From Actinoplanes sandaracinus (lineage in GTDB: Bacteria; Actinomycetota; Actinomycetes; Mycobacteriales; Micromonosporaceae), in NCBI RefSeq assembly GCF_030009775.1, contig NZ_JASCTH010000015.1, forward strand, positions 116,187 to 180,186: DNA of 64,000 bases, written 5' to 3'. Below, piece by piece: positions 1 to 64,000 of the stretch. How positions within the stretch are numbered: position 1 is the stretch's first letter; each line of letters opens with the position of its first letter. The notes under the pieces were generated by a model. That model was not told the origin of the DNA and did no database searches. It worked only from the letters and a program-made list of their open reading frames with translations. The position numbers and the translations under genes are program-made.

Positions 1-5
1 CGGGT

Positions 6-71
6 CCCCCCCCCCCCCACCGCGCGCCTCGTCTGGCGGCGGGGGGGGGGGGGGGGGGCCCCCCCCCCCCC
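6..71. repeat. C13, G18 and C13 homopolymer tracts
   Basis: Positions 6-18 are 13 C, 41-58 are 18 G and 59-71 are 13 C, just past the malate synthase stop. G18 next to C13 is a loopless palindrome. It could be a real GC tract or, more likely, unreliable sequence near a contig edge. No gene is seen in 1-80. Confidence 0.8.
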
Positions 72-80
72 GCCGATCGG

Positions 81-1628
81 TCAGTCGATGGAGTCGTAAG
101 CGGCGGTGGTGAGGAAGTCGGCGAAGTCGTCGGCGAGGGCCACCCGCTCGAACAGCTTGCGCGCGTCGTCATAACGGCCGGCGGTCCAGGCGGCGTCGCC
201 GACCGTCTCGCGGATCTTCGCGAGTTCCTCGTCCTCGATCTGCCCGACCAGTTCGGCGGTGATCGGCGTGCCGTCCTCGAGCTTCACCCCGTTGTGGATC
301 CACTGCCACACCTGGGACCGGGAGATCTCGGCGGTGGCGGCGTCCTCCATCAGGTTGTGGATCGCGACCGCGCCGTTGCCACGCAGCCACGCCTCCAGGT
401 ACTGCAGGGCCACATTGACGTTGTTGTGCAGGCCGGCCCGGGTGACCGCGCCGCCGGTGCCAGCCACGTCGAGCAGGTCGGCAGCGTCCACCGCGACGTC
501 CGGCCGCTTCTTGGCGAGCTGGTTCGGCTTGTCGCCGAGCACCCGGCCGAAGATCTCCGCACAGACCGGCACCAGGTCGGGGTGAGCCACCCAGGAACCG
601 TCGAAACCGTCGCCGGCCTCACGCTCCTTGTCCTCACGGACCTTGGTCAGGGCCACCTCGTTGACCGCCGGGTCGCGGCGGCTCGGAATGAACGCGGCCA
701 TCCCGCCCATCGCGAACGCGCCACGCTTGTGGCAGGTGGAGACGAGCAGTTCGGAGTACGCCCGCATGAACGGCGCCGTCATCGTCACGGCCGCCCGGTC
801 CGGCAGGATCATGTTCGGGTTGTCGCGGAAGTACTTGATGATGCTGAACAGGTAGTCCCAGCGGCCGGCGTTGAGCCCGGAGATGTGCGGCCGCAGCGCG
901 TGCAGGATCTCCTCCATCTCGAACGCGGCCGGAATGGTCTCGATCAGCACGGTGGCGCGGATGGTGCCGACCGGAATACCGAGGGCTTCCTGCGCGTGGG
1001 TGAACACGTCGTTCCAGAGGGCCGCCTCTTTGTGCGACTCCATCTTCGGCAGGTAGAAGTACGGGCCGGAGCCGCGTTCGAGCAGTTCCTTCGCGTTGTG
1101 GAAGAAGTACAGCCCGAAGTCGACCAGGGCGCCGACGGCCGGCTCGCCGTCGACCGGGAGGTGCCGCTCATCGAGGTGCCAGCCACGGGGCCGCATCACG
1201 ATGGTCGGGTACGGGCCGCCGTTCAGCTCGTACGTCTTCTTCTCGGTCTCCAGGGTGATGGTGCGCCGGATCGCGTCGTAGAGGTTCTGCTGGCCGTCGA
1301 CGACGTTCGACCAGTGCGGTGTGTTCGCGTCCTCCAGGTCGGCCAGCCACACCTTGGCGCCCGAGTTCAGCGCGTTGATCGTCATCTTCCGCTCGGTCGG
1401 GCCGGTGATCTCGACCCGCCGGTCCTGAAGGTCCGCCGGCGCGGGCGGGGCGGACCACTCGGCGGCACGAATGTCCGCCGTCTCCGCCAGGAAGCCCAGG
1501 GTGGCGCCGGCCGCGATCTCCGCACGGCGCGCGGCGCGCGCCTGGAGGAGCTCGTTACGGCGAGGCCGGAAGCGCCGGTTCAGGTCAGCGACGAACGCCA
1601 CGGCCTCGTCGGACAGGATCTCGGTCAT
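81..1628 (-). CDS. aceB: malate synthase A
   Basis: Malate synthase of the glyoxylate bypass condenses glyoxylate and acetyl-CoA to malate in the cytosol. The 515-residue length fits the A isoform (about 530). The family signature is visible as [14 protein letters not shown] near residue 250, with [14 protein letters not shown] just before it, which belongs to the acetyl-CoA and glyoxylate-binding TIM barrel. The ATG at 1628 follows a GAGAGGA ribosome site. The gene stands alone: isocitrate lyase is not in the window, and the next gene downstream lies outside it. A short inverted repeat at 1674-1690 sits in the promoter region. The identification is firm. Confidence 0.97.
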
Positions 1629-1673
1629 CGTTGACGATTCCTCTCAGTGTGGTTACTCCCCCGTACCGTAATC

Positions 1674-1690
1674 GAGCATTATTCATGCTC
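1674..1690. promoter_or_regulatory. 6-bp inverted repeat upstream of aceB
   Basis: GAGCAT-TATTC-ATGCTC is a perfect short palindrome in an AT-rich patch about 46 bases upstream of the aceB start. It could be an operator or part of the promoter. No regulator can be named. Confidence 0.3.
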
Positions 1691-1731
1691 TCCTCCGGTC
1701 CACCACTACCCGGATCCTGTGGTGTTCTTCT

Positions 1732-3072
1732 CTAAGAAACGTCCAGGAGACGACGGTGTGCCCGGCGGGCCTCAGCGGTCAGGGTGTCGGCGTCGGCGTT
1801 GACGAGCTCGCCCCGCTCGACCACCGGGCGGCCGCCGACCAGCGCGAGATCGACCCGGGCCGGAGGGCCGAAGACCAGAGCCGCGACCTTGTCATCGATG
1901 CCCTCGTGGCCCAGCCCGTCGAGTTTCCACAACACCAGATCGGCCAGCTTGCCCACCTCGATCGAGCCGAGATCGTCCTGCCGGCCCAGGCAGCGGGCCC
2001 CGCCCATGGTGCCCAGGCGCAGCGCCTCCCGGGCGCCCATCGCTTTCGGGCCCCCGCGCAGCCGCGCGGTGTAGAGCGCCTGCCGCATCTCGGCGCCGAG
2101 ATGCGAGACCTCCTGGGAGGCGGCGCCGTCAACCCCGAGCCCCACCGGTACGCCGTGGTCGAGCAACTCTCGGACCCGGGCCGAACCGGCGCCGAGACGG
2201 GCGTTCGAACTCGGGCAGTGCGCGACACCCGTGCCGGTGGCGCCGAGTCTGGCGATCGCCGAGTCGTCCAGGTGCACGCCGTGGGCCAGCCAGACGTCGT
2301 CGCCGAGCCAGCCGACGCGTTCCGCGTACTCCACCGGGGTGCAGCCGAACTGCTTGAGGCAGAACTCCTCCTCGTCGTCGGTCTCGGCGAGGTGGGTGTG
2401 CAGCCGGACCCCCTTGCGCCGGGCCAGCACCGCCGCCTCCTCCATCAGTCGGGTGGTGACCGAGAACGGCGAGCAGGGCGCCACCGCGATCTGCAGCATC
2501 GCGTCAGGTGACGGGTCGTGCCAGCGGTCGATGGCCGCCTCGGTGGCGGCCAGGGCCTCGTCGGTGTCCTCGACGACGTGGTCCGGCGGCAGGCCGCCGT
2601 CCTTACGGCTCAGGTCCATCGAACCGCGGGTCGGGTGGAACCGCAGGCCGATCGACCGCGCCGCCTCGATCTCCGCCGCCAGCACGTCGCCGCCGTCCCG
2701 CGGAAAGACGTAGTGGTGATCCATCGACGTGGTGCAACCGGAGAGCGCCAGCCAGCCCAGGCCCGCGCCGGCGGCCGCCCCGACGATCTCCGCGTCCAGC
2801 CGGCCCCAGATCGGGTAGAGCGTGGTCAGCCAGCCGAACAGGGTCTCGTCCAGCGCGAGGCCGCGGGTCGCCCACTGGTAGAGGTGGTGATGCGTGTTCA
2901 CCAGGCCGGGGGTGACCAGGCAGCCGGCGCCGTCTCGCCGGGGGCCTTCCCGGTCCGACCGGCCGGGTCCGACCGCGAGGATCCGGCCGTCGTCGCCGAC
3001 CACCACGTGACCGTTGGGGTACTCGGTGCCGGCCGCGTCGACCGTCGCGACGGTAACGTTCTCGATGATCAT
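1732..3072 (-). CDS. amidohydrolase, probable 8-oxoguanine deaminase
   Basis: Metal-dependent amidohydrolase of the guanine/8-oxoguanine deaminase (AtzB/TrzN) group, 446 residues. Visible motifs are the first metal site in NTHHHLYQWATRG near residue 60, HTHLAETDDEEEF in the middle, and the metal-ligand Asp region LGVDGAASQE towards the C-terminus. The likely reaction is deamination of 8-oxoguanine to urate. That fits its position as last gene of the urate-degradation operon: it would feed urate to the upstream urate oxidase. The ATG at 3072 is chosen because it overlaps the urate oxidase stop as TGATG. A GTG at 3084 would add four residues. Guanine deaminase or another s-triazine-type amidohydrolase is the alternative. 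Confidence 0.82.
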   Translation of the reverse strand: MIIENVTVATVDAAGTEYPNGHVVVGDDGRILAVGPGRSDREGPRRDGAGCLVTPGLVNTHHHLYQWATRGLALDETLFGWLTTLYPIWGRLDAEIVGAAAGAGLGWLALSGCTTSMDHHYVFPRDGGDVLAAEIEAARSIGLRFHPTRGSMDLSRKDGGLPPDHVVEDTDEALAATEAAIDRWHDPSPDAMLQIAVAPCSPFSVTTRLMEEAAVLARRKGVRLHTHLAETDDEEEFCLKQFGCTPVEYAERVGWLGDDVWLAHGVHLDDSAIARLGATGTGVAHCPSSNARLGAGSARVRELLDHGVPVGLGVDGAASQEVSHLGAEMRQALYTARLRGGPKAMGAREALRLGTMGGARCLGRQDDLGSIEVGKLADLVLWKLDGLGHEGIDDKVAALVFGPPARVDLALVGGRPVVERGELVNADADTLTAEARRAHRRLLDVS

Positions 3073-3932
3073 CACAGCCACCACTCCGCGCTCGCCGGGG
3101 GCGCGTCGTCGCGCGCCACAGTGCCTTCGATCAGTCCGTACGGCCGGTCGCCGGCGATGAACACCTCGTTCGGGTTCTCCAGCCCGAACGGCGACAGGTC
3201 GGCGAGATAGTGATGCTTGTTCGGCAGCGCCAGCCGCACCTCGGCCACCTCCGGACGGCTCTGGAGCACCTGAGCGCCCATCGCGTAGAGCGTCTGCTGC
3301 AACGAGTAGCTGTAAGTACCGGTGAACGCCGAGATCAGCGCTTCCAGCGCCCCCTCGAACGACTTCGCCCAGTCGGTGTCGTCACCGGCGTGCCGCCAGC
3401 GGGCATCAACCGCCGTCGCCAGGATCCGGTCGGTCACCGGTGGCAGGGTCGTGTAACCGTCCTGCACGAAGCCGTGGAACTCGGAATCCGTCGAGTTCAG
3501 CAGCACCAGGCCGGTGACACCGGAGACCACCTGCGTCGCCTCCTCGGTCACGGACACCACAGTGGTACGCACGTGGTCGGCCCGTTTCCGGAACGAGTGC
3601 GGCCCCAGCCTGTCCCAGGCGAACGACTCGACCGACACCTTCGCCCCGTGCACCTGCGGCTGGCTGCCGACGAAATGCCGGGCCAGGAGCAGGGCGAACG
3701 CCTCCGGCTCGCCGACGCCGTGTTCCTTGGCGAACGCGTACACCGTGTTCTTCATCGTGTCGGTCGGCAGGACACCGGAGTTGTCGCCGGTCAGGTGGGT
3801 CGCGGTCAGCTCGCCGGAGAGGGCGACACTGACGTTGAAGTCCACCAGACCGTGCGTGTCACCGTCTCGGTGCACCCGCACCAGACGGGTCTCCGCCTTG
3901 CCGTAGCGGTTCGGTCCGAGCACGATCCCCAC
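3072..3932 (-). CDS. uox: urate oxidase (uricase)
   Basis: Cofactor-free urate oxidase converts urate to 5-hydroxyisourate. The 286 residues match the usual length of about 290-300. The N-terminal YGKAETRLVRV segment and the family signature around LNSTDSEFHGFVQDGYTTLP (two T-fold domains) are visible. The start is the GTG at 3932, with GAGGGAG ten bases upstream. The open frame continues past this point, but that extension runs through uraH in another frame and has no uricase similarity. It lies 5 bases after the uraH stop and overlaps the next gene by one base (TGATG), so it is the middle of a coupled operon. Confidence 0.96.
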   Translation of the reverse strand: MGIVLGPNRYGKAETRLVRVHRDGDTHGLVDFNVSVALSGELTATHLTGDNSGVLPTDTMKNTVYAFAKEHGVGEPEAFALLLARHFVGSQPQVHGAKVSVESFAWDRLGPHSFRKRADHVRTTVVSVTEEATQVVSGVTGLVLLNSTDSEFHGFVQDGYTTLPPVTDRILATAVDARWRHAGDDTDWAKSFEGALEALISAFTGTYSYSLQQTLYAMGAQVLQSRPEVAEVRLALPNKHHYLADLSPFGLENPNEVFIAGDRPYGLIEGTVARDDAPPASAEWWL

Positions 3933-3937
3933 GGTCG

Positions 3938-4297
3938 TCAGCTCCCTCGATAGGTGGTGTAGCCGTACCGGCTCAGCAGCAGCGGCACGTGGTAATGACG
4001 GTTCGGATCGTGGACGTGGAAGGCGATCGTGATCTCCGGGAAGAAACAGTCGCCACCCAAATAGGGCTCCACGTAGAAGAAGAGGCGGTAACCGCCGGCC
4101 TGCCACTCGTGCAGCGCCACCTCGTAGCGCAGCCGGCCGTCGTCGTCGGTGCGACCCTCGGCGATCGTGGCCCAGCCGTCCGCGTCGCGGCGCTCCAGCC
4201 GCACGTAGACATCCCTGGCCGGGTCACCGGTCACCGTGTCCAGGATGTGCGTCGAGATCCGCGCATGGAACTCGGCCGCCACGCCGTCAGAGGGCAT
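3938..4297 (-). CDS. uraH: 5-hydroxyisourate hydrolase (transthyretin-like)
   Basis: Hydrolyses 5-hydroxyisourate to OHCU, the second step of urate breakdown. The 119-residue protein starts with the family hallmark ISTHILDTVTGDPARDVYVRLE and ends with the diagnostic YGYTTYRGS, the transthyretin-family C-terminal tetrapeptide YRGS carrying the active-site Tyr-Arg. The ATG at 4297 is preferred because it overlaps the uraD stop by 11 bases and begins just before the conserved domain; an upstream in-frame start would add a non-conserved Cys/Arg-rich stretch. Its neighbours catalyse the steps before (urate oxidase) and after (UraD). Confidence 0.96.
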   Translation of the reverse strand: MPSDGVAAEFHARISTHILDTVTGDPARDVYVRLERRDADGWATIAEGRTDDDGRLRYEVALHEWQAGGYRLFFYVEPYLGGDCFFPEITIAFHVHDPNRHYHVPLLLSRYGYTTYRGS

Positions 4298-4793
4298 CGA
4301 GCACCCGCTCCAGCCGGAGCAGCGCGATCTTGCGCAGCTCACCGGTCACGACGGCCCGCTCGGCCGCCTCGTCGTTGCCCAGCCGCTCACGTGCGGCGGC
4401 CAGGATCTCGGACTGGGTCCGGCCGCTCGCGAAGATCAGGAAGACGTGACCGAACCGGTCCTCATACGCCTTGTTGGCGGCGACCAACTCGGCCTTCGTC
4501 ACCTCGTCCGCGCTCTGCGCCGCCGCCGACTGCTCGGCACGCGACCAGGCGGCCTCCGTGGACTCCCCGGCGGCCCGCTCGCCGATCCGTGGATGCGCGG
4601 ACAGGCCCTGAAGCACCTCGGGCCAGCTCAGCTCACGGCCCGCGGCGTCAGCGGCGGCGAGGATCGCGGAACGGTCGGCATAGGGCCGCCCGGCGGCGAT
4701 CACCGCGCCCCAGGCCGGCGCCGCGCAGCAGGCGAGCAACCGCTCCTCCAGTTGCTTCGCGGGGAGAGCGTTGAAGGTCTCCACCACACCCAT
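4287..4793 (-). CDS. uraD: OHCU decarboxylase
   Basis: 2-oxo-4-hydroxy-4-carboxy-5-ureidoimidazoline decarboxylase completes urate conversion to S-allantoin. The 168-residue length is normal. The catalytic His is in LSAHPRIGER near residue 69, and the C-terminal half carries the family motif NKAYEDRFGHVFLIFASGR. The start at 4793 has a strong GAGGGGGTG ribosome site, and this is the first gene of the minus-strand operon uraD-uraH-uox-deaminase. The operon is divergent from hrpB across about 290 bases that contain paired DnaA boxes. No allantoinase gene is present in the window. Confidence 0.96.
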   Translation of the reverse strand: MGVVETFNALPAKQLEERLLACCAAPAWGAVIAAGRPYADRSAILAAADAAGRELSWPEVLQGLSAHPRIGERAAGESTEAAWSRAEQSAAAQSADEVTKAELVAANKAYEDRFGHVFLIFASGRTQSEILAAARERLGNDEAAERAVVTGELRKIALLRLERVLDAL

Positions 4794-4933
4794 CGGTCAC
4801 CCCCTCGTCAATGGCGCCCAGTCAAGCAGGCCTCGTACGCGACACGCACGGGCGGCCCGAAGAATTAACAAGGCTCGCTCGTCACGCCACCCTGCCACGA
4901 AAGCACGCCGGAAATCTCGCCCTCCGCCAGGCC

Positions 4934-4982
4934 TGTGGACAACGCCCGCGACCAGCCGTTATCTCTCGGACGGTTGTCCACA
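4934..4982. promoter_or_regulatory. inverted pair of DnaA boxes
   Basis: TGTGGACAAC at 4934-4943 and GTTGTCCACA at 4973-4982 form a perfect 10-bp inverted repeat. Each arm contains TTGTCCACA, a perfect match to the GC-rich actinobacterial DnaA-box form. They lie in the uraD/hrpB divergent region. Only two boxes are seen, so this is not a replication origin. DnaA-dependent regulation or titration is possible. Confidence 0.5.
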
Positions 4983-5083
4983 ACGCCGTTTCACCGCTGG
5001 TGAGGACCGCGATCCGCCCGCGATCTCCCCGTGATCATCCGGTGACCTGGCCCGCTGTGGGCGGCGACGAGAATGTCGGGGGT

Positions 5084-7888
5084 ATGGGCCAGACTTGGCG
5101 CGTGCTCATCCCCGCCGGTTCCCTGCCCGACCTCCCGGTCCGTCCCGTCCTGGCCGAGGTGGCCGCCACTCTGGCCGACGCCGGGGCGGCGGTCCTGGTC
5201 GCGCCACCGGGCACCGGCAAGACCACCCTGGTCCCGCTGGCGCTCGCCGCACCGGGTCACCGGGTGATCGTGGCCGAGCCACGCCGTGTCGCCGCCCGCG
5301 CCGCCGCCCGGCGGATGGCCACGCTGCTCGGCGAGCCGGTCGGCCGGCGGGTCGGCTTCGCCGTGCGCGGCGAGCGTCAGGTCTCCCGGGAGACGCTGGT
5401 CGAGGTGGTGACCACCGGTCTGCTGGTCCGCCGTCTGCAGGGCGACCCCGAGCTGGCCGGAGCCACCACCGTGATTCTCGACGAGTGTCACGAGCGTCAT
5501 CTCGACTCCGACCTGGCACTCGCCTTCCTGGTCGAGGTCCGGGCCGCGCTGCGCCCCGAGTTGCGGTTGCTCGCGACCTCCGCGACAGCCGACTCCGAGC
5601 GGCTCGCCGCGGTCCTCGGCGAGCCGGGCCACCCGGCGCCGGTCCTCACCGCGCACGCCCGCACCCACCCGGTCGAGGTGATCTGGGCGCCACCGGCCGG
5701 CACGATCACCCCGCCGCACGGCCTCCGGGTGGACCCGCGCCTGCTCGACCACGTGGCCGCGACGACCCGGCGGGCCCTCACCGAGGGCGACGGTGACGTG
5801 CTGGTCTTCCTGCCCGGCGCCCGCGAGATCGAGACGGTCGCCGGTCGTCTCGGCGGATCCGGCGTCGACGTGGTCACCCTGCACGGCCGTCAGGCCGGAG
5901 CGGCACAGGACGCCGCCCTGCGCGCCGGCCCGCACCGCCGGGTGGTGCTGGCCACCGCCGTCGCCGAGAGCAGCCTCACGGTCCCGGGGGTCCGCGCTGT
6001 CGTCGACGCCGGGCTCAGCCGGGTGCCCAGGATGGACCACGCCCGCGGCCTGGGTGCCCTGGCCACGGTGCCAGTGTCCCGGTCGAGCGCCGAGCAACGG
6101 GCCGGCCGGGCCGGCCGTGAGGCGCCCGGACGGGTCTACCGCTGCTGGTCACCGGCCCTGCATGACCGGCTGCCCGCCCAGCCGTCACCGGAGATCGCGG
6201 CCGCCGACCTCACCGGTTTCGCACTCGACCTGGCGCTGTGGGGCCATCCCGGCGGGCACGGCCTCGCCCTGCCCGACCAGCCACCGGCCGGAGCGCTCAG
6301 CGTCGCGACAGCGACCCTGCACGACCTCGGCGCGATCGACACCGACGGCCGGGTCACCTCCCGGGGCCGCGCCCTGGCCGGCGCCGGCCTGCACCCCCGG
6401 CTGGCCCGCGCCCTGCTCGACGGCGCGGCCACGCTGGGGGTGGCGCGGGCCGCCGAGATCGTCGCGGTCCTCGACGACGACCGCACCGCGACCGACGACG
6501 TGGTTACGGTGTGGCGCAACGCCCGCAACAGCAACGACTCCGGCTGGCGGGCCGAGGTCCGTCGCCTCACCCGCGCCGTCGACCGCGCCGGCGACCCCCC
6601 ACCCACATCCCCACCCACACCCACTGACCGCCCCGCCCGGCGGCACGAAGCGCAGCCAGCGAGAACGCGGCCAGCCGACACCCACACTCCAAAAACCCGC
6701 CGACACGAAGCGCAACCAACAGGAACACGGCCAGCCGACACCCACACCCCAGAAACCCGCCGACACGAAGCGCAACCAACAGGAACACAGCCAGCCGACA
6801 CCCACACCCCAGAAACCCGCCGACACGAAGCGCAACCAACAGGAACACGGCCAACCGACACCCACACCGCAGGAATTCCGCAGCAGGAGGGGCCGCCAGC
6901 GGGAGTGCGGCTGGCGGATGACCTGGCGGCAGGGCTGGTGATCGGGCTGGCCTATCCGGAGCGGGTGGCGCGGGTTCGGGAACCGGGCGGCCGGTCCTAC
7001 CTGATGGCCGGCGGCACCGCGGCCGAACTGCCCGCCGGAAGTTCGCTCGCCGGGGCATCATGGCTCGCTGTGGCAAGCGCCGACCGGCCCGCCGGAGCGC
7101 GGGTGGCCCGGATCCGCAGCGCCGCCCCGCTCGACGAGGAGACGGCACGCGAGGTCGCCGCGCCGTTGCTCGGCGACGCCACCGAGATCGGTTGGAACGA
7201 CGGCGACGTGGTGGCCCGGCGGGTGCAGCGGCTCGGCGCGATCACGCTGGTGTCGTCTCGGCTGGCCGACCCGGATCCGGTGCTGCTCCGAGCGGCGTTG
7301 GTCACCGGCCTGCGCCAGGAAGGGCTCGGCCTGCTCACATGGAGCCGGAACGCCGAGGACCTGCGGCGCCGGCTGGCCTTCGCGTGGGCGGCGATCGGCG
7401 AACCATGGCCGGACGTTTCCGACGCGGCTCTGCTGGAGAGCCCGGACGACTGGCTGGATCTCGGTTCGGCACGACGGCGGGCCGACCTCGCCAAGCTGGA
7501 CGTGGCCACGGGACTACGACGCCTGGTGCCGTGGTCAGTGGCCGGGCGGCTGGACGAGATCGCACCGGAGCGGCTGCCGGTGCCGAGCGGGTCGCAGGTG
7601 CGAGTCGACTACAGCGACCCGGAGGCGCCGGTGCTCGCGGTGAAGGTGCAGGAGGCCTTCGGCTGGAAGGAGGCGCCACGTCTGGCCGACGGCCGGGTTC
7701 CGGTCCTGTTGCACCTACTGTCGCCCGCCGGGCGGCCGGTGGCGGTGACCCGCGATCTCGGTTCGTTCTGGGTACAGGGCTACCCGCAGGTGCGTGCCGA
7801 GATGCGCGGCCGCTACCCACGGCATCCCTGGCCGGAGGACCCGACCACCGCCCAGCCCACCCGCCGCCTCAACCCCCGCTCCCGCTAA
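5084..7888 (+). CDS. hrpB: HrpB-type DEAH/DECH-box ATP-dependent helicase
   Basis: Superfamily 2 RNA/DNA helicase of the HrpB family. Walker A APPGTGKTTL lies near residue 42, DECHERH (Walker B) near 133, and the second RecA domain with QRAGRAGR near 340. An HA2-type and an HrpB C-terminal domain ending ...RYPRHPWPED follow. The protein is 934 residues against roughly 800-850 for the usual family. Most of the excess is an insertion of four 20-residue repeats (519-598) between the HA2 region and the C-terminal domain. The ATG at 5084 is chosen (GGGGG just upstream); GTG 5102 is also possible. It is divergent from uraD. The biological role of HrpB in actinobacteria is unknown to me. Confidence 0.93.
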   Translation: MGQTWRVLIPAGSLPDLPVRPVLAEVAATLADAGAAVLVAPPGTGKTTLVPLALAAPGHRVIVAEPRRVAARAAARRMATLLGEPVGRRVGFAVRGERQVSRETLVEVVTTGLLVRRLQGDPELAGATTVILDECHERHLDSDLALAFLVEVRAALRPELRLLATSATADSERLAAVLGEPGHPAPVLTAHARTHPVEVIWAPPAGTITPPHGLRVDPRLLDHVAATTRRALTEGDGDVLVFLPGAREIETVAGRLGGSGVDVVTLHGRQAGAAQDAALRAGPHRRVVLATAVAESSLTVPGVRAVVDAGLSRVPRMDHARGLGALATVPVSRSSAEQRAGRAGREAPGRVYRCWSPALHDRLPAQPSPEIAAADLTGFALDLALWGHPGGHGLALPDQPPAGALSVATATLHDLGAIDTDGRVTSRGRALAGAGLHPRLARALLDGAATLGVARAAEIVAVLDDDRTATDDVVTVWRNARNSNDSGWRAEVRRLTRAVDRAGDPPPTSPPTPTDRPARRHEAQPARTRPADTHTPKTRRHEAQPTGTRPADTHTPETRRHEAQPTGTQPADTHTPETRRHEAQPTGTRPTDTHTAGIPQQEGPPAGVRLADDLAAGLVIGLAYPERVARVREPGGRSYLMAGGTAAELPAGSSLAGASWLAVASADRPAGARVARIRSAAPLDEETAREVAAPLLGDATEIGWNDGDVVARRVQRLGAITLVSSRLADPDPVLLRAALVTGLRQEGLGLLTWSRNAEDLRRRLAFAWAAIGEPWPDVSDAALLESPDDWLDLGSARRRADLAKLDVATGLRRLVPWSVAGRLDEIAPERLPVPSGSQVRVDYSDPEAPVLAVKVQEAFGWKEAPRLADGRVPVLLHLLSPAGRPVAVTRDLGSFWVQGYPQVRAEMRGRYPRHPWPEDPTTAQPTRRLNPRSR
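6638..6877 (+). repeat. four tandem 60-bp repeats inside hrpB
   Basis: Units at 6638-6697, 6698-6757, 6758-6817 and 6818-6877 encode RRHEAQPTGTRPADTHTPET-like 20-residue blocks. Units 2 and 3 are almost identical in DNA and the outer two have diverged. They are less GC-rich (AAC, ACA, GAA codons) than the rest of hrpB and preserve its frame. Confidence 0.95.
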
Positions 7889-7992
7889 ACCGCCCCGCCC
7901 GCCGAAGCCCCGTTCCCGCTGCACCCCGCTCCCACCGAACGCCCCACTCCCGCTGAACCCCCACTCCCGCTGAACCCCCGCTTCCACCGAAC
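7874..7992 (+). repeat. 17-bp minisatellite across the hrpB stop
   Basis: Units of the type CCCCACTCCCGCTGAAC start inside the last codons of hrpB (the TAA lies in the first unit). They continue downstream with one degenerate unit around 7891-7907. Two units at 7942-7958 and 7959-7975 are identical. Confidence 0.8.
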
Positions 7993-8012
7993 CAACACCC
8001 GCGAAAAACTCA

Positions 8013-8051
8013 ACACCCGCTGTAGGTGTGGGATACACCCGCAGCGGGTGT
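8013..8051. terminator. nested hairpin between convergent genes
   Basis: ACACCCGCTG (8013-8022) pairs with CAGCGGGTGT (8042-8051). Inside it GGTGT (8025-8029) pairs with ACACC (8035-8039). On the minus strand it is followed by GAGTTTTTCG, so it can end the GGDEF-EAL transcript and may work in both directions. Confidence 0.6.
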
Positions 8052-8526
8052 CAGGTTTCACGGAGGGGATGGGCCCGCACGGGCTACACAACGCAAACCC
8101 CGGCCTTCTGGAGCCGCTTGGGCGATGGGCTGACGACAACGGAAGCGGAGGGCGGCAGGCCCCGGACCCAACCCCGGGTTGAGATGAGCCCGCTGCAACC
8201 GCGGCCCCCACAGGCAGCCAGCCCGTTTCCGCGCGGCGCGGGCATCGCAGGACACAGGCAAACCGAGACGTGACCCGGGGCGTGGGCAACCCGCGCGCGG
8301 CAGGCCGGGGCGCAAAACAGGCCCGGACGCCAGAAGCCCAGGACGCGGATAGGCCCGAGACGCGAGCAGACCGAGACACGAGCAGACCGAGACACGAGCA
8401 GGCCGGGGAGCTGCGTTCGAGCAGCGGGCACGCGGCGGGGCTGGGAGATCGGGGCTGGGCTGCGCGCGGGTCGCATGTAGGGAGGAGCCCGGATGACCCG
8501 GCGGTGGCGGTACCGGTCGGCCGGGC
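8052..8526. other. intergenic stretch without a gene
   Basis: Between convergent hrpB and the GGDEF-EAL gene. It holds short direct repeats (CAGACCGAGACACGAG twice near 8368-8400). The open frames here lack start context and family features. I see nothing else. Confidence 0.6.
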
Positions 8527-11346
8527 TCAGTCGCTGGGCAACTGGCCCGGACCGGACAGCGGGGTCGGCGCGCCGTAGAGGTAACCCTGGCCGAGCGGGC
8601 AGCCGAGGGCGGCCATCGCACTGGCGCGATCCTCGGTCTCCAGGCCCTCCGCGACTACGGTGATGCCGAGTTCGGCGCAGATGGCCAGCACCGACCGGCA
8701 CAGGGCTCCGGCACGGTCCGGTGAGGCGTCCACGTCGGTCAGGGTGGAGTCGAGCTTCACGATGTCGACCGGGATGGCGTGCAACTGCGCCAGCGCGTTG
8801 TAGCCGCTGCCGAAGTCGTCGAGCGCCACCCGTACGCCGAGGGATCGCAACCGCTCGACCAGGGCGGCCGCGCAGGGCAGGTCGGGGATGCGCAATGTCT
8901 CGGTGATCTCGATGATGAGTCTTGCGGGCTCCAGGTCGTACCGGTGCAGGGCGGCCCGGACCGAGTCTTCGACCCCCTGGCCGGCCAGGCGCCCGGCGGA
9001 GACGTTGACGTGCACGTCGATCGGCCGGCCGTAGAGCTCCGCCAGCGTGGCGGCGTCGGCGCAGGCGCGGTCCAGGACGAAGTCGTCGATGGCCGCGACC
9101 AGACCGGTGCGTTCGGCCATGGTGACGAAGACGTCGGGGTGCACAGGGCCGGCCACCGGATCGGTCCACCGGGCCAGGGCTTCCACGGCGACCGTCGCCC
9201 CGTCGCTGAGCCGGACGATCGGCTGGTAGTGGACGTCGAAGCCGGCGGCCGCGGGGCTGCCGCCGGACAGCGCGCCCGCCAGGAGGTGCGGCAGGTCGGC
9301 GTTGGGGCCGGAGTCGCGCGGACCGGTGTAGCGGATCAGTTCGCCCTTGCCGCGGCGTTTCACCGCGTACATGGCGGCGTCGGCGCGGCGCAGCAGCAGG
9401 TCGGCGGAGAGGCGGTCACCCGGCTCGGCGGTGACCAGGCCGATGCTGGCGCCGACGCCGACCGAGCGGCCGTCGATCACATAGGGCTCACGCAGCATCG
9501 CCAGGACCCGCTGTCCGACCGCCTCCGCCTCGGCGGCCCACGAATCCGACGAGACATCCGGAGAAGGAGCCGAGACGTCTGGAGAAGGAGCCGAGACGTC
9601 TGGAGAAGGGGAGGGAGCGGGAAGGGTGGGAGAGGAGAGCGGTGTGGAGGCCGACACCGCACCCACGGCAGGCGAACCGGAAAGCGGCGACCCCAGGCCC
9701 GAAACAGGCGAGCCGGAAACCGGCGACCCCGCGCCCGAGACAGGCGAAGCGGCAGCCAGCGGCCCCAAGCCCGAAACAGGCGAGGCCGAAACCGATGACC
9801 CCGGGCCTGAGTCAGGCGAAACGGAAGCCGGCAACCCAAGGCCCGGGTCAGGCGACGCGCCAGCCAGCGGCCCCAACCCCGAAACAGGCAATCCCAAGGT
9901 TGGGTCAGGCGACGCGGTCGGCGATGGGCCGGATGAGGAAGCCTCGGTGGCGCCGCTGGTGTAGGCGGCTTCGGAGACCCGTACCCCGGCTGCGGAAAGC
10001 ACATATCGCCGCTGCCGCACCCCGCCGTCACCGCGGCGGCGCCAAGGTGCCCGGCGCCGTGGTGCCGGAACCGGGGCCGCGCCCTGGTCCAGCACGATGG
10101 CGAACTCGTCGCCGCCGAGCCGGGCCACCAGGTCCTGGGAGCGCACCCCGGCTCGCATCCGCTCGCCGACGGCCTGGAGGACGCGGTCTCCGATGGCGTG
10201 CCCGAAGGTGTCGTTGATCAGTTTGAAGTCGTCGAGGTCGGCGAAGAGCACGGCCACCGGCGTGCCGCGTTTCTGGTGGGCGTCGATCGCGTGGACGAGC
10301 CGCTCCCGGAAGAGGGCCCGGTTCGCCAGGCCGGTCAGCGGATCGTGGTAGGCCTGGTGGTGGAGGCGGCGCTGCGCGGTGGCGACCCGGTCGAAGAGGA
10401 CCGTGTTGTCGATGATGGTGAGCATCTGCCGGGTGACGACGAGGGCCAGGCCGAGCCATCCGAGGTAGGCCTCGAACGGGGTGAGTGAGCCCTCGGCGAC
10501 GATACGCACGACGAGCACCACCCCGGTGACGACGACCGGACCGTACGGGAGCAGCAACCGGAACCAGTCCCGCTCCAGCAGCTCGGGGTCGGGCCGTTGC
10601 GGGACGGGTCGGACCGGGCTGAGCGCTGCCATCGCGATGAACGCCGGCCCGAGCAGGTGCCCCAGGCCTTCGAGCCACAGCGGCCCGCTGCCGAGCAGCC
10701 GGACGGTGTCGGCGACCCCGAACGACAGCAGCGCCGATCCGACGAGCCGCAGCGGCCGCCGCCCGGCCGGTGAGTCGGGGCGGGTGGTGAGCAGGAGCAC
10801 CACCATGGTGAACAGGACGAGGTCGACGACCAGGTAGAGAAGGGTGCGATCGCCCAGCGATGGCACGCCGGGCAGCACCGACCAGGTGAGGGCGAAGACC
10901 GACCCGGTGATGAGCACGCTGTCGATGAGAAGGGCGAGTTGGTCGCGCACGGGTGAGGTGGGCACCGGCAGGGGCCGGGTGCGCACGGCGCCGAGCAGTC
11001 CGACGAGCATGCAGGCGGGCAGCACGAAGAGGCTGAGGTCGGTGAACGCCTGTGGCGGGTCGACGCCGGCCCGCACGGGAAGATGGCCGGCCAGATCCTG
11101 CACCACCCACCAGAGGCGGTTGAGGGACCAGACGAGCAGGCCGCTGCCGGCGAGCAGCCGCCAGCGCCGTGGGAGGCCGCCACGGCGGCGTCCCACGGCC
11201 AGGCAGACGGCTGCCGCGGCAAGGCCGGCCAGCAGCTGGGCCGTGTCGGTGTAGAGGCGGGGGGTGCTCAGGACGAGTTCGCCGAAGGCGACCACACCCA
11301 GCGTGAGCGCCAGCGTGCCGATCAGTCGCGCCGTCGTGATCACCAC
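8527..11346 (-). CDS. membrane GGDEF-EAL cyclic-di-GMP enzyme with split GGDEF domain
   Basis: Putative diguanylate cyclase/phosphodiesterase, 939 residues. The N-terminal 310 residues hold about eight or nine membrane helices. The GGDEF domain begins at YHDPLTGLANRALF, with LFADLDDFKLINDTFGH and the intact GGDEF motif at 411-415. Right after it, residues about 420-602 are a low-complexity Ser/Pro/Gly insertion rich in 12-residue repeats. The GGDEF fold then resumes (VGQRVLAMLREPY, ADAAMYAVKRRGKG). The EAL domain is complete at motif level: VEALARW near 721, DDFGSGYNAL, KLDSTL and VAEGLETE. It follows the PP2C gene by 45 bases on the same strand. The EAL half probably hydrolyses c-di-GMP; cyclase activity of the split half is uncertain. 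Confidence 0.92.
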   Translation of the reverse strand: MVITTARLIGTLALTLGVVAFGELVLSTPRLYTDTAQLLAGLAAAAVCLAVGRRRGGLPRRWRLLAGSGLLVWSLNRLWWVVQDLAGHLPVRAGVDPPQAFTDLSLFVLPACMLVGLLGAVRTRPLPVPTSPVRDQLALLIDSVLITGSVFALTWSVLPGVPSLGDRTLLYLVVDLVLFTMVVLLLTTRPDSPAGRRPLRLVGSALLSFGVADTVRLLGSGPLWLEGLGHLLGPAFIAMAALSPVRPVPQRPDPELLERDWFRLLLPYGPVVVTGVVLVVRIVAEGSLTPFEAYLGWLGLALVVTRQMLTIIDNTVLFDRVATAQRRLHHQAYHDPLTGLANRALFRERLVHAIDAHQKRGTPVAVLFADLDDFKLINDTFGHAIGDRVLQAVGERMRAGVRSQDLVARLGGDEFAIVLDQGAAPVPAPRRRAPWRRRGDGGVRQRRYVLSAAGVRVSEAAYTSGATEASSSGPSPTASPDPTLGLPVSGLGPLAGASPDPGLGLPASVSPDSGPGSSVSASPVSGLGPLAAASPVSGAGSPVSGSPVSGLGSPLSGSPAVGAVSASTPLSSPTLPAPSPSPDVSAPSPDVSAPSPDVSSDSWAAEAEAVGQRVLAMLREPYVIDGRSVGVGASIGLVTAEPGDRLSADLLLRRADAAMYAVKRRGKGELIRYTGPRDSGPNADLPHLLAGALSGGSPAAAGFDVHYQPIVRLSDGATVAVEALARWTDPVAGPVHPDVFVTMAERTGLVAAIDDFVLDRACADAATLAELYGRPIDVHVNVSAGRLAGQGVEDSVRAALHRYDLEPARLIIEITETLRIPDLPCAAALVERLRSLGVRVALDDFGSGYNALAQLHAIPVDIVKLDSTLTDVDASPDRAGALCRSVLAICAELGITVVAEGLETEDRASAMAALGCPLGQGYLYGAPTPLSGPGQLPSD
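9671..9886 (-). repeat. six tandem 36-bp repeats in the GGDEF domain
   Basis: Six units of 36 bp (GGCGAACCGGAAAGCGGCGA... type, plus-strand reading) are followed by a 21-bp partial unit. A second array of 21-bp units (GGAGAAGGAGCCGAGACGTCT) lies near 9560-9610. All keep the reading frame and encode SPVSGLGSP-like and PSPDVSA blocks. Confidence 0.9.
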
Positions 11347-11391
11347 CAGAATCCGGGCCGCGAGGCGTCGCGGCCGGAGTAAAGTACCCGC

Positions 11392-12114
11392 TCAGTCCCC
11401 CGCGGTCACGTCGGCGACGATCACGGTGATGTTGTCCGGCCCGCCGCCGCGCAGGGCGAGATCGATGAGCCTCTCCGCGCTGGACTTGGGGTCCGCAATG
11501 GTGCGCAGCTCTTCTTCGAGGATAGAGTCGGGCACCACGCCGGTGAGGCCGTCGCTGCAGAGCAGCCAGCGGTCGCCGCGCTGCGGTTCGACGATCACGT
11601 AGGCGGGAGTGACCGGCTCCCCCTGGAGGACCCGGGTGACGACGGCCCGCCGCGGGTGGGCGGCCGCTTCCTCCGGCTTGATCAGGCCCTGGTCGACGAG
11701 CATCTGGACGTACGTGTCGTCCTTGGTGAGCTGGTTGAGGCGGCCGGCGCGGAGCAGGTAGGCCCGGGAGTCGCCGACGTGGGCCATCGCCGCCCGCTCG
11801 CCGTTGAAGAGCACCGCCGTCAGCGTGGTGCCCATGCCCTGGAGTGAGGGGTCGGCGGCCACCTGTTCGGCGATCCGGCCGTTGGCGAGTTCGAGTGCGC
11901 GGTGCAGTGCGTCCATCTGGTACTCGGTGTCGATCGGCGTGTCGAGCGCGACCATGGCGTCGATGGCGATCCGGCTGGCCAGATCGCCGGCGGCCATGCC
12001 GCCCATGCCGTCCGCGACGACGAGAAGTTGATCACCGGCGTAGTGACAGTCCTCGTTGTTGCTCCGGACGTGTCCTTGGTCGGTGACGGCCGCCCACCGG
12101 AGGTGCAAGGTCAT
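11392..12114 (-). CDS. PP2C-family Ser/Thr protein phosphatase
   Basis: Soluble PPM-type metal-dependent phosphatase of 240 residues, the catalytic-domain size of the PstP/Stp1 group without its membrane tail. Motifs in order are VRSNNEDCHY, VVADGMGGMAAGD, GMGTTLTAVL, HVGDSRAYLLR, LLCSDGLTGVV and GGPDNITVIVAD, so all metal-binding aspartates are present. The ATG at 12114 begins right before the conserved TLHLRWAAVTDQG; an in-frame ATG 20 codons upstream would add an Arg-rich non-conserved segment. It lies between the receptor-like pair (81 bases upstream) and the GGDEF-EAL gene, so it probably belongs to one signalling unit. No Ser/Thr kinase gene is in the window. Confidence 0.95.
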   Translation of the reverse strand: MTLHLRWAAVTDQGHVRSNNEDCHYAGDQLLVVADGMGGMAAGDLASRIAIDAMVALDTPIDTEYQMDALHRALELANGRIAEQVAADPSLQGMGTTLTAVLFNGERAAMAHVGDSRAYLLRAGRLNQLTKDDTYVQMLVDQGLIKPEEAAAHPRRAVVTRVLQGEPVTPAYVIVEPQRGDRWLLCSDGLTGVVPDSILEEELRTIADPKSSAERLIDLALRGGGPDNITVIVADVTAGD

Positions 12115-12195
12115 GGCGTGCAGCCTGCCAGGTCGGCGCCAACCTGTCTGCAGGTGGTGGGCGGCATGTCGCACATGTCGTTGCGGAAAATGCGC

Positions 12196-13257
12196 TCACT
12201 CCCCGGTGGAGAGCCGTTTGAGGGGCCGTCCGAGGCATCGCGGATCGATTTCCGTCACGGTCCGTGTCGGTGCGATCCACTCCAGTGCCGGGGCCTCGAC
12301 GGCCCAGCCGTGGACGGTGATGCCGCTACGCTGCGCGTCGGCCGCCCGCGGGCAGAGCGTCTTGGACTTCACCTCGCCGTTGGAGATGAAGACCACTTCG
12401 CCGGTGGTCTGGAGCATCGTCGTGGAGGTGTCGTCGACGGAGATGAGCTGTCCCCGGACGACGCGGACGGCTTCACCCTGAGCCTCCGCCCCGGAGGTGG
12501 CGACCTCGATCGCGGTGTCCGGCAGGACGGGGGCGCGGAGGAAGGCGATCCCGACCATGAACGGCATGGCGAAGGCGACCATGACGGCCGGCCAGTGGGT
12601 GGCGATCCGGGCCCAGCGTTCCGGGACCGGGCCGGTCAGCACCGGGCCGAACAGTGGAGGCGCGGCGAGGAGCACGGCCGTCACGTGTTCGCCGGCACGC
12701 ACGGCCTCGATCACCGCAGACCACACGAAGATCCACACCAGAAGGGCGGTGAGCACCGGTACGCCGAGCGTGATCCACCGCATCAGCCACGGCTCCCCCG
12801 GCTGGCCCTGTACCGCGGTCAGCCCGAGGATCGCCACGACCATCATCATCAGCAACGGCAGCATCCGCAGTTGCCAGGTGAAGGCGGCGATGCCGGCCGC
12901 GATCACCACCACCCAGCCGGGCATCCGCAGCGCGGCGACGGCCAGGAACGAGGTGCCGGTCCGCCCCGGAACGCTGACCAGCAGGATGCCGCCGAGCACC
13001 CGGACCAGCAGGATGCCGGCGGGCACGGTCCAGCTCAGCGTGATGAACAGCGCGCCGACCATGCCGAGCGGGTTGATGTACTGCACGAGCAGCAGCATGG
13101 TGGGCAGGTCCTGGCGGCTCAGGTACCACAGCCGCAGCACGAGCAGCAGCAGCGGGAACCCGGGCAGCACGGCGAGCAGCCAGTTCATCTCGGCGCGATA
13201 GCTCTGCCGCGGCAGCACCCGTTCTTTGGAGACCATTCCGGTCTGGATCTCCATCAT
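12196..13257 (-). CDS. polytopic membrane protein with extracytoplasmic C-terminal domain
   Basis: No family recognised with certainty. The 353 residues contain about eight membrane helices (residues 15-235). A soluble C-terminal part of roughly 115 residues follows, with two Cys (TLCPRAAD, DPRCLGRP) that could form a disulfide outside the cell. The ATG at 13257 overlaps the stop of the upstream solute-binding gene as ATGA, so the two are translated together. The arrangement resembles the GlnX partner of GlnH in mycobacteria in general layout (membrane protein plus periplasmic-binding sensor), but sequence homology is not claimed. The open frame continues upstream in the shadow of the neighbour, with no conserved content. 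Confidence 0.75.
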   Translation of the reverse strand: MMEIQTGMVSKERVLPRQSYRAEMNWLLAVLPGFPLLLLVLRLWYLSRQDLPTMLLLVQYINPLGMVGALFITLSWTVPAGILLVRVLGGILLVSVPGRTGTSFLAVAALRMPGWVVVIAAGIAAFTWQLRMLPLLMMMVVAILGLTAVQGQPGEPWLMRWITLGVPVLTALLVWIFVWSAVIEAVRAGEHVTAVLLAAPPLFGPVLTGPVPERWARIATHWPAVMVAFAMPFMVGIAFLRAPVLPDTAIEVATSGAEAQGEAVRVVRGQLISVDDTSTTMLQTTGEVVFISNGEVKSKTLCPRAADAQRSGITVHGWAVEAPALEWIAPTRTVTEIDPRCLGRPLKRLSTGE

Positions 13258-14435
13258 CCCAGTGGGTCTTCCCACGGCAGCCGGCGCACTTCCGGCCGCT
13301 CCACCCGGGGCTGCTCGCCGACCGCGATCGGGGTCTTCTTCTCCGGGTCGGTCTCTATCTGGAGGTTGTCCTCGTACGCCGTCTCCCAGCGGTCGTCCTC
13401 GGGGTCGGCCCAGGAACGGTAGAGGGTGAGGTTGACCAGCGTCTCCAGGGCCGGGTTGTCGCCCACGTTGACGCCCCAGCGTTCGTTGGACTCCAGGCCG
13501 AGGTCCCAGTGCTCGTACTTGGCCGGGAACTCGTGCTTCCAGCCGGCCAGGATGGCGGCGTCGGTGCTGACCGCCTCGACCTCGCCCTTGTCGAGCGCCT
13601 CGAAGCATTCCCGCACCCGGTTCTTCTGGGTCACCACCGCCTCGGCCTCGTCCAGAGCGGTCTGGCTGGTGGAGGTGGAGAGGGTGCAGACCCGCTTGTC
13701 CTTGAGATCCTTGAGGGCGACGACGGGCTGGTGGCCCTTGAGCGTGATCACCGACTGCTCGGTGTAGAGGTAGGGCTGGGAGAACTTCACCCCGTCCGCC
13801 TTCCGCTCCTTGGTGATGCTGTAACTGGCGATCACCAATTGAACCGGCACCCGTTTGCCCTCGGCGTCGGTGGCCTGCATCCGCGCCCGGTCCTCGCTCT
13901 CCAGACCGAAGAAGCGCACGTCGTCGCGGCGGAAACCGAGGTCCTCGGCGATCATGTAGGCGATCTCGATGTCGAAGCCGGACCAGATCCCGCTCGGGTG
14001 GCGGTAGGCGGTGCCGTACTGGTCGTCCTTGACGCCGATGTTCAGCGTGGTCCAGGTGTCGACCTTGGCCTGAGCCCGCAACTCGGCCACCGACGGCGGC
14101 CCGCCGACGAGGAGCCGTCCCAGCGTGACCGCGATGGTCAGCACGATGAGCAGCCCGAGCCCGGCGAGCCGCCAGACCTTGAACCGGTACTCCCGGTCGC
14201 CGACGATCTCCCGCTCGACCTCGGAGATGACCTCCTCGATCACCTCCTGCTGGGTGATGTTCGCCGACGCGATCTCCTCGGCGGTCGGCTCGGGCCGGCC
14301 CGGCTCCGGCGGCGGCGGTGGAGTGCGCAGCAGCAGCCGGATCAGCTCCGGAGCCAGTTGCCGCGGCAGCCGCCACGGCGCCGGTGGCGGCGGCGGCTTC
14401 TCAGCCGGCTCGCCGCCGTTGGTGGTGTCGCCCAT
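13254..14435 (-). CDS. membrane-anchored family 3 solute-binding protein (receptor-like)
   Basis: SBP_bac_3 (amino-acid-type) binding domain displayed on a single membrane helix; 393 residues. Residues 1-100 are cytoplasmic, with proline runs and an acidic EEVISEVERE helix. One helix follows (VWRLAGLGLLIVLTIAVTL) and then the extracellular binding domain, with WSGFDIEIAYMIAEDLGF, VIASYSITKERKADGVKFSQPY and KRVCTLSTSTS. There is no signal peptide or lipobox and no ABC permease or ATPase nearby, so sensing is more likely than transport. The ATG at 14435 has GGAAGGA upstream; ATG 14465 is an alternative. It is coupled by ATGA to the polytopic partner and followed by PP2C and GGDEF-EAL genes. Confidence 0.85.
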   Translation of the reverse strand: MGDTTNGGEPAEKPPPPPAPWRLPRQLAPELIRLLLRTPPPPPEPGRPEPTAEEIASANITQQEVIEEVISEVEREIVGDREYRFKVWRLAGLGLLIVLTIAVTLGRLLVGGPPSVAELRAQAKVDTWTTLNIGVKDDQYGTAYRHPSGIWSGFDIEIAYMIAEDLGFRRDDVRFFGLESEDRARMQATDAEGKRVPVQLVIASYSITKERKADGVKFSQPYLYTEQSVITLKGHQPVVALKDLKDKRVCTLSTSTSQTALDEAEAVVTQKNRVRECFEALDKGEVEAVSTDAAILAGWKHEFPAKYEHWDLGLESNERWGVNVGDNPALETLVNLTLYRSWADPEDDRWETAYEDNLQIETDPEKKTPIAVGEQPRVERPEVRRLPWEDPLG

Positions 14436-14479
14436 CGACCCGTCCTTCCGTCCCAGACGAGTCATGGTGCACGACAATC

Positions 14480-14860
14480 TCAGGGAACGGGATCCCCGGT
14501 CCCGAACGGGACACCCGGCCGGCACCGGGCCAGGCGGGCGGCGGTCAGCCACAGCCCGGCCCGCAGGCCGTGCCGCTCGATCGCGATCAGGGCATAGGCG
14601 CTGCAGGTGGGCGTGTAACGGCACCTGGTGGGCAACCGCGGCGAGATCACCCGATAGCCGCGGATCGCGCCGGTCACGGCCCGCTCGGCGCGGCCTTTCC
14701 GAGCGGGCGTACGGGTGAGCACCGCCATCAACCGCACCATGGCGCTCAGCGAGAAGCAGTCGCAGCCCGGAATGTCACAGTCGCAGTTGGGGGTGCACGC
14801 ATCCAGCCACGAGGAGTGTGACTTCTTCTTCTTTCGCGATTTCCGCACGCTCACGATCAC
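14480..14860 (-). CDS. yidD: YidD-type membrane insertion factor with Cys-rich N-terminal extension
   Basis: The C-terminal 75 residues are a typical YidD domain (IRGYRVISPRLPTRCRYTPTCSAYALIAIERHG), a small amphipathic protein that helps YidC insert membrane proteins. Here it has a 50-residue N-terminal extension: a lysine-rich start (RKSRKKKKSH) and a cysteine cluster CTPNCDCDIPGCDCF of possible metal-binding type. The start is a GTG (14860, or 14854). It is not beside rnpA or yidC, where YidD usually sits, but lies 21 bases after treZ and 44 before the receptor gene, so it may be a second, specialised copy. Confidence 0.88.
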   Translation of the reverse strand: MIVSVRKSRKKKKSHSSWLDACTPNCDCDIPGCDCFSLSAMVRLMAVLTRTPARKGRAERAVTGAIRGYRVISPRLPTRCRYTPTCSAYALIAIERHGLRAGLWLTAARLARCRPGVPFGTGDPVP

Positions 14861-14881
14861 ATGATGGCGGACGAGAGCCGG

Positions 14882-16612
14882 TCAGCGGACCGAGACCACC
14901 GCCGCGCTCTCCGGAGGCAGCACCAGCCGGTCGCGTTCGACGATGACGCCGGGCGAGGTGGCCAGCAGGACCGCGCGCGGCAGAGCCCGCACGCTGACCG
15001 TCTGCGGCGTCCCGGCCAGGTTCGCGGCGACCACACACGGACCGCGCCGGATGACCACGTGCTGGTCGCCGTGCCACACCTCGACCTGGTGCAGCCACGG
15101 GTCGGTGAGCCCGGGCGTGCTCCGGCGCAGCCTGATCAGCTTGCGGTAGAGGTCCAGCATCTCCGCGTGGCCGGGTTTCCCCAGCTCTGACCAGTCGAGT
15201 TTGGAACGCTCGAAGGTCGCCGGGTCCTGTGGGTCGGGCACCTCGGCCTCGTCCCAGCCGTGCGAGGCGAACTCTTTGCGGCGCCCGTTCTGCACGGCCG
15301 CGGCCAGGTCGGGCTCGGGGTGAGAGGTGAAGTACTGCCAGGGGCTGCTGGCCGCCCACTCCTCGCCCATGAAGAGCATCGGGGTGAACGGCGAGGTCAG
15401 CAGCAGCGTGGCGGCGACCTTGAGCAGACCGGGCGAGAGGGTCGCGGTGAGCCGGTCACCGATCGCCCGGTTGCCGATCTGGTCGTGGTTCTGCAGAAAG
15501 GCGACGAACCGGTGGCCGGGGGTGCGCTGCCGGTCGACCGGGCGGCCGTGCCGCCGGCCACGGAAGGACGACCAGGTGCCGGCGTGGAAGAAGGCGCCCT
15601 CCAGCACCGTCCGCAGGACGTCGAGCGAGCCGAAGTCGCCGTAGTAGCCCTGGCGTTCGCCGGTGAGCAGGGTGTGCAGGGCGTGGTGGACGTCGTCGTC
15701 CCACTGGGCGTGCAGGCCGTAACCGCCGCCCTCGCGCGGGGTGATCAGCTTGGCGTCGTTGAGGTCGGACTCGGCGATCAGCGACAGTGGCCGGCGCAGT
15801 TCGGTGGAGAGGCTCTCGACCTCGACAGCCATCTGTTCCAGCAGGTGCACGGCGCCTTCGTCGTGCAGGGCGTGCACGGCGTCCAGCCGCAGGCCGTCGA
15901 CGTGGTAGTCGCGCAGCCACATCAGCACGCTGTCGATGATGTAGCGGCGCACCTGGTCGGAGCCGGGGCCGTCGAGGTTGACCGAGCTGCCCCAGGCGTT
16001 GCTGCCGCCGCCGAGGTAGGGGGCGAACATCGGCGCGTACGCCCCGCTCGGCCCGAAGTGGTTGTAGACCACGTCGAGGACCACGCCGAGGCCCTTGGCG
16101 TGCGCGGCGTCGACGAAGCGTTTGAGGCCGTCGGGGCCGCCGTACGCCTCGTGCGGCGCGAACCAGCAGACCCCGTCGTAACCCCAGTTGTAGGTGCCGT
16201 TGAACGCGTTGACCGGCAGCAGTTCCACCATGTCGACGCCGAGGTCGACGAGGTGGTCCAGCCGCTCGATCGCGGCGTCGAAGGTCCCGGCCGGGGTGAA
16301 CGTGCCGATGTGCAGCTCGTAGAGCACCGAGCCGGGCAGTTGCCGACCGGTCCACGACCCGTCGGTCCAGGCGAAGGCGGAGTGGTCGTAGACCCGGCTC
16401 GGCCCGTGCACACCCCGCGGCTGCCAGGGCGAGCGCGGGTCGGGCAGCGGGTTGTCCGCGTCGGGCAGGAGGAACGCGTAGTCGGTGCCGGCGTCGGCGG
16501 ACGGCACGTCGAGACGCCACCAGCCGTCCTCGGCGGACTCCATCTCGTGTTCCTGGCCGGCGACGACGACACGCACGGGCTTTTCCGGCGCCCAGACCGA
16601 GAAGAGAGTCAT
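14882..16612 (-). CDS. treZ: malto-oligosyltrehalose trehalohydrolase
   Basis: GH13 enzyme that releases trehalose from maltooligosyl-trehalose. It has 576 residues: an N-terminal beta-sandwich (FSVWAPEKPVRVVVAG), then the TIM barrel with VDMVELLPVNAFNG, WGYDGVCWFAPHEAYGGPDGL, the nucleophile region DGLRLDAVHAL, the acid/base in LIAESDLND and the NHDQIGNRA motif. Its ATG overlaps the treY stop as ATGA; it is the last tre gene of treX-treY-treZ. Substrate comes from glycogen chains trimmed by TreX and capped by TreY. Confidence 0.97.
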   Translation of the reverse strand: MTLFSVWAPEKPVRVVVAGQEHEMESAEDGWWRLDVPSADAGTDYAFLLPDADNPLPDPRSPWQPRGVHGPSRVYDHSAFAWTDGSWTGRQLPGSVLYELHIGTFTPAGTFDAAIERLDHLVDLGVDMVELLPVNAFNGTYNWGYDGVCWFAPHEAYGGPDGLKRFVDAAHAKGLGVVLDVVYNHFGPSGAYAPMFAPYLGGGSNAWGSSVNLDGPGSDQVRRYIIDSVLMWLRDYHVDGLRLDAVHALHDEGAVHLLEQMAVEVESLSTELRRPLSLIAESDLNDAKLITPREGGGYGLHAQWDDDVHHALHTLLTGERQGYYGDFGSLDVLRTVLEGAFFHAGTWSSFRGRRHGRPVDRQRTPGHRFVAFLQNHDQIGNRAIGDRLTATLSPGLLKVAATLLLTSPFTPMLFMGEEWAASSPWQYFTSHPEPDLAAAVQNGRRKEFASHGWDEAEVPDPQDPATFERSKLDWSELGKPGHAEMLDLYRKLIRLRRSTPGLTDPWLHQVEVWHGDQHVVIRRGPCVVAANLAGTPQTVSVRALPRAVLLATSPGVIVERDRLVLPPESAAVVSVR

Positions 16613-18887
16613 TCTTTCACCAGGAGAGCGACGGGGTAGGTGTGCAGCAGCTCAGCGACCGACAGGCGGTTCCCGCCGTAGCTGGTATTGGTGAACACTT
16701 CCGTCCAGCTGTGTCCGTCCAGTGACAGCGTGGTGTCCCCCCAGCCGCCGTGCCGTGACAATCCGACCGGCAGCCGGGTGGCGACCGCCACCACCCCGCC
16801 GCGGTCGAAGGCGAGCACGTGCTCGGGAACCCGCCCGTCGGCGAAGACCGGGCGGTAGCCGGCGAACAGTTCCGGACGCTCCCGGCGCAGCCGCAGCACC
16901 CGGCTGGTGACGAGCAGCTTGGCCGCGCCGGTCTCGTCGACCGGGGGCAGCCAGCCGTCGTCGAGGCGGCCGAGCAGCTCACGGCGCGCGCCGAAGTCGA
17001 CCGGGCGGCGGTTGTCCGGGTCGACCAGCGAGTGGTCCCACAGCTCGGTGCCCTGGTAGACGTCCGGCACGCCGGGCATGGCGAGCTGCACCAGTTTCTG
17101 GCCGAGCGAGTTGGACCAGCCGGGCGGGGTGATCGACGCGGCGAAGTCGGCGACCTCACGGTGCACGGCCGGGTCGTCGTAGATCTTGTCGACCATCTGC
17201 CGCAGAGCGGTCTCGAACCCGGAGTCCGGTTTCAGCCACGACGTTCCCGTTCCGGCTTCCCGGGCCGCTTTCACGGCGTACGCCTGCAGTCGCTCTCGGG
17301 AGATCGGCCACGCGCCGACCGCGACCTGCCAGATGAGATGGGCCAGCGCCGGGTCCGGGAGCGGGGCGAACCGGACCCACCGGCGCACCACCTCGGTCCA
17401 GTCGCCGGGCACCTCGGCCAGGACCGCCAGGCGGGCCCGCACGTCCTCGCCGCGTTTGGTGTCGTGGGTGGAGAGCGAGGTCATGGTGTCCGGCCACTCG
17501 GCGAGCCGCTGCTCGGCGAAGTCGTGGAACTCGTCCACGGTGACGCCGAACTTGGCCGGGTCGTTGCCCACCTCGTTGCGGGCCACGAACCGGGTCCACC
17601 GGTAGAACGCGTTGTCCTCCACGCCCTTGGCCATCACCGCGCCGGTGAACTGCTGGAAGCGGATGGACAGCTCGTCGGCGGGGTTGCGCAGCCGAGCGGT
17701 GAGCTGGTCCAGGACCGGGATCAGATGCGGGCGGCGGCGACCCGCCTCGGAGCGGGCCACCGCCAGGTGGCGGCTGCCCGCGGGCAGGTAGGAGCGGTAG
17801 ACCGGGAAGCAGGCGGCGAGTTCGGCGAGGCCCTGAGCCGCGTCCTCGATGTCGGGTGCGAGCCGCGCGAGCCGCCCCAGCTCGGCGGCCAGCACCTTGG
17901 TGGCGACGTCATGCTTGGCGGCGTGGACGAGGTCCTGCCACGAGGTCGTGGCGCCGGTCAGGTGGTGGTCGAGGGTGTCGAAGAAGGCTTCCGTGCCGGG
18001 GTCCACGAAAACCCCGTTGACCTCGGCCATCGCGTCGTACCCGGTGGTGCCGGCGACCGGCCAGGGCGGCAGCTTCTCGCCCGGCTCCAGGATCTTCTCG
18101 ACCACGATCCAGGCGTCCGGGGCGGCGTCATGCAGCCGGTCGAAGTACCCGCCGGGGTCGCGCAGCCCGTCCGGGTGGTCGACCCGGATGCCCTGCACCA
18201 GGCCCTCGTTGTACCAGCGGAGGATCTCGGCGTGGGTGGCGGCGAAGACGTCCGGGTCCTCGACCCGCAGCCCGGCCAGATCGGTGATGGCGAAGAACCG
18301 CCGGTAGTTGATCTCGCGGTCCCCACGGGTCCAGTCGGCCAGCTCGTAGTGCTGCCGGTCGTGCACCTCGCGGGGGCTGCCGTCGCCGGTGCCGTCGGCG
18401 ATCGGGTACCGCTTGTCGTGGTAACGCAGCTCACCGTCCTCGACGCGCAGGTCGTCGAGCGCGTCCGGGGAGTCGGCCAGGACCGGCAGCAGCACCCGCC
18501 CGCGCGACCAGTCGATGTCGTAGAAGCCCGCGAACTCGGACTTCTGGCCGTTCTTCAGAACGTCCCACCAGGTCGGGTTCGCCGCCGGCACGGCTACGCC
18601 GGCGTGGTTCGGGACGATGTCGACGACCAGACCCAGACCGGCGGCCTTGAGGGCGCGGTCGAGCGCGGCCAGCCCTTCGGCCCCACCGATCTCCGGGCCG
18701 ACCCGCGAGTGGTCGGCCACGTCATAGCCGTGCTCCGAGCCGGGACCCGCGGTCAGCAGCGGCGCCGAGTAGAGGTGACCGGCCCCGAGATCGGCCAGGT
18801 AGTCGGCGATCTCGGCGGCGGCCGTCAACGGGAAGTCGGGGCGGACCTGAACGCGGTAGGTGCCACTGGGGCGGTTGGGCTGGGGCA

Positions 18888-18891
<4 letters not shown>
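16609..18891 (-). CDS. treY: malto-oligosyltrehalose synthase
   Basis: GH13 intramolecular transglucosylase that turns the reducing-end alpha-1,4 link of maltodextrin into an alpha,alpha-1,1 link. The length of 760 residues fits TreY. Visible motifs: TYRVQVRPDFPLTAAAEI at the N-terminus, GHLYSAPLL, VDIVPNHAGV, GIRVDHPDGLRDP with the nucleophile Asp, IVVEKILEPGEKLP with the catalytic Glu, and STHDTKRGEDVRAR. ATGA overlaps with both treX and treZ show strict translational coupling. Confidence 0.97.
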
Positions 18892-20999
<2,108 letters not shown>

Positions 21000-21069
21000 A
21001 ACCGTGCTCCTGCCCCTCGGCCGTCCCTGTGATCGCGGCCGGCGGAGGCTTGCTATGCCCGTCCGTGGG

Positions 21070-21184
21070 ACCGGCTAATCCTGCCCGGCCGCGTCAGCGG
21101 TAATTCTCTCGGACTTCACTGCTAACGTCGGCCCGACTGTCCGGTTAGCCGCTGATATCTCCCCGTCCGGGGGTTTAGCCGGCC
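21070..21184. promoter_or_regulatory. three TTAGCCG motifs in the divergent treX/GH133 region
   Basis: CGGTTAGCCGC (21142-21152), GGGTTTAGCCGG (21171-21182) and, inverted, GGATTAGCCGGT (21070-21081) share the core TTAGCCG. They sit between two divergent glycogen-metabolism operons. They may be operators for a carbohydrate regulator; chance is not excluded. Confidence 0.4.
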
Positions 21185-21207
21185 CGAGATTGAGCATTTG
21201 AGGCACC

Positions 21208-23256
21208 GTGCCGCGGAGTGATCCGATCATCTTTGGGCCGCAGATCTGCGGTTCGCTCGCCCATGACGCGGGCCGAGGACGGGAATGGCTGGTCACCGAT
21301 GGGCTCGGCGGCTATGCGAGCGGCACCGTCAGCAACCTGCGTACGCGCCGCGAGCACGCGCTGCTGACCGTCCTCGACCATGTGGGATTGGCCACACTCG
21401 ACCTCACCGTCACGTTGCCCTCCGGATCCAAAGTCCCGCTTTACACCCATGTCTGGGCATCCGGCGCCATCGAGCCGTCCGGGCACCGGCACCTGGAGAC
21501 CTTCACCCTCCAGCAGGGCCTCCCCCGCTGGCGGTGGCGGATCGGCGACGTGGTCATCGAGCGGGAGTTGGCCATGCGCCACGGCCACCCGTCGCTCGCC
21601 GTCGTGTACCGGGTGGTCAGCGCGCCCGGCCCGATCGGCCTCGCCGTCGCCGCGATGTGCACCTGGCGGACCTCGCACACCACACGCCGCGCCACCGGCC
21701 CCGGCCTGATCGCCGAACAGGCCGCCGGCGGGGTGATCATCGACGGCGCCTACCGCCTCCACGGCCCCGGCTGGCAGCCCGCCGGCTCCTGGCACCTCGA
21801 CGTGCGCACCGACGACGCCGTCGAGGACCTCTGGCACGCCGGAACCTTCTGCCGGCAGGCGGGCCCCGGCGGCACGCTGGAGATCTCCGCCTGGGCCGGC
21901 CGGATCGACCAGATCCCGCCACCGCCGCCGGTGGTCATCGCCGCCGAGCGCGAGCGCGCCCATCGCCTGGTCACCCTTTCCAAAGCCGAGGGGTACGCGG
22001 AAACGCTCGTCCTCGCCGCCGACAAGTTCATCGTCCGGGCCGCCGACGGACCCGACGTCGTGGCCGGCTATCCCGGGCAGGGCCGCTGGGCGGGCGACAC
22101 GATGGCCGCCTACGAAGGGCTGTTCCTGGACACCGGCCGGGTCGACGAGGGCCGGGAGCTGCTGATCGCGCGGACCCGCGCGGCCGCCCGGGACTTGCGC
22201 ACCCCGCCCGCGCCATGGCTCCGGCACGACCCGCTGGACGCGCCTTTGTGGCTGGTTCACGCGGTGGACCGGCACGTGTCGCGGACCGGTGACGGCGCTC
22301 TGGCCGCCAAACTGGCCGCGCCGCTGGGCCGCCTGCTGCGCCACCACCTCGGCGGCGCCGGGCCGCTCGCGGTGGATCCGGCCGACGGCCTGCTGCGCCT
22401 CTCCGCCCCGCCCGGCGCCGGCTCGGCGGTGACTTCCCCCGGCGTCCCGGACCAGCCCTCTGCCGGCGCCCCGGACCAGCCCTTCCCCGGCGCCCCGGAC
22501 CAGCCATCTACCGGTGGCCCGGGCCAGCCCTTCCCCGGCGCCCCGGACCAGCCATCTACCGGTGGCCCGGGCCAGCCCTCCGCCGGCGCCTCGGACTGGA
22601 GCGAGGCGCCGCGGATCGGCAAGCCCGTGGAGATCAACGCGCTCTGGGTGAACGCCCTGGCCGCGATGTGTGACCTGCTCGCCGAGGCCGGCCGTGACGA
22701 CGCCGAGCCGCGCGCCCGGCACACCCTGGCCCGCGCCTCGTTCGTGGCCCGCTTCCCCGCGCCCGAGGGCTGGCTCTACGACGTGATCGAAGGCCCCGCC
22801 ACCACCTATCCGCTCGGCGCCGGCGCCCACCACGACGACCCGTCACTGCGGCCCCACCAACTGCTCGCCTGGTCCCTGCCGCACGCGCCGATGCGCGGCC
22901 ACGGCGGTGCTGCCGTCCGTGCCGCCGGTGAAGCCCTACTCACCCCGCTCGGCCCGCGCACCCTGGCCCCCGGCGAGTACGGCTACCAGTCCCACCAGCC
23001 CGGCGCCCTCGACATGGCCCATCACCAGGGCACGGTGTGGACCTGGCTGATCGGCCCGTACGCGGATGCCCGCGCCGCCGTCGGACTGCCCGTGGAAGGC
23101 CTGCTCACCGCCCTGGACGCGCACCTGAGCGAGTGGGGCGCCGGTTCGATCAGCGAGACCGCCGAGGGCGACGCCCCGCACCGGGCGACCGGCGTCCCGT
23201 TCTCGGCCCGCTCGGTCGCCGAGGTCCTGCGAATCAAACAGAGGTACATGCCGTGA
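21208..23256 (+). CDS. GH133-type amylo-alpha-1,6-glucosidase (glycogen debranching)
   Basis: Archaeal/bacterial-type glycogen debranching enzyme, 682 residues. The N-terminal domain has the hallmark EWLVTDGLGGYASGTVSNLRTRREHALL. The C-terminal (alpha/alpha)6 barrel holds YPGQGRWAGDTMAAYEGLFLDTGR, GKPVEINALWVNALAAM and YQSHQPGALDMAHHQGTVWTWLIGPY. A repeat-built insertion (residues 412-467) lies directly before the conserved GKPVEINALW segment. The start is the GTG at 21208, with GAGG six bases upstream. Downstream, GTGA overlaps lead through a 50-codon ORF to a GT4 gene; together they suggest glycogen or maltooligosaccharide turnover. Confidence 0.92.
   Translation: MPRSDPIIFGPQICGSLAHDAGRGREWLVTDGLGGYASGTVSNLRTRREHALLTVLDHVGLATLDLTVTLPSGSKVPLYTHVWASGAIEPSGHRHLETFTLQQGLPRWRWRIGDVVIERELAMRHGHPSLAVVYRVVSAPGPIGLAVAAMCTWRTSHTTRRATGPGLIAEQAAGGVIIDGAYRLHGPGWQPAGSWHLDVRTDDAVEDLWHAGTFCRQAGPGGTLEISAWAGRIDQIPPPPPVVIAAERERAHRLVTLSKAEGYAETLVLAADKFIVRAADGPDVVAGYPGQGRWAGDTMAAYEGLFLDTGRVDEGRELLIARTRAAARDLRTPPAPWLRHDPLDAPLWLVHAVDRHVSRTGDGALAAKLAAPLGRLLRHHLGGAGPLAVDPADGLLRLSAPPGAGSAVTSPGVPDQPSAGAPDQPFPGAPDQPSTGGPGQPFPGAPDQPSTGGPGQPSAGASDWSEAPRIGKPVEINALWVNALAAMCDLLAEAGRDDAEPRARHTLARASFVARFPAPEGWLYDVIEGPATTYPLGAGAHHDDPSLRPHQLLAWSLPHAPMRGHGGAAVRAAGEALLTPLGPRTLAPGEYGYQSHQPGALDMAHHQGTVWTWLIGPYADARAAVGLPVEGLLTALDAHLSEWGAGSISETAEGDAPHRATGVPFSARSVAEVLRIKQRYMP
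22441..22608 (+). repeat. seven tandem 24-bp repeats inside the GH133 gene
   Basis: Seven units of 24 bp (GGCGCCCCGGACCAGCCCTC type) encode GAPDQPST, GGPGQPFP and related octapeptides. Two 48-bp pairs are nearly identical, which points to recent duplication. The frame is kept. Confidence 0.93.
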
Positions 23257-23405
23257 CCGACCGCACCGAACGGCAGCCTGCCGCCGGGTCCCGCACCGAA
23301 CGGCAGCCCGCCGCCGGGCCCCGCACCGAACGGCAGCCCGCCGCCGGGCCCCGCACCGGACGGCGGCCGGGATGCCCCGCGAGGGCGACGGGAGCCGGCC
23401 GGTGA
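23253..23405 (+). CDS. 50-codon repeat-built ORF bridging two genes by GTGA overlaps
   Basis: A small frame starts at GTG 23253, which overlaps the GH133 stop as GTGA. It ends with the TGA at 23403-23405, which overlaps the GTG start of the GT4 gene, again as GTGA. It encodes a basic peptide, TERQPAAGPR repeated about three times and then RTGRRPGCPARATGAGR. The 30-bp unit length keeps the frame. It has no known domain. It may be a real small protein or a translational bridge that carries ribosomes to the next gene. The alternative is that the GT4 gene starts at ATG 23372 and this frame is accidental. Confidence 0.45.
   Translation: MTDRTERQPAAGSRTERQPAAGPRTERQPAAGPRTGRRPGCPARATGAGR
23262..23371 (+). 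repeat. 30-bp tandem repeats between GH133 and GT4 genes
   Basis: Units 23262-23291, 23292-23321 and 23322-23351 differ by only one or two bases; a partial fourth runs to 23371. The unit begins CGCACCGAACGGCAGCC. Confidence 0.95.
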
Positions 23406-24679
23406 CCCGGATCCTCATGTTGAGCTGGGAATATCCGCCGCTGCTCGTGGGCGGGCTGGGCCGGCACGTGCACGCCCTGGCCACCAGCCTGGTCCAGGCC
23501 GGGCACGAGGTCACCGTGGTCACCCGGCACACCCCCGGCGCGCTCCTGGAGGAATACACCGAGGGTGTCCGGGTGGTCCGCGCCCCCGACGACCCGCCCG
23601 CCTTCGAGGTGGCCGACGGCAACCTGCTGGCCTGGGCGGTCGCCTTCAACCACACGCTCACCCGAGCCGCCCTGCGCGCCGCCCGCACCGGCGGCTTCGA
23701 CGTGGTGCACGCCCACGACTGGCTGGTCGCGCACACCGCGGTCACCCTGCGCGACCACCTGGACGTGCCGCTGGTGGCCACCGTCCACGCCACCGAGTCC
23801 GGCCGCCACCAGGGCTGGCTGCCGGCCGCCCACAACCGCACCATCGACGACGTCGAACGCTGGCTGACCACCGAGTCGGTACGCGTGATCGTCTGCTCCG
23901 ACTACATGAAACGCGAGGTCGGCCGGCTCTTCGAGGTGCCCGCCGGCCGTACCGACGTGGTCCGCAACGGCGTCGACGCGTTGCGCTGGCGGGCCCGGCC
24001 CCGCGCGGTCGCCGCCGCCCGCGCCCGCTACGCCGGGGACGGCCCGTTGATCAGTTACGCCGGCCGGCTCGTCTACGAGAAGGGCGTTCAGCACCTGCTC
24101 GCCGCCGTGCCGGTGCTCCGGGAACACCATCCGGGGCTGCGCGTGGTGATCGCGGGCGACGGCCCGTACCGGGAAGAACTGGAAGTCCTCGCCGCCGACG
24201 CCGCCGGGTCGGGGGTGACGTTCGCCGGTTTCCTCGGCGGCCACGAACTGACCGCGCTGATGGGCGCCTCGGACTGCTACGTGGTGCCGAGCATCTACGA
24301 GCCGTTCGGGATGGTCGCCCTGGAGGCCGCGGCCGCCGGCACCCCGGTCGCCGTCGCCGACACCGGCGGTCTGGCCGAGATCGTCGAACACGGCGTGACC
24401 GGGGTCAAGTTCGCCTCCGGTGACCCCCGGGCGCTGGCCGGGGCGGTCGGCGTGGTCTTGGCCGACCGTGACTACGCCCGTGCCCTGGCGTTGCGGGCCC
24501 ACGAGCGGGTCCGCGCTGACTTCAACTGGCCGGCCATCGCCGGGCAGACCGCCGCCGTCTACGGACGGGTCCTCGACTCGGACGCCGGCCGCGTCTCCCG
24601 TGAGGCCGAACACGTGCTCGCCCACACCGGCAAGGTCAGAACCAGTGGGGACTCGCTACGGCCGCGACTGGGTGGGTAG
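23402..24679 (+). CDS. GT4-family glycosyltransferase, glycogen synthase-like
   Basis: Retaining GT-B glycosyltransferase of 425 residues. The N-terminal half has ILMLSWEYPPLLVGGLGRHVHALA, the glycogen-synthase-like loop. The GT4 domain has YAGRLVYEKGVQHLLAAVPVL and the catalytic VPSIYEPFGMVALEAAAAGTPVAV motif. It probably elongates alpha-1,4-glucan or makes maltose-1-phosphate (GlgA/GlgM-like); the choice cannot be made from sequence alone. The GTG at 23402 has GGGAG upstream and overlaps the preceding small frame; ATG 23372 would add ten residues. The neighbouring debranching enzyme supports an alpha-glucan role. Confidence 0.88.
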   Translation: MTRILMLSWEYPPLLVGGLGRHVHALATSLVQAGHEVTVVTRHTPGALLEEYTEGVRVVRAPDDPPAFEVADGNLLAWAVAFNHTLTRAALRAARTGGFDVVHAHDWLVAHTAVTLRDHLDVPLVATVHATESGRHQGWLPAAHNRTIDDVERWLTTESVRVIVCSDYMKREVGRLFEVPAGRTDVVRNGVDALRWRARPRAVAAARARYAGDGPLISYAGRLVYEKGVQHLLAAVPVLREHHPGLRVVIAGDGPYREELEVLAADAAGSGVTFAGFLGGHELTALMGASDCYVVPSIYEPFGMVALEAAAAGTPVAVADTGGLAEIVEHGVTGVKFASGDPRALAGAVGVVLADRDYARALALRAHERVRADFNWPAIAGQTAAVYGRVLDSDAGRVSREAEHVLAHTGKVRTSGDSLRPRLGG

Positions 24680-24807
24680 GAGCCGCGCGACCACGTCGTG
24701 CCGGCCGCGACCTCGCGTGTCCCGGGACTTGCGCGTGAGTCGCGCTGCGGGCCGGCGCGGAGCGGACCTCGCGCGGATGCCACGGCGCCTGTGCTGGCCG
24801 TACAGAC

Positions 24808-25740
24808 TCAGAGGGTTGACGAATAGACCGACAACCCGGTGTGCGCGGCGGACAGCAACGGCGCCGGGACCTGATGTTTCGCGGCCTCGGCGACCATGTC
24901 GCCGACGATCGCGTCGCCCTCGACCGGCAGGCCCTGGATGAGGTCGCGGTACATCGACGAGGTGGTCGGCTCGGTCGTGGCGATGGTGGCCTCCAGCATC
25001 GCCGCGGCCCTGCCCTGGATCGGGTGGCCGGCGGCGGCCGCGACCGCGGACGCCTCGGCGGCGATCGCGTGCAGGAACTCCGGCCCGCCGGGCGCCTTGT
25101 GGATCGCGCCGATCGAGCCGCGCAACAGGGTGGTGGCAGCCCCGAGGGTGGCCAGCATGACCCATTTGTCCCAGAGTTCCTGAACGATCGTGGTGGACGG
25201 CCGGGAGTCGAATCCGGCGCCGCTCAGCGCCTCGGTGACCGCCGCCAGCCGCCCGTCCTCATCCTGGCCGGAGGAGGCGGACCAGGAGGAGTCGCCGAGC
25301 GGACCGTAGGAGAGCCGGTGCAGCCCGCTCATCTGGACGACGTCGCCGTCCTCGTCGAGCGTGCCGTGGATCATGCAGACGCCACCCCAGGCCCGGTCGG
25401 CGCCGAACCGCTGGATCAGCTCGCCGATGTGCCGCATGCCGTTGAGCAGCGGCACGATCACGGCGTCCCGGCCGGCCGCGGGCGCGAGATCGGAGAGCGC
25501 CTGGTGCAGCGAGTAGCTCTTGACCGCGATCAGGATCAGGTCGTAGACGCCGTCGACCTCGGTGATCAGCCGCGGGGTGAGGACGGTCTCGCCGCCGGGG
25601 CTCTTGATGCGCAGGCCGCGCTCGGCGAGACGCCGCGCACGGCCCGGCCGGACCAGGAAGGTCACGTCCCGGCCGGCCTGGGCGAGGCGGCCGCCGAAGT
25701 AGCCGCCGGTCGCCCCGGCCCCGACCATGAGAATCCTCAT
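24808..25740 (-). CDS. ketopantoate reductase family oxidoreductase
   Basis: 2-dehydropantoate 2-reductase (ApbA/PanE) family, 310 residues. The N-terminal Rossmann fold is MRILMVGAGATGGYFGGRLAQAG. Central NGM and the helical C-terminal domain (ELWDKWVMLATLGAATTLLRGSIGAI) are present with the catalytic Lys of DKW. The ATG at 25740 overlaps the upstream UBP zinc-finger stop as ATGA. The location beside an antiporter rather than other pantothenate genes makes the exact substrate uncertain; many family members act on other 2-keto acids. Confidence 0.88.
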   Translation of the reverse strand: MRILMVGAGATGGYFGGRLAQAGRDVTFLVRPGRARRLAERGLRIKSPGGETVLTPRLITEVDGVYDLILIAVKSYSLHQALSDLAPAAGRDAVIVPLLNGMRHIGELIQRFGADRAWGGVCMIHGTLDEDGDVVQMSGLHRLSYGPLGDSSWSASSGQDEDGRLAAVTEALSGAGFDSRPSTTIVQELWDKWVMLATLGAATTLLRGSIGAIHKAPGGPEFLHAIAAEASAVAAAAGHPIQGRAAAMLEATIATTEPTTSSMYRDLIQGLPVEGDAIVGDMVAEAAKHQVPAPLLSAAHTGLSVYSSTL

Positions 25741-26000
25741 CCCAGCTGCTCGTCCTCGTAGCACCAGCGCCAGGACTCCCCGGGCTCGAACGAGCGCATC
25801 ACCGGGTGTCCGTCGGCGGCGTGGTGCGCGGTCATGTGCCGCCGCGGCGACGAGTCACAGCACGCCACCAGCCCGCAGGACAGGCAGAGGCGCAGGTGCA
25901 CCCAGCTGCGGAAGCCGGCGGCCGCGCACTGCGGGCAACCGTCCTCGTACGCGCTCAGCGGCGCGGGCTCGGTCGTCTCCTGGAGATGCTGGCAGGTCAA
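25737..26000 (-). CDS. UBP-type zinc finger protein
   Basis: An 87-residue protein that is essentially one ZnF-UBP domain: CQHL, GCPQC, LRLCLSCGLVACC, RRHMTAHHAADGHPVMRSF and the closing WRWCYEDE. In eukaryotes the fold binds ubiquitin C-termini; bacteria lack ubiquitin, so the ligand here is unknown. It is translationally coupled by ATGA on both sides (antiporter upstream, ketopantoate reductase downstream). Such a domain next to or fused to CPA1 antiporters suggests a regulatory partner of the transporter. Confidence 0.92.
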   Translation of the reverse strand: MTCQHLQETTEPAPLSAYEDGCPQCAAAGFRSWVHLRLCLSCGLVACCDSSPRRHMTAHHAADGHPVMRSFEPGESWRWCYEDEQLG

Positions 26001-27571
26001 TCGTCACTCCGTTGCAGCTGGGACTCTTCGAGGTCGAGTTCGCGCTGGGCGCGCACCAGGACCTCCTCGGGGATGCGCCCCTCGTTCCGGGCGATCTTGA
26101 AGACGTGCCGTTCGGCTTTGATCATCTCGCGCCGGAGCCGGCCGTACGCCGCCGACGGGGTTTCCTGGTCCTGGCTGCCGAGCCGTTCCCAGGCGTTGTT
26201 GCCGCGGCTCTCCACCAGACCGCGCAGCCGGTCCACCACCGAGTCGGGCGCTCCGTCGGCGTGCTCGTCGAGCGCCTCCAGCGCGGCCCGGCCCGCCGCG
26301 TGCTGCACCCCGGCCTCGGCCAGGGCGTCCTGTGCGCTGCTGTCTTCCCGCACCTTCAGGCGGCGGGCCAGCCACGGCAGGGTGGTGCCCTGCACCAGCA
26401 GGGTCAGCACGATGACCGCGAACGCGACGAAGACGAACAGGTCACGCGGGTAGTCGGGGGCGTTGTCCTCACCGGGCATGGGCAGGATCTGGGCGGCGGC
26501 CAGGGTCACCACGCCGCGCATCCCGGCCCAGGCGATCACCGTGGGCACGGCCACCGGCGGCCGGGTCTCCCGATTGCGGATGCTCGGGATCAGCCGGGCC
26601 AGGTAGGTCGCCGGGTACATCCAGGCGAACCGGACGATCAGCAGGGCCGCGAAGACCACCCCGGTGACCCGCAGCGTGGTCGCCATGTCGGTCTCGATGT
26701 CGCCCACGACGGTGCGCAACTGCAGGCCGACCAGCAGGAAGACCACGCCTTCCAGCAGGAAGATGATCAGCCGCCAGACCGCCTCCATCTGCAGCCGGGA
26801 GGTGGCCGACAGCAGATAGGGGATGCGGTGGCCGAGGTAGAGGCCGGCGACGACGACGGCCACGACGCTGGACGTGTGCAGCTTCTCCGCGACGATCACG
26901 ACGACGAACGGGGTGAGCAGCGCCACCGCGTCGTCCAGCAGCGGGTCCTCGATCTTCCGGTGCAGCCAGGCCAGCGCGGCCGCGAACGCCAGCCCGATCG
27001 CCAGGCCACCGCCGGCGGTCACCACCACGTCCTTGCTGATCTCCCAGAAACCGATCGCGGTCCCGGTCAGCGCGCCGATCGCGACCCGGACCATGACCAG
27101 CGCGGTCGCGTCGTTGAGCAGGCTCTCGCCCTCGAGGATGGTGACGACGCGCCGGGGCAGGCCCACCCGGCGGGCGATCGCCGTCGCGGAGACGGCGTCC
27201 GGCGGCGCGACGATCGCGCCGAGCGCGACGCACGCCGACAACGGCACAGCGGGCAGCAGCAGATGTACGAGAAAGCCCACCACCAGCGCGGTCAGCACCA
27301 CCAGGCCCACCGCCAGGAGCAGGATGGGCCGCAGCGCGAGCCGGAACGCCGGCACCGAGGTCTGCAGCGCGGCCACGTAGAGCAGCGGCGGCAGGATCCC
27401 GATCAGCACGAGCTCGTGCTCCAGGTGGGCCTCGGGGAACCCGGGCACGTAGGACAGGCCGAGGCCGGCGAGGAGCAGCACCAGCGGCGCCACGAAACCG
27501 AGCCTGCGGGCCAGGGCCGCACCGACGACGGAGATCGCCACCAGCACGACTGTGTCGACGATCGTCTCCAT
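25997..27571 (-). CDS. CPA1-family Na+/H+ antiporter
   Basis: Monovalent cation:proton antiporter, 524 residues, about 12 membrane helices up to residue 400. Signature motifs are LGAIVAPPDAVSATAIAR and ILEGESLLNDATALVMVR (ion-binding Asp). A cytoplasmic tail of about 120 residues rich in charged helices is typical of the NhaP/YjcE group. A TAAGCT hexamer ends 7 bases before the ATG at 27571, so the transcript may be leaderless. First gene of the three-gene operon antiporter-UBP-ketopantoate reductase. Confidence 0.95.
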   Translation of the reverse strand: METIVDTVVLVAISVVGAALARRLGFVAPLVLLLAGLGLSYVPGFPEAHLEHELVLIGILPPLLYVAALQTSVPAFRLALRPILLLAVGLVVLTALVVGFLVHLLLPAVPLSACVALGAIVAPPDAVSATAIARRVGLPRRVVTILEGESLLNDATALVMVRVAIGALTGTAIGFWEISKDVVVTAGGGLAIGLAFAAALAWLHRKIEDPLLDDAVALLTPFVVVIVAEKLHTSSVVAVVVAGLYLGHRIPYLLSATSRLQMEAVWRLIIFLLEGVVFLLVGLQLRTVVGDIETDMATTLRVTGVVFAALLIVRFAWMYPATYLARLIPSIRNRETRPPVAVPTVIAWAGMRGVVTLAAAQILPMPGEDNAPDYPRDLFVFVAFAVIVLTLLVQGTTLPWLARRLKVREDSSAQDALAEAGVQHAAGRAALEALDEHADGAPDSVVDRLRGLVESRGNNAWERLGSQDQETPSAAYGRLRREMIKAERHVFKIARNEGRIPEEVLVRAQRELDLEESQLQRSDD

Positions 27572-27578
27572 GCCGGGA

Positions 27579-27584
27579 AGCTTA
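27579..27584 (-). promoter_or_regulatory. -10 hexamer for a leaderless antiporter mRNA
   Basis: TAAGCT on the minus strand followed by seven bases and ATG 27571; no ribosome site between. Confidence 0.55.
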
Positions 27585-27605
27585 GAGAGTCGCCGGGGCG
27601 GTCCC

Positions 27606-28196
27606 CTACGTGGTGCTGACCACCCCGGACCGCGCGATCGTCTCGGTGTAGATGCCGTCCAGGCTGGGGTTCGACCGGGTCATCACCACGTCGACCGAGA
27701 AGACGTACGGCGTCTGCGGGTCCAGTCCGGTGACGGTGGCGCTGACGTCACCGCACTTGTCGGGGGCGCTGCGGGTCCAGCCGATCTCCTTCTGCGCCCC
27801 GACGACGAGGTCCTGGCTGATCGCGGTGACCCGGTAGTCGACGATGTTGTCGCCGCCCGGGTGGTACCAGGTCACCACCGCGCTGGTGCTGCCCGGCTCC
27901 ACCGCCAGCCCGTTGATGGCCGTGATGCGCTGCATCGGCGTGCAGGTGGTGGCGGGCATGCCCGTCGGGGAGGAGCCGGTGGGCAGCGGCGGCAACGTGG
28001 TCTCCGGAGTCGGTGACGCCGTGCCGAACGTGGTCGTCGGCGAGGGGGTGGCCGCCCCCTCGTCGACCACGATCCAGCTCCGGCCCGCGTCGACCGTCTC
28101 CTCCCGGACCGAGCCGGACGAGGAGGAACAGCCTGCCAGCAGCAGCGGCAGCACGACGGCGGACAGGGCCACGGCGGACTTCCGATATCCCAGCAC
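27606..28196 (-). CDS. lipoprotein with fibronectin III-like domain
   Basis: A 196-residue exported lipoprotein. The N-terminus MLGYRKSAVALSAVVLPLLLAGCSS has a clear LAGC lipobox. A Thr/Pro-rich linker follows, and then an FN3-like fold from about residue 95 (GLAVEPGSTSAVVTWYHPGGDNIVDYRVTAIS, TVTGLDPQTPYVFSVDVV). The start is the GTG at 28196; the open frame runs further into the next gene, but the signal peptide fixes the start. Function unknown; FN3 lipoproteins usually bind surface ligands. It follows the EcsC gene by 31 bases. Confidence 0.82.
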   Translation of the reverse strand: MLGYRKSAVALSAVVLPLLLAGCSSSSGSVREETVDAGRSWIVVDEGAATPSPTTTFGTASPTPETTLPPLPTGSSPTGMPATTCTPMQRITAINGLAVEPGSTSAVVTWYHPGGDNIVDYRVTAISQDLVVGAQKEIGWTRSAPDKCGDVSATVTGLDPQTPYVFSVDVVMTRSNPSLDGIYTETIARSGVVSTT

Positions 28197-28227
28197 GACT
28201 GGTGGTTCGGGTCGCCGGAGCAGATCC

Positions 28228-28890
28228 TTAGGCGTTCCGGTAGTGCTCCTGGGCACGCTGGGCCAGGTCCTTGGTGGCCGCCGAATTGACCCAGGTGCCG
28301 AGGATCACGCCGGCGCCCGGGATCATCTTGGCGAACAGGCGCTTCGCGGCCCGCACGCCCGCCATCTGCGCCAGCTTCACACCGAGCCGGAACAGCACGC
28401 TCGCGAGCGGCCGCCCGGAGTCGCCGGTGAAGATCCGGGAGGCCCGTTCCCGGCCGGCGGCGACTCCGAGAGCCGTCCGGGCGGTCTCGGCGAGCCGGTG
28501 CACCCGCTGGAGCACCAGGATCTCGGTGGCGCGGTCGGGGTCGACCGGGTCGGCTCCGTGCGCGGCCGCGATGTGCAGCACCATGCGGGCCTGGGTCCAG
28601 GCGAGGACCCCGACGTCGAGAACCGCGCCGGGCAGGCCCGCCGCGCCGGAGACCGCGCCGGAGACCCGGGCCATGTTGGTGAAGCGTTTGACGGCGAGCG
28701 CGGCCAGTTCGTCGGGGCCGCTCTCAGGGCGTTCCTCGCTCATCCGGGCACGCCAGGCGGCGGCTTCCGGCCCGAGGCGGCGGACCGCTTCGAGAGCGAG
28801 GTGCTCAGGGGCGTACTGCGGGTCGGCTTTCATCCGGGCCCACAGCGTGCCGGGAGGGGCGGGGGTCTCTGTTTCCTGCTGTTGATTCAA
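28228..28890 (-). CDS. EcsC family protein
   Basis: EcsC-domain protein, 220 residues, defined by the Gly/Ala-rich amphipathic core SGAAGLPGAVLDVGVLAWTQARMVLHIAAAHG and the C-terminal KRLFAKMIPGAGVILGTWVNS. The molecular role of the family is not established; EcsC sits with the Ecs transporter in Bacillus. The start is a TTG at 28890 preceded by GGAGTGATC. The following lipoprotein gene may be co-transcribed. It is divergent from the PAC2 gene. Confidence 0.88.
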   Translation of the reverse strand: MNQQQETETPAPPGTLWARMKADPQYAPEHLALEAVRRLGPEAAAWRARMSEERPESGPDELAALAVKRFTNMARVSGAVSGAAGLPGAVLDVGVLAWTQARMVLHIAAAHGADPVDPDRATEILVLQRVHRLAETARTALGVAAGRERASRIFTGDSGRPLASVLFRLGVKLAQMAGVRAAKRLFAKMIPGAGVILGTWVNSAATKDLAQRAQEHYRNA

Positions 28891-29116
28891 AGATCACTCC
28901 GAGGAGGCGAGGAAGTGGATCCGCTTTCATTGTGGCGGGTGGGCGCACGTCCACGAGCAGTACGGCGTGTCCACCGTCACAGCACGGATTCCCGGCGACC
29001 CCGTAACCAGTCCCCGGTGCGCGATTATGGAAACGTGCCGGAATAAAGCCGCCGGCCGGCTGTTGGCACGGACAAGCCCGCGTCAGCGGGTGAGGCTCTT
29101 CGAGGAGGTTCACAGC

Positions 29117-30022
29117 GTGCTCGACCCACACGGGCTCTATGAGGTGACCGGTGACCTGCCGGCTCTGGACGGCCCGGTGCTCATCCAGGCGCTGACCGGT
29201 TTCGTCGACGCGGGGACAGCGATCCAGTTGGCCCGCGAGCATCTGCTGGAGCACCTGGAGAGCGAGGTCGTCGCCAGGTTCGACCTGGACCAGCTCCTCG
29301 ACTACCGCTCCCGCCGTCCTCCGATGATCTTCGAGGCCGACCACTTCGAGAGCTACGAGGAGCCGAGCCTCGCCCTGCACCTGGTGAAAGACCAGCTCGG
29401 CAGCCCGTTCCTGCTGCTCGCCGGCCCCGAACCGGACCTGCAGTGGGAGCGTTTCATCGCCGCGGTGACCGCCCTGATCGACCAGCTCGGCGTCAGCGTC
29501 ACCGTCGGCCTCAACGCGATCCCGATGGCCGTGCCGCACACCCGCCCGGTCGGCGTCACCGCGCACGCCACCGAGAAACGGCTGCTCGGCGAGCACGAGT
29601 CGTGGCTCCAGCGGGTTCAGGTGCCGGCCAGCGTCGGCAATCTCCTGGAGTTCCGGCTCGGCCGGTCCGGGCACGACGCCCTCGGCTATGCCGCGCACGT
29701 CCCGCACTACCTGGCCCAGACCGGTTACCCGGCCGCGGCCGAGGTTCTGCTCGACTCGGTGTCCGCGAGCACCGGCCTGGCGCTGCCCACCGGCGGGCTG
29801 CGCGAGTCGGCGAAACTGGTCCGCGACGAGGTGGACAAGCAGGTCTCCGACGACGAGCAGGCCTCCCGCCTGGTCACCTCCCTGGAGGCTCAGTACGACG
29901 CTTTCGTGCGCGGCCGCCAGGGCAACCTGCTCGCCGGCACGGACTCGCCACTGCCCACCGCCGAGGAGCTCGGCGCCGAGCTGGAGCGTTTCCTGGCCGA
30001 GCAGGGCCGCGACGACAACTGA
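29117..30022 (+). CDS. PAC2 family protein (proteasome assembly chaperone-like)
   Basis: A 301-residue PAC2-fold protein, widespread in actinobacteria. Recognisable segments: GPVLIQALTGFVDAGTAIQLAREHLLEHL, FLLLAGPEPDLQWERFIAAV and VGLNAIPMAVPHTRPVGVTAHAT, with the charged C-terminal helix seen in actinobacterial members. The start is the GTG at 29117 because GAGGAGG lies eight bases upstream; the open frame extends 50 codons further but without conserved content. Its role is unproven; the archaeal/eukaryotic homologues assemble proteasomes. No proteasome genes are in the window. Confidence 0.88.
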   Translation: MLDPHGLYEVTGDLPALDGPVLIQALTGFVDAGTAIQLAREHLLEHLESEVVARFDLDQLLDYRSRRPPMIFEADHFESYEEPSLALHLVKDQLGSPFLLLAGPEPDLQWERFIAAVTALIDQLGVSVTVGLNAIPMAVPHTRPVGVTAHATEKRLLGEHESWLQRVQVPASVGNLLEFRLGRSGHDALGYAAHVPHYLAQTGYPAAAEVLLDSVSASTGLALPTGGLRESAKLVRDEVDKQVSDDEQASRLVTSLEAQYDAFVRGRQGNLLAGTDSPLPTAEELGAELERFLAEQGRDDN

Positions 30023-30043
30023 CCCCGCCGCGAGGCGCCGCCC

Positions 30044-30787
30044 TCATCGCTTGAGCAGCCACGCGAGCATGCCGGGAAGCTGCCGCTCCCAGTACTCCCA
30101 GGTGTGCTCGCCCGGCTCGAACGCGGCGTCGAGATCGATGCGCGCGGTCGTGCAGGCGGCCACGAAACGGCGGTTCTGCGCCACCAGGTGATCGTCGGCG
30201 CCGCAGCGCAGCATCAGCCGCGGCAGCGCCGCCGGGTCCGCGACGCGGACCAGGTGCATCAGGTCCTCGTCACCGCCGGCGACGATCCGGTCGGCGAAGA
30301 CCCGGGCCACCAGGGCGCGGATGTGCGGCCTTCGATCATGTTCATAGATGTACGCCAGATCGAGCGCCCCGGACAACGTCGCGGCGGCGGCGAACCGCTC
30401 CGGCTCCCGCAGCGCCCACTTGATCGCCCCGTAGCCACCCATCGACAGCCCGGCGACGAAGGTGTCCTCCCGATGCGGCGAGACCCGGAAGAACTGGGCG
30501 ACCCGCTCCGGGAGTTCCGCCGACAGGAAGTCCCAGAACCGCATCCCGTACGCCTCGTTGGCGTAGAAACTGCGGTCCGCGGACGGCATGACCACCGCGA
30601 GTCCGAGCTCTTCCGCGTAACGCTCCACGGAGCTGAACCTGGTCCACGCGGTGTGGTCGTCGGTCAGCCCGTGCAGCAGGTAGAGCACCGGCGGCGGGTC
30701 GGCGGCGTCTCCGCCGGGCAGGATCACCGTCATCGAGGTGCCCATCTCGAGCGCCTCGGAGTAGAAGTCACACCGGATCAGTGCCAT
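30044..30787 (-). CDS. alpha/beta hydrolase, esterase D / S-formylglutathione hydrolase-like
   Basis: Serine esterase of the PF00756 family, 247 residues. The oxyanion region is LYLLHGLTDDHTAW, the nucleophile Ser is in GLSMGGYGAIKWA, the acid Asp in LMLRCGADDHLV, and the His in FEPGEHTWEYWERQL. No signal peptide, so it is probably cytosolic, in contrast to mycolyltransferases of the same family. The ATG at 30787 is used; one in-frame ATG two codons upstream is possible. The substrate is not evident. Confidence 0.92.
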   Translation of the reverse strand: MALIRCDFYSEALEMGTSMTVILPGGDAADPPPVLYLLHGLTDDHTAWTRFSSVERYAEELGLAVVMPSADRSFYANEAYGMRFWDFLSAELPERVAQFFRVSPHREDTFVAGLSMGGYGAIKWALREPERFAAAATLSGALDLAYIYEHDRRPHIRALVARVFADRIVAGGDEDLMHLVRVADPAALPRLMLRCGADDHLVAQNRRFVAACTTARIDLDAAFEPGEHTWEYWERQLPGMLAWLLKR

Positions 30788-30956
30788 CGCCACATCATCC
30801 GCTCAATCGAGATCCACGGCCCGCCGTGCGCCCGTTTCACCGCCGTGTCCCTTCACCGGCGTGCGTCCCCTCATCGGTGCGCGTCCACGCCGGGCCGTCC
30901 CGGTACAGCCTCCGCCGGACCTCGCGGACGGGCGGCCGCGGCCTCACCCGCGCCGG

Positions 30957-31340
30957 TCACCAGCGCTCCACGAGGTGCTCGCGGCCCGCGGGTGGCTCGT
31001 ACGCCTCCGGCCAGTAGTCGGTGATCCGGGCGATCCGGCCCTGATCGCCCACCTCCAGCCAGACGCACGCGTCCTGTCCGTCGTCACCGACCCGCACGTC
31101 CAGCCGGAGGGCGGCGTGACGGCCGTCGGCGACCACCCGGCGCACCCGCAGATGCCAGTCACCCGGGTATTCCACATTGAACCGGACGTACGTGTCCCGG
31201 CCCCGGATCCGCTCCCGGGTCTGCGGCATCTCATAGACCACGTCCTCGGCGAGCAGCGTGGCGAGCCGGTCCCAGTCGCGCTCTTCCAAAGCGTCGACGT
31301 ACGCCGTAGCGATCCGTCTCGTCTCAGCGGTGTCGTCCAC
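30957..31340 (-). CDS. SnoaL/NTF2-like protein
   Basis: A 127-residue NTF2-fold protein: AYVDALEERDWDRLATLLAEDVVYEMPQTRERIRGRD at the N-terminus and a C-terminal GRIARITDYWPEAYEPP. The fold serves enzymes and binding proteins alike, so no reaction is assigned. The GTG at 31340 is preceded by TAGCGT and six bases, a leaderless arrangement. The esterase gene follows 169 bases downstream on the same strand. Confidence 0.85.
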   Translation of the reverse strand: MDDTAETRRIATAYVDALEERDWDRLATLLAEDVVYEMPQTRERIRGRDTYVRFNVEYPGDWHLRVRRVVADGRHAALRLDVRVGDDGQDACVWLEVGDQGRIARITDYWPEAYEPPAGREHLVERW

Positions 31341-31346
31341 GTCGCG

Positions 31347-31352
31347 ACGCTA
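31347..31352 (-). promoter_or_regulatory. -10 hexamer for leaderless SnoaL-like gene
   Basis: TAGCGT on the minus strand, six bases before GTG 31340. Confidence 0.45.
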
Positions 31353-31504
31353 CCCGCCGGCGTCGACAGCCGCGGCCCCGCCGATTCAGTGCCGGGACAC
31401 ATGGCGGGCGCCGTACAGCGACGGGCGGGCCGGCCCGATCGGGACCAGCACTCCACACGCCGGACAGCCGGTCGAACCGGACAGCAGGAGGGGCGTCCGT
31501 CGCG

Positions 31505-31533
31505 TTGGGAATGTCGTACCCGTCGATTAGAAT
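31505..31533 (+). promoter_or_regulatory. sigma70-type promoter
   Basis: TTGGGA (31505-31510), 17-base spacer, TAGAAT (31528-31533). It drives the hypothetical gene at 31622 with an untranslated leader of about 80 bases. Confidence 0.6.
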
Positions 31534-31621
31534 GTATGTACGAAAGAGGGGACCTGAGCTGCGGATCTTCGCCAGGATTTCGGTCCTGTGCGCCTTTCGC
31601 AGCATGAGTGAGGAGACGACG

Positions 31622-32305
31622 TTGACCACGATCTCGACCACCACCCCCGTGCCCGTGATCCCTCCGTATGCGACGATGCTCGGCTTCACCCGCTATGTCT
31701 CCCGCACCGGCCCCGCCAAGGCCACCTTCGTCGGCGGGCTGCGCCGCCAGCGGGAGCGGCGAAGCGGTTTCAACCCGCACGGCCAGTTGGTGAAGGCACT
31801 GAAGGCGGACATCGCTTTCCGCACCGGCGGCAGCTACCTCGGCGGCGTGGTCGATGTGGTGAAAGACCGCTGGAAGCCGCTGTACGGAGCGTTGCGCGCC
31901 GGCGCCCGCACCTATCTGGCCTCGCTCGGCGACCCCGAGAAGGTCAACCTCGCGCAGACCCGCGACGCCATCGCCACGGTCGGCCCACTGGCCGTGAAGA
32001 TCAACCCACACTTCGGCCTACGCTACGAGGACGGCCGCCGCGAAGCCGTCCGCCTGCACTTCGACGAGGAGCCGCCGAGCCCGGAGTCGGCGACCGCGAT
32101 GCTCCACCTGATGGCCCGCCACATGGACCAGATCCTGCCCAACGCCGAGCCGGTCCTGGTCGACCTGCGCCGCGGTGTCACTCATCGCATCGACCCGGCG
32201 GCGCGGCCGGGTGACGTCGAGAGCTGGCTCGCCGGCGAGGCCGCCGCCTTCACCGCCATGTGGGCGGCCACCGCGACCACGACCTCCACCGCTACGGCCG
32301 CCTGA
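31622..32305 (+). CDS. hypothetical protein
   Basis: Unrecognised soluble protein of 227 residues. Visible features: a basic N-terminal third (RYVSRTGPAKATFVGGLRRQRERRSGF), a central KALKADIAFRTGGSYLGGVVDVVKDRWKPLYGALRAG, an acidic DEEPPSPESATAMLHLMARHM, and an Ala/Thr-rich tail. No signal peptide or clear membrane helix. I prefer TTG 31622 because GAGGAG lies six bases upstream; ATG 31604 (six codons earlier) has no ribosome site. A good promoter sits at 31505-31533 and a 12-bp hairpin at 32338-32373 ends the unit, so it is likely monocistronic. Confidence 0.7.
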   Translation: MTTISTTTPVPVIPPYATMLGFTRYVSRTGPAKATFVGGLRRQRERRSGFNPHGQLVKALKADIAFRTGGSYLGGVVDVVKDRWKPLYGALRAGARTYLASLGDPEKVNLAQTRDAIATVGPLAVKINPHFGLRYEDGRREAVRLHFDEEPPSPESATAMLHLMARHMDQILPNAEPVLVDLRRGVTHRIDPAARPGDVESWLAGEAAAFTAMWAATATTTSTATAA

Positions 32306-32337
32306 CCTTCCTCACATCCGACCTTCCCCGGCACCAC

Positions 32338-32373
32338 GGCCGGGCACGCCAACCCACCCCAGCGTGCCCGGCC
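32338..32373 (+). terminator. 12-bp stem-loop terminator
   Basis: GGCCGGGCACGC (32338-32349) pairs perfectly with GCGTGCCCGGCC (32362-32373), 33 bases after the stop at 32305. No U-tract, as is common in high-GC actinobacteria. Confidence 0.7.
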
Positions 32374-32530
32374 ACCTGCCGCCGCCCCGCCACCTGCCGC
32401 TGACCCGCCACGTGACACCACCGCCTGCGGCTTGGCGCCTTCCGAATCGGTCGCGCTGGGGTGGGCGGCGGCGGGGCTGTTGACGTTGTGACTCGTGTCG
32501 CGGCTGGGATCGGCGGGTTCGAGGAGCCGC

Positions 32531-32536
32531 TAAGCT
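32531..32536 (+). promoter_or_regulatory. -10 hexamer for the leader peptide transcript
   Basis: TAAGCT, then GCCTGGC (7 bases), then GTG 32544; a leaderless start for the leader peptide. Confidence 0.55.
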
Positions 32537-32543
32537 GCCTGGC

Positions 32544-32585
32544 GTGAGTCCGTTCCCCGGCGTTCTACCGCCCCCGCGCTCCTGA
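32544..32585 (+). CDS. 13-residue PPP leader peptide upstream of DMT exporter
   Basis: The frame reads MSPFPGVLPPPRS and stops. The GTG start is seven bases after TAAGCT, so it is probably translated from a leaderless mRNA. Three consecutive prolines before Arg-Ser-stop form a known type of ribosome-slowing context. Codons 12-13 (CGC TCC) are part of RNA arm 1 of the downstream switch, so a paused ribosome would change which hairpins form. This small size and the codon/arm overlap are the basis for calling it a regulatory leader rather than a functional protein. Confidence 0.65.
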   Translation: MSPFPGVLPPPRS

Positions 32586-32682
32586 CCGGAGCGCCGCCTC
32601 GCCGATCGAGCCCTGCTTGATCGGCGGTTTCGCCTTGCGCTCCGTCGCCGCTCGTTGACGACTCACTTCCTTTCGGAGCGCA
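32576..32682 (+). promoter_or_regulatory. four-arm attenuator controlling the DMT exporter start
   Basis: Arm 1 GCGCTCC (32576-32582) pairs with arm 2 GGAGCGC (32588-32594). A 12-bp hairpin with a 3-base loop spans 32600-32626 (CGCCGATCGAGC arm), followed by GTTT. Arm 3 TGCGCTCCG (32636-32644) pairs with arm 4 CGGAGCGCA (32674-32682), which contains the exporter's GGAG ribosome site one base before GTG 32684. Arms 2 and 3 are also complementary. 1:2 plus 3:4 hides the ribosome site; 2:3 frees it. Confidence 0.7.
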
Positions 32683-32683
32683 C

Positions 32684-33865
32684 GTGTTCACATCGTTCTT
32701 CTCGTCTGCCTTCTCCTCCGCCGCGACCGGTGCCCGGCTGAGTCTTCTTCAGGTGTCCGCCGCCGGAATCCTGTGGGGCACCACCGGCGTCATCGTTCAG
32801 GTCGTCGCCGAGCGCACCGGGCTCGGCGCCCTGGCCATCGGGTTCTACCGGCTGGCCGTTGCCGCGGTGGTTCTGCTGCTCATCGGCCTTCCGGCCCGGC
32901 GCCGGATCTGGGCGGCGTTCCGTGCCGCACCCGTCGCGGTGACCACGGCGGGCGTCGGGCTCGCCGTCTACCAGGCGCTCTACTTCGTGGCCGTCCGGCT
33001 GGGCGGAGTCAGTATCGCGACCGTAGTCAGCCTGGGCATCGCGCCGGTGTTGCTGAGCGCCTGGGAGACCTTCCGCACCCGGCAGCGGCCGGGAACCGCC
33101 ACCCTCGCGGCTTCGGCCGCGGCGATCGCCGGGCTGATCCTGATCGCCGGGGCGACCGTCGAACCCGGCGCGACCACCGCCGCCGGTCTCGGGCTCCTCG
33201 CCGCCATCGGGTCGGGCATCGTCTACGCCGCGTCTACCGGGATCAGCCGGCACACCGCCCAGGGGGTGGAGCCGCTCACCCTCACCACCCTGTCGTGCGT
33301 CATCGGCGCGATCACGCTGCTGCCTCTGGCGGCCGCCGAGGGCCTGGCCTTCACCCCGGAGGCGGCTCCGGTGGCGCTGCTGATCTACGCGGGCGCGGTC
33401 ACCACCGCTCTGGCGTACGCGCTGTTCTACACCGGGCTCCGCCGCATCTCCGGCAGCGTCGCCGTGGTGGTCACCCTGCTCGAACCCCTCACCGCGGCGC
33501 TGCTCGCGGTGCTGCTGATCGACGAGCCGCTCGGTCTGACCACCGTCGTCGGCGGTGGGCTGCTGCTGGGTGCGGTCGCAGCCCTGTACCTGGGCGCCGG
33601 CGACACCGCCAGGGACACAGCGCCGCTTCCCATCACTACTCCAGTCCGCCCGGCCAACCCGGCGGACGCCACCCATCCGGCGGAGGCCACCCACCCGGCG
33701 GAGGCCGCCGACGCGGCGCGCAACCAAACGTCCGCGGCAACGGCTCACCCGGCGGGCATCGGTGACCGGGCCGCCGGGCGGGAGCCCATCGACAAGGTCG
33801 GCGCGAAACCATCGGCGTCCACTGGCCAAGGCGCTCCTGCCGGGAGTGCCCCGACAACGGTGTAG
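32684..33865 (+). CDS. EamA/DMT-family exporter with long hydrophilic tail
   Basis: Drug/metabolite transporter with ten predicted helices in two EamA repeats: AAGILWGTTGVIVQVVAERTG...IGFYRLAVAA and LFYTGLRRISGSVAVVVTLLEPLTAALLAVLLIDEPL. 393 residues against about 300 for the family; the excess is a C-terminal cytoplasmic tail (from about residue 305) with small ATHPAE repeats and low complexity. The GTG at 32684 has GGAG five bases upstream, inside the attenuator stem. The regulation suggests induction by something that stalls ribosomes or limits an amino acid. Substrate unknown. Confidence 0.92.
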   Translation: MFTSFFSSAFSSAATGARLSLLQVSAAGILWGTTGVIVQVVAERTGLGALAIGFYRLAVAAVVLLLIGLPARRRIWAAFRAAPVAVTTAGVGLAVYQALYFVAVRLGGVSIATVVSLGIAPVLLSAWETFRTRQRPGTATLAASAAAIAGLILIAGATVEPGATTAAGLGLLAAIGSGIVYAASTGISRHTAQGVEPLTLTTLSCVIGAITLLPLAAAEGLAFTPEAAPVALLIYAGAVTTALAYALFYTGLRRISGSVAVVVTLLEPLTAALLAVLLIDEPLGLTTVVGGGLLLGAVAALYLGAGDTARDTAPLPITTPVRPANPADATHPAEATHPAEAADAARNQTSAATAHPAGIGDRAAGREPIDKVGAKPSASTGQGAPAGSAPTTV

Positions 33866-33892
33866 CGCGGCAGCTACCTCGCCCGTGGCCTA

Positions 33893-33987
33893 CCCTCGCG
33901 AGTTGATCTGCTGGCCGTTCGAAAGCGCTGTCTCGCGTCCGTTTTGTCCGCGCATTCTCACGGCTAGCAGATCCATAACGGCGAGGG
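33893..33987 (+). repeat. palindromic dispersed repeat, copy A
   Basis: Imperfect palindrome bounded by CCCTCGC and GCGAGGG, with inner arms GATCTGCTGGCCGT and ACGGCTAGCAGATC. Its block 33902-33941 matches copy B (39834-39873, opposite strand) at 37 of 40 bases. It starts 28 bases after the DMT exporter stop. The following 33988-34199 shows no gene. Confidence 0.85.
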
Positions 33988-34199
33988 CAGCGGCGATCAT
34001 GGGACGTTCCCGGACCAGAGGCGGGTTGGCCTGTCCTTCGGCTGATCATGATGGCCGACTCAGAGTCGGTCATCACCGCAGCTCAGGACAGTCGGCCGTG
34101 ATCGGCTTCGGCCGACGTCCGCCCATGGGCTGACACTCGCAGCAGGGGTGGAACGCGTTGCCGGCGCCCGCGTGACCGTCCCGGCGCAGTGTGTCGGTA

Positions 34200-34300
34200 G
34201 GCCGTTCAAGCCGCACCTGCCACCGAACCAGGCCGGCAGTTGAAGCCGGGTCGGCGGCCGCAACCGGGTCAGCCGCCGAAATCTGGCCAGCCGCTCAAAC
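34200..34300 (+). repeat. 18-bp tandem array, left part
   Basis: Units GGCCGTTCAAGCCGCACC, TGCCACCGAACCAGGCC, GGCAGTTGAAGCCGGGTC, GGCGGCCGCAACCGGGTC and AGCCGCCGAAATCTGGCC, then AGCCGCTCAAAC cut by the transposon at 34300. It continues at 38312. Confidence 0.8.
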
Positions 34301-34348
34301 TGTCAATGTCCGAAGTCATGTGCACGGATGCCCGTAGTCCTCTGCACG
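34301..34348 (+). repeat. left transposon end with two binding-type motifs
   Basis: Terminal TGTCAATGTCCG, then GTCATGTGCACGG (34315-34327) and GTCCTCTGCACG (34337-34348), resembling the iterated transposase-binding sites of tni/Tn7 ends. Confidence 0.7.
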
Positions 34349-34423
34349 CGTGGGTGGGAGTGGGGCGAGATCGCCAGTGTTTGTACTGCGAGATCCCGCC
34401 CCAGCGCATTGCGCGGGGCCGTT

Positions 34424-34429
34424 TAGGCT
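34424..34429 (+). promoter_or_regulatory. -10 hexamer for leaderless kinase mRNA
   Basis: TAGGCT, six bases, GTG 34436. It lies only about 120 bases inside the left transposon end, so the cargo brings its own promoter. Confidence 0.55.
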
Positions 34430-34435
34430 TGCGCC

Positions 34436-35722
34436 GTGGTGAGCCTGCGGAACGGGACGTCGCCCGAGCAGGTGTACACCTGGGCCCGGGAGCATCCGTG
34501 GCTGGCGGACGCGCTGCTCGCGGCGGTCCTCTCGGCACTCCTGCTGCCGACGTCGGTGATGATGATCGCGCCGTCGGTCCCGCCCGGGTGGTGGGTGATG
34601 CTGTGCGCCAGCCTGCTGGCGGTGCACGCCGCGCTGTTCGTGCGCCGGGTCCGTCCGGTCGTCTCGTTCACCGTGGTCAGCGCCGCGCTGGCGGTTCAGA
34701 CGCTGGCGCCGCTGTCCGCGTACCGGTACGACTCGGCATTTCTGGCCTCGGCCGCCGCGTTCCCGGTCGTGCTGTACTCGCTCTGCGCCTACGGTCCGCC
34801 CTGGTGCCGCGGGCTTGGGGTGGCCGTGGGTGTTACCGGGTCGGTTCTGCTGATGGTGCGGGCGGTCCGGGTCTTCCCGTCCGACACGGCCACGACGCCG
34901 GGCGGCCCGGCGGCCTGGGCGTTCCTGCTGGGGGTGCTCCTGGTGGTGGTGCTCGCCTCGTGGGGCCTGGCCCGGCTGCGACAGGTCCGGCTCGCGTACT
35001 TCGACCTGCTGGAGGAGCGGGCGCGGCGGGCCGAGGCGGACCGGGAGGGGCGGGCCCGGGTCACCGTCATCCAGGAGCGCGCACGCATCGCCCGGGAGAT
35101 GCACGACATCGTGGCCCACTCACTGGCCGTGATCGTGACCCAGGCCCAGGGCGGGGAGCTGGTCGCGGCGAAGTCGCCGGAGCGCGCGGCCATCGCACTG
35201 GGCACGATCGCCACGACCGGCCGGCTCGCACTGGCCGACATGCGGCGGCTGCTAGGCGTGCTGCGGGCCGAGGGCCCAGGGTCGACCGGCTCGGGGCCGC
35301 AGCCCACCCTCGCCGACCTGCCGCAGTTGCTGGACCAGGTCCGGGCCGCGGGCCTGACCGTGCGCCGCACCGACGACGGGACACCGAGACCGGTCGGGTC
35401 GGCCACCGAGCTGACGGCGTACCGGCTGGTGCAGGAGAGCCTGACGAATACGCTGCGCCACGCCGGGTCCAGCGCCTGCGCCGACCTGCGCCTGACCTGG
35501 AGTGCCCACGAGCTGATCGTGACCGTCGGTGACGACGGGCGCGGCGCGACGACACCCGGCAACACTGCCGGGCATGGGCTGATCGGCATGCGGGAACGGG
35601 TCGCGGTTCTCGACGGCAAGCTCACCGCCGGCCCGAAGCCCGGCGGCGGCTTCGAGGTACGCGCGGTGTTACCCACGGCGTATATCGCGGCCGCCGACGG
35701 GGCGAACGGGCAGCAGCGATGA
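34436..35722 (+). CDS. NarL-type sensor histidine kinase (HisKA_3)
   Basis: Membrane histidine kinase, 428 residues. About five or six N-terminal helices (residues 25-180) with short loops and no large sensor domain, so it may sense membrane or small-molecule signals. The dimerisation/phospho-acceptor helix is ARIAREMHDIVAHSLAVIV, with the acceptor His near residue 222. The HATPase has ELTAYRLVQESLTNTLRHAG (N box) and VGDDGRG (G1). Its stop overlaps the response regulator start as ATGA. Cargo of the Tn402-like element; a leaderless start at GTG 34436 is supported by TAGGCT. Confidence 0.95.
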   Translation: MVSLRNGTSPEQVYTWAREHPWLADALLAAVLSALLLPTSVMMIAPSVPPGWWVMLCASLLAVHAALFVRRVRPVVSFTVVSAALAVQTLAPLSAYRYDSAFLASAAAFPVVLYSLCAYGPPWCRGLGVAVGVTGSVLLMVRAVRVFPSDTATTPGGPAAWAFLLGVLLVVVLASWGLARLRQVRLAYFDLLEERARRAEADREGRARVTVIQERARIAREMHDIVAHSLAVIVTQAQGGELVAAKSPERAAIALGTIATTGRLALADMRRLLGVLRAEGPGSTGSGPQPTLADLPQLLDQVRAAGLTVRRTDDGTPRPVGSATELTAYRLVQESLTNTLRHAGSSACADLRLTWSAHELIVTVGDDGRGATTPGNTAGHGLIGMRERVAVLDGKLTAGPKPGGGFEVRAVLPTAYIAAADGANGQQR

Positions 35723-36408
35723 TCCGGGTCTTCATCGTGGACGACCAGGCCCTGATCCGGGCCGGCCTGGCGATGGTGGTCGAGGCGCAGGAGGACATGG
35801 TCGTCGCCGGCGAGGCCGGTGACGGCGCACAGGCCCTTGACCGGTTGGCCGGAAGCACCGCGGACGTGGTTCTGATGGACATCCGGATGCCCGTACTGGA
35901 CGGGGTGGAGGCCACCCAGCGGTTGACCGCCAGGCCGGCGGCACCGAAGGTGCTAGTGCTGACGACGTTCGACCTGGACGAGTACGCGTTCGCCGCCCTA
36001 CGCGCCGGAGCGAGCGGGTTCCTGCTCAAGGACGCCCTCGCCGGGGAACTGTGCGCGGCGATCCGCACCGTGTACCGAGGCGACGCGGTGCTTGCCCCGC
36101 CGACCACCCGGCGCCTGGTCGACCACATGCTGGCCGACCTGCCGGTACCCGAGCTCGGCCCCGACCCGCTCGCCCCGCTGACTGGACGGGAGCGGGAGGT
36201 GCTGCTGGCGATGGCGCGCGGGGAGTCCAACACGGAGATCGCTGGCCGGCTGTACCTGTCCGAGGCCACCGTCAAGACCCATGTCGGGCGGGTGCTGGCG
36301 AAACTGGGGCTCCGCGGCCGGGTCCAGGCGGTGATCTGGGCGTACGAGCGGCGCCTGATCCGCCCCGGCCATCCGCCGGAACAGCCGTCATCCTCGAGGA
36401 TGACCTGA
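35719..36408 (+). CDS. NarL/LuxR-family response regulator
   Basis: A 229-residue regulator. The receiver domain has IRVFIVDDQALIRAGL (acidic pair), phospho-acceptor Asp in VVLMDIRMPVLDG, and Thr/Lys switch positions in LVLTTFDLDEY and GFLLKDA. The C-terminal LuxR HTH is GREREVLLAMARGESNTEIAGRLYLSEATVKTHVGRVLAKLGL. Coupled to the kinase by ATGA, so they form one two-component system. Likely targets are the two downstream cargo genes. Confidence 0.97.
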   Translation: MIRVFIVDDQALIRAGLAMVVEAQEDMVVAGEAGDGAQALDRLAGSTADVVLMDIRMPVLDGVEATQRLTARPAAPKVLVLTTFDLDEYAFAALRAGASGFLLKDALAGELCAAIRTVYRGDAVLAPPTTRRLVDHMLADLPVPELGPDPLAPLTGREREVLLAMARGESNTEIAGRLYLSEATVKTHVGRVLAKLGLRGRVQAVIWAYERRLIRPGHPPEQPSSSRMT

Positions 36409-36492
36409 GACCCGAAAAATCCGGCTGCGGTAGCGGACGCCGACGACCCCCGAGCGACGCGCCGCTCTCCCCGGCGCGGGCACGATCCAGGC

Positions 36493-36909
36493 ATGACCAA
36501 CGCCTCGACCCTGACTCGCTGGGTCCCCCGACTGATCATGGGGCTCGCCTGCGGGCACACACTCTTCGGGCTCTTCGTACTGCCCGCGTCCCTGGATCCG
36601 AACCCGCTCGCCGGGATCGTCGACGACGGCTTTGTCAACGCCATCGACGGGAACACGGACCGCGCGGTGACCTTCTGGTTCCTCGCCACCGGTGTCGTCT
36701 TGTTCAACGTCGGGCACCTCACCCACTGGGTGATCCGCCGGACCGGCCGCATCCCCGCCCTGGTGGGCTGGTGGACCCTCGGGTTCGCCGTGCCGTCGCT
36801 GGTGCTTCTGCCCACCTCCCCGTTCTGGCTGGCCCTGGCCCTCGGGATTCTCGCGCTCCTCGCCGCCCGCCGCGACGACCGGGCGACCGTCGCACTGGCG
36901 ACGTCATGA
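36493..36909 (+). CDS. DUF6463-like membrane protein
   Basis: A small protein of 138 residues with four membrane helices: WVPRLIMGLACGHTLFGLFVLP, VTFWFLATGVVLFNVGHLTHW, ALVGWWTLGFAVPSLVLLP and FWLALALGILALLAARR. It resembles the DUF6463 family; function unknown. It lies 84 bases after the response regulator and overlaps the next gene as ATGA, so it is part of the cargo operon and a plausible output of the two-component system. Confidence 0.8.
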   Translation: MTNASTLTRWVPRLIMGLACGHTLFGLFVLPASLDPNPLAGIVDDGFVNAIDGNTDRAVTFWFLATGVVLFNVGHLTHWVIRRTGRIPALVGWWTLGFAVPSLVLLPTSPFWLALALGILALLAARRDDRATVALATS

Positions 36910-37502
36910 GGATCCCGCAGACCGCGCACACCTCTAGGTCCTGGCGGATCCACGAGATCGCCCACGACTTCCGCCTGGAGGACGTGTGGGCGTTGCCGAC
37001 ACCGGGCGGCCCCGACGACTTCCCGCGGCTGGTACGGCAGACCGCCATGCGCGACAGGTCGACCACCCGGTCCCCGGCCGCCCGCGCACTCTTCGCGACC
37101 CGCTGGCGGCTCGGGACACTCCTCGGCTGGGACGGCCCGGACTCCGGAGTCGGCACCCGGGTGCCGACGCTGCGCGACCGGCTGCCGGCCGACCTGCGCG
37201 ACGCGCCGGCCGGGCCGGGGTTCGAAGCCCTCTCCTTCACCCCGGTCTACCTGACCGACGACGAGTGGGCCGCGGAGTTGGCCAACCGGACCGTGCACGC
37301 GGTGCTGCACCTGAGTTGGGTCCCGGACGGTGCCGGCGGCCACCGCGGCCAGATGGCGGTGCTGGTGAAGCCGAACGGGCTCTTCGGGACGATCTACATG
37401 GCCGCGATCGCACCGTTCCGCCACCTCGTCGTGTACCCGGCGCTGATGCAGTCCATCGGACAACGCTGGCGGGACGACCCCGCGCGGCCGGACCAGACCT
37501 GA
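36906..37502 (+). CDS. DUF2867 family protein
   Basis: A 198-residue soluble protein: AHTSRSWRIHEIAHDFRLEDVWALPTPGG, a central LGTLLGWDGPDSGVGTRVPTLRDRLP, HAVLHLSWVPDGAGGHRGQMAVLVKPNGLFGTIYMAAIAPFRHLVVYPALM. This matches the DUF2867 pattern; the biochemical role is unknown, and some members lie behind sugar-nucleotide epimerase-like domains. The ATG at 36906 overlaps the preceding stop. Last gene of the cargo operon, 12 bases before the convergent transposase remnant. Confidence 0.82.
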   Translation: MRIPQTAHTSRSWRIHEIAHDFRLEDVWALPTPGGPDDFPRLVRQTAMRDRSTTRSPAARALFATRWRLGTLLGWDGPDSGVGTRVPTLRDRLPADLRDAPAGPGFEALSFTPVYLTDDEWAAELANRTVHAVLHLSWVPDGAGGHRGQMAVLVKPNGLFGTIYMAAIAPFRHLVVYPALMQSIGQRWRDDPARPDQT

Positions 37503-37514
37503 CCGCCGACGGCG

Positions 37515-38168
37515 CTACTTCGATCTTGCGACTGTCGTCCGCGCTGGTGTCGGTTTGGGGTACGGCCGGCCGATCGGCAGCCGGTGCCGGTCGTCGACCA
37601 CGATCAGGTCCACCGGGGTGTGATCCATCTGCACCTGCTGCAGGATCGCGGTCGCCGGCGGCGGCTCCCCACCGGCCTCCTGCAAAGCCCGCGCGGCGTC
37701 CGGGCCCTGCCGTGCGGTCGTGGTGGCCACCGGATCCAGCCGCGTCGCACGGCGAGTGAGGGTGCCCCGCGACGGCACCCGCAACCCCTGGGCGCGGCAC
37801 CGGCGGACGACCTCGCGGTAGACCGCCGCCAGTGACCTGCGCTGCCGGGACACGTACTTACTACGCAGCACCTCGCGCATCACCGTCTCGACCGGCTCCG
37901 GCAGCAACTCGCGGCCCCGGCCGCCGCTGGACCGGCCCGAAATCAGATCGGATGCCAGACCGGAACCGGTCCGCCAGCGGGCCAGCATCGCGTACACCTG
38001 CCGTCGCGGCACCCCGAGTTCCGCCGCGGCCGAATCCGCGGCGGCGTGCCCGACCGTCCTCCCGGCGGCCAGCCGGCCGATCACCTCGGCTCTGCGCACC
38101 GCCAGGTTCCAGGCCTCCATGGGTGCGGTCAGCACACCCCGTTCGAGTAACGCTGGCTCATCGACCAT
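37515..38168 (-). pseudogene. truncated TniA/TnsB-type (Mu-like DDE) transposase
   Basis: N-terminal remnant of 217 residues. It keeps the DNA-binding region (AAAELGVPRRQVYAMLARWRTG and RSKYVSRQRRSLAAVYREV) and enters the catalytic domain at ILQQVQMDHTPVDLIVVDDRHRLPIGRPY, with the first catalytic Asp. It then breaks into an unrelated PKPTPARTTVARSK tail and stops. The remaining D and E of the DDE triad are missing, so it is inactive. Full-length relatives have roughly 550-700 residues. It reads away from the right transposon end, the normal position and direction for tniA/tnsB. The missing part was probably lost when the cargo operon was joined. Confidence 0.85.
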
Positions 38169-38185
38169 GCCCAGACCCTCACTGC

Positions 38186-38311
38186 CGTGCACAGGAGTAC
38201 GGAGCAAATCGACCGTAGTGCACACGAACCCAGGCCAGCGGAAGTTCACACTCCCGTGCACGGCACCCGGTCAACCCCGGGGCTTCGTACAGAGGACCGC
38301 GGAAACTGACA
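38186..38311 (-). repeat. right transposon end with four binding-type motifs
   Basis: Read inward from 38311: TGTCAGTTTCCG, GTCCTCTGTACG (38286-38297), then copies around GTGCACG at 38254-38263, 38214-38227 and 38186-38200 (GTACTCCTGTGCACG). Same motif family as the left end. Confidence 0.7.
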
Positions 38312-38411
38312 CAAACCGGGTCGGCCGCTCAAACCGGGGTGGCACCTCAACCTGGGGCCGCCGGTCACACCGGGGCCGGCGGTTCGAGCGAATCGGGCGT
38401 TGAACCCGGTG
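38312..38411 (+). repeat. 18-bp tandem array, right part
   Basis: CAAACCGGGTC completes the split unit. Next come GGCCGCTCAAACCGGGGT (38323-38340), GGCACCTCAACCTGGGGCC, GCCGGTCACACCGGGGCC, a degenerate 21-base unit and a fading GTTGAACCCGGTG. From 38412 to 38595 only the upstream region of the beta-propeller gene is seen. Confidence 0.8.
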
Positions 38412-38595
38412 ATCCGCGTGTTTGACCGTCGGATTCGGGTGGGCTGAGCGCTTGCGGAACCGTTCGGGTGAAGTGACATACCCGGAACGGCAAGATTTTT
38501 CCGGGTTTCGGCGCGGTTACGGCTTAGGCATGGGTCGGTTGCGACGATGACTTCAGATGTAGGCGGTGGGCGGGAACAACGGGGGGCGTTCGGCC

Positions 38596-39591
38596 ATGAG
38601 GATTTCCGGTCGGGTGGCGGGCAGCGTGGCATTGGCGGCGGCGGTAGGCCTGGGCGGTTCACTGGTCCCGCCGGCATCGGCGGAAGCGGCGGCGGCCGAG
38701 GCGGCGGCGCAGAGCCTGCCCAGCCTGGTGGCATATGTCCGGGGCGGTGACGTCTACGTCAGCAAGGGTGCCACGGAGCAGCGCCTGACCACCGGGGGCG
38801 GACATGCCCGGCCACGCTGGTCGCCGAACGGGCAGCAACTCGCGTTCCTGAAGAAGGGACAGCTCTGGGCCATGAAGGCGGACGGCACCGGGCAGCGCCA
38901 GCTCGCCACCCGGACCGCGGCCGGCCCGTCCTGGTCGCCCGACGGCAAGTGGATCGCCTTCGCGTCGATGTCCTGCACCGGCGGGCCCGGCGTGTACCGG
39001 ATCGCGGCGACGACGGCCGGCGCCAAGCCGGAGGTGTTGTTCCCCTCCAGCTGCCGGGAGGAGGACCTGCCCGAGGAAGCGGCGACGGACAGCCCGGCCA
39101 CCGGATCACTGAACGACCGGCTCCGCACCGATGATGCGGTGGCCTGGTCGCCCGACGGGACGCGGGTGGCGTTCCGGGGTGGCGACTGCGAGTCGACGTA
39201 CGACGCCTGCCTGAGCATCGGGACGGTGGCGACCGGCGAGGAGAAGACGGTCGCGTCGTACGGTGGCGGCGGTTCGCAGAACAGCGGCTTCGCGGTGGTG
39301 CCGAGCTGGCGGTCGGACGGCGCGAAGCTGTCCTGGACCGCCTACCAGGAGGGCGAGACACCCGCCGAGACCAAGCCGGTCCACCTGGTGGAATACGACA
39401 CCGTCAGCGGTACGAAGCGGACCGTCGGCGGCGCCCTCGACCGCGAACTCTCCTACGTCGACGCCGGACGCGCCGTGATCACCAGCCAGAACAAGGGTGG
39501 TTCCTGGCTGGCCGTCCTGGGCCTGGCGACCGGGACACGCACCCTGCTCCGCTCGGGTTCCCAGCCCAGCGTCCAGCCGCTCCCCCGCTGA
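38596..39591 (+). CDS. secreted TolB-like (PD40) beta-propeller protein
   Basis: 331 residues with an N-terminal signal peptide (MRISGRVAGSVALAAAVGLGG, cleavage after ASA) and several PD40 blades: RPRWSPNGQQLAFLKKGQLWAMKADGTG, GPSWSPDGKWIAFAS, VAWSPDGTRVAFRGG and PSWRSDGAKLSWTAY. Such propellers bind peptides or sugars; no enzyme motif is seen. Four cysteines (MSCTG, SSCREE, GDCEST, DACLS) may form extracellular disulfides. The ATG at 38596 is chosen because it begins the signal peptide; an in-frame ATG ten codons upstream adds nothing typical. No operon partner. Confidence 0.85.
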   Translation: MRISGRVAGSVALAAAVGLGGSLVPPASAEAAAAEAAAQSLPSLVAYVRGGDVYVSKGATEQRLTTGGGHARPRWSPNGQQLAFLKKGQLWAMKADGTGQRQLATRTAAGPSWSPDGKWIAFASMSCTGGPGVYRIAATTAGAKPEVLFPSSCREEDLPEEAATDSPATGSLNDRLRTDDAVAWSPDGTRVAFRGGDCESTYDACLSIGTVATGEEKTVASYGGGGSQNSGFAVVPSWRSDGAKLSWTAYQEGETPAETKPVHLVEYDTVSGTKRTVGGALDRELSYVDAGRAVITSQNKGGSWLAVLGLATGTRTLLRSGSQPSVQPLPR

Positions 39592-39787
39592 CCCCGGCCG
39601 GCCTGCCGCATCCCGGCCGCGCGCCGACCGAAGAGAACCGCGCCGAAGCAGCCGGCAATCCACGCGGAACGAACCTGCACTCCGAGCCGAAGAACCAGGC
39701 AGGACGGACCGGCACTCCCCCGGCCGGACAACCACGGGGAGTGCGTGGGCAACGAGGTGAACACGACAGCGACCCGCGGCCACCGAC

Positions 39788-39895
39788 TTCTCGAGTGAGT
39801 TGATCTGCTGGCCGTACGAATCCGCGCTCGAACCGGACGTGAGACAGCGCTTTCGTACGGCCAGCAGGTCAACAACGGGCGAGAGAGTGGGAAGC
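39788..39895 (-). repeat. palindromic dispersed repeat, copy B
   Basis: GTTGATCTGCTGGCCGTACGAA (39799-39820) and its inverted partner (39852-39873) differ at one position. Reverse-complemented, the element aligns with copy A over 73 bases with 61 identities. It sits in the gene-free stretch 39592-40155 between the beta-propeller gene and trmB, where I see no other feature. Confidence 0.88.
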
Positions 39896-40155
39896 ACTCG
39901 AACCGGGGTGCCGCCTCGACGCATTCACCGACGGCGCTCCCGGCCTGCCAGCCGGTAGCCCCGGCCACCGTGCGCCCCGTGGACGGACACCCCCGACCAC
40001 GCGGACCGGCCCGGAGCCCCGGCCGGAGGGACACCTGGGAACGGGGCGGTGCTTCGGGCGTACGTGCGAAGGGTGTGATGGAGACCGCTCGCGAAGGCGA
40101 CGGTGCGGACCGGGATTTCGCCGCCGGGCCGGAGGGGTTCTATGGTTGGCGCGCC

Positions 40156-40836
40156 ATGAGTGAGACCGGGACCGCCGAAGCCAGGCCGATTCGCACATTC
40201 CATCCGCGGCGTGGGCGGATGAGCAGCCGCCACGCCGACGCGCATGCCGCGTTGTGGCCGCGGCTGGGGTTGACCGTGACCGATGGCGATCGAACGCCGC
40301 TGGATCTGGCGGAGCTGTTCGGCGGGCCGGTGCCGGTGGTGCTGGAGATCGGTTTCGGGATGGGAGACGCCACCGCGGCGATGGCGGCGGCCGACCCGGG
40401 GCGGGGCTATCTCGGGGTCGAGGTGCACACGCCGGGGATCGGGAACCTGCTGGCCCTCGCCGGGGAGTTGGAGCTCGGCAACCTGCGGGTGGCCCGCGGT
40501 GACGCGATGGAGCTGGTGCACCGGATCGCGCCGGGCGCCCTCGACGCGGTGCACGTGTTCTTTCCGGACCCGTGGCCGAAGGCCCGGCATCACAAGCGGC
40601 GGCTGATCCGGCCGGGAAACGTCGCCCTGCTGCGGGAGAGACTGCGCCCGGGTGGGGTGCTGCACTGCGCCACCGACTGGCCGGAGTACGCGGTGGCCAT
40701 GGCGGAGACCCTGGACGCCGACCCCGGGCTGCGGCCGCTTCCGGCCGCGCCGCACGGCCGGCCGGAGACGAAGTTCGAACGGCGCGGGTCCGCCGCGGGC
40801 CGGCCCATAACCGATTTGCGGTACGCGCGGAGCTGA
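40156..40836 (+). CDS. trmB: tRNA (guanine-N7)-methyltransferase
   Basis: SAM-dependent enzyme that makes m7G46 in tRNA, 226 residues. Motifs: the SAM site VVLEIGFGMGDATAAMAAADPGRGYLGVEVH, NLRVARGDAMEL, and the family hallmark VHVFFPDPWPKARHHKRRLI, then HCATDWPEYA. The ATG at 40156 begins SETGTAEARPIRTFHPRRGRMS, typical of actinobacterial TrmB; a TATGGT hexamer nine bases upstream may be its -10. The last codons are duplicated just downstream (40817-40870). Monocistronic. Confidence 0.97.
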   Translation: MSETGTAEARPIRTFHPRRGRMSSRHADAHAALWPRLGLTVTDGDRTPLDLAELFGGPVPVVLEIGFGMGDATAAMAAADPGRGYLGVEVHTPGIGNLLALAGELELGNLRVARGDAMELVHRIAPGALDAVHVFFPDPWPKARHHKRRLIRPGNVALLRERLRPGGVLHCATDWPEYAVAMAETLDADPGLRPLPAAPHGRPETKFERRGSAAGRPITDLRYARS

Positions 40837-40870
40837 GCCCATCTGCGGCACGCGCGGAGCTGAGCCGACC
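40817..40870 (+). repeat. 27-bp direct repeat at the trmB 3' end
   Basis: TGCGGTACGCGCGGAGCTGA-type unit at 40817-40843 (includes the trmB stop) is repeated at 40844-40870, with four differences near the ends. A partial third copy may follow. Confidence 0.8.
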
Positions 40871-40970
40871 GGCGCCACTGCCCGGAGCTGACGCGCCGTG
40901 ACAAGGTGCCGGCGGCCAATAACTGTCACCATGAGCCGATGATTTGCCGCTTTTAACCTATTAGCCCCTC

Positions 40971-40976
40971 TAGGCT
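40971..40976 (+). promoter_or_regulatory. -10 hexamer upstream of multi-domain kinase
   Basis: TAGGCT, 18 bases before ATG 40995; GGAGG at 40983-40987 is the ribosome site. Confidence 0.45.
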
Positions 40977-40994
40977 GAAGCGTGGAGGTCGGCC

Positions 40995-43178
40995 ATGCGG
41001 CGAGATGACCCCGGCGGTGCCGGGCAGTCCGGAAGGGCGCACGCGGCGGAAGCCGCAGCCCACGCGCGCGCGGCCGTGCCTCACGGGGGGACGGCCGTCG
41101 ACGAGCATCCATTCTCGCCGGCGGCCGCCGACGGAGCATCGGCCGGTTTCTTCCCAGCGACGCTTTACCCGGGAGCGGAACTCCACCGCGGCGTCCTGAC
41201 CAGCGGCTCCGCCGACCAACTGGCGGCGCTGACGGCACGGGCCGCGGGCGCGCCGAGCGCCTGCATCCGGTTCGTCGAGGGCGAACGGTTGCGGCTCTAC
41301 GGTGGCTGGGGACCCTCCTCCGACGAGGACGAGGCGACCCACACCGGCCTCGACGACTCGCTGGGCGGCTTCGTGGTGCGCACCGGTGACGCGCTGACGG
41401 TCCGCGACGTGCGGCAGGACGAGCGGATACCGGAGGAGGCCCGGCGAGCGCGGAGCGGCGCCTACCTGGGCTATCCGGTGCACGACCGGATGGGCCTGGT
41501 GATCGGGGTGTGCTGCGCCTATGACCACCGGCCGCGGGAGTGGACGCCCGGGCAGGTCGCGGCGGTGGCCGAGGCCGCCGAGGTGGCGACCCTGCTGATC
41601 GGCGAGCAGATGGCCCGGTACGAACTGGAGCAGCAGCACCGGTTCCTCGACGCGGTGCTGGACAGCCTGCACGACGGGGTCTCGGCGTGCGACGCGGACG
41701 GCCGGGTGGTCTTCGTCAACGAGCGGATGCGCCGGCTCTGGGGCGACTCCCCGGTGGAGGACGTGACCGGGTTGGCCGACGCCTCGGGACAGCCGATGCG
41801 CCGCGATGAGCTGGGACTGTTCCGGGCGCTGCGCGGCGAGGCGGTGCGTGACGTCCCGATCGCGGCGCAGGGCCGCAGCCGGCGGACCCGGTTCTTCCTG
41901 ATGGACGCGCAGCCGATCCACGGGCTCGACGGCCGGGTGGTCGGCGCGGTGCAGGCGGTGCAGGACGTGACCCGGCAGCGGCGGGCCGAACGGTTCCGGA
42001 GCTGCGAGCTGGCGGTGACCACGGCGCTGGCGGAGGCGCCGAGCATCGAGGCGGCCGGGCCGCGCGTGCTGGAGGCGGTGGTCGCGACCCTGGACTGGGT
42101 GCACGCCGAACTGTGGATGGTCGACGACGGCACGATCCGGGCGGTCGCACGGTGGAGCGCGCCGGGCTGGCCGACGGGGATTCCGGTGCCGGTGCGGCTG
42201 GCGTACGGGCAGGGTCTGGCCGGCCGGGCCTGGCAGGTGGACAAGCCGCTCTGGATCCGGGACGTGGGCCGGCCGCAGAGCCTGATCTCCCCGGACACCT
42301 CGGCGGACCGGCTGCACACCGCCCTGGCGATCCCGGTGCATGACGGGTCGGGGCCGATCGGGGTGCTGACAGTGTTCGCCGACGCGGTGGAGGACCCGGA
42401 GGACGAACTGGTCGCCCTGATGTCGGGGATCGCCGCCCATATCGGGCAGTGCGTGGAGCGGCTCCGGGTGGAGGACCTGCAGCGGCAGCTGACCAGGAGC
42501 AAGAACGAGTACCTGGCGCTGATCGGGCACGAGTTGCGCACCCCGCTGACCTCGATCAGCGCCTACACCGAGCTGTTACGGGAGGCGGACGAGGCGACCC
42601 TGGTGCGGGACGGGCCACGGTTGATCGCGGTGATCGAGCGGAACTCCTTTCAGCTCCGGGAGATCATCAACGAGTTGCTGGAACTGTCGGCGCTGGATGC
42701 CGGGCACGCGGACGTACGGCGTACCCCGATGGATCTCGCCGCCGTCGTCCGGGAGGTGGTGGACCGGGCGCGGGCCGCGATCGACGGCGCCCCGGTGGTG
42801 ATCGACACCGATCTGCCGGGTGAGCTGATCGTGCCCGGCGACCGGGACCGGCTGCGGCACATCGTGGAGAACCTGCTGGGCAGCGCGGTCCGGTACAGCC
42901 CGGACGGCGGGCACGTGGGGGTGTCGTTGCGCAGCACCGGCAGGGCCGCGGAGCTCGCCGTCTCGGACGCCGCCGGTGATGTGCCGCGGGCCGAGCGGGA
43001 GCAGATGTTCACCGGCCATTTCCGGATCGCGCGAGCCAACGACCGGATGATCCCGGGCAGCGGTCTGGGCCTGACCCTGAGCCGCGCCGTGGTGGAGAAG
43101 CATCACGGCAGCATCGAACTGACCGGCGGGGACGCGGGCACCACGGTGCTGGTCCGGATTCCGCTCGAGGTTCACTGA
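40995..43178 (+). CDS. soluble GAF-PAS-GAF histidine kinase with degenerate ATP site
   Basis: Cytosolic sensor kinase, 727 residues, no membrane helix. Domains: GAF about 70-195 (LGYPVHDRMGLVIGVCCAYD), PAS about 210-330 (ILDSLHDGVSACDADGRVVFVNERM in outline), second GAF about 340-485 (ALAIPVHDGSGPIGVLTVF), HisKA about 500-570 with acceptor His in LIGHELRTPLTSISAY, HATPase about 610-727. The N box reads ENLLGSAVRYS, with Ser where the Mg-binding Asn is expected, and the G1 box reads SDAAGDVP instead of DxGxG. The G2 box GSGLGLTLSRAVVEKHHG is normal. No response regulator adjoins it. It may be a weak kinase, a phosphatase or a signalling scaffold. Confidence 0.9.
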   Translation: MRRDDPGGAGQSGRAHAAEAAAHARAAVPHGGTAVDEHPFSPAAADGASAGFFPATLYPGAELHRGVLTSGSADQLAALTARAAGAPSACIRFVEGERLRLYGGWGPSSDEDEATHTGLDDSLGGFVVRTGDALTVRDVRQDERIPEEARRARSGAYLGYPVHDRMGLVIGVCCAYDHRPREWTPGQVAAVAEAAEVATLLIGEQMARYELEQQHRFLDAVLDSLHDGVSACDADGRVVFVNERMRRLWGDSPVEDVTGLADASGQPMRRDELGLFRALRGEAVRDVPIAAQGRSRRTRFFLMDAQPIHGLDGRVVGAVQAVQDVTRQRRAERFRSCELAVTTALAEAPSIEAAGPRVLEAVVATLDWVHAELWMVDDGTIRAVARWSAPGWPTGIPVPVRLAYGQGLAGRAWQVDKPLWIRDVGRPQSLISPDTSADRLHTALAIPVHDGSGPIGVLTVFADAVEDPEDELVALMSGIAAHIGQCVERLRVEDLQRQLTRSKNEYLALIGHELRTPLTSISAYTELLREADEATLVRDGPRLIAVIERNSFQLREIINELLELSALDAGHADVRRTPMDLAAVVREVVDRARAAIDGAPVVIDTDLPGELIVPGDRDRLRHIVENLLGSAVRYSPDGGHVGVSLRSTGRAAELAVSDAAGDVPRAEREQMFTGHFRIARANDRMIPGSGLGLTLSRAVVEKHHGSIELTGGDAGTTVLVRIPLEVH

Positions 43179-43279
43179 GCCGCACCCGGGTGATCAGGAC
43201 GCCGACCACCAGGGCCGCCCGTGGCGAGCCCGACGACGAGACCGGCCCACGCGACGACGACGGCCGCGATCAGCAGGGC

Positions 43280-43864
43280 TCAATCGGTGGGGCGGCCCCG
43301 TCGTTCGATGTCGCGATGCACCTCGGGGTCCCATCGGGAGGCGTCCCAGTCGTCACCGGTCACGATCGACCGGTGGCGGCCACCCAGGTCGGAGCGGCCG
43401 GTCTCGCGGCGGATCCGGGCGCGGGCGCCCACCACGCCGAAGATCAGCGCGACCCACCCGCCGAGACGCAGTCCCGCGCCGGCCAGGTCGGCGATCGGCA
43501 GGACGTAGCTCAGGGTGATCAACAGCAGGGTCACGAACAGCCCGCCGTAGCCGGCGGCGCCGGGACCGGTCGGCGACACCCGGTGCGCGCTGACGATCCA
43601 CACGATCGTGGAGATCAGCAGGCCGATCACGCAGACCCACGTGACGAGGTTGACGACCAGGCTGGTGACCAGGAAGGAGGCCTGGGTGCCGGGCGCCATC
43701 GGATCGACCGCCCCGCTGCGCAGCGCGCTGACGCCGGCCACCACGAGCAGCGCCACGAGCACCGAGAGGGCCAGGAAGGCCACGCTGAAACGGATCACCC
43801 GGCGGGTGGCCAGGGAGAAGGTCTCCAGGTTGGCCTCGTGCGGCGGGTGACTTTCGAAGCTCAT
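43280..43864 (-). CDS. four-helix membrane protein, hypothetical
   Basis: 194 residues with four predicted helices: VIRFSVAFLALSVLVALLVVAGVSALRSG, ASFLVTSLVVNLVTWVCVIGLLISTIVWIV, GYGGLFVTLLLITLSYVLPIADL and LRLGGWVALIFGVVGARARIRRE. A charged cytoplasmic tail ends RWDPEVHRDIERRGRPTD. No family recognised. The ATG at 43864 has GGGGAGGACCC directly upstream; the open frame continues far upstream only in the shadow of ggt. It lies 59 bases after the ggt stop and may share its transcript. Confidence 0.75.
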   Translation of the reverse strand: MSFESHPPHEANLETFSLATRRVIRFSVAFLALSVLVALLVVAGVSALRSGAVDPMAPGTQASFLVTSLVVNLVTWVCVIGLLISTIVWIVSAHRVSPTGPGAAGYGGLFVTLLLITLSYVLPIADLAGAGLRLGGWVALIFGVVGARARIRRETGRSDLGGRHRSIVTGDDWDASRWDPEVHRDIERRGRPTD

Positions 43865-43923
43865 GGGTCCTCCCCGGTCGAAGAGGAACATGATGGCCGA
43901 TCGACCGGGGAGTTCGCAGGTTG

Positions 43924-45720
43924 TCAGCGCGTGGGACGCACCACTGCGGCGACGCCCCCGCCGCGCCGGGACGGCTCGGACGCGGCGATGAACCCGCCAC
44001 CGCGGGTGAACTCGATCGCGGTCGCCGCGCCGAGTTCGGCGACGTCGGCCGCGAACGTGTGGCCCAGCGGGGTGAGCTGCGGACCGTACCGCGCCCGGAA
44101 CGCGGGCTCCGCCTGGATCCCGGCGCTGTTGCGCTGCGAGGCGCGCGGCGCGGCCATCGCCTCGGGCAGGGTCATGCCGAGGTCGACGCGGTTGAGCAGC
44201 ACCTGGAGCACGGTGGTGATGATGGTCGCGCCGCCGGGCGAGCCGAGCGCCAGGAACGGCTTGCCGTCCTTCAGCACGATCGTCGGCGACATCGAGCTGC
44301 GCGGCCGCTTGCCCGGCCCGGGCAGGTTGGGGTCGGGCGCGGCGCCCTGGGTCGGCGCGAAGTTGAAGTCGGTCAGCTCGTTGTTGAGGATGAAGCCGCG
44401 ACCCGGCACGACCATGGTGTTGCCGCCGGTCGCCTCGATGGTGAAGGTGTACTCGACGATGTTGCCCCACCGGTCGGCGACGGTCAGGTTGGTGGTGCTC
44501 TGCCCCTGCTCGACCTCGGCTCCGGCGGCGGCCGTGGCGCATCCCGCGCCGTTCAGGTCGCCCGGCGCCACCGGCTTCACCAGGGCTTTCGTGCGGTCGA
44601 TCACGCAGGCGCGCTGCGCCGCCCAGCGATCGGAGATCAACTTCTTGAGGACCTTGGGATCGGTGTACGCCCCGACGTACCGATTCCGGTCGGCGAAGGC
44701 CAGCGCCGACGCCTCCAGGTAGTAATGCAGCTTGTCGGTGGTGGTCGCCGAGGTGGGCAGCCCCGCCTCGATGATGTTCAGCGCCTCGCCGACCGCGGTG
44801 CCGCCGCTGGACGGGGTGGACATGCCGTACACGGTCAGGCCGCGGTAGTCGGACCGGGTCGGCTCGGGGAACCGCAGCCGGTAGGCGGCCAGGTCGGCCT
44901 TGGTGAGCACGCCGGGCCGGATCGGGTACGCCCAGGCGCCGGCCGGGTCGTCGGCGAGCGGCGGATGCTGGATCGTCTCGACGATGTCGTCGGCGACGGC
45001 TCCGCGGTAGAAGACCCCGGGGCCTTTCTTGGCGATCAGCCGGTAGGTGGCCGCCAGGTCCGGGTTGCGCTGGATCGTGCCGACCGCCGGCGGCGCCCCG
45101 CCCGGCAGGTAGAGCGCCCGGCTCGACTCGAACTGGCCGAACGCCGCGGCGTTGTCGGCGACCTGCTGACGGAATGTGGCGTCGACTCCGAAGCCGCGCT
45201 CGGCGAGCCGCGCGGCGGGCAGCAGGGAGGCGGCCAGTGACCGGGTGCCCCACCGGTCGAGCGCCGCCTCCCAGGTGGCGACGGTGCCGGGCACGCCGGC
45301 GGAGAGGCCGCTGACCCGGGCTTCGGTGAAGTCGTACGGCAGCCCGTCCGCGGGATCGATGAAGTACCTGTCGGTGGCGGCCGCCGGCGCCGTCTCCCGC
45401 CCGTCGATGGTGGAGACGCGCCGGGTGCGGGCGTCGTAGTGGACGAAGAAACCGCCACCGCCGATGCCGGCCGAGAACGGCTCGGTGACACCGAGCGCGG
45501 CCGCGGCGGCGACGGCGGCGTCCACCGCGTTCCCGCCGCGTTTGAGCACTTCCAGGCCGATGGCGGTGGCGTCGGCGTCGACGGTGGCGACAGCGCCGCC
45601 GTAACCGGTGGCGGTCGGGCCGGGCGTGGCGTGCCGGCCGCCGGCCAGCGCGGGTGGGGACGTGACCACGAGTCCGAGGGTGGTCAGTGACAGCGCTGTC
45701 AGCGCGGGCAGGAGCCGCAT
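43924..45720 (-). CDS. ggt: gamma-glutamyltranspeptidase
   Basis: Secreted N-terminal nucleophile hydrolase, 598 residues, that cleaves gamma-glutamyl amides such as glutathione. A signal peptide is visible (MRLLPALTALSLTTLGLVVTSPPALAGG). The large-subunit part has GGNAVDAAVAAAAALGVTEPFSAGIGGGGFFV. Autocleavage and catalysis occur at the Thr of EQGQSTTNLTVADRWGN (about residue 409). The small-subunit part has PRSSMSPTIVLKDGKPFLALGSPGG. The ATG at 45720 has GGAGG. The next gene on the strand is a secreted peptidase-like hydrolase, suggesting extracellular peptide use. Confidence 0.97.
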   Translation of the reverse strand: MRLLPALTALSLTTLGLVVTSPPALAGGRHATPGPTATGYGGAVATVDADATAIGLEVLKRGGNAVDAAVAAAAALGVTEPFSAGIGGGGFFVHYDARTRRVSTIDGRETAPAAATDRYFIDPADGLPYDFTEARVSGLSAGVPGTVATWEAALDRWGTRSLAASLLPAARLAERGFGVDATFRQQVADNAAAFGQFESSRALYLPGGAPPAVGTIQRNPDLAATYRLIAKKGPGVFYRGAVADDIVETIQHPPLADDPAGAWAYPIRPGVLTKADLAAYRLRFPEPTRSDYRGLTVYGMSTPSSGGTAVGEALNIIEAGLPTSATTTDKLHYYLEASALAFADRNRYVGAYTDPKVLKKLISDRWAAQRACVIDRTKALVKPVAPGDLNGAGCATAAAGAEVEQGQSTTNLTVADRWGNIVEYTFTIEATGGNTMVVPGRGFILNNELTDFNFAPTQGAAPDPNLPGPGKRPRSSMSPTIVLKDGKPFLALGSPGGATIITTVLQVLLNRVDLGMTLPEAMAAPRASQRNSAGIQAEPAFRARYGPQLTPLGHTFAADVAELGAATAIEFTRGGGFIAASEPSRRGGGVAAVVRPTR

Positions 45721-45834
45721 CAGTCCTCCAGGTTGGACATTCTCGGTCGTCCATATCTGCCTACCGGCGCGCGGCCGGATGCGCAATGAAACCTTTCCCC
45801 GGAGCGAGCGCCGGCCCGCCCGGCGCCGCACGGA

Positions 45835-47355
45835 TCAGCCGACGCCGAAGGGTTTCGGCTCGATCGCGGGGCAGGTCGCGCCCGCGGCCGGCAGAGCCAG
45901 GTCGGTGAGGTACCGGTCGACCGCCGCGCTCACACAGTCACTGTGGCTGTAGGCGACGTGCCCCCAGCCCTGATAGGTGAGCAGCCGGGCGGACGGGCCG
46001 AGTTGCCGGGCCACCTGCTGCGCCCACGGGTACGCGGTGGCCGGGTCGTAGCGGGCGTTGACCACGAGCACCGGCCCGGCCGCCCGCGCGATCGGGCGCT
46101 GCGGGTTGACCGGGGCCGCCGGCCGCCCGATGCAGCCGGAGACCGCTGTCAGCGCCAGCGGCGAGACCCGCATCTGCGGGGCCCGGGTCGCCAGGGCCCG
46201 CAGCCGGTCGCGGTATCCGGTGAAGCCGTTCACCGGCAGCGCCCAGTCCTGGCAGATGACCGCGGGAAAGCTGTGCGGGGTGAGGTCCTCCAGCCGCGGG
46301 ACGGCCCGGCGGGCCAGCGGGGTGGGCGCCGGCTCGTACGCCTCCTTGAGGTAGTGGGCGAACGAGTACCACTGCGGGTCGTAGAAGGCACTGAACGCCG
46401 CCGAGATCAGGTCCCAGGCGCCGATCCGGCTCGGCGGGTCGTACGGATCGATCAGCTTCCCGGCGCCGGCCCGTTCCATCAGCGTCGACCAGATCTGCCG
46501 GACGTCACGCCCGCGCAGCACACACTTGGCGTCGCGGCCACACCAGGCGACGAACTGGTCGAACGCCGCCTGCACGGCCTCCGCGGTCTGGGACAGGAAG
46601 GCGTCCACCCCGGCACTGTGGTCCATCACGCTGTCCAGGACCAGGCCGCGCAGCCGATCCGGGTAGCGCTCGGCGTAGAGCTGGCCGATCAGGGTGCCGT
46701 AGGAGGCGCCGAAGAAGCTGATCCGCTCCTCGCCGAGAGCGAGCCGGACCGCCTCCATGTCGCGAACCACACTGATCGTGTCGGCGTACTCGTAGACCGG
46801 CCCGCTGCGGCCGGCGCAGTCCGCGGCCAGCCGCCGGTTGTAGTCCTCGGCCTGCCGGAACTCCGTCTCGGTGGCGAACAGCGGCGGCGGTTTTGCGTCG
46901 ACCAGGTCCTGGCTGCAGAGGATCGGAGCGCTGCGGCCGACGCCACGGGGGTCGATGCCGACGACGTCGAAGCGGCGCAGCACCGCGGGCCCGAAGAATT
47001 CGTGATCGAGGGCGAGGTTCATCGCCGACACACCGGGACCGCCGGGGTTGACCATCAGCGTGCCGATCCGGGTGGCCGGGTCGGTGGCGGGACGGCGGGC
47101 CAGGTTCAGCTCGATCTGCGGGCCCAGCGGCACGGTCCAGTCGACCGGCACGAGCATCGCCCCGCACTGCACCTTCTCGTCCTCGGGACAGGGCTGCCAG
47201 TCGATCGGGCCGACGGCGCCGGCGTACCGGAGCGTCCGGGGCGGCACACCCAGGGCCCGGTCGGCACGGGCGGGCTGCGGCGCGTACCCGAGAAGGGTTG
47301 TGAGGGTGAGAATCGCGGCCGTGACCGACCGCCCTGAAGCTCCGAAGACCCGCAC
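45835..47355 (-). CDS. secreted alpha/beta hydrolase, tripeptidyl aminopeptidase family
   Basis: 506-residue serine hydrolase of the SlpD/TAP group. A signal peptide starts the protein (VRVFGASGRSVTAAILTLTTLLGYAPQPARA). Next come PVDWTVPLGPQIELNLARR, the oxyanion region LMVNPGGPGVSAMN, nucleophile Ser in FFGASYGTLIGQLYAERYP, Asp in VVNARYDPATAYPWA, and His in YQGWGHVAYSHSDC; the C-terminal TAP-like domain is present. The start is the GTG at 47355, where the signal peptide begins; CAAGAT six bases earlier could be its -10. Divergent from a sugar dehydrogenase lipoprotein; ggt follows. Confidence 0.92.
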   Translation of the reverse strand: MRVFGASGRSVTAAILTLTTLLGYAPQPARADRALGVPPRTLRYAGAVGPIDWQPCPEDEKVQCGAMLVPVDWTVPLGPQIELNLARRPATDPATRIGTLMVNPGGPGVSAMNLALDHEFFGPAVLRRFDVVGIDPRGVGRSAPILCSQDLVDAKPPPLFATETEFRQAEDYNRRLAADCAGRSGPVYEYADTISVVRDMEAVRLALGEERISFFGASYGTLIGQLYAERYPDRLRGLVLDSVMDHSAGVDAFLSQTAEAVQAAFDQFVAWCGRDAKCVLRGRDVRQIWSTLMERAGAGKLIDPYDPPSRIGAWDLISAAFSAFYDPQWYSFAHYLKEAYEPAPTPLARRAVPRLEDLTPHSFPAVICQDWALPVNGFTGYRDRLRALATRAPQMRVSPLALTAVSGCIGRPAAPVNPQRPIARAAGPVLVVNARYDPATAYPWAQQVARQLGPSARLLTYQGWGHVAYSHSDCVSAAVDRYLTDLALPAAGATCPAIEPKPFGVG

Positions 47356-47461
47356 GGCACCATCTTGATCGACCCGGCCCGCCAATTCCGGCAAACGACA
47401 GCATTTAGCACGTATTGGGCACAGTTCGGCAGCTTGGGACGGATCGTGGCACGGTTGAGCG

Positions 47462-48556
47462 ATGACCATCCGCCGTTTCGCCCTCGCCGCGGCCGGAGCG
47501 GCCGTGCTCACCGCCGGCTGTTCCGCCAACGGGGACGCGGCGCCTCCCACGGTCGCGCCCGTGCCCTCGGTCTCCACACCCCCGGCGGCCTCGGCCGCCA
47601 CCGCGGCGCCTACCGGAACCCCCGACCTGGGCGCCCCGGAAACCGTCGCCACCGGCCTCACGGTCCCGTGGGGCCTCGCCTTCCAGCCCGACGGCAGCGC
47701 GCTGGTGGCCGAACGCAACAGCGCCCGCGTCCTGCGGGTCACGCGAGGGAGCGAGCCGCGCGAGGTGTACCGGGTGCCCGGTGTCGCGGCCGGCGGCGAG
47801 GGCGGCCTGCTCGGCCTGGCCGTGCGCGACGACTGGGTGTACGCCTACTTCACCGCGGCCGGCGACAACCGGATCGTCCGGTTCAAGCTCTCCGGCGGCA
47901 GCCCGGAAGTGATCTTCGACGGGATTCCGCGGGGGTCCAGGCACAACGGGGGGCGGATCGCGTTCGGCCCTGACGGCATGCTCTACGTGGGCACCGGGGA
48001 CGCGAGCGAGAAACCACGGTCACAGGACCGGAACGATCCGGGCGGCAAGATCCTGCGGCTCACCCCGGACGGCGACCCGGCGCCGGGCAACCCGTGGCCG
48101 GGATCGCCGGTGTGGAGCCTCGGCCACCGCAACGTGCAGGGCCTGGCCTGGGACGCGCAGGGCCGGATGTACGGCATCGAGTTCGGGCAGGACCGGTGGG
48201 ACGAGGTCAACCTGATCGAGGCGGGGAAGAACTACGGGTGGCCCGAGGTCGAAGGACGGGCCGGCAACGGGAAATACACCGACCCGATGGTGCAGTGGGG
48301 CACTGACGACGCCTCCCCGAGCGGGGCGGCCGTAGCCGGCGGCACCCTCTACGTCGCCGGCCTGAAAGGCGAACGACTGTGGACGGTGCCGCTCGGCGGG
48401 GGGACGGCCAGGGCGGAGTTCACCGGGAGATACGGGCGGCTCCGCACGGTCGCCGTGGCGCCGGACGGTTCGCTGTGGCTGACCACCTCGAACACCGACG
48501 GCCGCGGCGACACGCGCGACGGAGACGACCGGATTCTGCGCTTCCCGGCGCGCTGA
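47462..48556 (+). CDS. PQQ-dependent soluble aldose/sorbosone dehydrogenase-like lipoprotein
   Basis: 364 residues. An N-terminal lipobox (VLTAGCSAN) and a Pro/Ala linker are followed by a six-bladed glucose/sorbosone dehydrogenase propeller: LTVPWGLAFQPDGSALVAERN, GEGGLLGLAVRDDWVYAYFTA, HNGGRIAFGPDGMLYVGTGDA, SLGHRNVQGLAWDAQGRMYGIEFG and EAGKNYGWPEVEG. Members oxidise sugars with PQQ bound in the top pocket (catalytic His in RHNGG). No PQQ biosynthesis gene is in the window, so the cofactor supply is unknown. Convergent with a small hypothetical gene four bases past its stop. Confidence 0.92.
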   Translation: MTIRRFALAAAGAAVLTAGCSANGDAAPPTVAPVPSVSTPPAASAATAAPTGTPDLGAPETVATGLTVPWGLAFQPDGSALVAERNSARVLRVTRGSEPREVYRVPGVAAGGEGGLLGLAVRDDWVYAYFTAAGDNRIVRFKLSGGSPEVIFDGIPRGSRHNGGRIAFGPDGMLYVGTGDASEKPRSQDRNDPGGKILRLTPDGDPAPGNPWPGSPVWSLGHRNVQGLAWDAQGRMYGIEFGQDRWDEVNLIEAGKNYGWPEVEGRAGNGKYTDPMVQWGTDDASPSGAAVAGGTLYVAGLKGERLWTVPLGGGTARAEFTGRYGRLRTVAVAPDGSLWLTTSNTDGRGDTRDGDDRILRFPAR

Positions 48557-48560
48557 CGGC

Positions 48561-48809
48561 TCAGCCTCTCGTCGGCAGTTGAGGCAGCGCCGAGATGGCG
48601 GTCGCGTACTGCGACACCTGGCGTTTGTTGGGGACCACGCCATAGACCCGGAGCTGGTCGTGGATGGCCTGCTTGACCTGGTCCTCGGGCTTGCCGCGAT
48701 GCGTCTGCATCACCTGGTTGACGACGTAGTCGACGCGGAGTTGGACCTGCCAGCCGATCGGCCGGCGACCGGACTCGGAGAGTCCGCTGATGGAGGAGAG
48801 AGGTTGCAT
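48561..48809 (-). CDS. small hypothetical protein
   Basis: 82 residues: MQPLSSISGLSESGRRPIGW, then VDYVVNQVMQTHRGKPEDQVKQAIHDQLRVYGVVPNKRQVSQYATAISAL. The second half looks like a helical bundle with regularly spaced hydrophobics. No family recognised. GGAGGAGAG precedes the ATG at 48809, which supports real translation. Confidence 0.6.
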   Translation of the reverse strand: MQPLSSISGLSESGRRPIGWQVQLRVDYVVNQVMQTHRGKPEDQVKQAIHDQLRVYGVVPNKRQVSQYATAISALPQLPTRG

Positions 48810-48894
48810 GTCCCGGTAATCGTCGCCCGGAGGCCCGGCTTGATGAATCCTGGCTGGACAACCCGACCGCAACCAGGGCACACCCTCCCGGACA

Positions 48895-49155
48895 TCAAAC
48901 CTCCCGGTCCGCCTCCCCGGCGGGTTCCTCCCCCGGCTCCGGCGGCGGGTTCAACCGCAGCCAGAGCAGCATCAGCAGCCCCAGAGCGAGCATGCCGAGA
49001 CCCATCCAGAGATTGATTCGTACGCCCTGCGCCTTCTCCAGTTCGGACGGGCCGTCGAAGACGCCGATCAGGGTGACGATCAGGCCGTAGACCACGAACA
49101 GGCCACCGATCACCCGCCGTACGTCGAACAGCCGCGCCAGTTTGCGTTCCGCCAT
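48895..49155 (-). CDS. small two-helix membrane protein linked to symporter
   Basis: 86 residues, two membrane helices (VIGGLFVVYGLIVTLIGVFDG and NLWMGLGMLALGLLMLLWLRL) and an acidic proline-rich tail. GGAGG precedes the ATG. It follows the SSS symporter by 13 bases, so the two are co-transcribed; small partners of this size commonly accompany SSS transporters in actinobacteria. Its role may be accessory to transport. Confidence 0.8.
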   Translation of the reverse strand: MAERKLARLFDVRRVIGGLFVVYGLIVTLIGVFDGPSELEKAQGVRINLWMGLGMLALGLLMLLWLRLNPPPEPGEEPAGEADREV

Positions 49156-49168
49156 GGATCCGGCCTCC

Positions 49169-50797
49169 TTACCAGACGGGGATGTACAGGGCGATGGCCA
49201 ACGCCACGGCGATCACACCGAGCACCACCGGGTTGCGCCACCACACGTTGTCGGCGGCCAGGGCGTCGCCCGACCCGTACACCAGGCCACGCAGTTCGTC
49301 GTCGCTCTTGCCCGGAGTGAACGGCGTGATCAGCAGAGCCACCACCACCGCGGTCACGAAGGCGAGCCCGGCGCCCCAGAAGCTCTGCTCCAGGTCGGAG
49401 TTGAACTTCAGCACCTCGGTCAGGTGCAGGATGTAGAGCGCGAACGCGGCCAGGAAGCCCAGCAGCAGCGACCAGAAACCGGCCCAGGCGGACATCCGCT
49501 TCCAGAACATGCCGACGATGAACGTGGCGAACAGCGGGGCGTTGAACAGGGAGAACAAGGCCTGGATGTAGTTCATGATGTTGTCGAAACCGGCCGCGAT
49601 GAACGCCGTACCGATACCGACCACGATGCCGGCGACCGTCGCGATCCGGCCCACCCGCAGGTAGTAGTCGTCGCTGCGGTCCTTGCGGACGTAGGTCTGC
49701 CAAATGTCGTAGGTGAAGACGGTGTTGAAGCCACTCACGTTCGCCGCCATACCGGCCATGAACGACGCCACCAGACCGGTCACCGCGACCCCCAGGACGC
49801 CGTTCGGCAGCAGGTCGCGCATCAGCAGCGGGATCGCATTGTTGTAGGTCGCCTCCCCGGTGCCCAGGCCCTGGACGGTGACCAGGGCGATCAGACCCGG
49901 GATCACGGTCACGGCGGGGATCATCAGCTTCGGGAAGGCGCCGATGATCGGGGTACGCCGGGCCGCGCTCATGTCCTTGGCGCTCAGTGCCCGCTGCACC
50001 TCGGCGAAGTTCGTCGTCCAGTAGCCGAACGACAACACGAAACCGAGCCCGAAGACGATGCCGATCCAACTCGCGCCCAGCGGGTTCTCGGTGCCGCCGG
50101 TGCCCGCCCAGGTGTGCAGTCCGGGATCACCGAGCGGAGTCTGGCGCACCTTCTCGAACAGGCCGTCGATGCCACCGACCTTGACCAGGCCGATGATGGT
50201 GATCGGCAACAGGCCGGCGATGATCACGAAGAACTGGAGCACCTCGTTGTAGATCGCCGAGGACAGCCCGCCCAGGGTGATGTAGGCCAGCACGATCGCG
50301 GCGCCAATCACGATCGACATCCAGAGCGGCCAGCCGAGCAGGGCCTGCAGGATCAGGGCCAGGGCGTACAGGTTGACGCCGGCGATCAGCACCTGCGCCA
50401 CCGCGAAGCTCGCCGCGTTGAACAGGTGGGTGGGCCGGTTGAAACGCAGCCTCAGGAACTCGGGGACGCTGCGCACCTTGGAGCCGTAGTAGAACGGCAT
50501 CATCACGATGCCGAGGAAGACCATGGCCGGCACCGCGCCGATCCAGTAGTAGTGCAGGGTCATCAGGCCGTACTGGGCGCCGTTCGCGGCCATGCCGACG
50601 ATCTCCAGGGCGCCCAGGTTGGCCGAGATGAAGGCCAGACCGGTCACCCACGCGGGCATCGACCGGCCGGAGAGGAAGAAGTCGGCGCTGGATTTGATCG
50701 CCCGCCGGGCCGCGAACCCGACGCCCAGCACGGTGACGAAATAGATCGCCAGAATCAGATAGTCGACGAACCCCACGTCGAGCCGCAGTCCCGCCAC
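49169..50797 (-). CDS. sodium:solute symporter (SSS/vSGLT-type)
   Basis: 542 residues with about 14 helices in the LeuT-like SSS fold. Recognisable: VDYLILAIYFVTVLGVGFAAR, FFLSGRSMPAWVTGLAFISANLGALEIVGMAANGAQYG, VPEFLRLRFN, LGGLSSAIYNEVLQFF, FGYWTTNFAEVQRALSAKD and NVSGFNTVFTYDIWQTYVRKD. The closest known type is the vSGLT sugar transporter group; substrate is not proven. A GTG start at 50797 with GGAGG six bases upstream. Operon with the small membrane protein. Confidence 0.93.
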   Translation of the reverse strand: MAGLRLDVGFVDYLILAIYFVTVLGVGFAARRAIKSSADFFLSGRSMPAWVTGLAFISANLGALEIVGMAANGAQYGLMTLHYYWIGAVPAMVFLGIVMMPFYYGSKVRSVPEFLRLRFNRPTHLFNAASFAVAQVLIAGVNLYALALILQALLGWPLWMSIVIGAAIVLAYITLGGLSSAIYNEVLQFFVIIAGLLPITIIGLVKVGGIDGLFEKVRQTPLGDPGLHTWAGTGGTENPLGASWIGIVFGLGFVLSFGYWTTNFAEVQRALSAKDMSAARRTPIIGAFPKLMIPAVTVIPGLIALVTVQGLGTGEATYNNAIPLLMRDLLPNGVLGVAVTGLVASFMAGMAANVSGFNTVFTYDIWQTYVRKDRSDDYYLRVGRIATVAGIVVGIGTAFIAAGFDNIMNYIQALFSLFNAPLFATFIVGMFWKRMSAWAGFWSLLLGFLAAFALYILHLTEVLKFNSDLEQSFWGAGLAFVTAVVVALLITPFTPGKSDDELRGLVYGSGDALAADNVWWRNPVVLGVIAVALAIALYIPVW

Positions 50798-50857
50798 GGG
50801 CCACCTCCATGAGTGTGGCCCGCGTCGTACCCCTAACGAATAACTTTCACACCAACC

Positions 50858-51511
50858 TCACAGGTTGGCGATCGCCTCCGGCGTGACGTCAGTGACTGCC
50901 TGCACCACCAGACGCGCCCCAGCCAGGGCGTCCTCGGCCGGCGGGTAGACACCGTGCGGGACGGCGATCACGGTGAGACCGGCCGCGGCCGCCGAACGCA
51001 GACCGTTGCTGGAGTCCTCGACCGCGGCACAGACCTCCGGGGTGAGGCCCAGCTTGGCGACCGCCGTCAGATAGACGTCGGGCGCGGGCTTGCCGCGTGG
51101 CACCTCCTCGGTGGAGAGGGTGACCTCGAAGGCGTCCGTCAGGCCCGCGGTCGCCAGCACCTGGTCGATCAGGATCCGCGCCGACGAACTGGCCAGAGCC
51201 AGGCGGTACCGGGCGCCGAGAGCACGGACCGTCTCCACCGACCCGGGGATCAACGGGAGGGCCGTCCGGTAACGGCCGGCCATCCGGCCGAGCACGTCCG
51301 CGGCGACCTCCTCAGCGGTCCGCGGCACGCCCACCTCATCGGCCAGGTGCGCCGACCACTCCGGCGTGCTCATGCCCATCATCCGGTCCTGGGAGTCGGG
51401 CCGGAACTCCCGGCCGAACTCGGCGACATAGCCCCGCCGGACCTCCTCCCACACCTCCTCGGTGTCGATGATGACGCCGTCCAGGTCGAACACGACCGCC
51501 TCGATGCTCAC
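50858..51511 (-). CDS. HAD-superfamily phosphatase (beta-phosphoglucomutase-like)
   Basis: 217 residues with the four HAD motifs: VVFDLDGVIIDTEEVW (catalytic DxD), LASSSARILIDQVL (Ser), RGKPAPDVYLTA (Lys) and AAVEDSSNGLRSAAAAG (acidic pair). The helical cap has HLADEVGVP. It could act on a phosphorylated sugar or as a generic small-molecule phosphatase. TAGGGT followed by seven bases and GTG 51511 makes this the likely leaderless start; GTG 51520 is three codons upstream, inside that hexamer region. Confidence 0.92.
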   Translation of the reverse strand: MSIEAVVFDLDGVIIDTEEVWEEVRRGYVAEFGREFRPDSQDRMMGMSTPEWSAHLADEVGVPRTAEEVAADVLGRMAGRYRTALPLIPGSVETVRALGARYRLALASSSARILIDQVLATAGLTDAFEVTLSTEEVPRGKPAPDVYLTAVAKLGLTPEVCAAVEDSSNGLRSAAAAGLTVIAVPHGVYPPAEDALAGARLVVQAVTDVTPEAIANL

Positions 51512-51518
51512 ATCGATC

Positions 51519-51524
51519 ACCCTA
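51519..51524 (-). promoter_or_regulatory. -10 hexamer for leaderless HAD gene
   Basis: TAGGGT on the minus strand, seven bases before GTG 51511. Confidence 0.5.
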
Positions 51525-51699
51525 CCCCGTTAATGTACGTTCGGTGACGGCCCCGCGACCCGCACGAGTGGTCGCGGCCGGTTCGGCCAGGGTTCGGTCC
51601 GCGCGAATGATCACCATCAACCGATAGGCCAGGGTGCAGGCCGGTTGCGGGCCGGTAGCTTCGGGCACAGCCACGCCGCCGAGCCGGGAGCCGTCCTAG

Positions 51700-53067
51700 A
51701 TGTCAGTGCCGAGCCACCCCGGAGACCATCCGCCGTCACCGTCCGTGAGCGTGGTGATTCCGGTCCCCTCCGGTGAGCGGCTGTCGCCGCTGTTCGCCGG
51801 CCTGCCTCCGGTCCACGAGGTGATCGTGGTCGTCGCGCCGGGCGCGGAGGCCATGCCGGCCCTGCCGCGAGCCGCCCGGGTGATCCGGCAGACCCGGCAC
51901 GGCGTCGGCAACGCGGTCGCCTGCGGAGTCGCCGCGGCGACCGGGGACGTGGTGGTCACACTGCCCGGCGACGGCTCCTGCGACCCGGCCGAACTCCCCC
52001 GCCTCACCGAGGCGCTCCGCACCGGCGCCGACGTCGCCGAGGGGGTCCGCTACCGCCCGGCCCCGCCCGAAACCGGCCCGTCGTCCGCGACCGGCGCGTT
52101 CCCTGATACCGACCGTTCGGAGCGCCGGGCGCGGTACGGCGACCTGATCCTGCTCTGGTTCATGAACGTCCTGTTCGGCTGCCGCCCCGCCGATCCCGGA
52201 TCGGGGTTCCGGGCCTTCCGGCGAGACCGCGCCGACCGGCTCGGCTTGCCCAGGGTCGCCGGGACCTCGACGGCCCGCGGCGACGGCCGGGACGGCGAGC
52301 CACTGCTGATCGTGCGGTCCCGGGCTGCCGGGCTGCGCGTCGCCGAGGTGCCCGTCACCGCTCTCCCGGGCGCCGGCAGCAGTCCGCTGATGACCGGCAT
52401 GCACGCGTTGACCAGGGAGTATCTGGCCCGCCGCCGGAACACCCGGGCCGCCGCGACGGACAGCATCGTGATCCTGACCGGCGGCGGGCCGGCAGCGGGC
52501 CTCCCCGAGCCCGGCTCCCCGCGCAGCGCGGGGAGTCACGTCGACGGGACGCTCGGCCGCACCCGGATCAACCTGCCGGGCGTCAACCCCGCCCGGACGA
52601 CGCTGCCGGACCGGCACGCCGCCTATGAACAGGGCCCACGCCGGTGGCCCGCCCCGAACCAGGCGCTCGCCCTGAACCATGCGGGTTCCGGGGGCTTCGA
52701 CCATCCGAACAGCCCCGGCCTCGGCTTCCCCGACCGCCGTGGCACGGAACGCCGCGGCCCGGACCGCCGCCGCACCGACTCCGCCTCTGATCGCTGGATC
52801 ACCGGCTCCGGCCGCCCGGCGGTCCCCGGCGCGCAGGGCCGCCCGCCGGTCACCGGCGGGCGCGGCCAGGCCGTCCCCCACGGCCGCCAGGGCAACGACC
52901 GCCTGCTGGGTGGCGTGGTGAACCGGCGCCGCTGGCGGGACGACCACGGCGACGGCCGTCCGCGCTCGCAGGGCCGGCCCAACCTGCGTGTGATCAACGG
53001 CGAGGGCGGCGGCTCAGACGGCAGCCGCGGTCAGCTGCGCCCGGTCCCCCGCCCTGACCAGCCCTGA
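51700..53067 (+). CDS. GT2-family glycosyltransferase with long disordered tail
   Basis: 455 residues. The first 240 form a small GT-A domain: VSVVIPVPSGERLSPLFAGLPPVHEVIVV, RHGVGNAVACGVAAATGDVVVTLPGDGSCDPAELPRL (acidic donor site) and GCRPADPGSGFRAFRRD, as in polyprenyl-phosphate sugar transferases. No membrane helices. Residues 250-455 are Arg/Gly/Pro-rich, low in order, with segments such as GTERRGPDRRRTDSASDRW; such tails occur in actinobacterial GT2 proteins. The ATG at 51700 has GGGAG upstream. Acceptor unknown. Confidence 0.82.
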   Translation: MSVPSHPGDHPPSPSVSVVIPVPSGERLSPLFAGLPPVHEVIVVVAPGAEAMPALPRAARVIRQTRHGVGNAVACGVAAATGDVVVTLPGDGSCDPAELPRLTEALRTGADVAEGVRYRPAPPETGPSSATGAFPDTDRSERRARYGDLILLWFMNVLFGCRPADPGSGFRAFRRDRADRLGLPRVAGTSTARGDGRDGEPLLIVRSRAAGLRVAEVPVTALPGAGSSPLMTGMHALTREYLARRRNTRAAATDSIVILTGGGPAAGLPEPGSPRSAGSHVDGTLGRTRINLPGVNPARTTLPDRHAAYEQGPRRWPAPNQALALNHAGSGGFDHPNSPGLGFPDRRGTERRGPDRRRTDSASDRWITGSGRPAVPGAQGRPPVTGGRGQAVPHGRQGNDRLLGGVVNRRRWRDDHGDGRPRSQGRPNLRVINGEGGGSDGSRGQLRPVPRPDQP

Positions 53068-53082
53068 GCCCGGCGCGCGGGG

Positions 53083-54081
53083 TCAGGAGCGGGAACGCAA
53101 CTGCGGCAGGATCTGCTCCGAGTAGAGGCGCAGGAAGCGCTCCTGGTCGGGGCCGGGCGCGTGGAAGACCAGGTGCTTGAAGCCCATGTCGAGGTATTCC
53201 GCGACCTTGGCGGCGTGCTCCTGCGGGTCGGAGGAGACGATCCACCGCGAGGCGGTGCGCTCCACCGGCAGGTCGTCGGCGAGGCGCTGCATCTCGATCG
53301 GGTCCTCGACGCCGGTCTTCTCCTCCGGGGAGAGCGCGAGCGCTCCCCAGTACCGAGTGTCGTTGCGGGCCTTGTCGAGGTCGTCGTCGAAGGACACCTT
53401 GACCTCGATCAGCAGGTCCAGGTCGTCGACCTTGCGGCCGGCCTTCTCGGCGCCCTCGGTCACGGCCGGCAGCAGCGTGTCGGTGTAGAGGGCGCTGCCC
53501 TTGCCGCTGGTCGTGATGAACCCGTCGGCGATCCGCCCGGCGAGCCGGGTCGCGGCCGGCCCGGAGGCACCGATGTAGATCGGCACGGGAGTGGACGGCT
53601 TGTCATAGATGGTGGCGTTCTCGGTCTTGTAGAACTGCCCCTCGTGCGTCACCCGGTCCTCGGCCCACAACTGCTTGATCAGCAGGACCGCCTCCTTGAG
53701 CCGGGCGAACCGCTCCTTGCCGTCGGGCCACTCGAGGCCGAGCGGCACCTCGTTCAGCGACTCACCGGAGCCGACCCCGAGGATCGCGCGCCCCGGCGCC
53801 AGGCAACCGAGCGTGGCGAACGCCTGCGCGACCACGGCCGGGTGGTAACGGAAGGTCGGCGTCAGCACGCTGGTGCCGATCAGCACCTTCTCGGTACGCG
53901 CCGCGAGCGCCCCCAGCCAGGGCAGGGCCGCCGGGGCGTGGCCGCCGTCGTGCCGCCACGGCTGCAGGTGGTCGCTGACGAAGACCGAGTCGAAGCCCAC
54001 CTCCTCCGCCAGGATGCCGTACTTGAGCAGTTCAGCCGGCGCGAACTGCTCCGCCGACGCCTTGTACCCGAACCGAATCAT
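53083..54081 (-). CDS. fgd: F420-dependent glucose-6-phosphate dehydrogenase
   Basis: Luciferase-like TIM-barrel enzyme, 332 residues, that reduces cofactor F420 with glucose-6-phosphate. Typical segments: IRFGYKASAEQFAPAELLKYGILAEEVGFDSVFVSDHLQPWRHDGGHAP, RTEKVLIGTSVLTPTFRYHPAVVAQAFATLGCLAPGRAILGVGSGESLNE, PVPIYIGASGPAATRLAGRIADGFITTSGKG, closely following the mycobacterial Fgd1 pattern. The ATG at 54081 is six bases after TAGTCT, which lies inside one arm of a 17-bp palindrome. It supplies F420H2 for F420 oxidoreductases such as the one at 58395. Confidence 0.95.
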   Translation of the reverse strand: MIRFGYKASAEQFAPAELLKYGILAEEVGFDSVFVSDHLQPWRHDGGHAPAALPWLGALAARTEKVLIGTSVLTPTFRYHPAVVAQAFATLGCLAPGRAILGVGSGESLNEVPLGLEWPDGKERFARLKEAVLLIKQLWAEDRVTHEGQFYKTENATIYDKPSTPVPIYIGASGPAATRLAGRIADGFITTSGKGSALYTDTLLPAVTEGAEKAGRKVDDLDLLIEVKVSFDDDLDKARNDTRYWGALALSPEEKTGVEDPIEMQRLADDLPVERTASRWIVSSDPQEHAAKVAEYLDMGFKHLVFHAPGPDQERFLRLYSEQILPQLRSRS

Positions 54082-54083
54082 GA

Positions 54084-54130
54084 ACGAAGACTAACCCCGG
54101 GTGGTCCCGTTCTCCGGGGTTAGTCTTCGT
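54084..54130. repeat. 17-bp perfect inverted repeat at the fgd promoter
   Basis: ACGAAGACTAACCCCGG (54084-54100) and CCGGGGTTAGTCTTCGT (54114-54130) with a 13-base spacer. Each arm contains TAGTCT; the arm next to fgd places it six bases before ATG. It may be an operator over a leaderless promoter or a terminator for the gene upstream. Confidence 0.85.
54088..54093 (-). promoter_or_regulatory. -10 hexamer for leaderless fgd
   Basis: TAGTCT on the minus strand, six bases before ATG 54081, inside the palindrome. Confidence 0.45.
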
Positions 54131-54199
54131 GTCCCGAAGCACGGCAGTCTCCCCTGTGGACCCACGGCCGGGGTTCTGGCGCGCAGCGAAGCGGGGCGA

Positions 54200-56029
54200 T
54201 CAGATACCGCGGTAGGCCTTGCCGGCTTCCGTGGGGCTGTCACCGTCGAGGTAGAGGCCGAAGTCCACGCTGTCGCCCACGGCGGGCAGCCCGAACCAGG
54301 CATACCGCTCGACGTACGAACGTTTCTCCAGCCCCGCGGCGGCCCCCTGGATGAACCGGACCTTCTGCGCGTCGTTCGGGTATCTCGGCGACCCACCGAA
54401 GTCGATCAAGCCGAACTCGGTGACCCAGACCGGTTTGCCGTAACGCTCGTGGACGGCGTCGACATAGCCGAGGAACTGGTTCACGGCGGCGGCGCTGAAG
54501 TCGGAGCCGTACCAGTGCAGGGCTATCGCGTCGACCCGCAGCCCTGCGCCGGCCGCGCCGGTCATGAAGCGGTCGAGCCAGCCGCCGGGGGTGTCCGCGC
54601 CGACGGCGACGGCCGGACTGACCAGCCTCATCCCGGTCGCCTGGAGGCGTGGCCAGGCGGCGAGCGCGGCTTCGACGGTCATGTTCGACTGCTCGGGCAG
54701 GTCCGGCTCGTTGAAGCCGAGCAGCACGTCGCCTTCGGCCGCGGCCCGCTTGAGGGTGGCGTCGGTGACGTCGGCGGCGCCCCAGATCATCGGCACGAAC
54801 TCGACCCCGGCCGGGCCGGGCACCTCGTCGTCGCTGGGCGCCCAGTCGTAGTACCAGCCGGCGCCGACGTCCTTGAGCGCCGCCTCCGCGCCGGCGAACC
54901 TCCACACCCCGGCGCCCTTCTTCACCGAGACCGGGGCCGCGGACGGTTTCCGGGTGGCGGCTGGGTTCCGGGTGGCGGACGGCGACGCGGACCGGGAGGG
55001 CGAGGGCACGGCGGAGGCGGGCGCGGACGGCACCGCCGGGGGCGGGGAGACCGGCGGGGCTTGCGGTGCGACGACGGCGGCGGGCGCGATCGGCTCCGCC
55101 GGTTCCCGGTACGCCTGGACGGCCACCCCGGCCCCGGCGACCGCCGCCGCGGCGAGCACGCCGGCGAGCGCCTTCCACGTCAGGGGGACACCGGCCTTCG
55201 CCGCGAGTTTCGCCGGGACGGCCTGCGCTGCGGTGGTGGAAGGTGTGGCCGTACCGGAAAGGGTGTTGATGGTGGAAAGACCGAGATGCGGGGGAAGTGG
55301 CACCAGCGCCATGCCGGCGAGGAGCCGCTCGGCCGCGACGAGGTCCTGCCAGGCGGGCGCACAGTCCCGGCAGTCGCGGGTGTGCCTGGCGATGCGCTTG
55401 CGCCAGAGCGGTCCGGGACGCCCGTCCCACCCGGTGAGCACCCCGGCGAGGTCGGGGCAGTGTGGCGGGCGCAGCGCCCGGACCACCACGCGGGCCGTTT
55501 CGAGCTGACCCTTCATCCGCTGGACGCGGACCGCCGCGTGCTGGCGGCCGACACCGGTGGCCTCGACGATCTCGTCACGGGTGAGTTCGCCGGAGGCCTC
55601 CAGCCACCAGAGCGCGAGGAGTTCCCGATTGTCCTCGTCGAGCCAGCGGGTCGCCTCGGCGGTCTCCCGGCGCTGGCCGGAGAGTTCCAGGCGGGTGATC
55701 GCCAGATCGGTGAAGTCGGCGCCGGGATCGCGCAGGTCGGGGTCGAGGGGGACGGCCGGCGGCCGTCCGCGAAAGCGTTCCCGCACCTGGCGCACGGTGA
55801 TCGCGACCAGCCAAGAGCGGAAGGCCGCGGGATCGCGGAGCTCGCCGAGGTTGCGCAGCACCCGCAGCATGACGTCCTGGACCACGTCGTCGACGTCGGC
55901 GTGACCCTCCAGTGCCCGGCCCACGATGGTGTAGACGAGCGGCAGGTATCCGGCCACCAGCCGGTCGACCGCCGCCGGGTCTCCGGCGCGGGCGGCCGCC
56001 ACGGTCCCGGTGTCGGGTTGTCCCACCAT
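54200..56029 (-). CDS. ECF sigma factor fused to zinc anti-sigma, membrane helix and GH128-like glycosidase
   Basis: One 609-residue polypeptide with five parts. (1) Sigma region 2, about 20-95: YLPLVYTIVGRALEGHADVDDVVQDVMLRVLRN. (2) Sigma region 4, about 125-185: LTRDEIVEATGVGRQHAAVRVQRMKGQL. (3) A zinc anti-sigma-type motif HTRDCRDC (H-x3-C-x2-C) near 220. (4) A single membrane helix near 285-305 (LTWKALAGVLAAAAVAGAGVAV), then a Ser/Pro/Thr-rich linker to about 360. (5) An extracellular Asl1/GH128-like catalytic domain with LLGFNEPDLPEQS (acid/base Glu) and VWVTEFGLIDFGG (nucleophile Glu). The ATG at 56029 starts before region 2; GAGAGAG precedes it. It may be a surface sugar sensor that releases a tethered sigma factor. 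Adjacent genes are RsbW- and SpoIIE-like regulators. Confidence 0.88.
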   Translation of the reverse strand: MVGQPDTGTVAAARAGDPAAVDRLVAGYLPLVYTIVGRALEGHADVDDVVQDVMLRVLRNLGELRDPAAFRSWLVAITVRQVRERFRGRPPAVPLDPDLRDPGADFTDLAITRLELSGQRRETAEATRWLDEDNRELLALWWLEASGELTRDEIVEATGVGRQHAAVRVQRMKGQLETARVVVRALRPPHCPDLAGVLTGWDGRPGPLWRKRIARHTRDCRDCAPAWQDLVAAERLLAGMALVPLPPHLGLSTINTLSGTATPSTTAAQAVPAKLAAKAGVPLTWKALAGVLAAAAVAGAGVAVQAYREPAEPIAPAAVVAPQAPPVSPPPAVPSAPASAVPSPSRSASPSATRNPAATRKPSAAPVSVKKGAGVWRFAGAEAALKDVGAGWYYDWAPSDDEVPGPAGVEFVPMIWGAADVTDATLKRAAAEGDVLLGFNEPDLPEQSNMTVEAALAAWPRLQATGMRLVSPAVAVGADTPGGWLDRFMTGAAGAGLRVDAIALHWYGSDFSAAAVNQFLGYVDAVHERYGKPVWVTEFGLIDFGGSPRYPNDAQKVRFIQGAAAGLEKRSYVERYAWFGLPAVGDSVDFGLYLDGDSPTEAGKAYRGI

Positions 56030-56166
56030 CTCTCTCGCACTCCTCGCTGCCCGCCCGTCGGCGCGCCGTGAAGGGAGACGTGCGCGGCCCACCTGGATAA
56101 CACGAAACGGGGAGCGGATCACCCGCCCACGGTTAGCCGGCCGGTGGATCGGGCACAGAAAGCGGC

Positions 56167-56559
56167 ATGCGCATGTCGGTTCGGCTCAACCTTCCCCGCG
56201 AGGTGGACAGCGTTCCCGCCGTGCGCAGGCTGTTGCGTTGCGCTCTGACGACCCTGCGGGTGGACCGTCAGGCCGGCGCCGATCTGGAGATCGCCCTTAC
56301 CGAGGCGTGCGCCAACGTGGTCACGCACGCCACTGGGGTGGAGAACTTCGAGGTTCGGCTGGACGTCGGCGAGGACCACTGCGCCATCGACGTGGTGGAC
56401 CACGGCGCCGGCTTCGACCTGGACAACGAGACCATCCCGGAGCCCACTAGCGAGCGTGGGCGCGGGCTGCTCCTGATCAGGGCGCTGGGCGAGAACGTGC
56501 GCATGCACTCCAGCCCGCGCAGTGGCAGCCTGATCCACTTCGAGAAGTCCTTCGCCTGA
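56167..56559 (+). CDS. RsbW-like ATP-binding anti-sigma regulatory protein
   Basis: GHKL-type HATPase_c_2 protein, 130 residues. N-terminal VRLNLPREVDSVPAVRRLLRCAL, N box ALTEACANVVTHA, G1 box VVDHGAGFD and G2 GRGLLLIRALGENV. Proteins of this family bind or phosphorylate anti-anti-sigma partners, or sequester sigma factors. Two ATGs (56167 and 56173) are possible. Divergent from the sigma fusion gene across 137 bases and 140 bases ahead of the SpoIIE-like phosphatase, so partner-switch control is plausible. No STAS anti-anti-sigma gene is in the window. Confidence 0.92.
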   Translation: MRMSVRLNLPREVDSVPAVRRLLRCALTTLRVDRQAGADLEIALTEACANVVTHATGVENFEVRLDVGEDHCAIDVVDHGAGFDLDNETIPEPTSERGRGLLLIRALGENVRMHSSPRSGSLIHFEKSFA

Positions 56560-56699
56560 GGCCGTCGCGCGGTCGCCCGTGCGGGTGGGCCCGGCGCCAC
56601 TTACTTGCCGTATTACAAATGATCGGTCGCGGCCATTCTGCTGGCCGTGCCGCCCTGTCGTCGTCGCCCGGTTCACGTCGCCGGTGAGAGGAGTCCGGA

Positions 56700-57842
56700 A
56701 TGTCTGACCAACCGGCGTCTCTCGGCTCGCTGCTGCGGGCCGCGCCTCCCGACCGGCTGCCCGAGGTCGCCGCCGAACACCTGCGCGGGCAGTACTCCGC
56801 CGGCACGGTCGAGGTGCTGGTGCCCGACCTGACCGGCACTCGTCTCCGCCCGCTGCTGGGATCGGACGAGCCGTCCGCCGAGGCGTCCGCCATGCGCTGC
56901 TTCGGCAGCCAGCGGCCCGGCGCCGATCACTCCCCGGCCGGCCCGGTCCGGCTGCACCTGCCGCTGAACTGCTGGGGCGAGCGGGTCGGCGTGCTCCGCG
57001 TGGAGCTGCCCGAGCCGCCCGGCGACGACCTCACCGAACGGCTCGCCGCCGACAGCGACGACCTCGCCACCGCGCTGCGCGCGGCCGGGACGGCCACCGA
57101 CCGCTATCGGCGGGCCCAGCGCCGCTCCCGGATGACCATGGCGGCCGAACTGCAGTGGGACCTGCTGCCGGGCCGGTCGCTCGGTGACGACCGGTTCCTG
57201 GTCGCGGGGCAGTTGGAGCCGGCGTACGACGTCCGCGGCGACCACTTCGACTGGGCGCTCAGCGGCGACCTGCTGACCGTGACCGTGCTCAACGGCCACG
57301 GCGACGGCACGGAGTCCGCCCTGCTGACCTCACTGGCCGTCAACGCCATGCGCAACGCCCGCCGCTGTGGCGCGGACATCGTCGAGCAGGCCGAACTCGC
57401 CTCCGACGCGATCCACTCCCGGTACGGCGGCGCCGCGCACACCGCCACGCTGCTCCTGGAGATCGACCTGGTGGGCGGAGGCGTGGCCGCGGTCGACGCC
57501 GGTTCGCCGCACTGCCTCATCGCCCGTGCCGGCGGCGTCGAGCCAGTGCCCCTGGAACAGCAGCTGCCGCTCGGCATGTTCGGGGAGGCGCACTACGAGA
57601 AACAGCGGTTCCGGCTCGAACCCGGCGACCGGATGCTGGTCGTCAGTGACGGCGTGCATGCGGCCGCTCCCGGCGGGCTCCCCAGTTTCGGCGAATCCGC
57701 CCTGGTCAGCGCGCTGCGCCGGACACGGTTGCAGCCCGCCACCGAGGCGGTCGGTACCGTGATGCGAAGCCTGCACGAGTACCACCGCGGGGCCGATCCC
57801 GAAGACGACGCGGTCATGGTCTGCCTGGACTGGCGCCGTTGA
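56700..57842 (+). CDS. SpoIIE-type PP2C phosphatase with altered metal motif
   Basis: 380 residues. N-terminal half (1-150) is a degenerate GAF-like sensory region (VEVLVPDLTGTRLRPLLG). The C-terminal half is a SpoIIE/RsbU-type PPM domain: AAELQWDLLPGRSL, YDVRGDHFDWALSGDLLTVTVLNGHGDGTESALLTSLAVNAMR, FRLEPGDRMLVVSDGVHAAA and DPEDDAVMVCLDW. The usual Asp in the DxxGHG metal motif is Asn (LNGHG), while other aspartates remain, so activity may be reduced or the family variant may tolerate it. Likely dephosphorylates an anti-anti-sigma partner of the RsbW-like neighbour. GAGAGGAGT precedes the ATG. Confidence 0.9.
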   Translation: MSDQPASLGSLLRAAPPDRLPEVAAEHLRGQYSAGTVEVLVPDLTGTRLRPLLGSDEPSAEASAMRCFGSQRPGADHSPAGPVRLHLPLNCWGERVGVLRVELPEPPGDDLTERLAADSDDLATALRAAGTATDRYRRAQRRSRMTMAAELQWDLLPGRSLGDDRFLVAGQLEPAYDVRGDHFDWALSGDLLTVTVLNGHGDGTESALLTSLAVNAMRNARRCGADIVEQAELASDAIHSRYGGAAHTATLLLEIDLVGGGVAAVDAGSPHCLIARAGGVEPVPLEQQLPLGMFGEAHYEKQRFRLEPGDRMLVVSDGVHAAAPGGLPSFGESALVSALRRTRLQPATEAVGTVMRSLHEYHRGADPEDDAVMVCLDWRR

Positions 57843-57921
57843 CCATGTTTGCGGGGGCGTGCGGCGGGGTAACCGTGTAGGTTCACGGGTCCGCCGAGTT
57901 CTGCGACGACGGGGAAACGAG

Positions 57922-58380
57922 ATGGATCGTGCCACCGAGATCGCCGCGGCTGTCGAGTCGGCGGTGGAGTCGCTGGTGGCTGTCGTCGAGCAGGCCCGGC
58001 TGGCCCAGCAGCCCACGGTCCCGCCCGCTCAGCTTCGGGTCCTGGCCATCATCGCGAGCAACCGGCACACCAACATGAGCCGGCTGGCCGAGGCGCTGGA
58101 CGTGGTGCCGTCGTCGGCCAGCCGCCTCTGCGACCGGCTGGAGGCGACCGGTCTGCTGCGCCGGGTCGCCGACCCCCGCGACCGCCGTGAGGTGCGGCTG
58201 GTGCTCACCTCGGCGGCCCGCCGGCTCCTCACCGACCTGCGCGAACGCCGCCGGGCCGCGCTCGCCGAGGTGCTGGAGCGGATGCCGCCCGCCGCCCGGC
58301 AGGATCTGCTCCGCGCGCTGCAGGCGTTCGAGGCCGCCGCCGCGGATCCGCCGTCCGAGGTCGACCGGCAGACCGCCTGA
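57922..58380 (+). CDS. MarR-family transcriptional regulator
   Basis: 152 residues with a winged-helix core: LRVLAIIASNRHTNMSRLAEALDVVPSSASRLCDRLEATGLLRRVADPRDRREVRLVLTSAARRLL, the wing being DPRDRREV. N- and C-terminal helices give the usual dimer interface. The ATG at 57922 with GGGGAAACGAG is chosen; an in-frame start 21 codons upstream adds an Arg-rich stretch. It lies 14 bases ahead of the F420-type oxidoreductase, which has its own -10, and 79 bases after the SpoIIE-like gene. Confidence 0.93.
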   Translation: MDRATEIAAAVESAVESLVAVVEQARLAQQPTVPPAQLRVLAIIASNRHTNMSRLAEALDVVPSSASRLCDRLEATGLLRRVADPRDRREVRLVLTSAARRLLTDLRERRRAALAEVLERMPPAARQDLLRALQAFEAAAADPPSEVDRQTA

Positions 58381-58382
58381 CG

Positions 58383-58388
58383 TAGGCT
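58383..58388 (+). promoter_or_regulatory. -10 hexamer for leaderless LLM oxidoreductase
   Basis: TAGGCT, six bases, GTG 58395; it begins directly after the marR stop codon at 58378-58380. Confidence 0.55.
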
Positions 58389-58394
58389 TCGCCG

Positions 58395-59273
58395 GTGCGT
58401 ATCGGCGTCGTGATCCTCCCCGACCAACCCTGGGCAACCGCGAGCCGGCGCTGGAGACTCGCCGAGGAGTACGGCTTCGACCACGCCTGGACGTACGACC
58501 ACCTGGGCTGGCGCGACCTCGTGACCGGCCCGTGGTTCGACGCGGTGCCGACCCTGACCGCGGCCGCCATGGTCACCTCGCGGATCCGCCTCGGGACGTA
58601 TGTCGCCTCGCCGAACTTCCGGCATCCGGTGCACTTCGCCAGGGAGACGACCGCACTCGACGACATCTCCGGCGGGCGGCTCATGCTCGGCCTCGGCGCC
58701 GGCGGCACCGGATTCGACTCAGCTGTCCTCGGCGTCGCGGAACTCACCCCGCGCGCCCGGGTGGACCGGTTCGCCGAGTTCCTGGAACTGTTCGACACCA
58801 TCCTGCGCAAGCCCGAGACCACCTGGTCCGGCGCCTGGTTCTCGGCGGTCGACGCCCGCAGCACCCCCGGCGCCGTGCAGCAGCCACGGCCGCCGTTCGT
58901 GGTCGCCGCCAACGGTCCCCGGACGCTGCGGCTCGCCGTGGGGTACGGCGACGGCTGGGTCACCACCGGGCCGCAGGCGGACAGCCCCGAACAGTGGTGG
59001 CGGGAGGTGGCCGTGATCCGGGACCGCTTCGTGGCGACGCTGGAAGCCGCCGGGCGCCCACTGGACACGATCGACCGATACCTGAATCTGGACTCGTCGC
59101 CGATCTACTCGATGAGCAGCGTGGATGCCTTCACCGACGCGGTCGGCCGGGCCCGCGAACTCGGATTCACTGATGTGATCACGCACTGGCCGCGGGAATC
59201 GAGCTGGTACGCGGGCGACGAGAAGGTGCTGGACGCGGTGGCGGCCGAGCTGCCCCGCCTGCGTCGCGACTGA
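58395..59273 (+). CDS. LLM-class F420-dependent oxidoreductase
   Basis: Luciferase-like monooxygenase fold, 292 residues: RIGVVILPDQPWATASRRWRLAEEYGFDHAWTYDHLGWRDL, AMVTSRIRLGTYVASPNFRHPVHFARETTALDDISGGRLMLGLGAGGTGFD and GDGWVTTGPQADSPEQWWREVAVI. Residue patterns fit F420H2-using members, and F420 is supplied by fgd in this window. Substrate unknown. The leaderless GTG start is supported by TAGGCT. Its regulator could be the MarR gene just upstream. Confidence 0.92.
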   Translation: MRIGVVILPDQPWATASRRWRLAEEYGFDHAWTYDHLGWRDLVTGPWFDAVPTLTAAAMVTSRIRLGTYVASPNFRHPVHFARETTALDDISGGRLMLGLGAGGTGFDSAVLGVAELTPRARVDRFAEFLELFDTILRKPETTWSGAWFSAVDARSTPGAVQQPRPPFVVAANGPRTLRLAVGYGDGWVTTGPQADSPEQWWREVAVIRDRFVATLEAAGRPLDTIDRYLNLDSSPIYSMSSVDAFTDAVGRARELGFTDVITHWPRESSWYAGDEKVLDAVAAELPRLRRD

Positions 59274-59387
59274 GCCCGAAAAGCAATTCCGGCGGCCGTG
59301 ATCGGGGGCGATTTCTCCCGTGACCCACCGGCCGTCCGTTTACCACCCGTTATCGCCGGTACGGGTGCAGCACGGGACGCGGTCACG

Positions 59388-59416
59388 CGCCGTGCCGGTG
59401 TAGCACCGGCACGGCG
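59388..59416 (-). terminator. 13-bp stem terminator of lsr2
   Basis: CGCCGTGCCGGTG, loop TAG, CACCGGCACGGCG: a perfect stem 15 bases past the lsr2 stop. No U-tract. Confidence 0.75.
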
Positions 59417-59431
59417 ACAACCGTCGCGGAA

Positions 59432-59782
59432 TCAGCGGCCGTGTGCCGCCCGGTAGGCGTTGCTGACCTCCTGCGGAATGCGGCCCCGCTCGGAGATTTT
59501 GTGCCCGTTGCTGATCGCCCACTCGCGGACCAGCCGGTTCTCGTCACGCGAACCGGCGGTGCGCACCGGAGCGGCGCCACGCGACGGGATACGCCCCGAC
59601 GTGGTGCGACCCAGGCGCGTGCCCGCACTGATGAACGGGTCCAGCGCCTTACGCAGCTTTCCGGCATTGGCCTCGGAAAGGTCGATCGTGTAGCCGACGC
59701 CGTCGAGACTGAACTCGACCGTCCGATCCGCCTTGTTGCCGTCCAGATCGTCGATCAGGGTGGTGATTACCTGCCGCGCCAT
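59432..59782 (-). CDS. lsr2: Lsr2 nucleoid-associated silencer
   Basis: H-NS-like xenogeneic silencer, 116 residues. N-terminal oligomerisation domain: MARQVITTLIDDLDGNKADRTVEFSLDGVGYTIDLSEANAGKLRKALDPFI. Basic linker GRTTSGRIPSRGAAPVRTAG. C-terminal AT-hook-like DNA-binding domain with REWAISNGHKISERGRIPQEVSNAYRAAHG, where the R-G-R motif enters the minor groove. The ATG at 59782 has CGGGAGT; the open frame extends upstream without Lsr2 similarity. Single gene with its own terminator. Confidence 0.97.
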   Translation of the reverse strand: MARQVITTLIDDLDGNKADRTVEFSLDGVGYTIDLSEANAGKLRKALDPFISAGTRLGRTTSGRIPSRGAAPVRTAGSRDENRLVREWAISNGHKISERGRIPQEVSNAYRAAHGR

Positions 59783-59954
59783 AACGACTCCCGAGAAGAA
59801 TAATTCAACCGCGCCCAGTCTGGCGCGCGACAGGTCCACCGCGCAACTCCTGACCGCGATCCGGCAATTCTTTCCCACCAGTTATCGGAATGGGGCCGGG
59901 AATGGGCGCCGAATCCGCCGAAAGCCCGGTTGGCCGTCGCCGGGGGTCCCACGT

Positions 59955-59960
59955 TAGGGT
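59955..59960 (+). promoter_or_regulatory. -10 hexamer for leaderless gene
   Basis: TAGGGT, seven bases, ATG 59968. Confidence 0.5.
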
Positions 59961-59967
59961 CGGCGCC

Positions 59968-60399
59968 ATGCAGGAGGAGCAGGCTTCCTGGCGCGAGGAG
60001 CAGCGGCGGGCCGTCGCCGTCCGCGCCGCCGCCCTGGAAGCGGACCGGACCGCGGAGGCGCGCCGCGCCGAGGCGCTGCTCGACGAGTTCGTCCACCAGG
60101 CCGGCGAGCGTGGGCTGCGGCCGCACGCGCTGACCGCCCGCAGCCTGGACGGCCGGTCGACGTACCAGACACACGTCCGCGGGTGGTACCTGAAATCCGA
60201 CCGCTCGGTGGCCGTCGGCGAGGACGGGGAGTACTACGTCCTGACCGTCGCCCCGTCGTTGCGGGCCCGGTTCGTCGGCGCCGACCTGTCGCCGAGTCTG
60301 GCGCGCCTGATCGTCGGCGCGGGCGGGGGCGACGGGGAGACGATTCCGTTGCAGACCCTGCTGGACCGGCGGCTGGCCGCCGGAGATCGCTGGCCGTGA
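59968..60399 (+). CDS. hypothetical protein with coiled N-terminus
   Basis: 143 residues. The first 55 form a strongly charged helix (MQEEQASWREEQRRAVAVRAAALEADRTAEARRAEALLDEF). A small globular part follows with RSTYQTHVRGWYLKSDRSVAVGEDGEYYVLTV. No family recognised. Leaderless start by TAGGGT. Its stop overlaps the GTG of the carboxypeptidase gene as GTGA, so it is co-translated and may act in cell-wall context. Confidence 0.75.
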   Translation: MQEEQASWREEQRRAVAVRAAALEADRTAEARRAEALLDEFVHQAGERGLRPHALTARSLDGRSTYQTHVRGWYLKSDRSVAVGEDGEYYVLTVAPSLRARFVGADLSPSLARLIVGAGGGDGETIPLQTLLDRRLAAGDRWP

Positions 60400-61727
60400 A
60401 AGCCGTCGTGGCCGCGGTGACCGCCGCGCTTACCGCCGCCCTGCTGACCGTGCCCGCTCCCGCCGCCGCTTCCGCGAACAAGGCCGGCCTCACGCACGGC
60501 GCCGGACCGGCGAAGAGCGCCGTCGCCCCCGAGATCCCCTGCCCCAAGCCCAAAGTGGCGTTGCCGAGCATGCCGCCCCGGCCCACCCCGCCGGCCGAGG
60601 TCGCCGATGACATGGCGGTCGGCGGTCCGGCCCTCGCCACGCACGGCCTGGTCGTTCCCGAGGGCAGCCCGCCGCCGCCCGCGCTCACCGCGACCACCTG
60701 GCTGGTCGCCGACCTCGGTTCCGGCCAGGTGCTCGGCGCGTGCGGCCCGCACGTGCACCAGACCCCGGCCAGCGTGCAGAAGATGCTCCTGGCCGCGACC
60801 GCGATCAATCAGCTCGACCCGGCCCAGAAGATGACCGTCACCCGGGGCGATCTGAACATCGAGCCGGGCAGTTCAGCGGTCGGCCTGGTGGTCGGCGGCA
60901 CCTACCAGATCTCGACGCTCTGGCTCGGTCTGATGCTCAACTCCGGCAACGACGCCGCCAACGCCCTCGCCCGGCTGGCCGGTGGTGGCGGCGACGACGG
61001 GCAGGCCCGGACCGTCGCGGCCATGAACGCCAAGGCGGCCGAGATCGGCGCCCGCCAGACCCATGCGGTGACTCCGTCCGGATTGGACGGCCAAGGACAA
61101 TTCACCAGCGCGTACGATCTCGCGCTGATCGCCCGGGTGTGTTTCGCCAGCGACGATTTCCGCAGGTACGTGCTGACGCGGATCGCGAAGATGCCCGCCC
61201 AGACGAAACCGAAGGTGGGCGGTTTCCAGTTCCAGAACGAGAACAAACTGATCTACAACTACCCGGGGGCGCTCGGCGGCAAGACCGGGTTCACGACCCT
61301 GGCCCGGCACAGTTACGTGGGCGCCGCCACCCGCAACGGGCGGACTCTGGTGGCCACCCTGCTCGGGGCCGAGGCGCGTCCGCTGCGCGGCTGGGAACAG
61401 GGCGCCGCACTGCTGGACTGGGGTTTCGCTCTGCCGTCCGGTTCCTCGGTGGGACATCTGGTCACCCCGGAGGAGGTGGCCGCCGCGTCGGCGGCGGTTT
61501 CCGCGAGCCCCGCGGCGAGCGGGGACGGCCAGGCCGCCGAGGCAGCCGGCGCCGCACACCCGTCCGGGCCGACCGGGTTCACCGTGGTCGCGGCGGTGTC
61601 GGTGGCGGCCACGCTGACCGCCGTCCCGCTCCTGCTGCTGCTCACCCAGCGACGCCGGCGCCGCCTGACCCGCGAAGCCGGCGAGACCCGCGGCGATTCC
61701 AGGCCCGGTGAAGCCCGGGCCGGTTAG
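60396..61727 (+). CDS. D-alanyl-D-alanine carboxypeptidase (PBP5/6 type)
   Basis: Serine-type penicillin-binding protein of 443 residues that trims peptidoglycan stem peptides. Signal peptide KAVVAAVTAALTAALLTVPAPAAASA. Active-site motifs: SVQK (Ser about 126), SGN (about 183), KTG (about 296) in GGKTGFTTLARHSYVGAA. A single C-terminal membrane helix (GFTVVAAVSVAATLTAVPLLLLL) anchors it, followed by an Arg-rich cytoplasmic tail. The GTG at 60396 overlaps the preceding stop. Convergent with the DUF456 gene by four bases. Confidence 0.95.
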   Translation: MKAVVAAVTAALTAALLTVPAPAAASANKAGLTHGAGPAKSAVAPEIPCPKPKVALPSMPPRPTPPAEVADDMAVGGPALATHGLVVPEGSPPPPALTATTWLVADLGSGQVLGACGPHVHQTPASVQKMLLAATAINQLDPAQKMTVTRGDLNIEPGSSAVGLVVGGTYQISTLWLGLMLNSGNDAANALARLAGGGGDDGQARTVAAMNAKAAEIGARQTHAVTPSGLDGQGQFTSAYDLALIARVCFASDDFRRYVLTRIAKMPAQTKPKVGGFQFQNENKLIYNYPGALGGKTGFTTLARHSYVGAATRNGRTLVATLLGAEARPLRGWEQGAALLDWGFALPSGSSVGHLVTPEEVAAASAAVSASPAASGDGQAAEAAGAAHPSGPTGFTVVAAVSVAATLTAVPLLLLLTQRRRRRLTREAGETRGDSRPGEARAG

Positions 61728-62224
61728 GCGAAGGCCAGGCCGAAGAGCCAGACCACCGCGATCAGCAGCGCCGAGGCCAACTCCACCAGCAGTGACAGGC
61801 CGACCGCGGCGATCGCGGAGCGGGTCGACGGCCAGGCGCGCTCCGAACCCAGGCGGTTGAGCTCGACCAGCCACACGCCGAGCACGAAGCCCAGCACGAG
61901 GCCGACGAACGGCACCACGAAGAAGCCGACCAGGCCCAGCACGCCGCCGGCCATCACGGCGCGGGCCGGCACACCGGTGTCCTTGAGCTTCTTGCCGGGC
62001 CACAGGAATTTGATCACCAACCCGGCGCCGGCGATCACCGTGGCGACCACCGCGACGGTCAGCCGCGCGCCCCCGGAGCCGTCGCCGAGGATCGCCCAGA
62101 TCAACACTCCCACCCAGGTGAGCAGCAGTCCGGGAAGCACCGGCACGAGCACACCGATCACCCCGGTCAAGACCACGAGGCCGGAGATGAGGGTGACGGC
62201 CGCACCCGTGTCGCTCAGATCCAT
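61724..62224 (-). CDS. DUF456 membrane protein
   Basis: 166 residues, largely four or five membrane helices: LISGLVVLTGVIGVLVPVLPGLLLTWVGVLIWAI, VAVVATVIAGAGLVIKFLWPGKKLK and the glycine-rich AGGVLGLVGFFVVPFVGLVLGFVLGVWLVEL. This matches the DUF456 pattern; function unknown. The start at ATG 62224 is chosen because upstream frame content is the shadow of the sigma gene. Its stop overlaps the convergent carboxypeptidase stop by four bases. Confidence 0.88.
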   Translation of the reverse strand: MDLSDTGAAVTLISGLVVLTGVIGVLVPVLPGLLLTWVGVLIWAILGDGSGGARLTVAVVATVIAGAGLVIKFLWPGKKLKDTGVPARAVMAGGVLGLVGFFVVPFVGLVLGFVLGVWLVELNRLGSERAWPSTRSAIAAVGLSLLVELASALLIAVVWLFGLAFA

Positions 62225-62428
62225 GCCGACACCTTGCCCCACCTCCGGCAGAAGCCTCAACCAGCCGCCTCGCGCGCCGATGGAAGGCCATCGCGAGGTA
62301 CAGCGATCCGATGCAACCGGTACGCAACTGTCCGTGACCGGAACGTGCACCCTCCGAGGTTGAAAGTTTCTCTTGTCAGCCGGTGCCACCCAGCCAGGGG
62401 CGCCGACGAGCAACCGGGGGAAACAAAA

Positions 62429-63355
62429 ATGACCAGCACCGTGACGACCGCTGCCGACATGATCGCCGACACCGCTTCCGCCACGCCCGTGCTCTCCGTC
62501 GCGGAGCAGGAGGAACTGATCCGCACGCACATGCCGCTGGTCGGCCACCTGGTGCGGGACATGCTCAGCCGTATCCCCAACCACATCCACCGCGACGACC
62601 TGACCAGCGCCGGCCTGCACGCCCTGGTCACCGCCGCCCGCAGCTGGGACCCGGCCCGCGGCGTCCCCTTCAACCGCTTCGCCGGCACCCGGATCCGCGG
62701 CGGCCTGCTCGACGAGCTGCGCGCCCTGGACTGGGCGACCCGCTCGGTGCGGTCCAAGGCCCGTAACACCGACGTGACCCGCCAGCAGCTCACCACCACG
62801 CTGGGCCGTCAGCCGTCGCCGGAGGAGCTGGCGCAGGCGCTCGGCACCACCACCACCGAGCTGCACCAGACCGACACCGACGTGCAGCGCGCCACCGTGC
62901 TCTCGCTGCAGGGCTTCACCACCAGCAGCGCCGACGACCTGGTCACCGAGCGCGACCCGGGCCCGGAGGAGATGCTGCTGCGCCGCGAGCAGATCGGCTA
63001 CCTGCACCACGCCATCGGCTCGCTGCCGGAGCGCCTGCAGACCGTCGTCAACGAGTACTTCCTCCAGGAGCGCCCGATGGCGGACATCGCCGCCGACCTG
63101 GGTGTCACCGAGTCGCGCGTGTCGCAGCTGCGCGCCGAGGCCCTGTCGCTGCTGCGCGACGGCCTCAACACCCACCTCAACCCGGAGATGGCGCCGGTCC
63201 CGGACAACCCGGAGAGCATCACGGCCCGCCGCCGCGCCTCCTACTACGCCAACATCGCCAGCAACACCACCATGCAGAGCCGTCTGGCGATGACCAACGC
63301 CCACGGTCACACCGCGATCGGCCGTGGCTTCAAGCCGGTCCAGCAGGTCGCCTGA
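62429..63355 (+). CDS. FliA/WhiG-type sigma-70 factor
   Basis: 308 residues. Region 2: EELIRTHMPLVGHLVRDMLSRIPNHIHRDDLTSAGLHALVTAARSWDPARGVPFNRFAGTRIRGGLLDELRALDW. Region 3: RQQLTTTLGRQPSPEELAQALG. Region 4: LPERLQTVVNEYFLQERPMADIAADLGVTESRVSQLRAEAL. This matches the FliA/WhiG branch used for flagella or sporulation; motile actinomycetes use it for zoospore flagella. An unusual 60-residue tail after region 4 (NPEMAPVPDNPESITARRRASYYANIASNTTMQSRL) has no clear role. GGGGGAAAC precedes the ATG. No flagellar gene is in the window. Confidence 0.92.
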   Translation: MTSTVTTAADMIADTASATPVLSVAEQEELIRTHMPLVGHLVRDMLSRIPNHIHRDDLTSAGLHALVTAARSWDPARGVPFNRFAGTRIRGGLLDELRALDWATRSVRSKARNTDVTRQQLTTTLGRQPSPEELAQALGTTTTELHQTDTDVQRATVLSLQGFTTSSADDLVTERDPGPEEMLLRREQIGYLHHAIGSLPERLQTVVNEYFLQERPMADIAADLGVTESRVSQLRAEALSLLRDGLNTHLNPEMAPVPDNPESITARRRASYYANIASNTTMQSRLAMTNAHGHTAIGRGFKPVQQVA

Positions 63356-63368
63356 CACCTTCATGAAC

Positions 63369-63401
63369 ATGGGCTCGGCGTCTTCTCGACGCCGAGCCCA
63401 T
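63369..63401. terminator. 14-bp stem bidirectional terminator
   Basis: ATGGGCTCGGCGTC, loop TTCTC, GACGCCGAGCCCAT: a perfect stem between the sigma gene and the convergent HelD-like gene. Confidence 0.85.
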
Positions 63402-63447
63402 CGTCATGCCCACGGAGCGCGCCCGGCCGGCACGCGGGTGAGCGGGG

Positions 63448-64000
63448 TCAGGCCAGGGAGGACAGCACCTTGGGCAGGTCGGTGGTGTGCAGGATGCCGA
63501 GACGGCGGGTGGCACGGGTGACGGCGACGTAGAGGTCGGACAGGCCGCGCGGCGACTCGGCGATGATCTCGTCCGGGGCGACCACCAGCACCGAGTCGAA
63601 CTCGAGGCCCTTGGCCTGCCGAACGGTCATCAGGACGACGTGGTTGAGCAGGTCGGGCTGCTCCCCCACGGCCGCGCCGGGAACCGAGGCGACCAGCTCG
63701 GCGCCGAGCGAGGCCTCCAGACTCTCCGGCACCAGAATGCCGAGGCGGCCCTCCTCGCTGAGGGCGGCCTCCTTGCGGACGTCCGCGATCAGCTCGACGG
63801 CGAGAGCGGCCGGCGCCACCCGCCGCGCCCACGGCGACACACCCGCCGAACGGACCGACCGGGGCGGCCGCAGCGCGGGGTCGACGGCGGCGAGCACGTC
63901 GGCCGCGACCGCCATCACCTCGGACGGGGTCCGGTAGTTGACGCTCAGTTCGACCAGTCGCCAGCGCTGCGCCACGTACGGCTCGAAGACCTGCTCCCAG
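63448..64000 (-). CDS. HelD-like superfamily 1 ATPase, C-terminal part (runs off the window)
   Basis: The 3' end of a UvrD/HelD-like gene; the frame stays open to position 64000, so about 184 C-terminal residues are present. Motifs of the second RecA domain are visible: LVELSVNYRTPSEVM, HVVLMTVRQAKGLEFDSVLVVAP and LYVAVTRATRRLGILHT. HelD/HelR proteins release stalled RNA polymerase, in some actinobacteria with rifampicin resistance. Whether this is HelD, HelR or a plain UvrD-like helicase depends on the missing N-terminal half. Confidence 0.85.
   Translation of the reverse strand, partial: WEQVFEPYVAQRWRLVELSVNYRTPSEVMAVAADVLAAVDPALRPPRSVRSAGVSPWARRVAPAALAVELIADVRKEAALSEEGRLGILVPESLEASLGAELVASVPGAAVGEQPDLLNHVVLMTVRQAKGLEFDSVLVVAPDEIIAESPRGLSDLYVAVTRATRRLGILHTTDLPKVLSSLA

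Follow-up and report, generated by a model that had tools for sequence, protein, structure and literature searches.

The ermC/ErmCL translational attenuator, as set out in the available part of PMC10219788, shares with the element described here a short leader ORF, four RNA arms and a Shine–Dalgarno (SD) sequence that 3:4 pairing can hide; in ermC a ribosome pause lets 2:3 form, as is proposed for the present element. The RAPP/RGPP arrest peptides (ApdA, ApcA, ApdP and their S. lividans relatives) have in common with its proposed mechanism, within the accessible text of PMC12992588, an arrest at Pro-Pro near the C-terminus, a regulated gene downstream and actinobacteria among the hosts. In the leaderless amino-acid attenuators trpL, leuL, ilvL and thrL, a leaderless short ORF is likewise followed by competing hairpins. 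According to the sections of PMC8079986 available, most such leaders have codons for the very amino acid under regulation, and the genes that follow serve biosynthesis or import or encode tRNA ligases.

The window, a stretch of 64,000 nucleotides from Actinoplanes sandaracinus (assembly GCF_030009775.1, contig NZ_JASCTH010000015.1, positions 116,187 to 180,186) in a genome of 10.2 Mb, contains an element of similar design ahead of a transporter gene. Its features, in window coordinates, are the following:

32531..32536, + strand: TAAGCT, a TANNNT hexamer and, from sequence, the putative −10-like box for leaderless transcription
32544..32585, + strand: leader ORF, MSPFPGVLPPPRS-stop, 13 sense codons with a GTG start, leaderless-looking
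32568..32576, + strand: three Pro codons in a row, CCG CCC CCG, in the leader
32571-32573, + strand: codon of Pro(−4), the middle Pro and fourth-last residue of the peptide, which a paused ribosome is proposed to hold in its P site
32576..32582, + strand: arm 1, GCGCTCC, the last base of Pro11 plus codons Arg12-Ser13; 1:2 helix by RNAalifold
32587..32594, + strand: arm 2, CGGAGCGC, starting 1 nt past the stop codon; pairs with arm 3
32600-32611 with 32615-32626, + strand: inner hairpin of 12 bp between arms 2 and 3, from the fold, with one G-U
32637..32644, + strand: arm 3, GCGCTCCG, partner of arm 2 or arm 4
32660..32666, + strand: GACTCAC, complement of the leader start GTGAGTC (32544-32550) in the fold; role doubtful
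32674..32681, + strand: arm 4, CGGAGCGC, including the exporter SD, GGAG (32675-32678)
32684..33865, + strand: gene for an EamA-family (DMT) transporter of 393 aa, beginning with GTG, PF00892 at E = 2.3e-30

The leader codons read GTG AGT CCG TTC CCC GGC GTT CTA CCG CCC CCG CGC TCC TGA (32544-32585). A first-pass annotation of this DNA had proposed a probably leaderless frame of 13 codons in front of a DMT exporter. The frame was confirmed, and the TAAGCT box ends 7 nt upstream of the leader GTG, the spacing expected of a leaderless start. A TANNNT box ends 5–7 nt 5′ of the start codon in all 70 curated elements. No promoter was found by a sigma-70 two-hexamer scan. The annotation had built arm 1 from the last sense codons of the leader and had seen a 12-bp hairpin inside the 2:3 loop, and both were recovered. 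It had also put the exporter's GGAG in arm 4, where it is indeed found, and one base from the GTG, which was corrected to a spacing of 5 nt between GGAG and the GTG at 32684. The exporter also matches TIGR00950 with E = 1.3e-31, yet under the curated cut-off of that model. In the window, the 1:2, 3:4 and 2:3 helices are all able to form, and the fold of 32543-32700 has a z score of −4.0, with none of 200 dinucleotide shuffles as low. No Rfam 15 family matched the window above its gathering cut-off. Two regulatory genes on the same strand, at 34436-36408, follow the exporter; one encodes a histidine kinase with HisKA_3 and DUF7134, the other a response regulator of LuxR type.

The element is read, with good confidence, as an erm-like translational attenuator run by a Pro-Pro arrest peptide. 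Its promoter, the pause with its position and the switch in vivo are what we infer. Transcription would begin at or beside the leader GTG, and ribosomes would read the 13-codon leaderless frame. By default, when a ribosome finishes the leader or never loads, helices 1:2 and 3:4 would pair and the exporter SD would be hidden. Counted from the start of its P-site codon, a ribosome extends about 15 nt to its leading edge. In the induced state, Pro(−4) would occupy the P site of a ribosome paused at Pro-Pro, and the leading edge would fall where the stop codon ends. This pause would cover arm 1 and leave free arm 2, which starts at the stop-codon end; arm 2 could then capture arm 3, and arm 4 with its SD would be released. 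A ribosome parked at the stop codon would mask arm 2 too. Across the family of elements, the longest 2:3 complement begins −1 to +2 nt from the stop-codon end in 108 of 109 cases.

Homologous exporters were collected by protein search from 67 genomes in the genus. The best 30 EamA matches, 51–100% identical and including the window's own, all have upstream a short frame that ends in Pro-Pro-Arg-X-stop. The peptides themselves differ (VSPFPGVLPPPRS, VSLNLGNLGPPRS, VSRYSGVLSPPRS, VHSFPAILPPPRS and others). The frame was absent at five further EamA loci of the genus with 42–48% identity. An exact pattern for the leader end plus hairpin was found in 65 of 354 genomes of the family (the window's own included), belonging to 2 of 44 genera, and the reversed pattern gave no match in the same 354 genomes. 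Each of the 65 pattern matches is followed by an EamA match that starts 41–231 nt downstream.

Searches with models extended this set. Model R1 returned nine matches in a class sample of 394 genomes, namely the window, two true new loci and six false ones; in 22 genomes of one family it gave eight places, three true and five false, which added a third new locus. These three new loci combine a MHRxFPITPPPR(S/P) leader with an EamA gene. With model R2, 236 genomes of a class sample of 394 matched at E ≤ 0.1, mostly weakly, and the counts cover 30 loci: the window, three known, 12 true and 14 false. Four of the false loci were discarded as the start of a larger protein whose first residues are MRLF(A/V)AVLPPP. 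Model R3, built without base pairs, gave 41 places in family f19 (200 genomes) and 25 in genus g70 (199 genomes), of which 30 and 25 were examined. A leader with an EamA gene was present in 40 of these 55 loci (28/30 and 12/25), seven of the 40 being previously known. The remainder comprised L196, with a leader and no EamA match, and 14 loci without a leader by rule, among them L157, which has an EamA gene. Two leader frames had escaped the rule, that of L195 and that of L207, which is degenerate.

In total, 130 leader–EamA loci (117 + 10 + 3) were assembled, and these belong to five families (f1, f2, f19, f21, f22) and 24 genera by label; the class-A genus g23 may, as a guess, be Micromonospora. 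L196 with its missing EamA match and seven duplicate loci were left aside, and the peptide counts leave out the frame-shifted L144. The leader frame of L144 is shifted by a one-base difference from L146, the elements being otherwise similar. Neither of two plasmid-borne EamA relatives has a leader. One of them, L225 on plasmid p3211-1 of Streptomyces sp. 3211, is a class-C-like EamA (66% identical) 3′ of an IS3-family transposase gene, and the 500 nt read there held no Pro-Pro leader.

The leader peptides fall into eight classes, exemplified by MRPFLGVLPPPRS, MHRLFPITPPPRS, MNTYWHVVLPPLCA, MAYWTAQLGPPRS and MRRSIISPPRS; the names A–H are our own grouping, and class E is mixed. Among the matches listed for the genus, at least 31 genomes have a class-A exporter (the 30 loci and L059) and at least 11 others a class-H exporter. 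The class-A genomes show, again among the matches listed, no second match better than E = 2e-17, and the class-H matches have E values of at most 1e-24. It looks as though one type of exporter replaces the other. In L032 and L034 the hairpin motif CGCTCCTGACGGAGCG is repeated after the leader, and the distance from leader to gene is 248 nt compared with the usual ~100. A second class-A form occurs at five g23 loci (L072, L083, L085, L087, L097), with leaders MSCRPGLLPPPRS, MRLFRGVLPPPRS and MRPFQGVLPPPRS and a leader–gene distance of 182–186 nt compared with ~110.

Proline occupies position −4, inside Pro-Pro, in 77 of 77 distinct peptides, which are 11–16 residues long. The 117 leaders correspond to 64 distinct peptides, in which −4 is Pro without exception (64/64), −3 is Pro (54), Leu (9) or Val (1), and −5 is Pro (50), Gly (7), Ser (6) or Thr (1). 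As the recognition rules for most loci demanded Pro-Pro or Pro-Leu, most loci cannot by themselves prove the constancy of Pro-Pro. Loci were therefore also taken free of these rules. In the first check, on 17 further loci of the genus chosen by EamA homology and six leaderless EamA loci, a boxed Pro-Pro frame was present in 10 of the 11 loci of one EamA sub-clade and in none of the 12 others. Those 10 leaders form a new class (MRRxxISPPRS-like) that lies outside all models. The eleventh locus of the sub-clade, L224, has a similar frame that an apparent short duplication has shifted relative to L221, the two elements being otherwise similar; the shifted frames of L144 and L224 may be either real variants or assembly errors. 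The second check covered 27 relatives of a class-C exporter in 150 genomes of genus g70, where the leader was present in 12 and absent in 15. It occurred in 9 of 10 loci at 72–100% identity (the query's own included) and in 3 of 17 at 42–51%. Apart from the shifted L224, none of the 50 loci of the two checks contained a boxed frame of 9–20 codons that lacked Pro-Pro near its end. The homology-chosen loci agree with the invariant Pro(−4). The Pro-Pro(-Pro) stretch, in which the first-pass annotation had seen the pause, is the likely pause site.

Three loci of genus g70 (L196, L207, L195) have class-C-like leader regions with no EamA match after them, and their exporter has apparently been lost or truncated. 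Pro-Pro has turned into Leu-Pro in L196 and L207 (VVLLPLCA) and is intact in L195. This suggests, from three loci only, that loss of the exporter is followed by decay of Pro-Pro.

Entropy was compared between codon positions for the distinct leaders of the commonest length in five groups: class A of Actinoplanes, class A of g23, and classes B, C and D (n = 23, 23, 12, 18 and 6). In all five, third codon positions were more variable than first and second ones (column-permutation p = 0.0004, 0.025, 0.0002, 0.022 and 0/5000, respectively), and since the third positions vary most, the leader peptide is under selection. The residues kept as amino acids 5′ of Pro-Pro are, class by class, FPIT, YWHVVL, AYWTAQLG and GVL. 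On a tree of 109 EamA proteins, built by a quick method with class A thinned and with several long branches, the leader class changes 10 times compared with 65.6 times in shuffles; exporter sub-clades therefore keep their own peptide class. The first-pass annotation was too narrow in its tie to a single peptide, as several quite different peptides share only the Pro-Pro end. Tentatively, the leaders could be Pro-Pro arrest peptides that sense ligands and form a modular family across the class, with one leader per EamA sub-clade, in which the variable N-terminal half would sense the exported compound in the tunnel and the constant Pro-Pro end would halt the ribosome before a constant four-arm switch.

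The element might instead act as a general sensor of EF-P or of translation stress, the exporter being induced by low EF-P activity or by any slow-down at Pro-Pro. Pro-Pro is indeed the classical EF-P-dependent pause, but such a sensor would leave unexplained why each EamA sub-clade has its own peptide, and class C has Pro-Pro-Leu, which to our knowledge is no strong EF-P site; this reading is rather unlikely. A depsipeptide from Streptomyces rimosus has been described that stalls ribosomes with Pro codons in the P and A sites, which speaks for it, and nothing in the available part of that report ties the compound to the leader–EamA element (PMC13372681).

Proline starvation was also weighed, in which a shortage of prolyl-tRNA would stall ribosomes at the two or three Pro codons and the preceding residues would be irrelevant. 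It would account for the Pro at −4 in every distinct peptide, and leaderless amino-acid attenuators are described in actinobacteria in the accessible part of PMC8079986. Nevertheless, this explanation is distinctly unlikely. The residues before Pro-Pro are kept while third positions vary, which codon hunger does not need, several classes have only two Pro codons, and a transporter induced by hunger would make little sense unless it were an importer. Because residues 5′ of Pro-Pro are conserved within each class, arrest by the nascent chain is favored over codon hunger. As the signal, a plain shortage of prolyl-tRNA seems less likely than a ribosome-targeting compound or a metabolite that is sensed by way of the nascent peptide.

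The pairing of the arms was assessed by covariation. Unaided, RNAalifold gave for 41 elements a structure made up of helices 1:2 and 3:4 and the inner hairpin. In that structure 95.4% of cells are paired, and 33 cells show two-sided changes compared with 10.7 in shuffles, none of 500 shuffles being as high. The inner hairpin accounts for the bulk of the two-sided changes, which occur at three of its seven counted pairs, and two of five covariation measures were not above shuffles for this structure (66/500 and 99/500 as high). Helix 3:4 alone is paired in 99.1% of cells. For the alternative helix 2:3, counted on A1, the paired share of cells is also 99.1%, a value reached by 9 of 500 shuffles; only two cells within A1 show two-sided changes, and one slid register of 2:3 scores slightly higher there in covariation (0.130 vs 0.126). 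In L031 and L033, arms 2, 3 and 4 have changed jointly. In L020, L022 and L023 the Ser codon is altered, and arm 1 has moved to the Pro-Pro-Arg codons with 1:2 retained.

The sequences of arm 2 and arm 3 differ between classes: CGGAGCGC:GCGCTCCG in A, AGCGGGGCG:CGTCCCGCT in B, CGGGCGCAC:GTGCGCCCG in C, CGGGGCGCG:CGCGCCCCG in D and AGCGGGACG:CGTCCCGCT in H. Arms were therefore swapped between classes in 61 representatives of 109 elements. A foreign arm 2 worsened 2:3 in 51 of 61 representatives (−20.4 vs −17.3 kcal/mol, p = 1.1e-9) and a foreign SD arm worsened 3:4 in 48 of 61 (p = 1.6e-6), both p values being too small because the representatives are related. Against dinucleotide shuffles, the excess of 2:3 and 3:4 was modest singly (15/44 and 12/44 at 0.05) and clear together. 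The overlap of both helices on a stretch of arm 3 was dropped as evidence that they exclude each other: such a shared stretch is present in 34 of 44 elements, out of 85, and 29.8 are expected from shuffles, which is not informative. Four arms with 1:2, 3:4 and 2:3 options, as put forward in the first-pass annotation, were supported. Conservation in relatives, which had been named there as the check, was found for both the leader codons and the complementarity of the arms.

The long-range pairing GTGAGTC:GACTCAC is kept in most Actinoplanes elements. It was rejected as a part of the mechanism, its covariation score lying under every shuffle (500/500 as high). In a second genus it showed no excess (own −9.1 vs shuffled −8.8 kcal/mol).

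The exposure of the SD was modeled with equilibrium folds, which take no account of co-transcriptional order, for 109 elements; as in the swap tests, the 18 of 127 elements without a recognized SD (16 of class C, one of B and one of H) were left out. The mean modeled exposure was 0.15 with the ribosome paused at Pro(−4), compared with 0.06 for free RNA, 0.05 for a pause four codons before Pro(−4) and 0.07 for a ribosome at the stop codon. For the window element the values, in the same order, were 0.20, 0.00, 0.00 and 0.00. Relative to free RNA, a pause at Pro(−4) gave a gain above 0.05 in 53 of the 109 elements and a drop in 11. In classes E, F and G the modeled pause gave no SD gain, and in class C, where 6 of 22 leaders were modeled, the response was unspecific (free 0.30, Pro(−4) 0.49, stop 0.49). 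The direction of the predicted release fits the proposed mechanism, weakly, its size being small and the SD staying mostly paired (mean 0.15 unpaired). As bare RNA, the window element has a lowest-energy fold with 2:3 and not 3:4, which would require a kinetic off state. The modeled SD exposure of the bare RNA was nonetheless near 0.

The first-pass annotation had suggested that the inner hairpin could terminate transcription, and this suggestion was not upheld: a scan that requires a T-run found no terminator-like site in 32400-32750. Control is therefore probably translational. Transcription attenuation through the inner hairpin or another stem is very unlikely, even though that hairpin is strong and high-GC actinobacteria can terminate without a U-run. 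Besides the empty scan, the helix that pairs with the SD ends beside the start codon and leaves no room for a U-run. Attenuators without a U-run are noted in the part of PMC8079986 available. A constitutive cis-RNA structure with the short frame as a chance by-product is hardly credible, for although arm 1 dictates the C-terminal Arg-Ser or Cys-Ala, the excess of third-position variation lies outside arm 1 in five groups, the TANNNT box keeps a fixed distance and the leader classes track EamA clades.

Compared with the RAPP/RGPP peptides, as far as PMC12992588 was accessible, RAPP or RGPP occurs in none of the 77 peptides of the present family. With 11–16 residues, these are too short for the localization signals reported there. 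The downstream genes given in the same accessible text include no EamA or other transporter, and the present peptides are not named in it. Of the marks of an amino-acid attenuator acting on transcription, no T-run terminator was found in 32400-32750; the two or three Pro codons are present here in a peptide that is conserved beyond them. None of the present peptides appeared in the rows compared of the attenuator table in PMC8079986. In the open-licence papers searched, none of 11 peptide strings was found, nor any report joining a leader peptide, EamA and ribosome stalling. From what the sequences and these texts contain, the peptides appear to be undescribed, the attenuation logic itself being already known.

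If the proposal is true, the elements would make up a large family of switches based on arrest peptides, one that is easily missed, its frames being leaderless and 11–16 codons long. Several peptide classes joined to one RNA logic would offer a natural series for the study of conditional Pro-Pro stalling by nascent chains. They would also give a handle on the physiological signal and the substrate of EamA exporters that are otherwise anonymous, in genera with many antibiotic producers. A related principle was reportedly described by Mangano et al. in 2022, in an orthosomycin-sensing leader ORF with a context-specific ribosome pause and a resistance gene downstream. The erm-type features present in the sequence are a conserved, coding-like leader ORF and the mutually exclusive helices 1:2 + 3:4 and 2:3, with the SD in arm 4. 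Unlike ErmCL, the leader looks leaderless and its proposed pause is at Pro-Pro; the gene downstream encodes an EamA transporter (PF00892) and not an erm rRNA methylase. The element would work like an erm-type attenuator, and it is not filed as a member because its downstream gene is no erm methylase.
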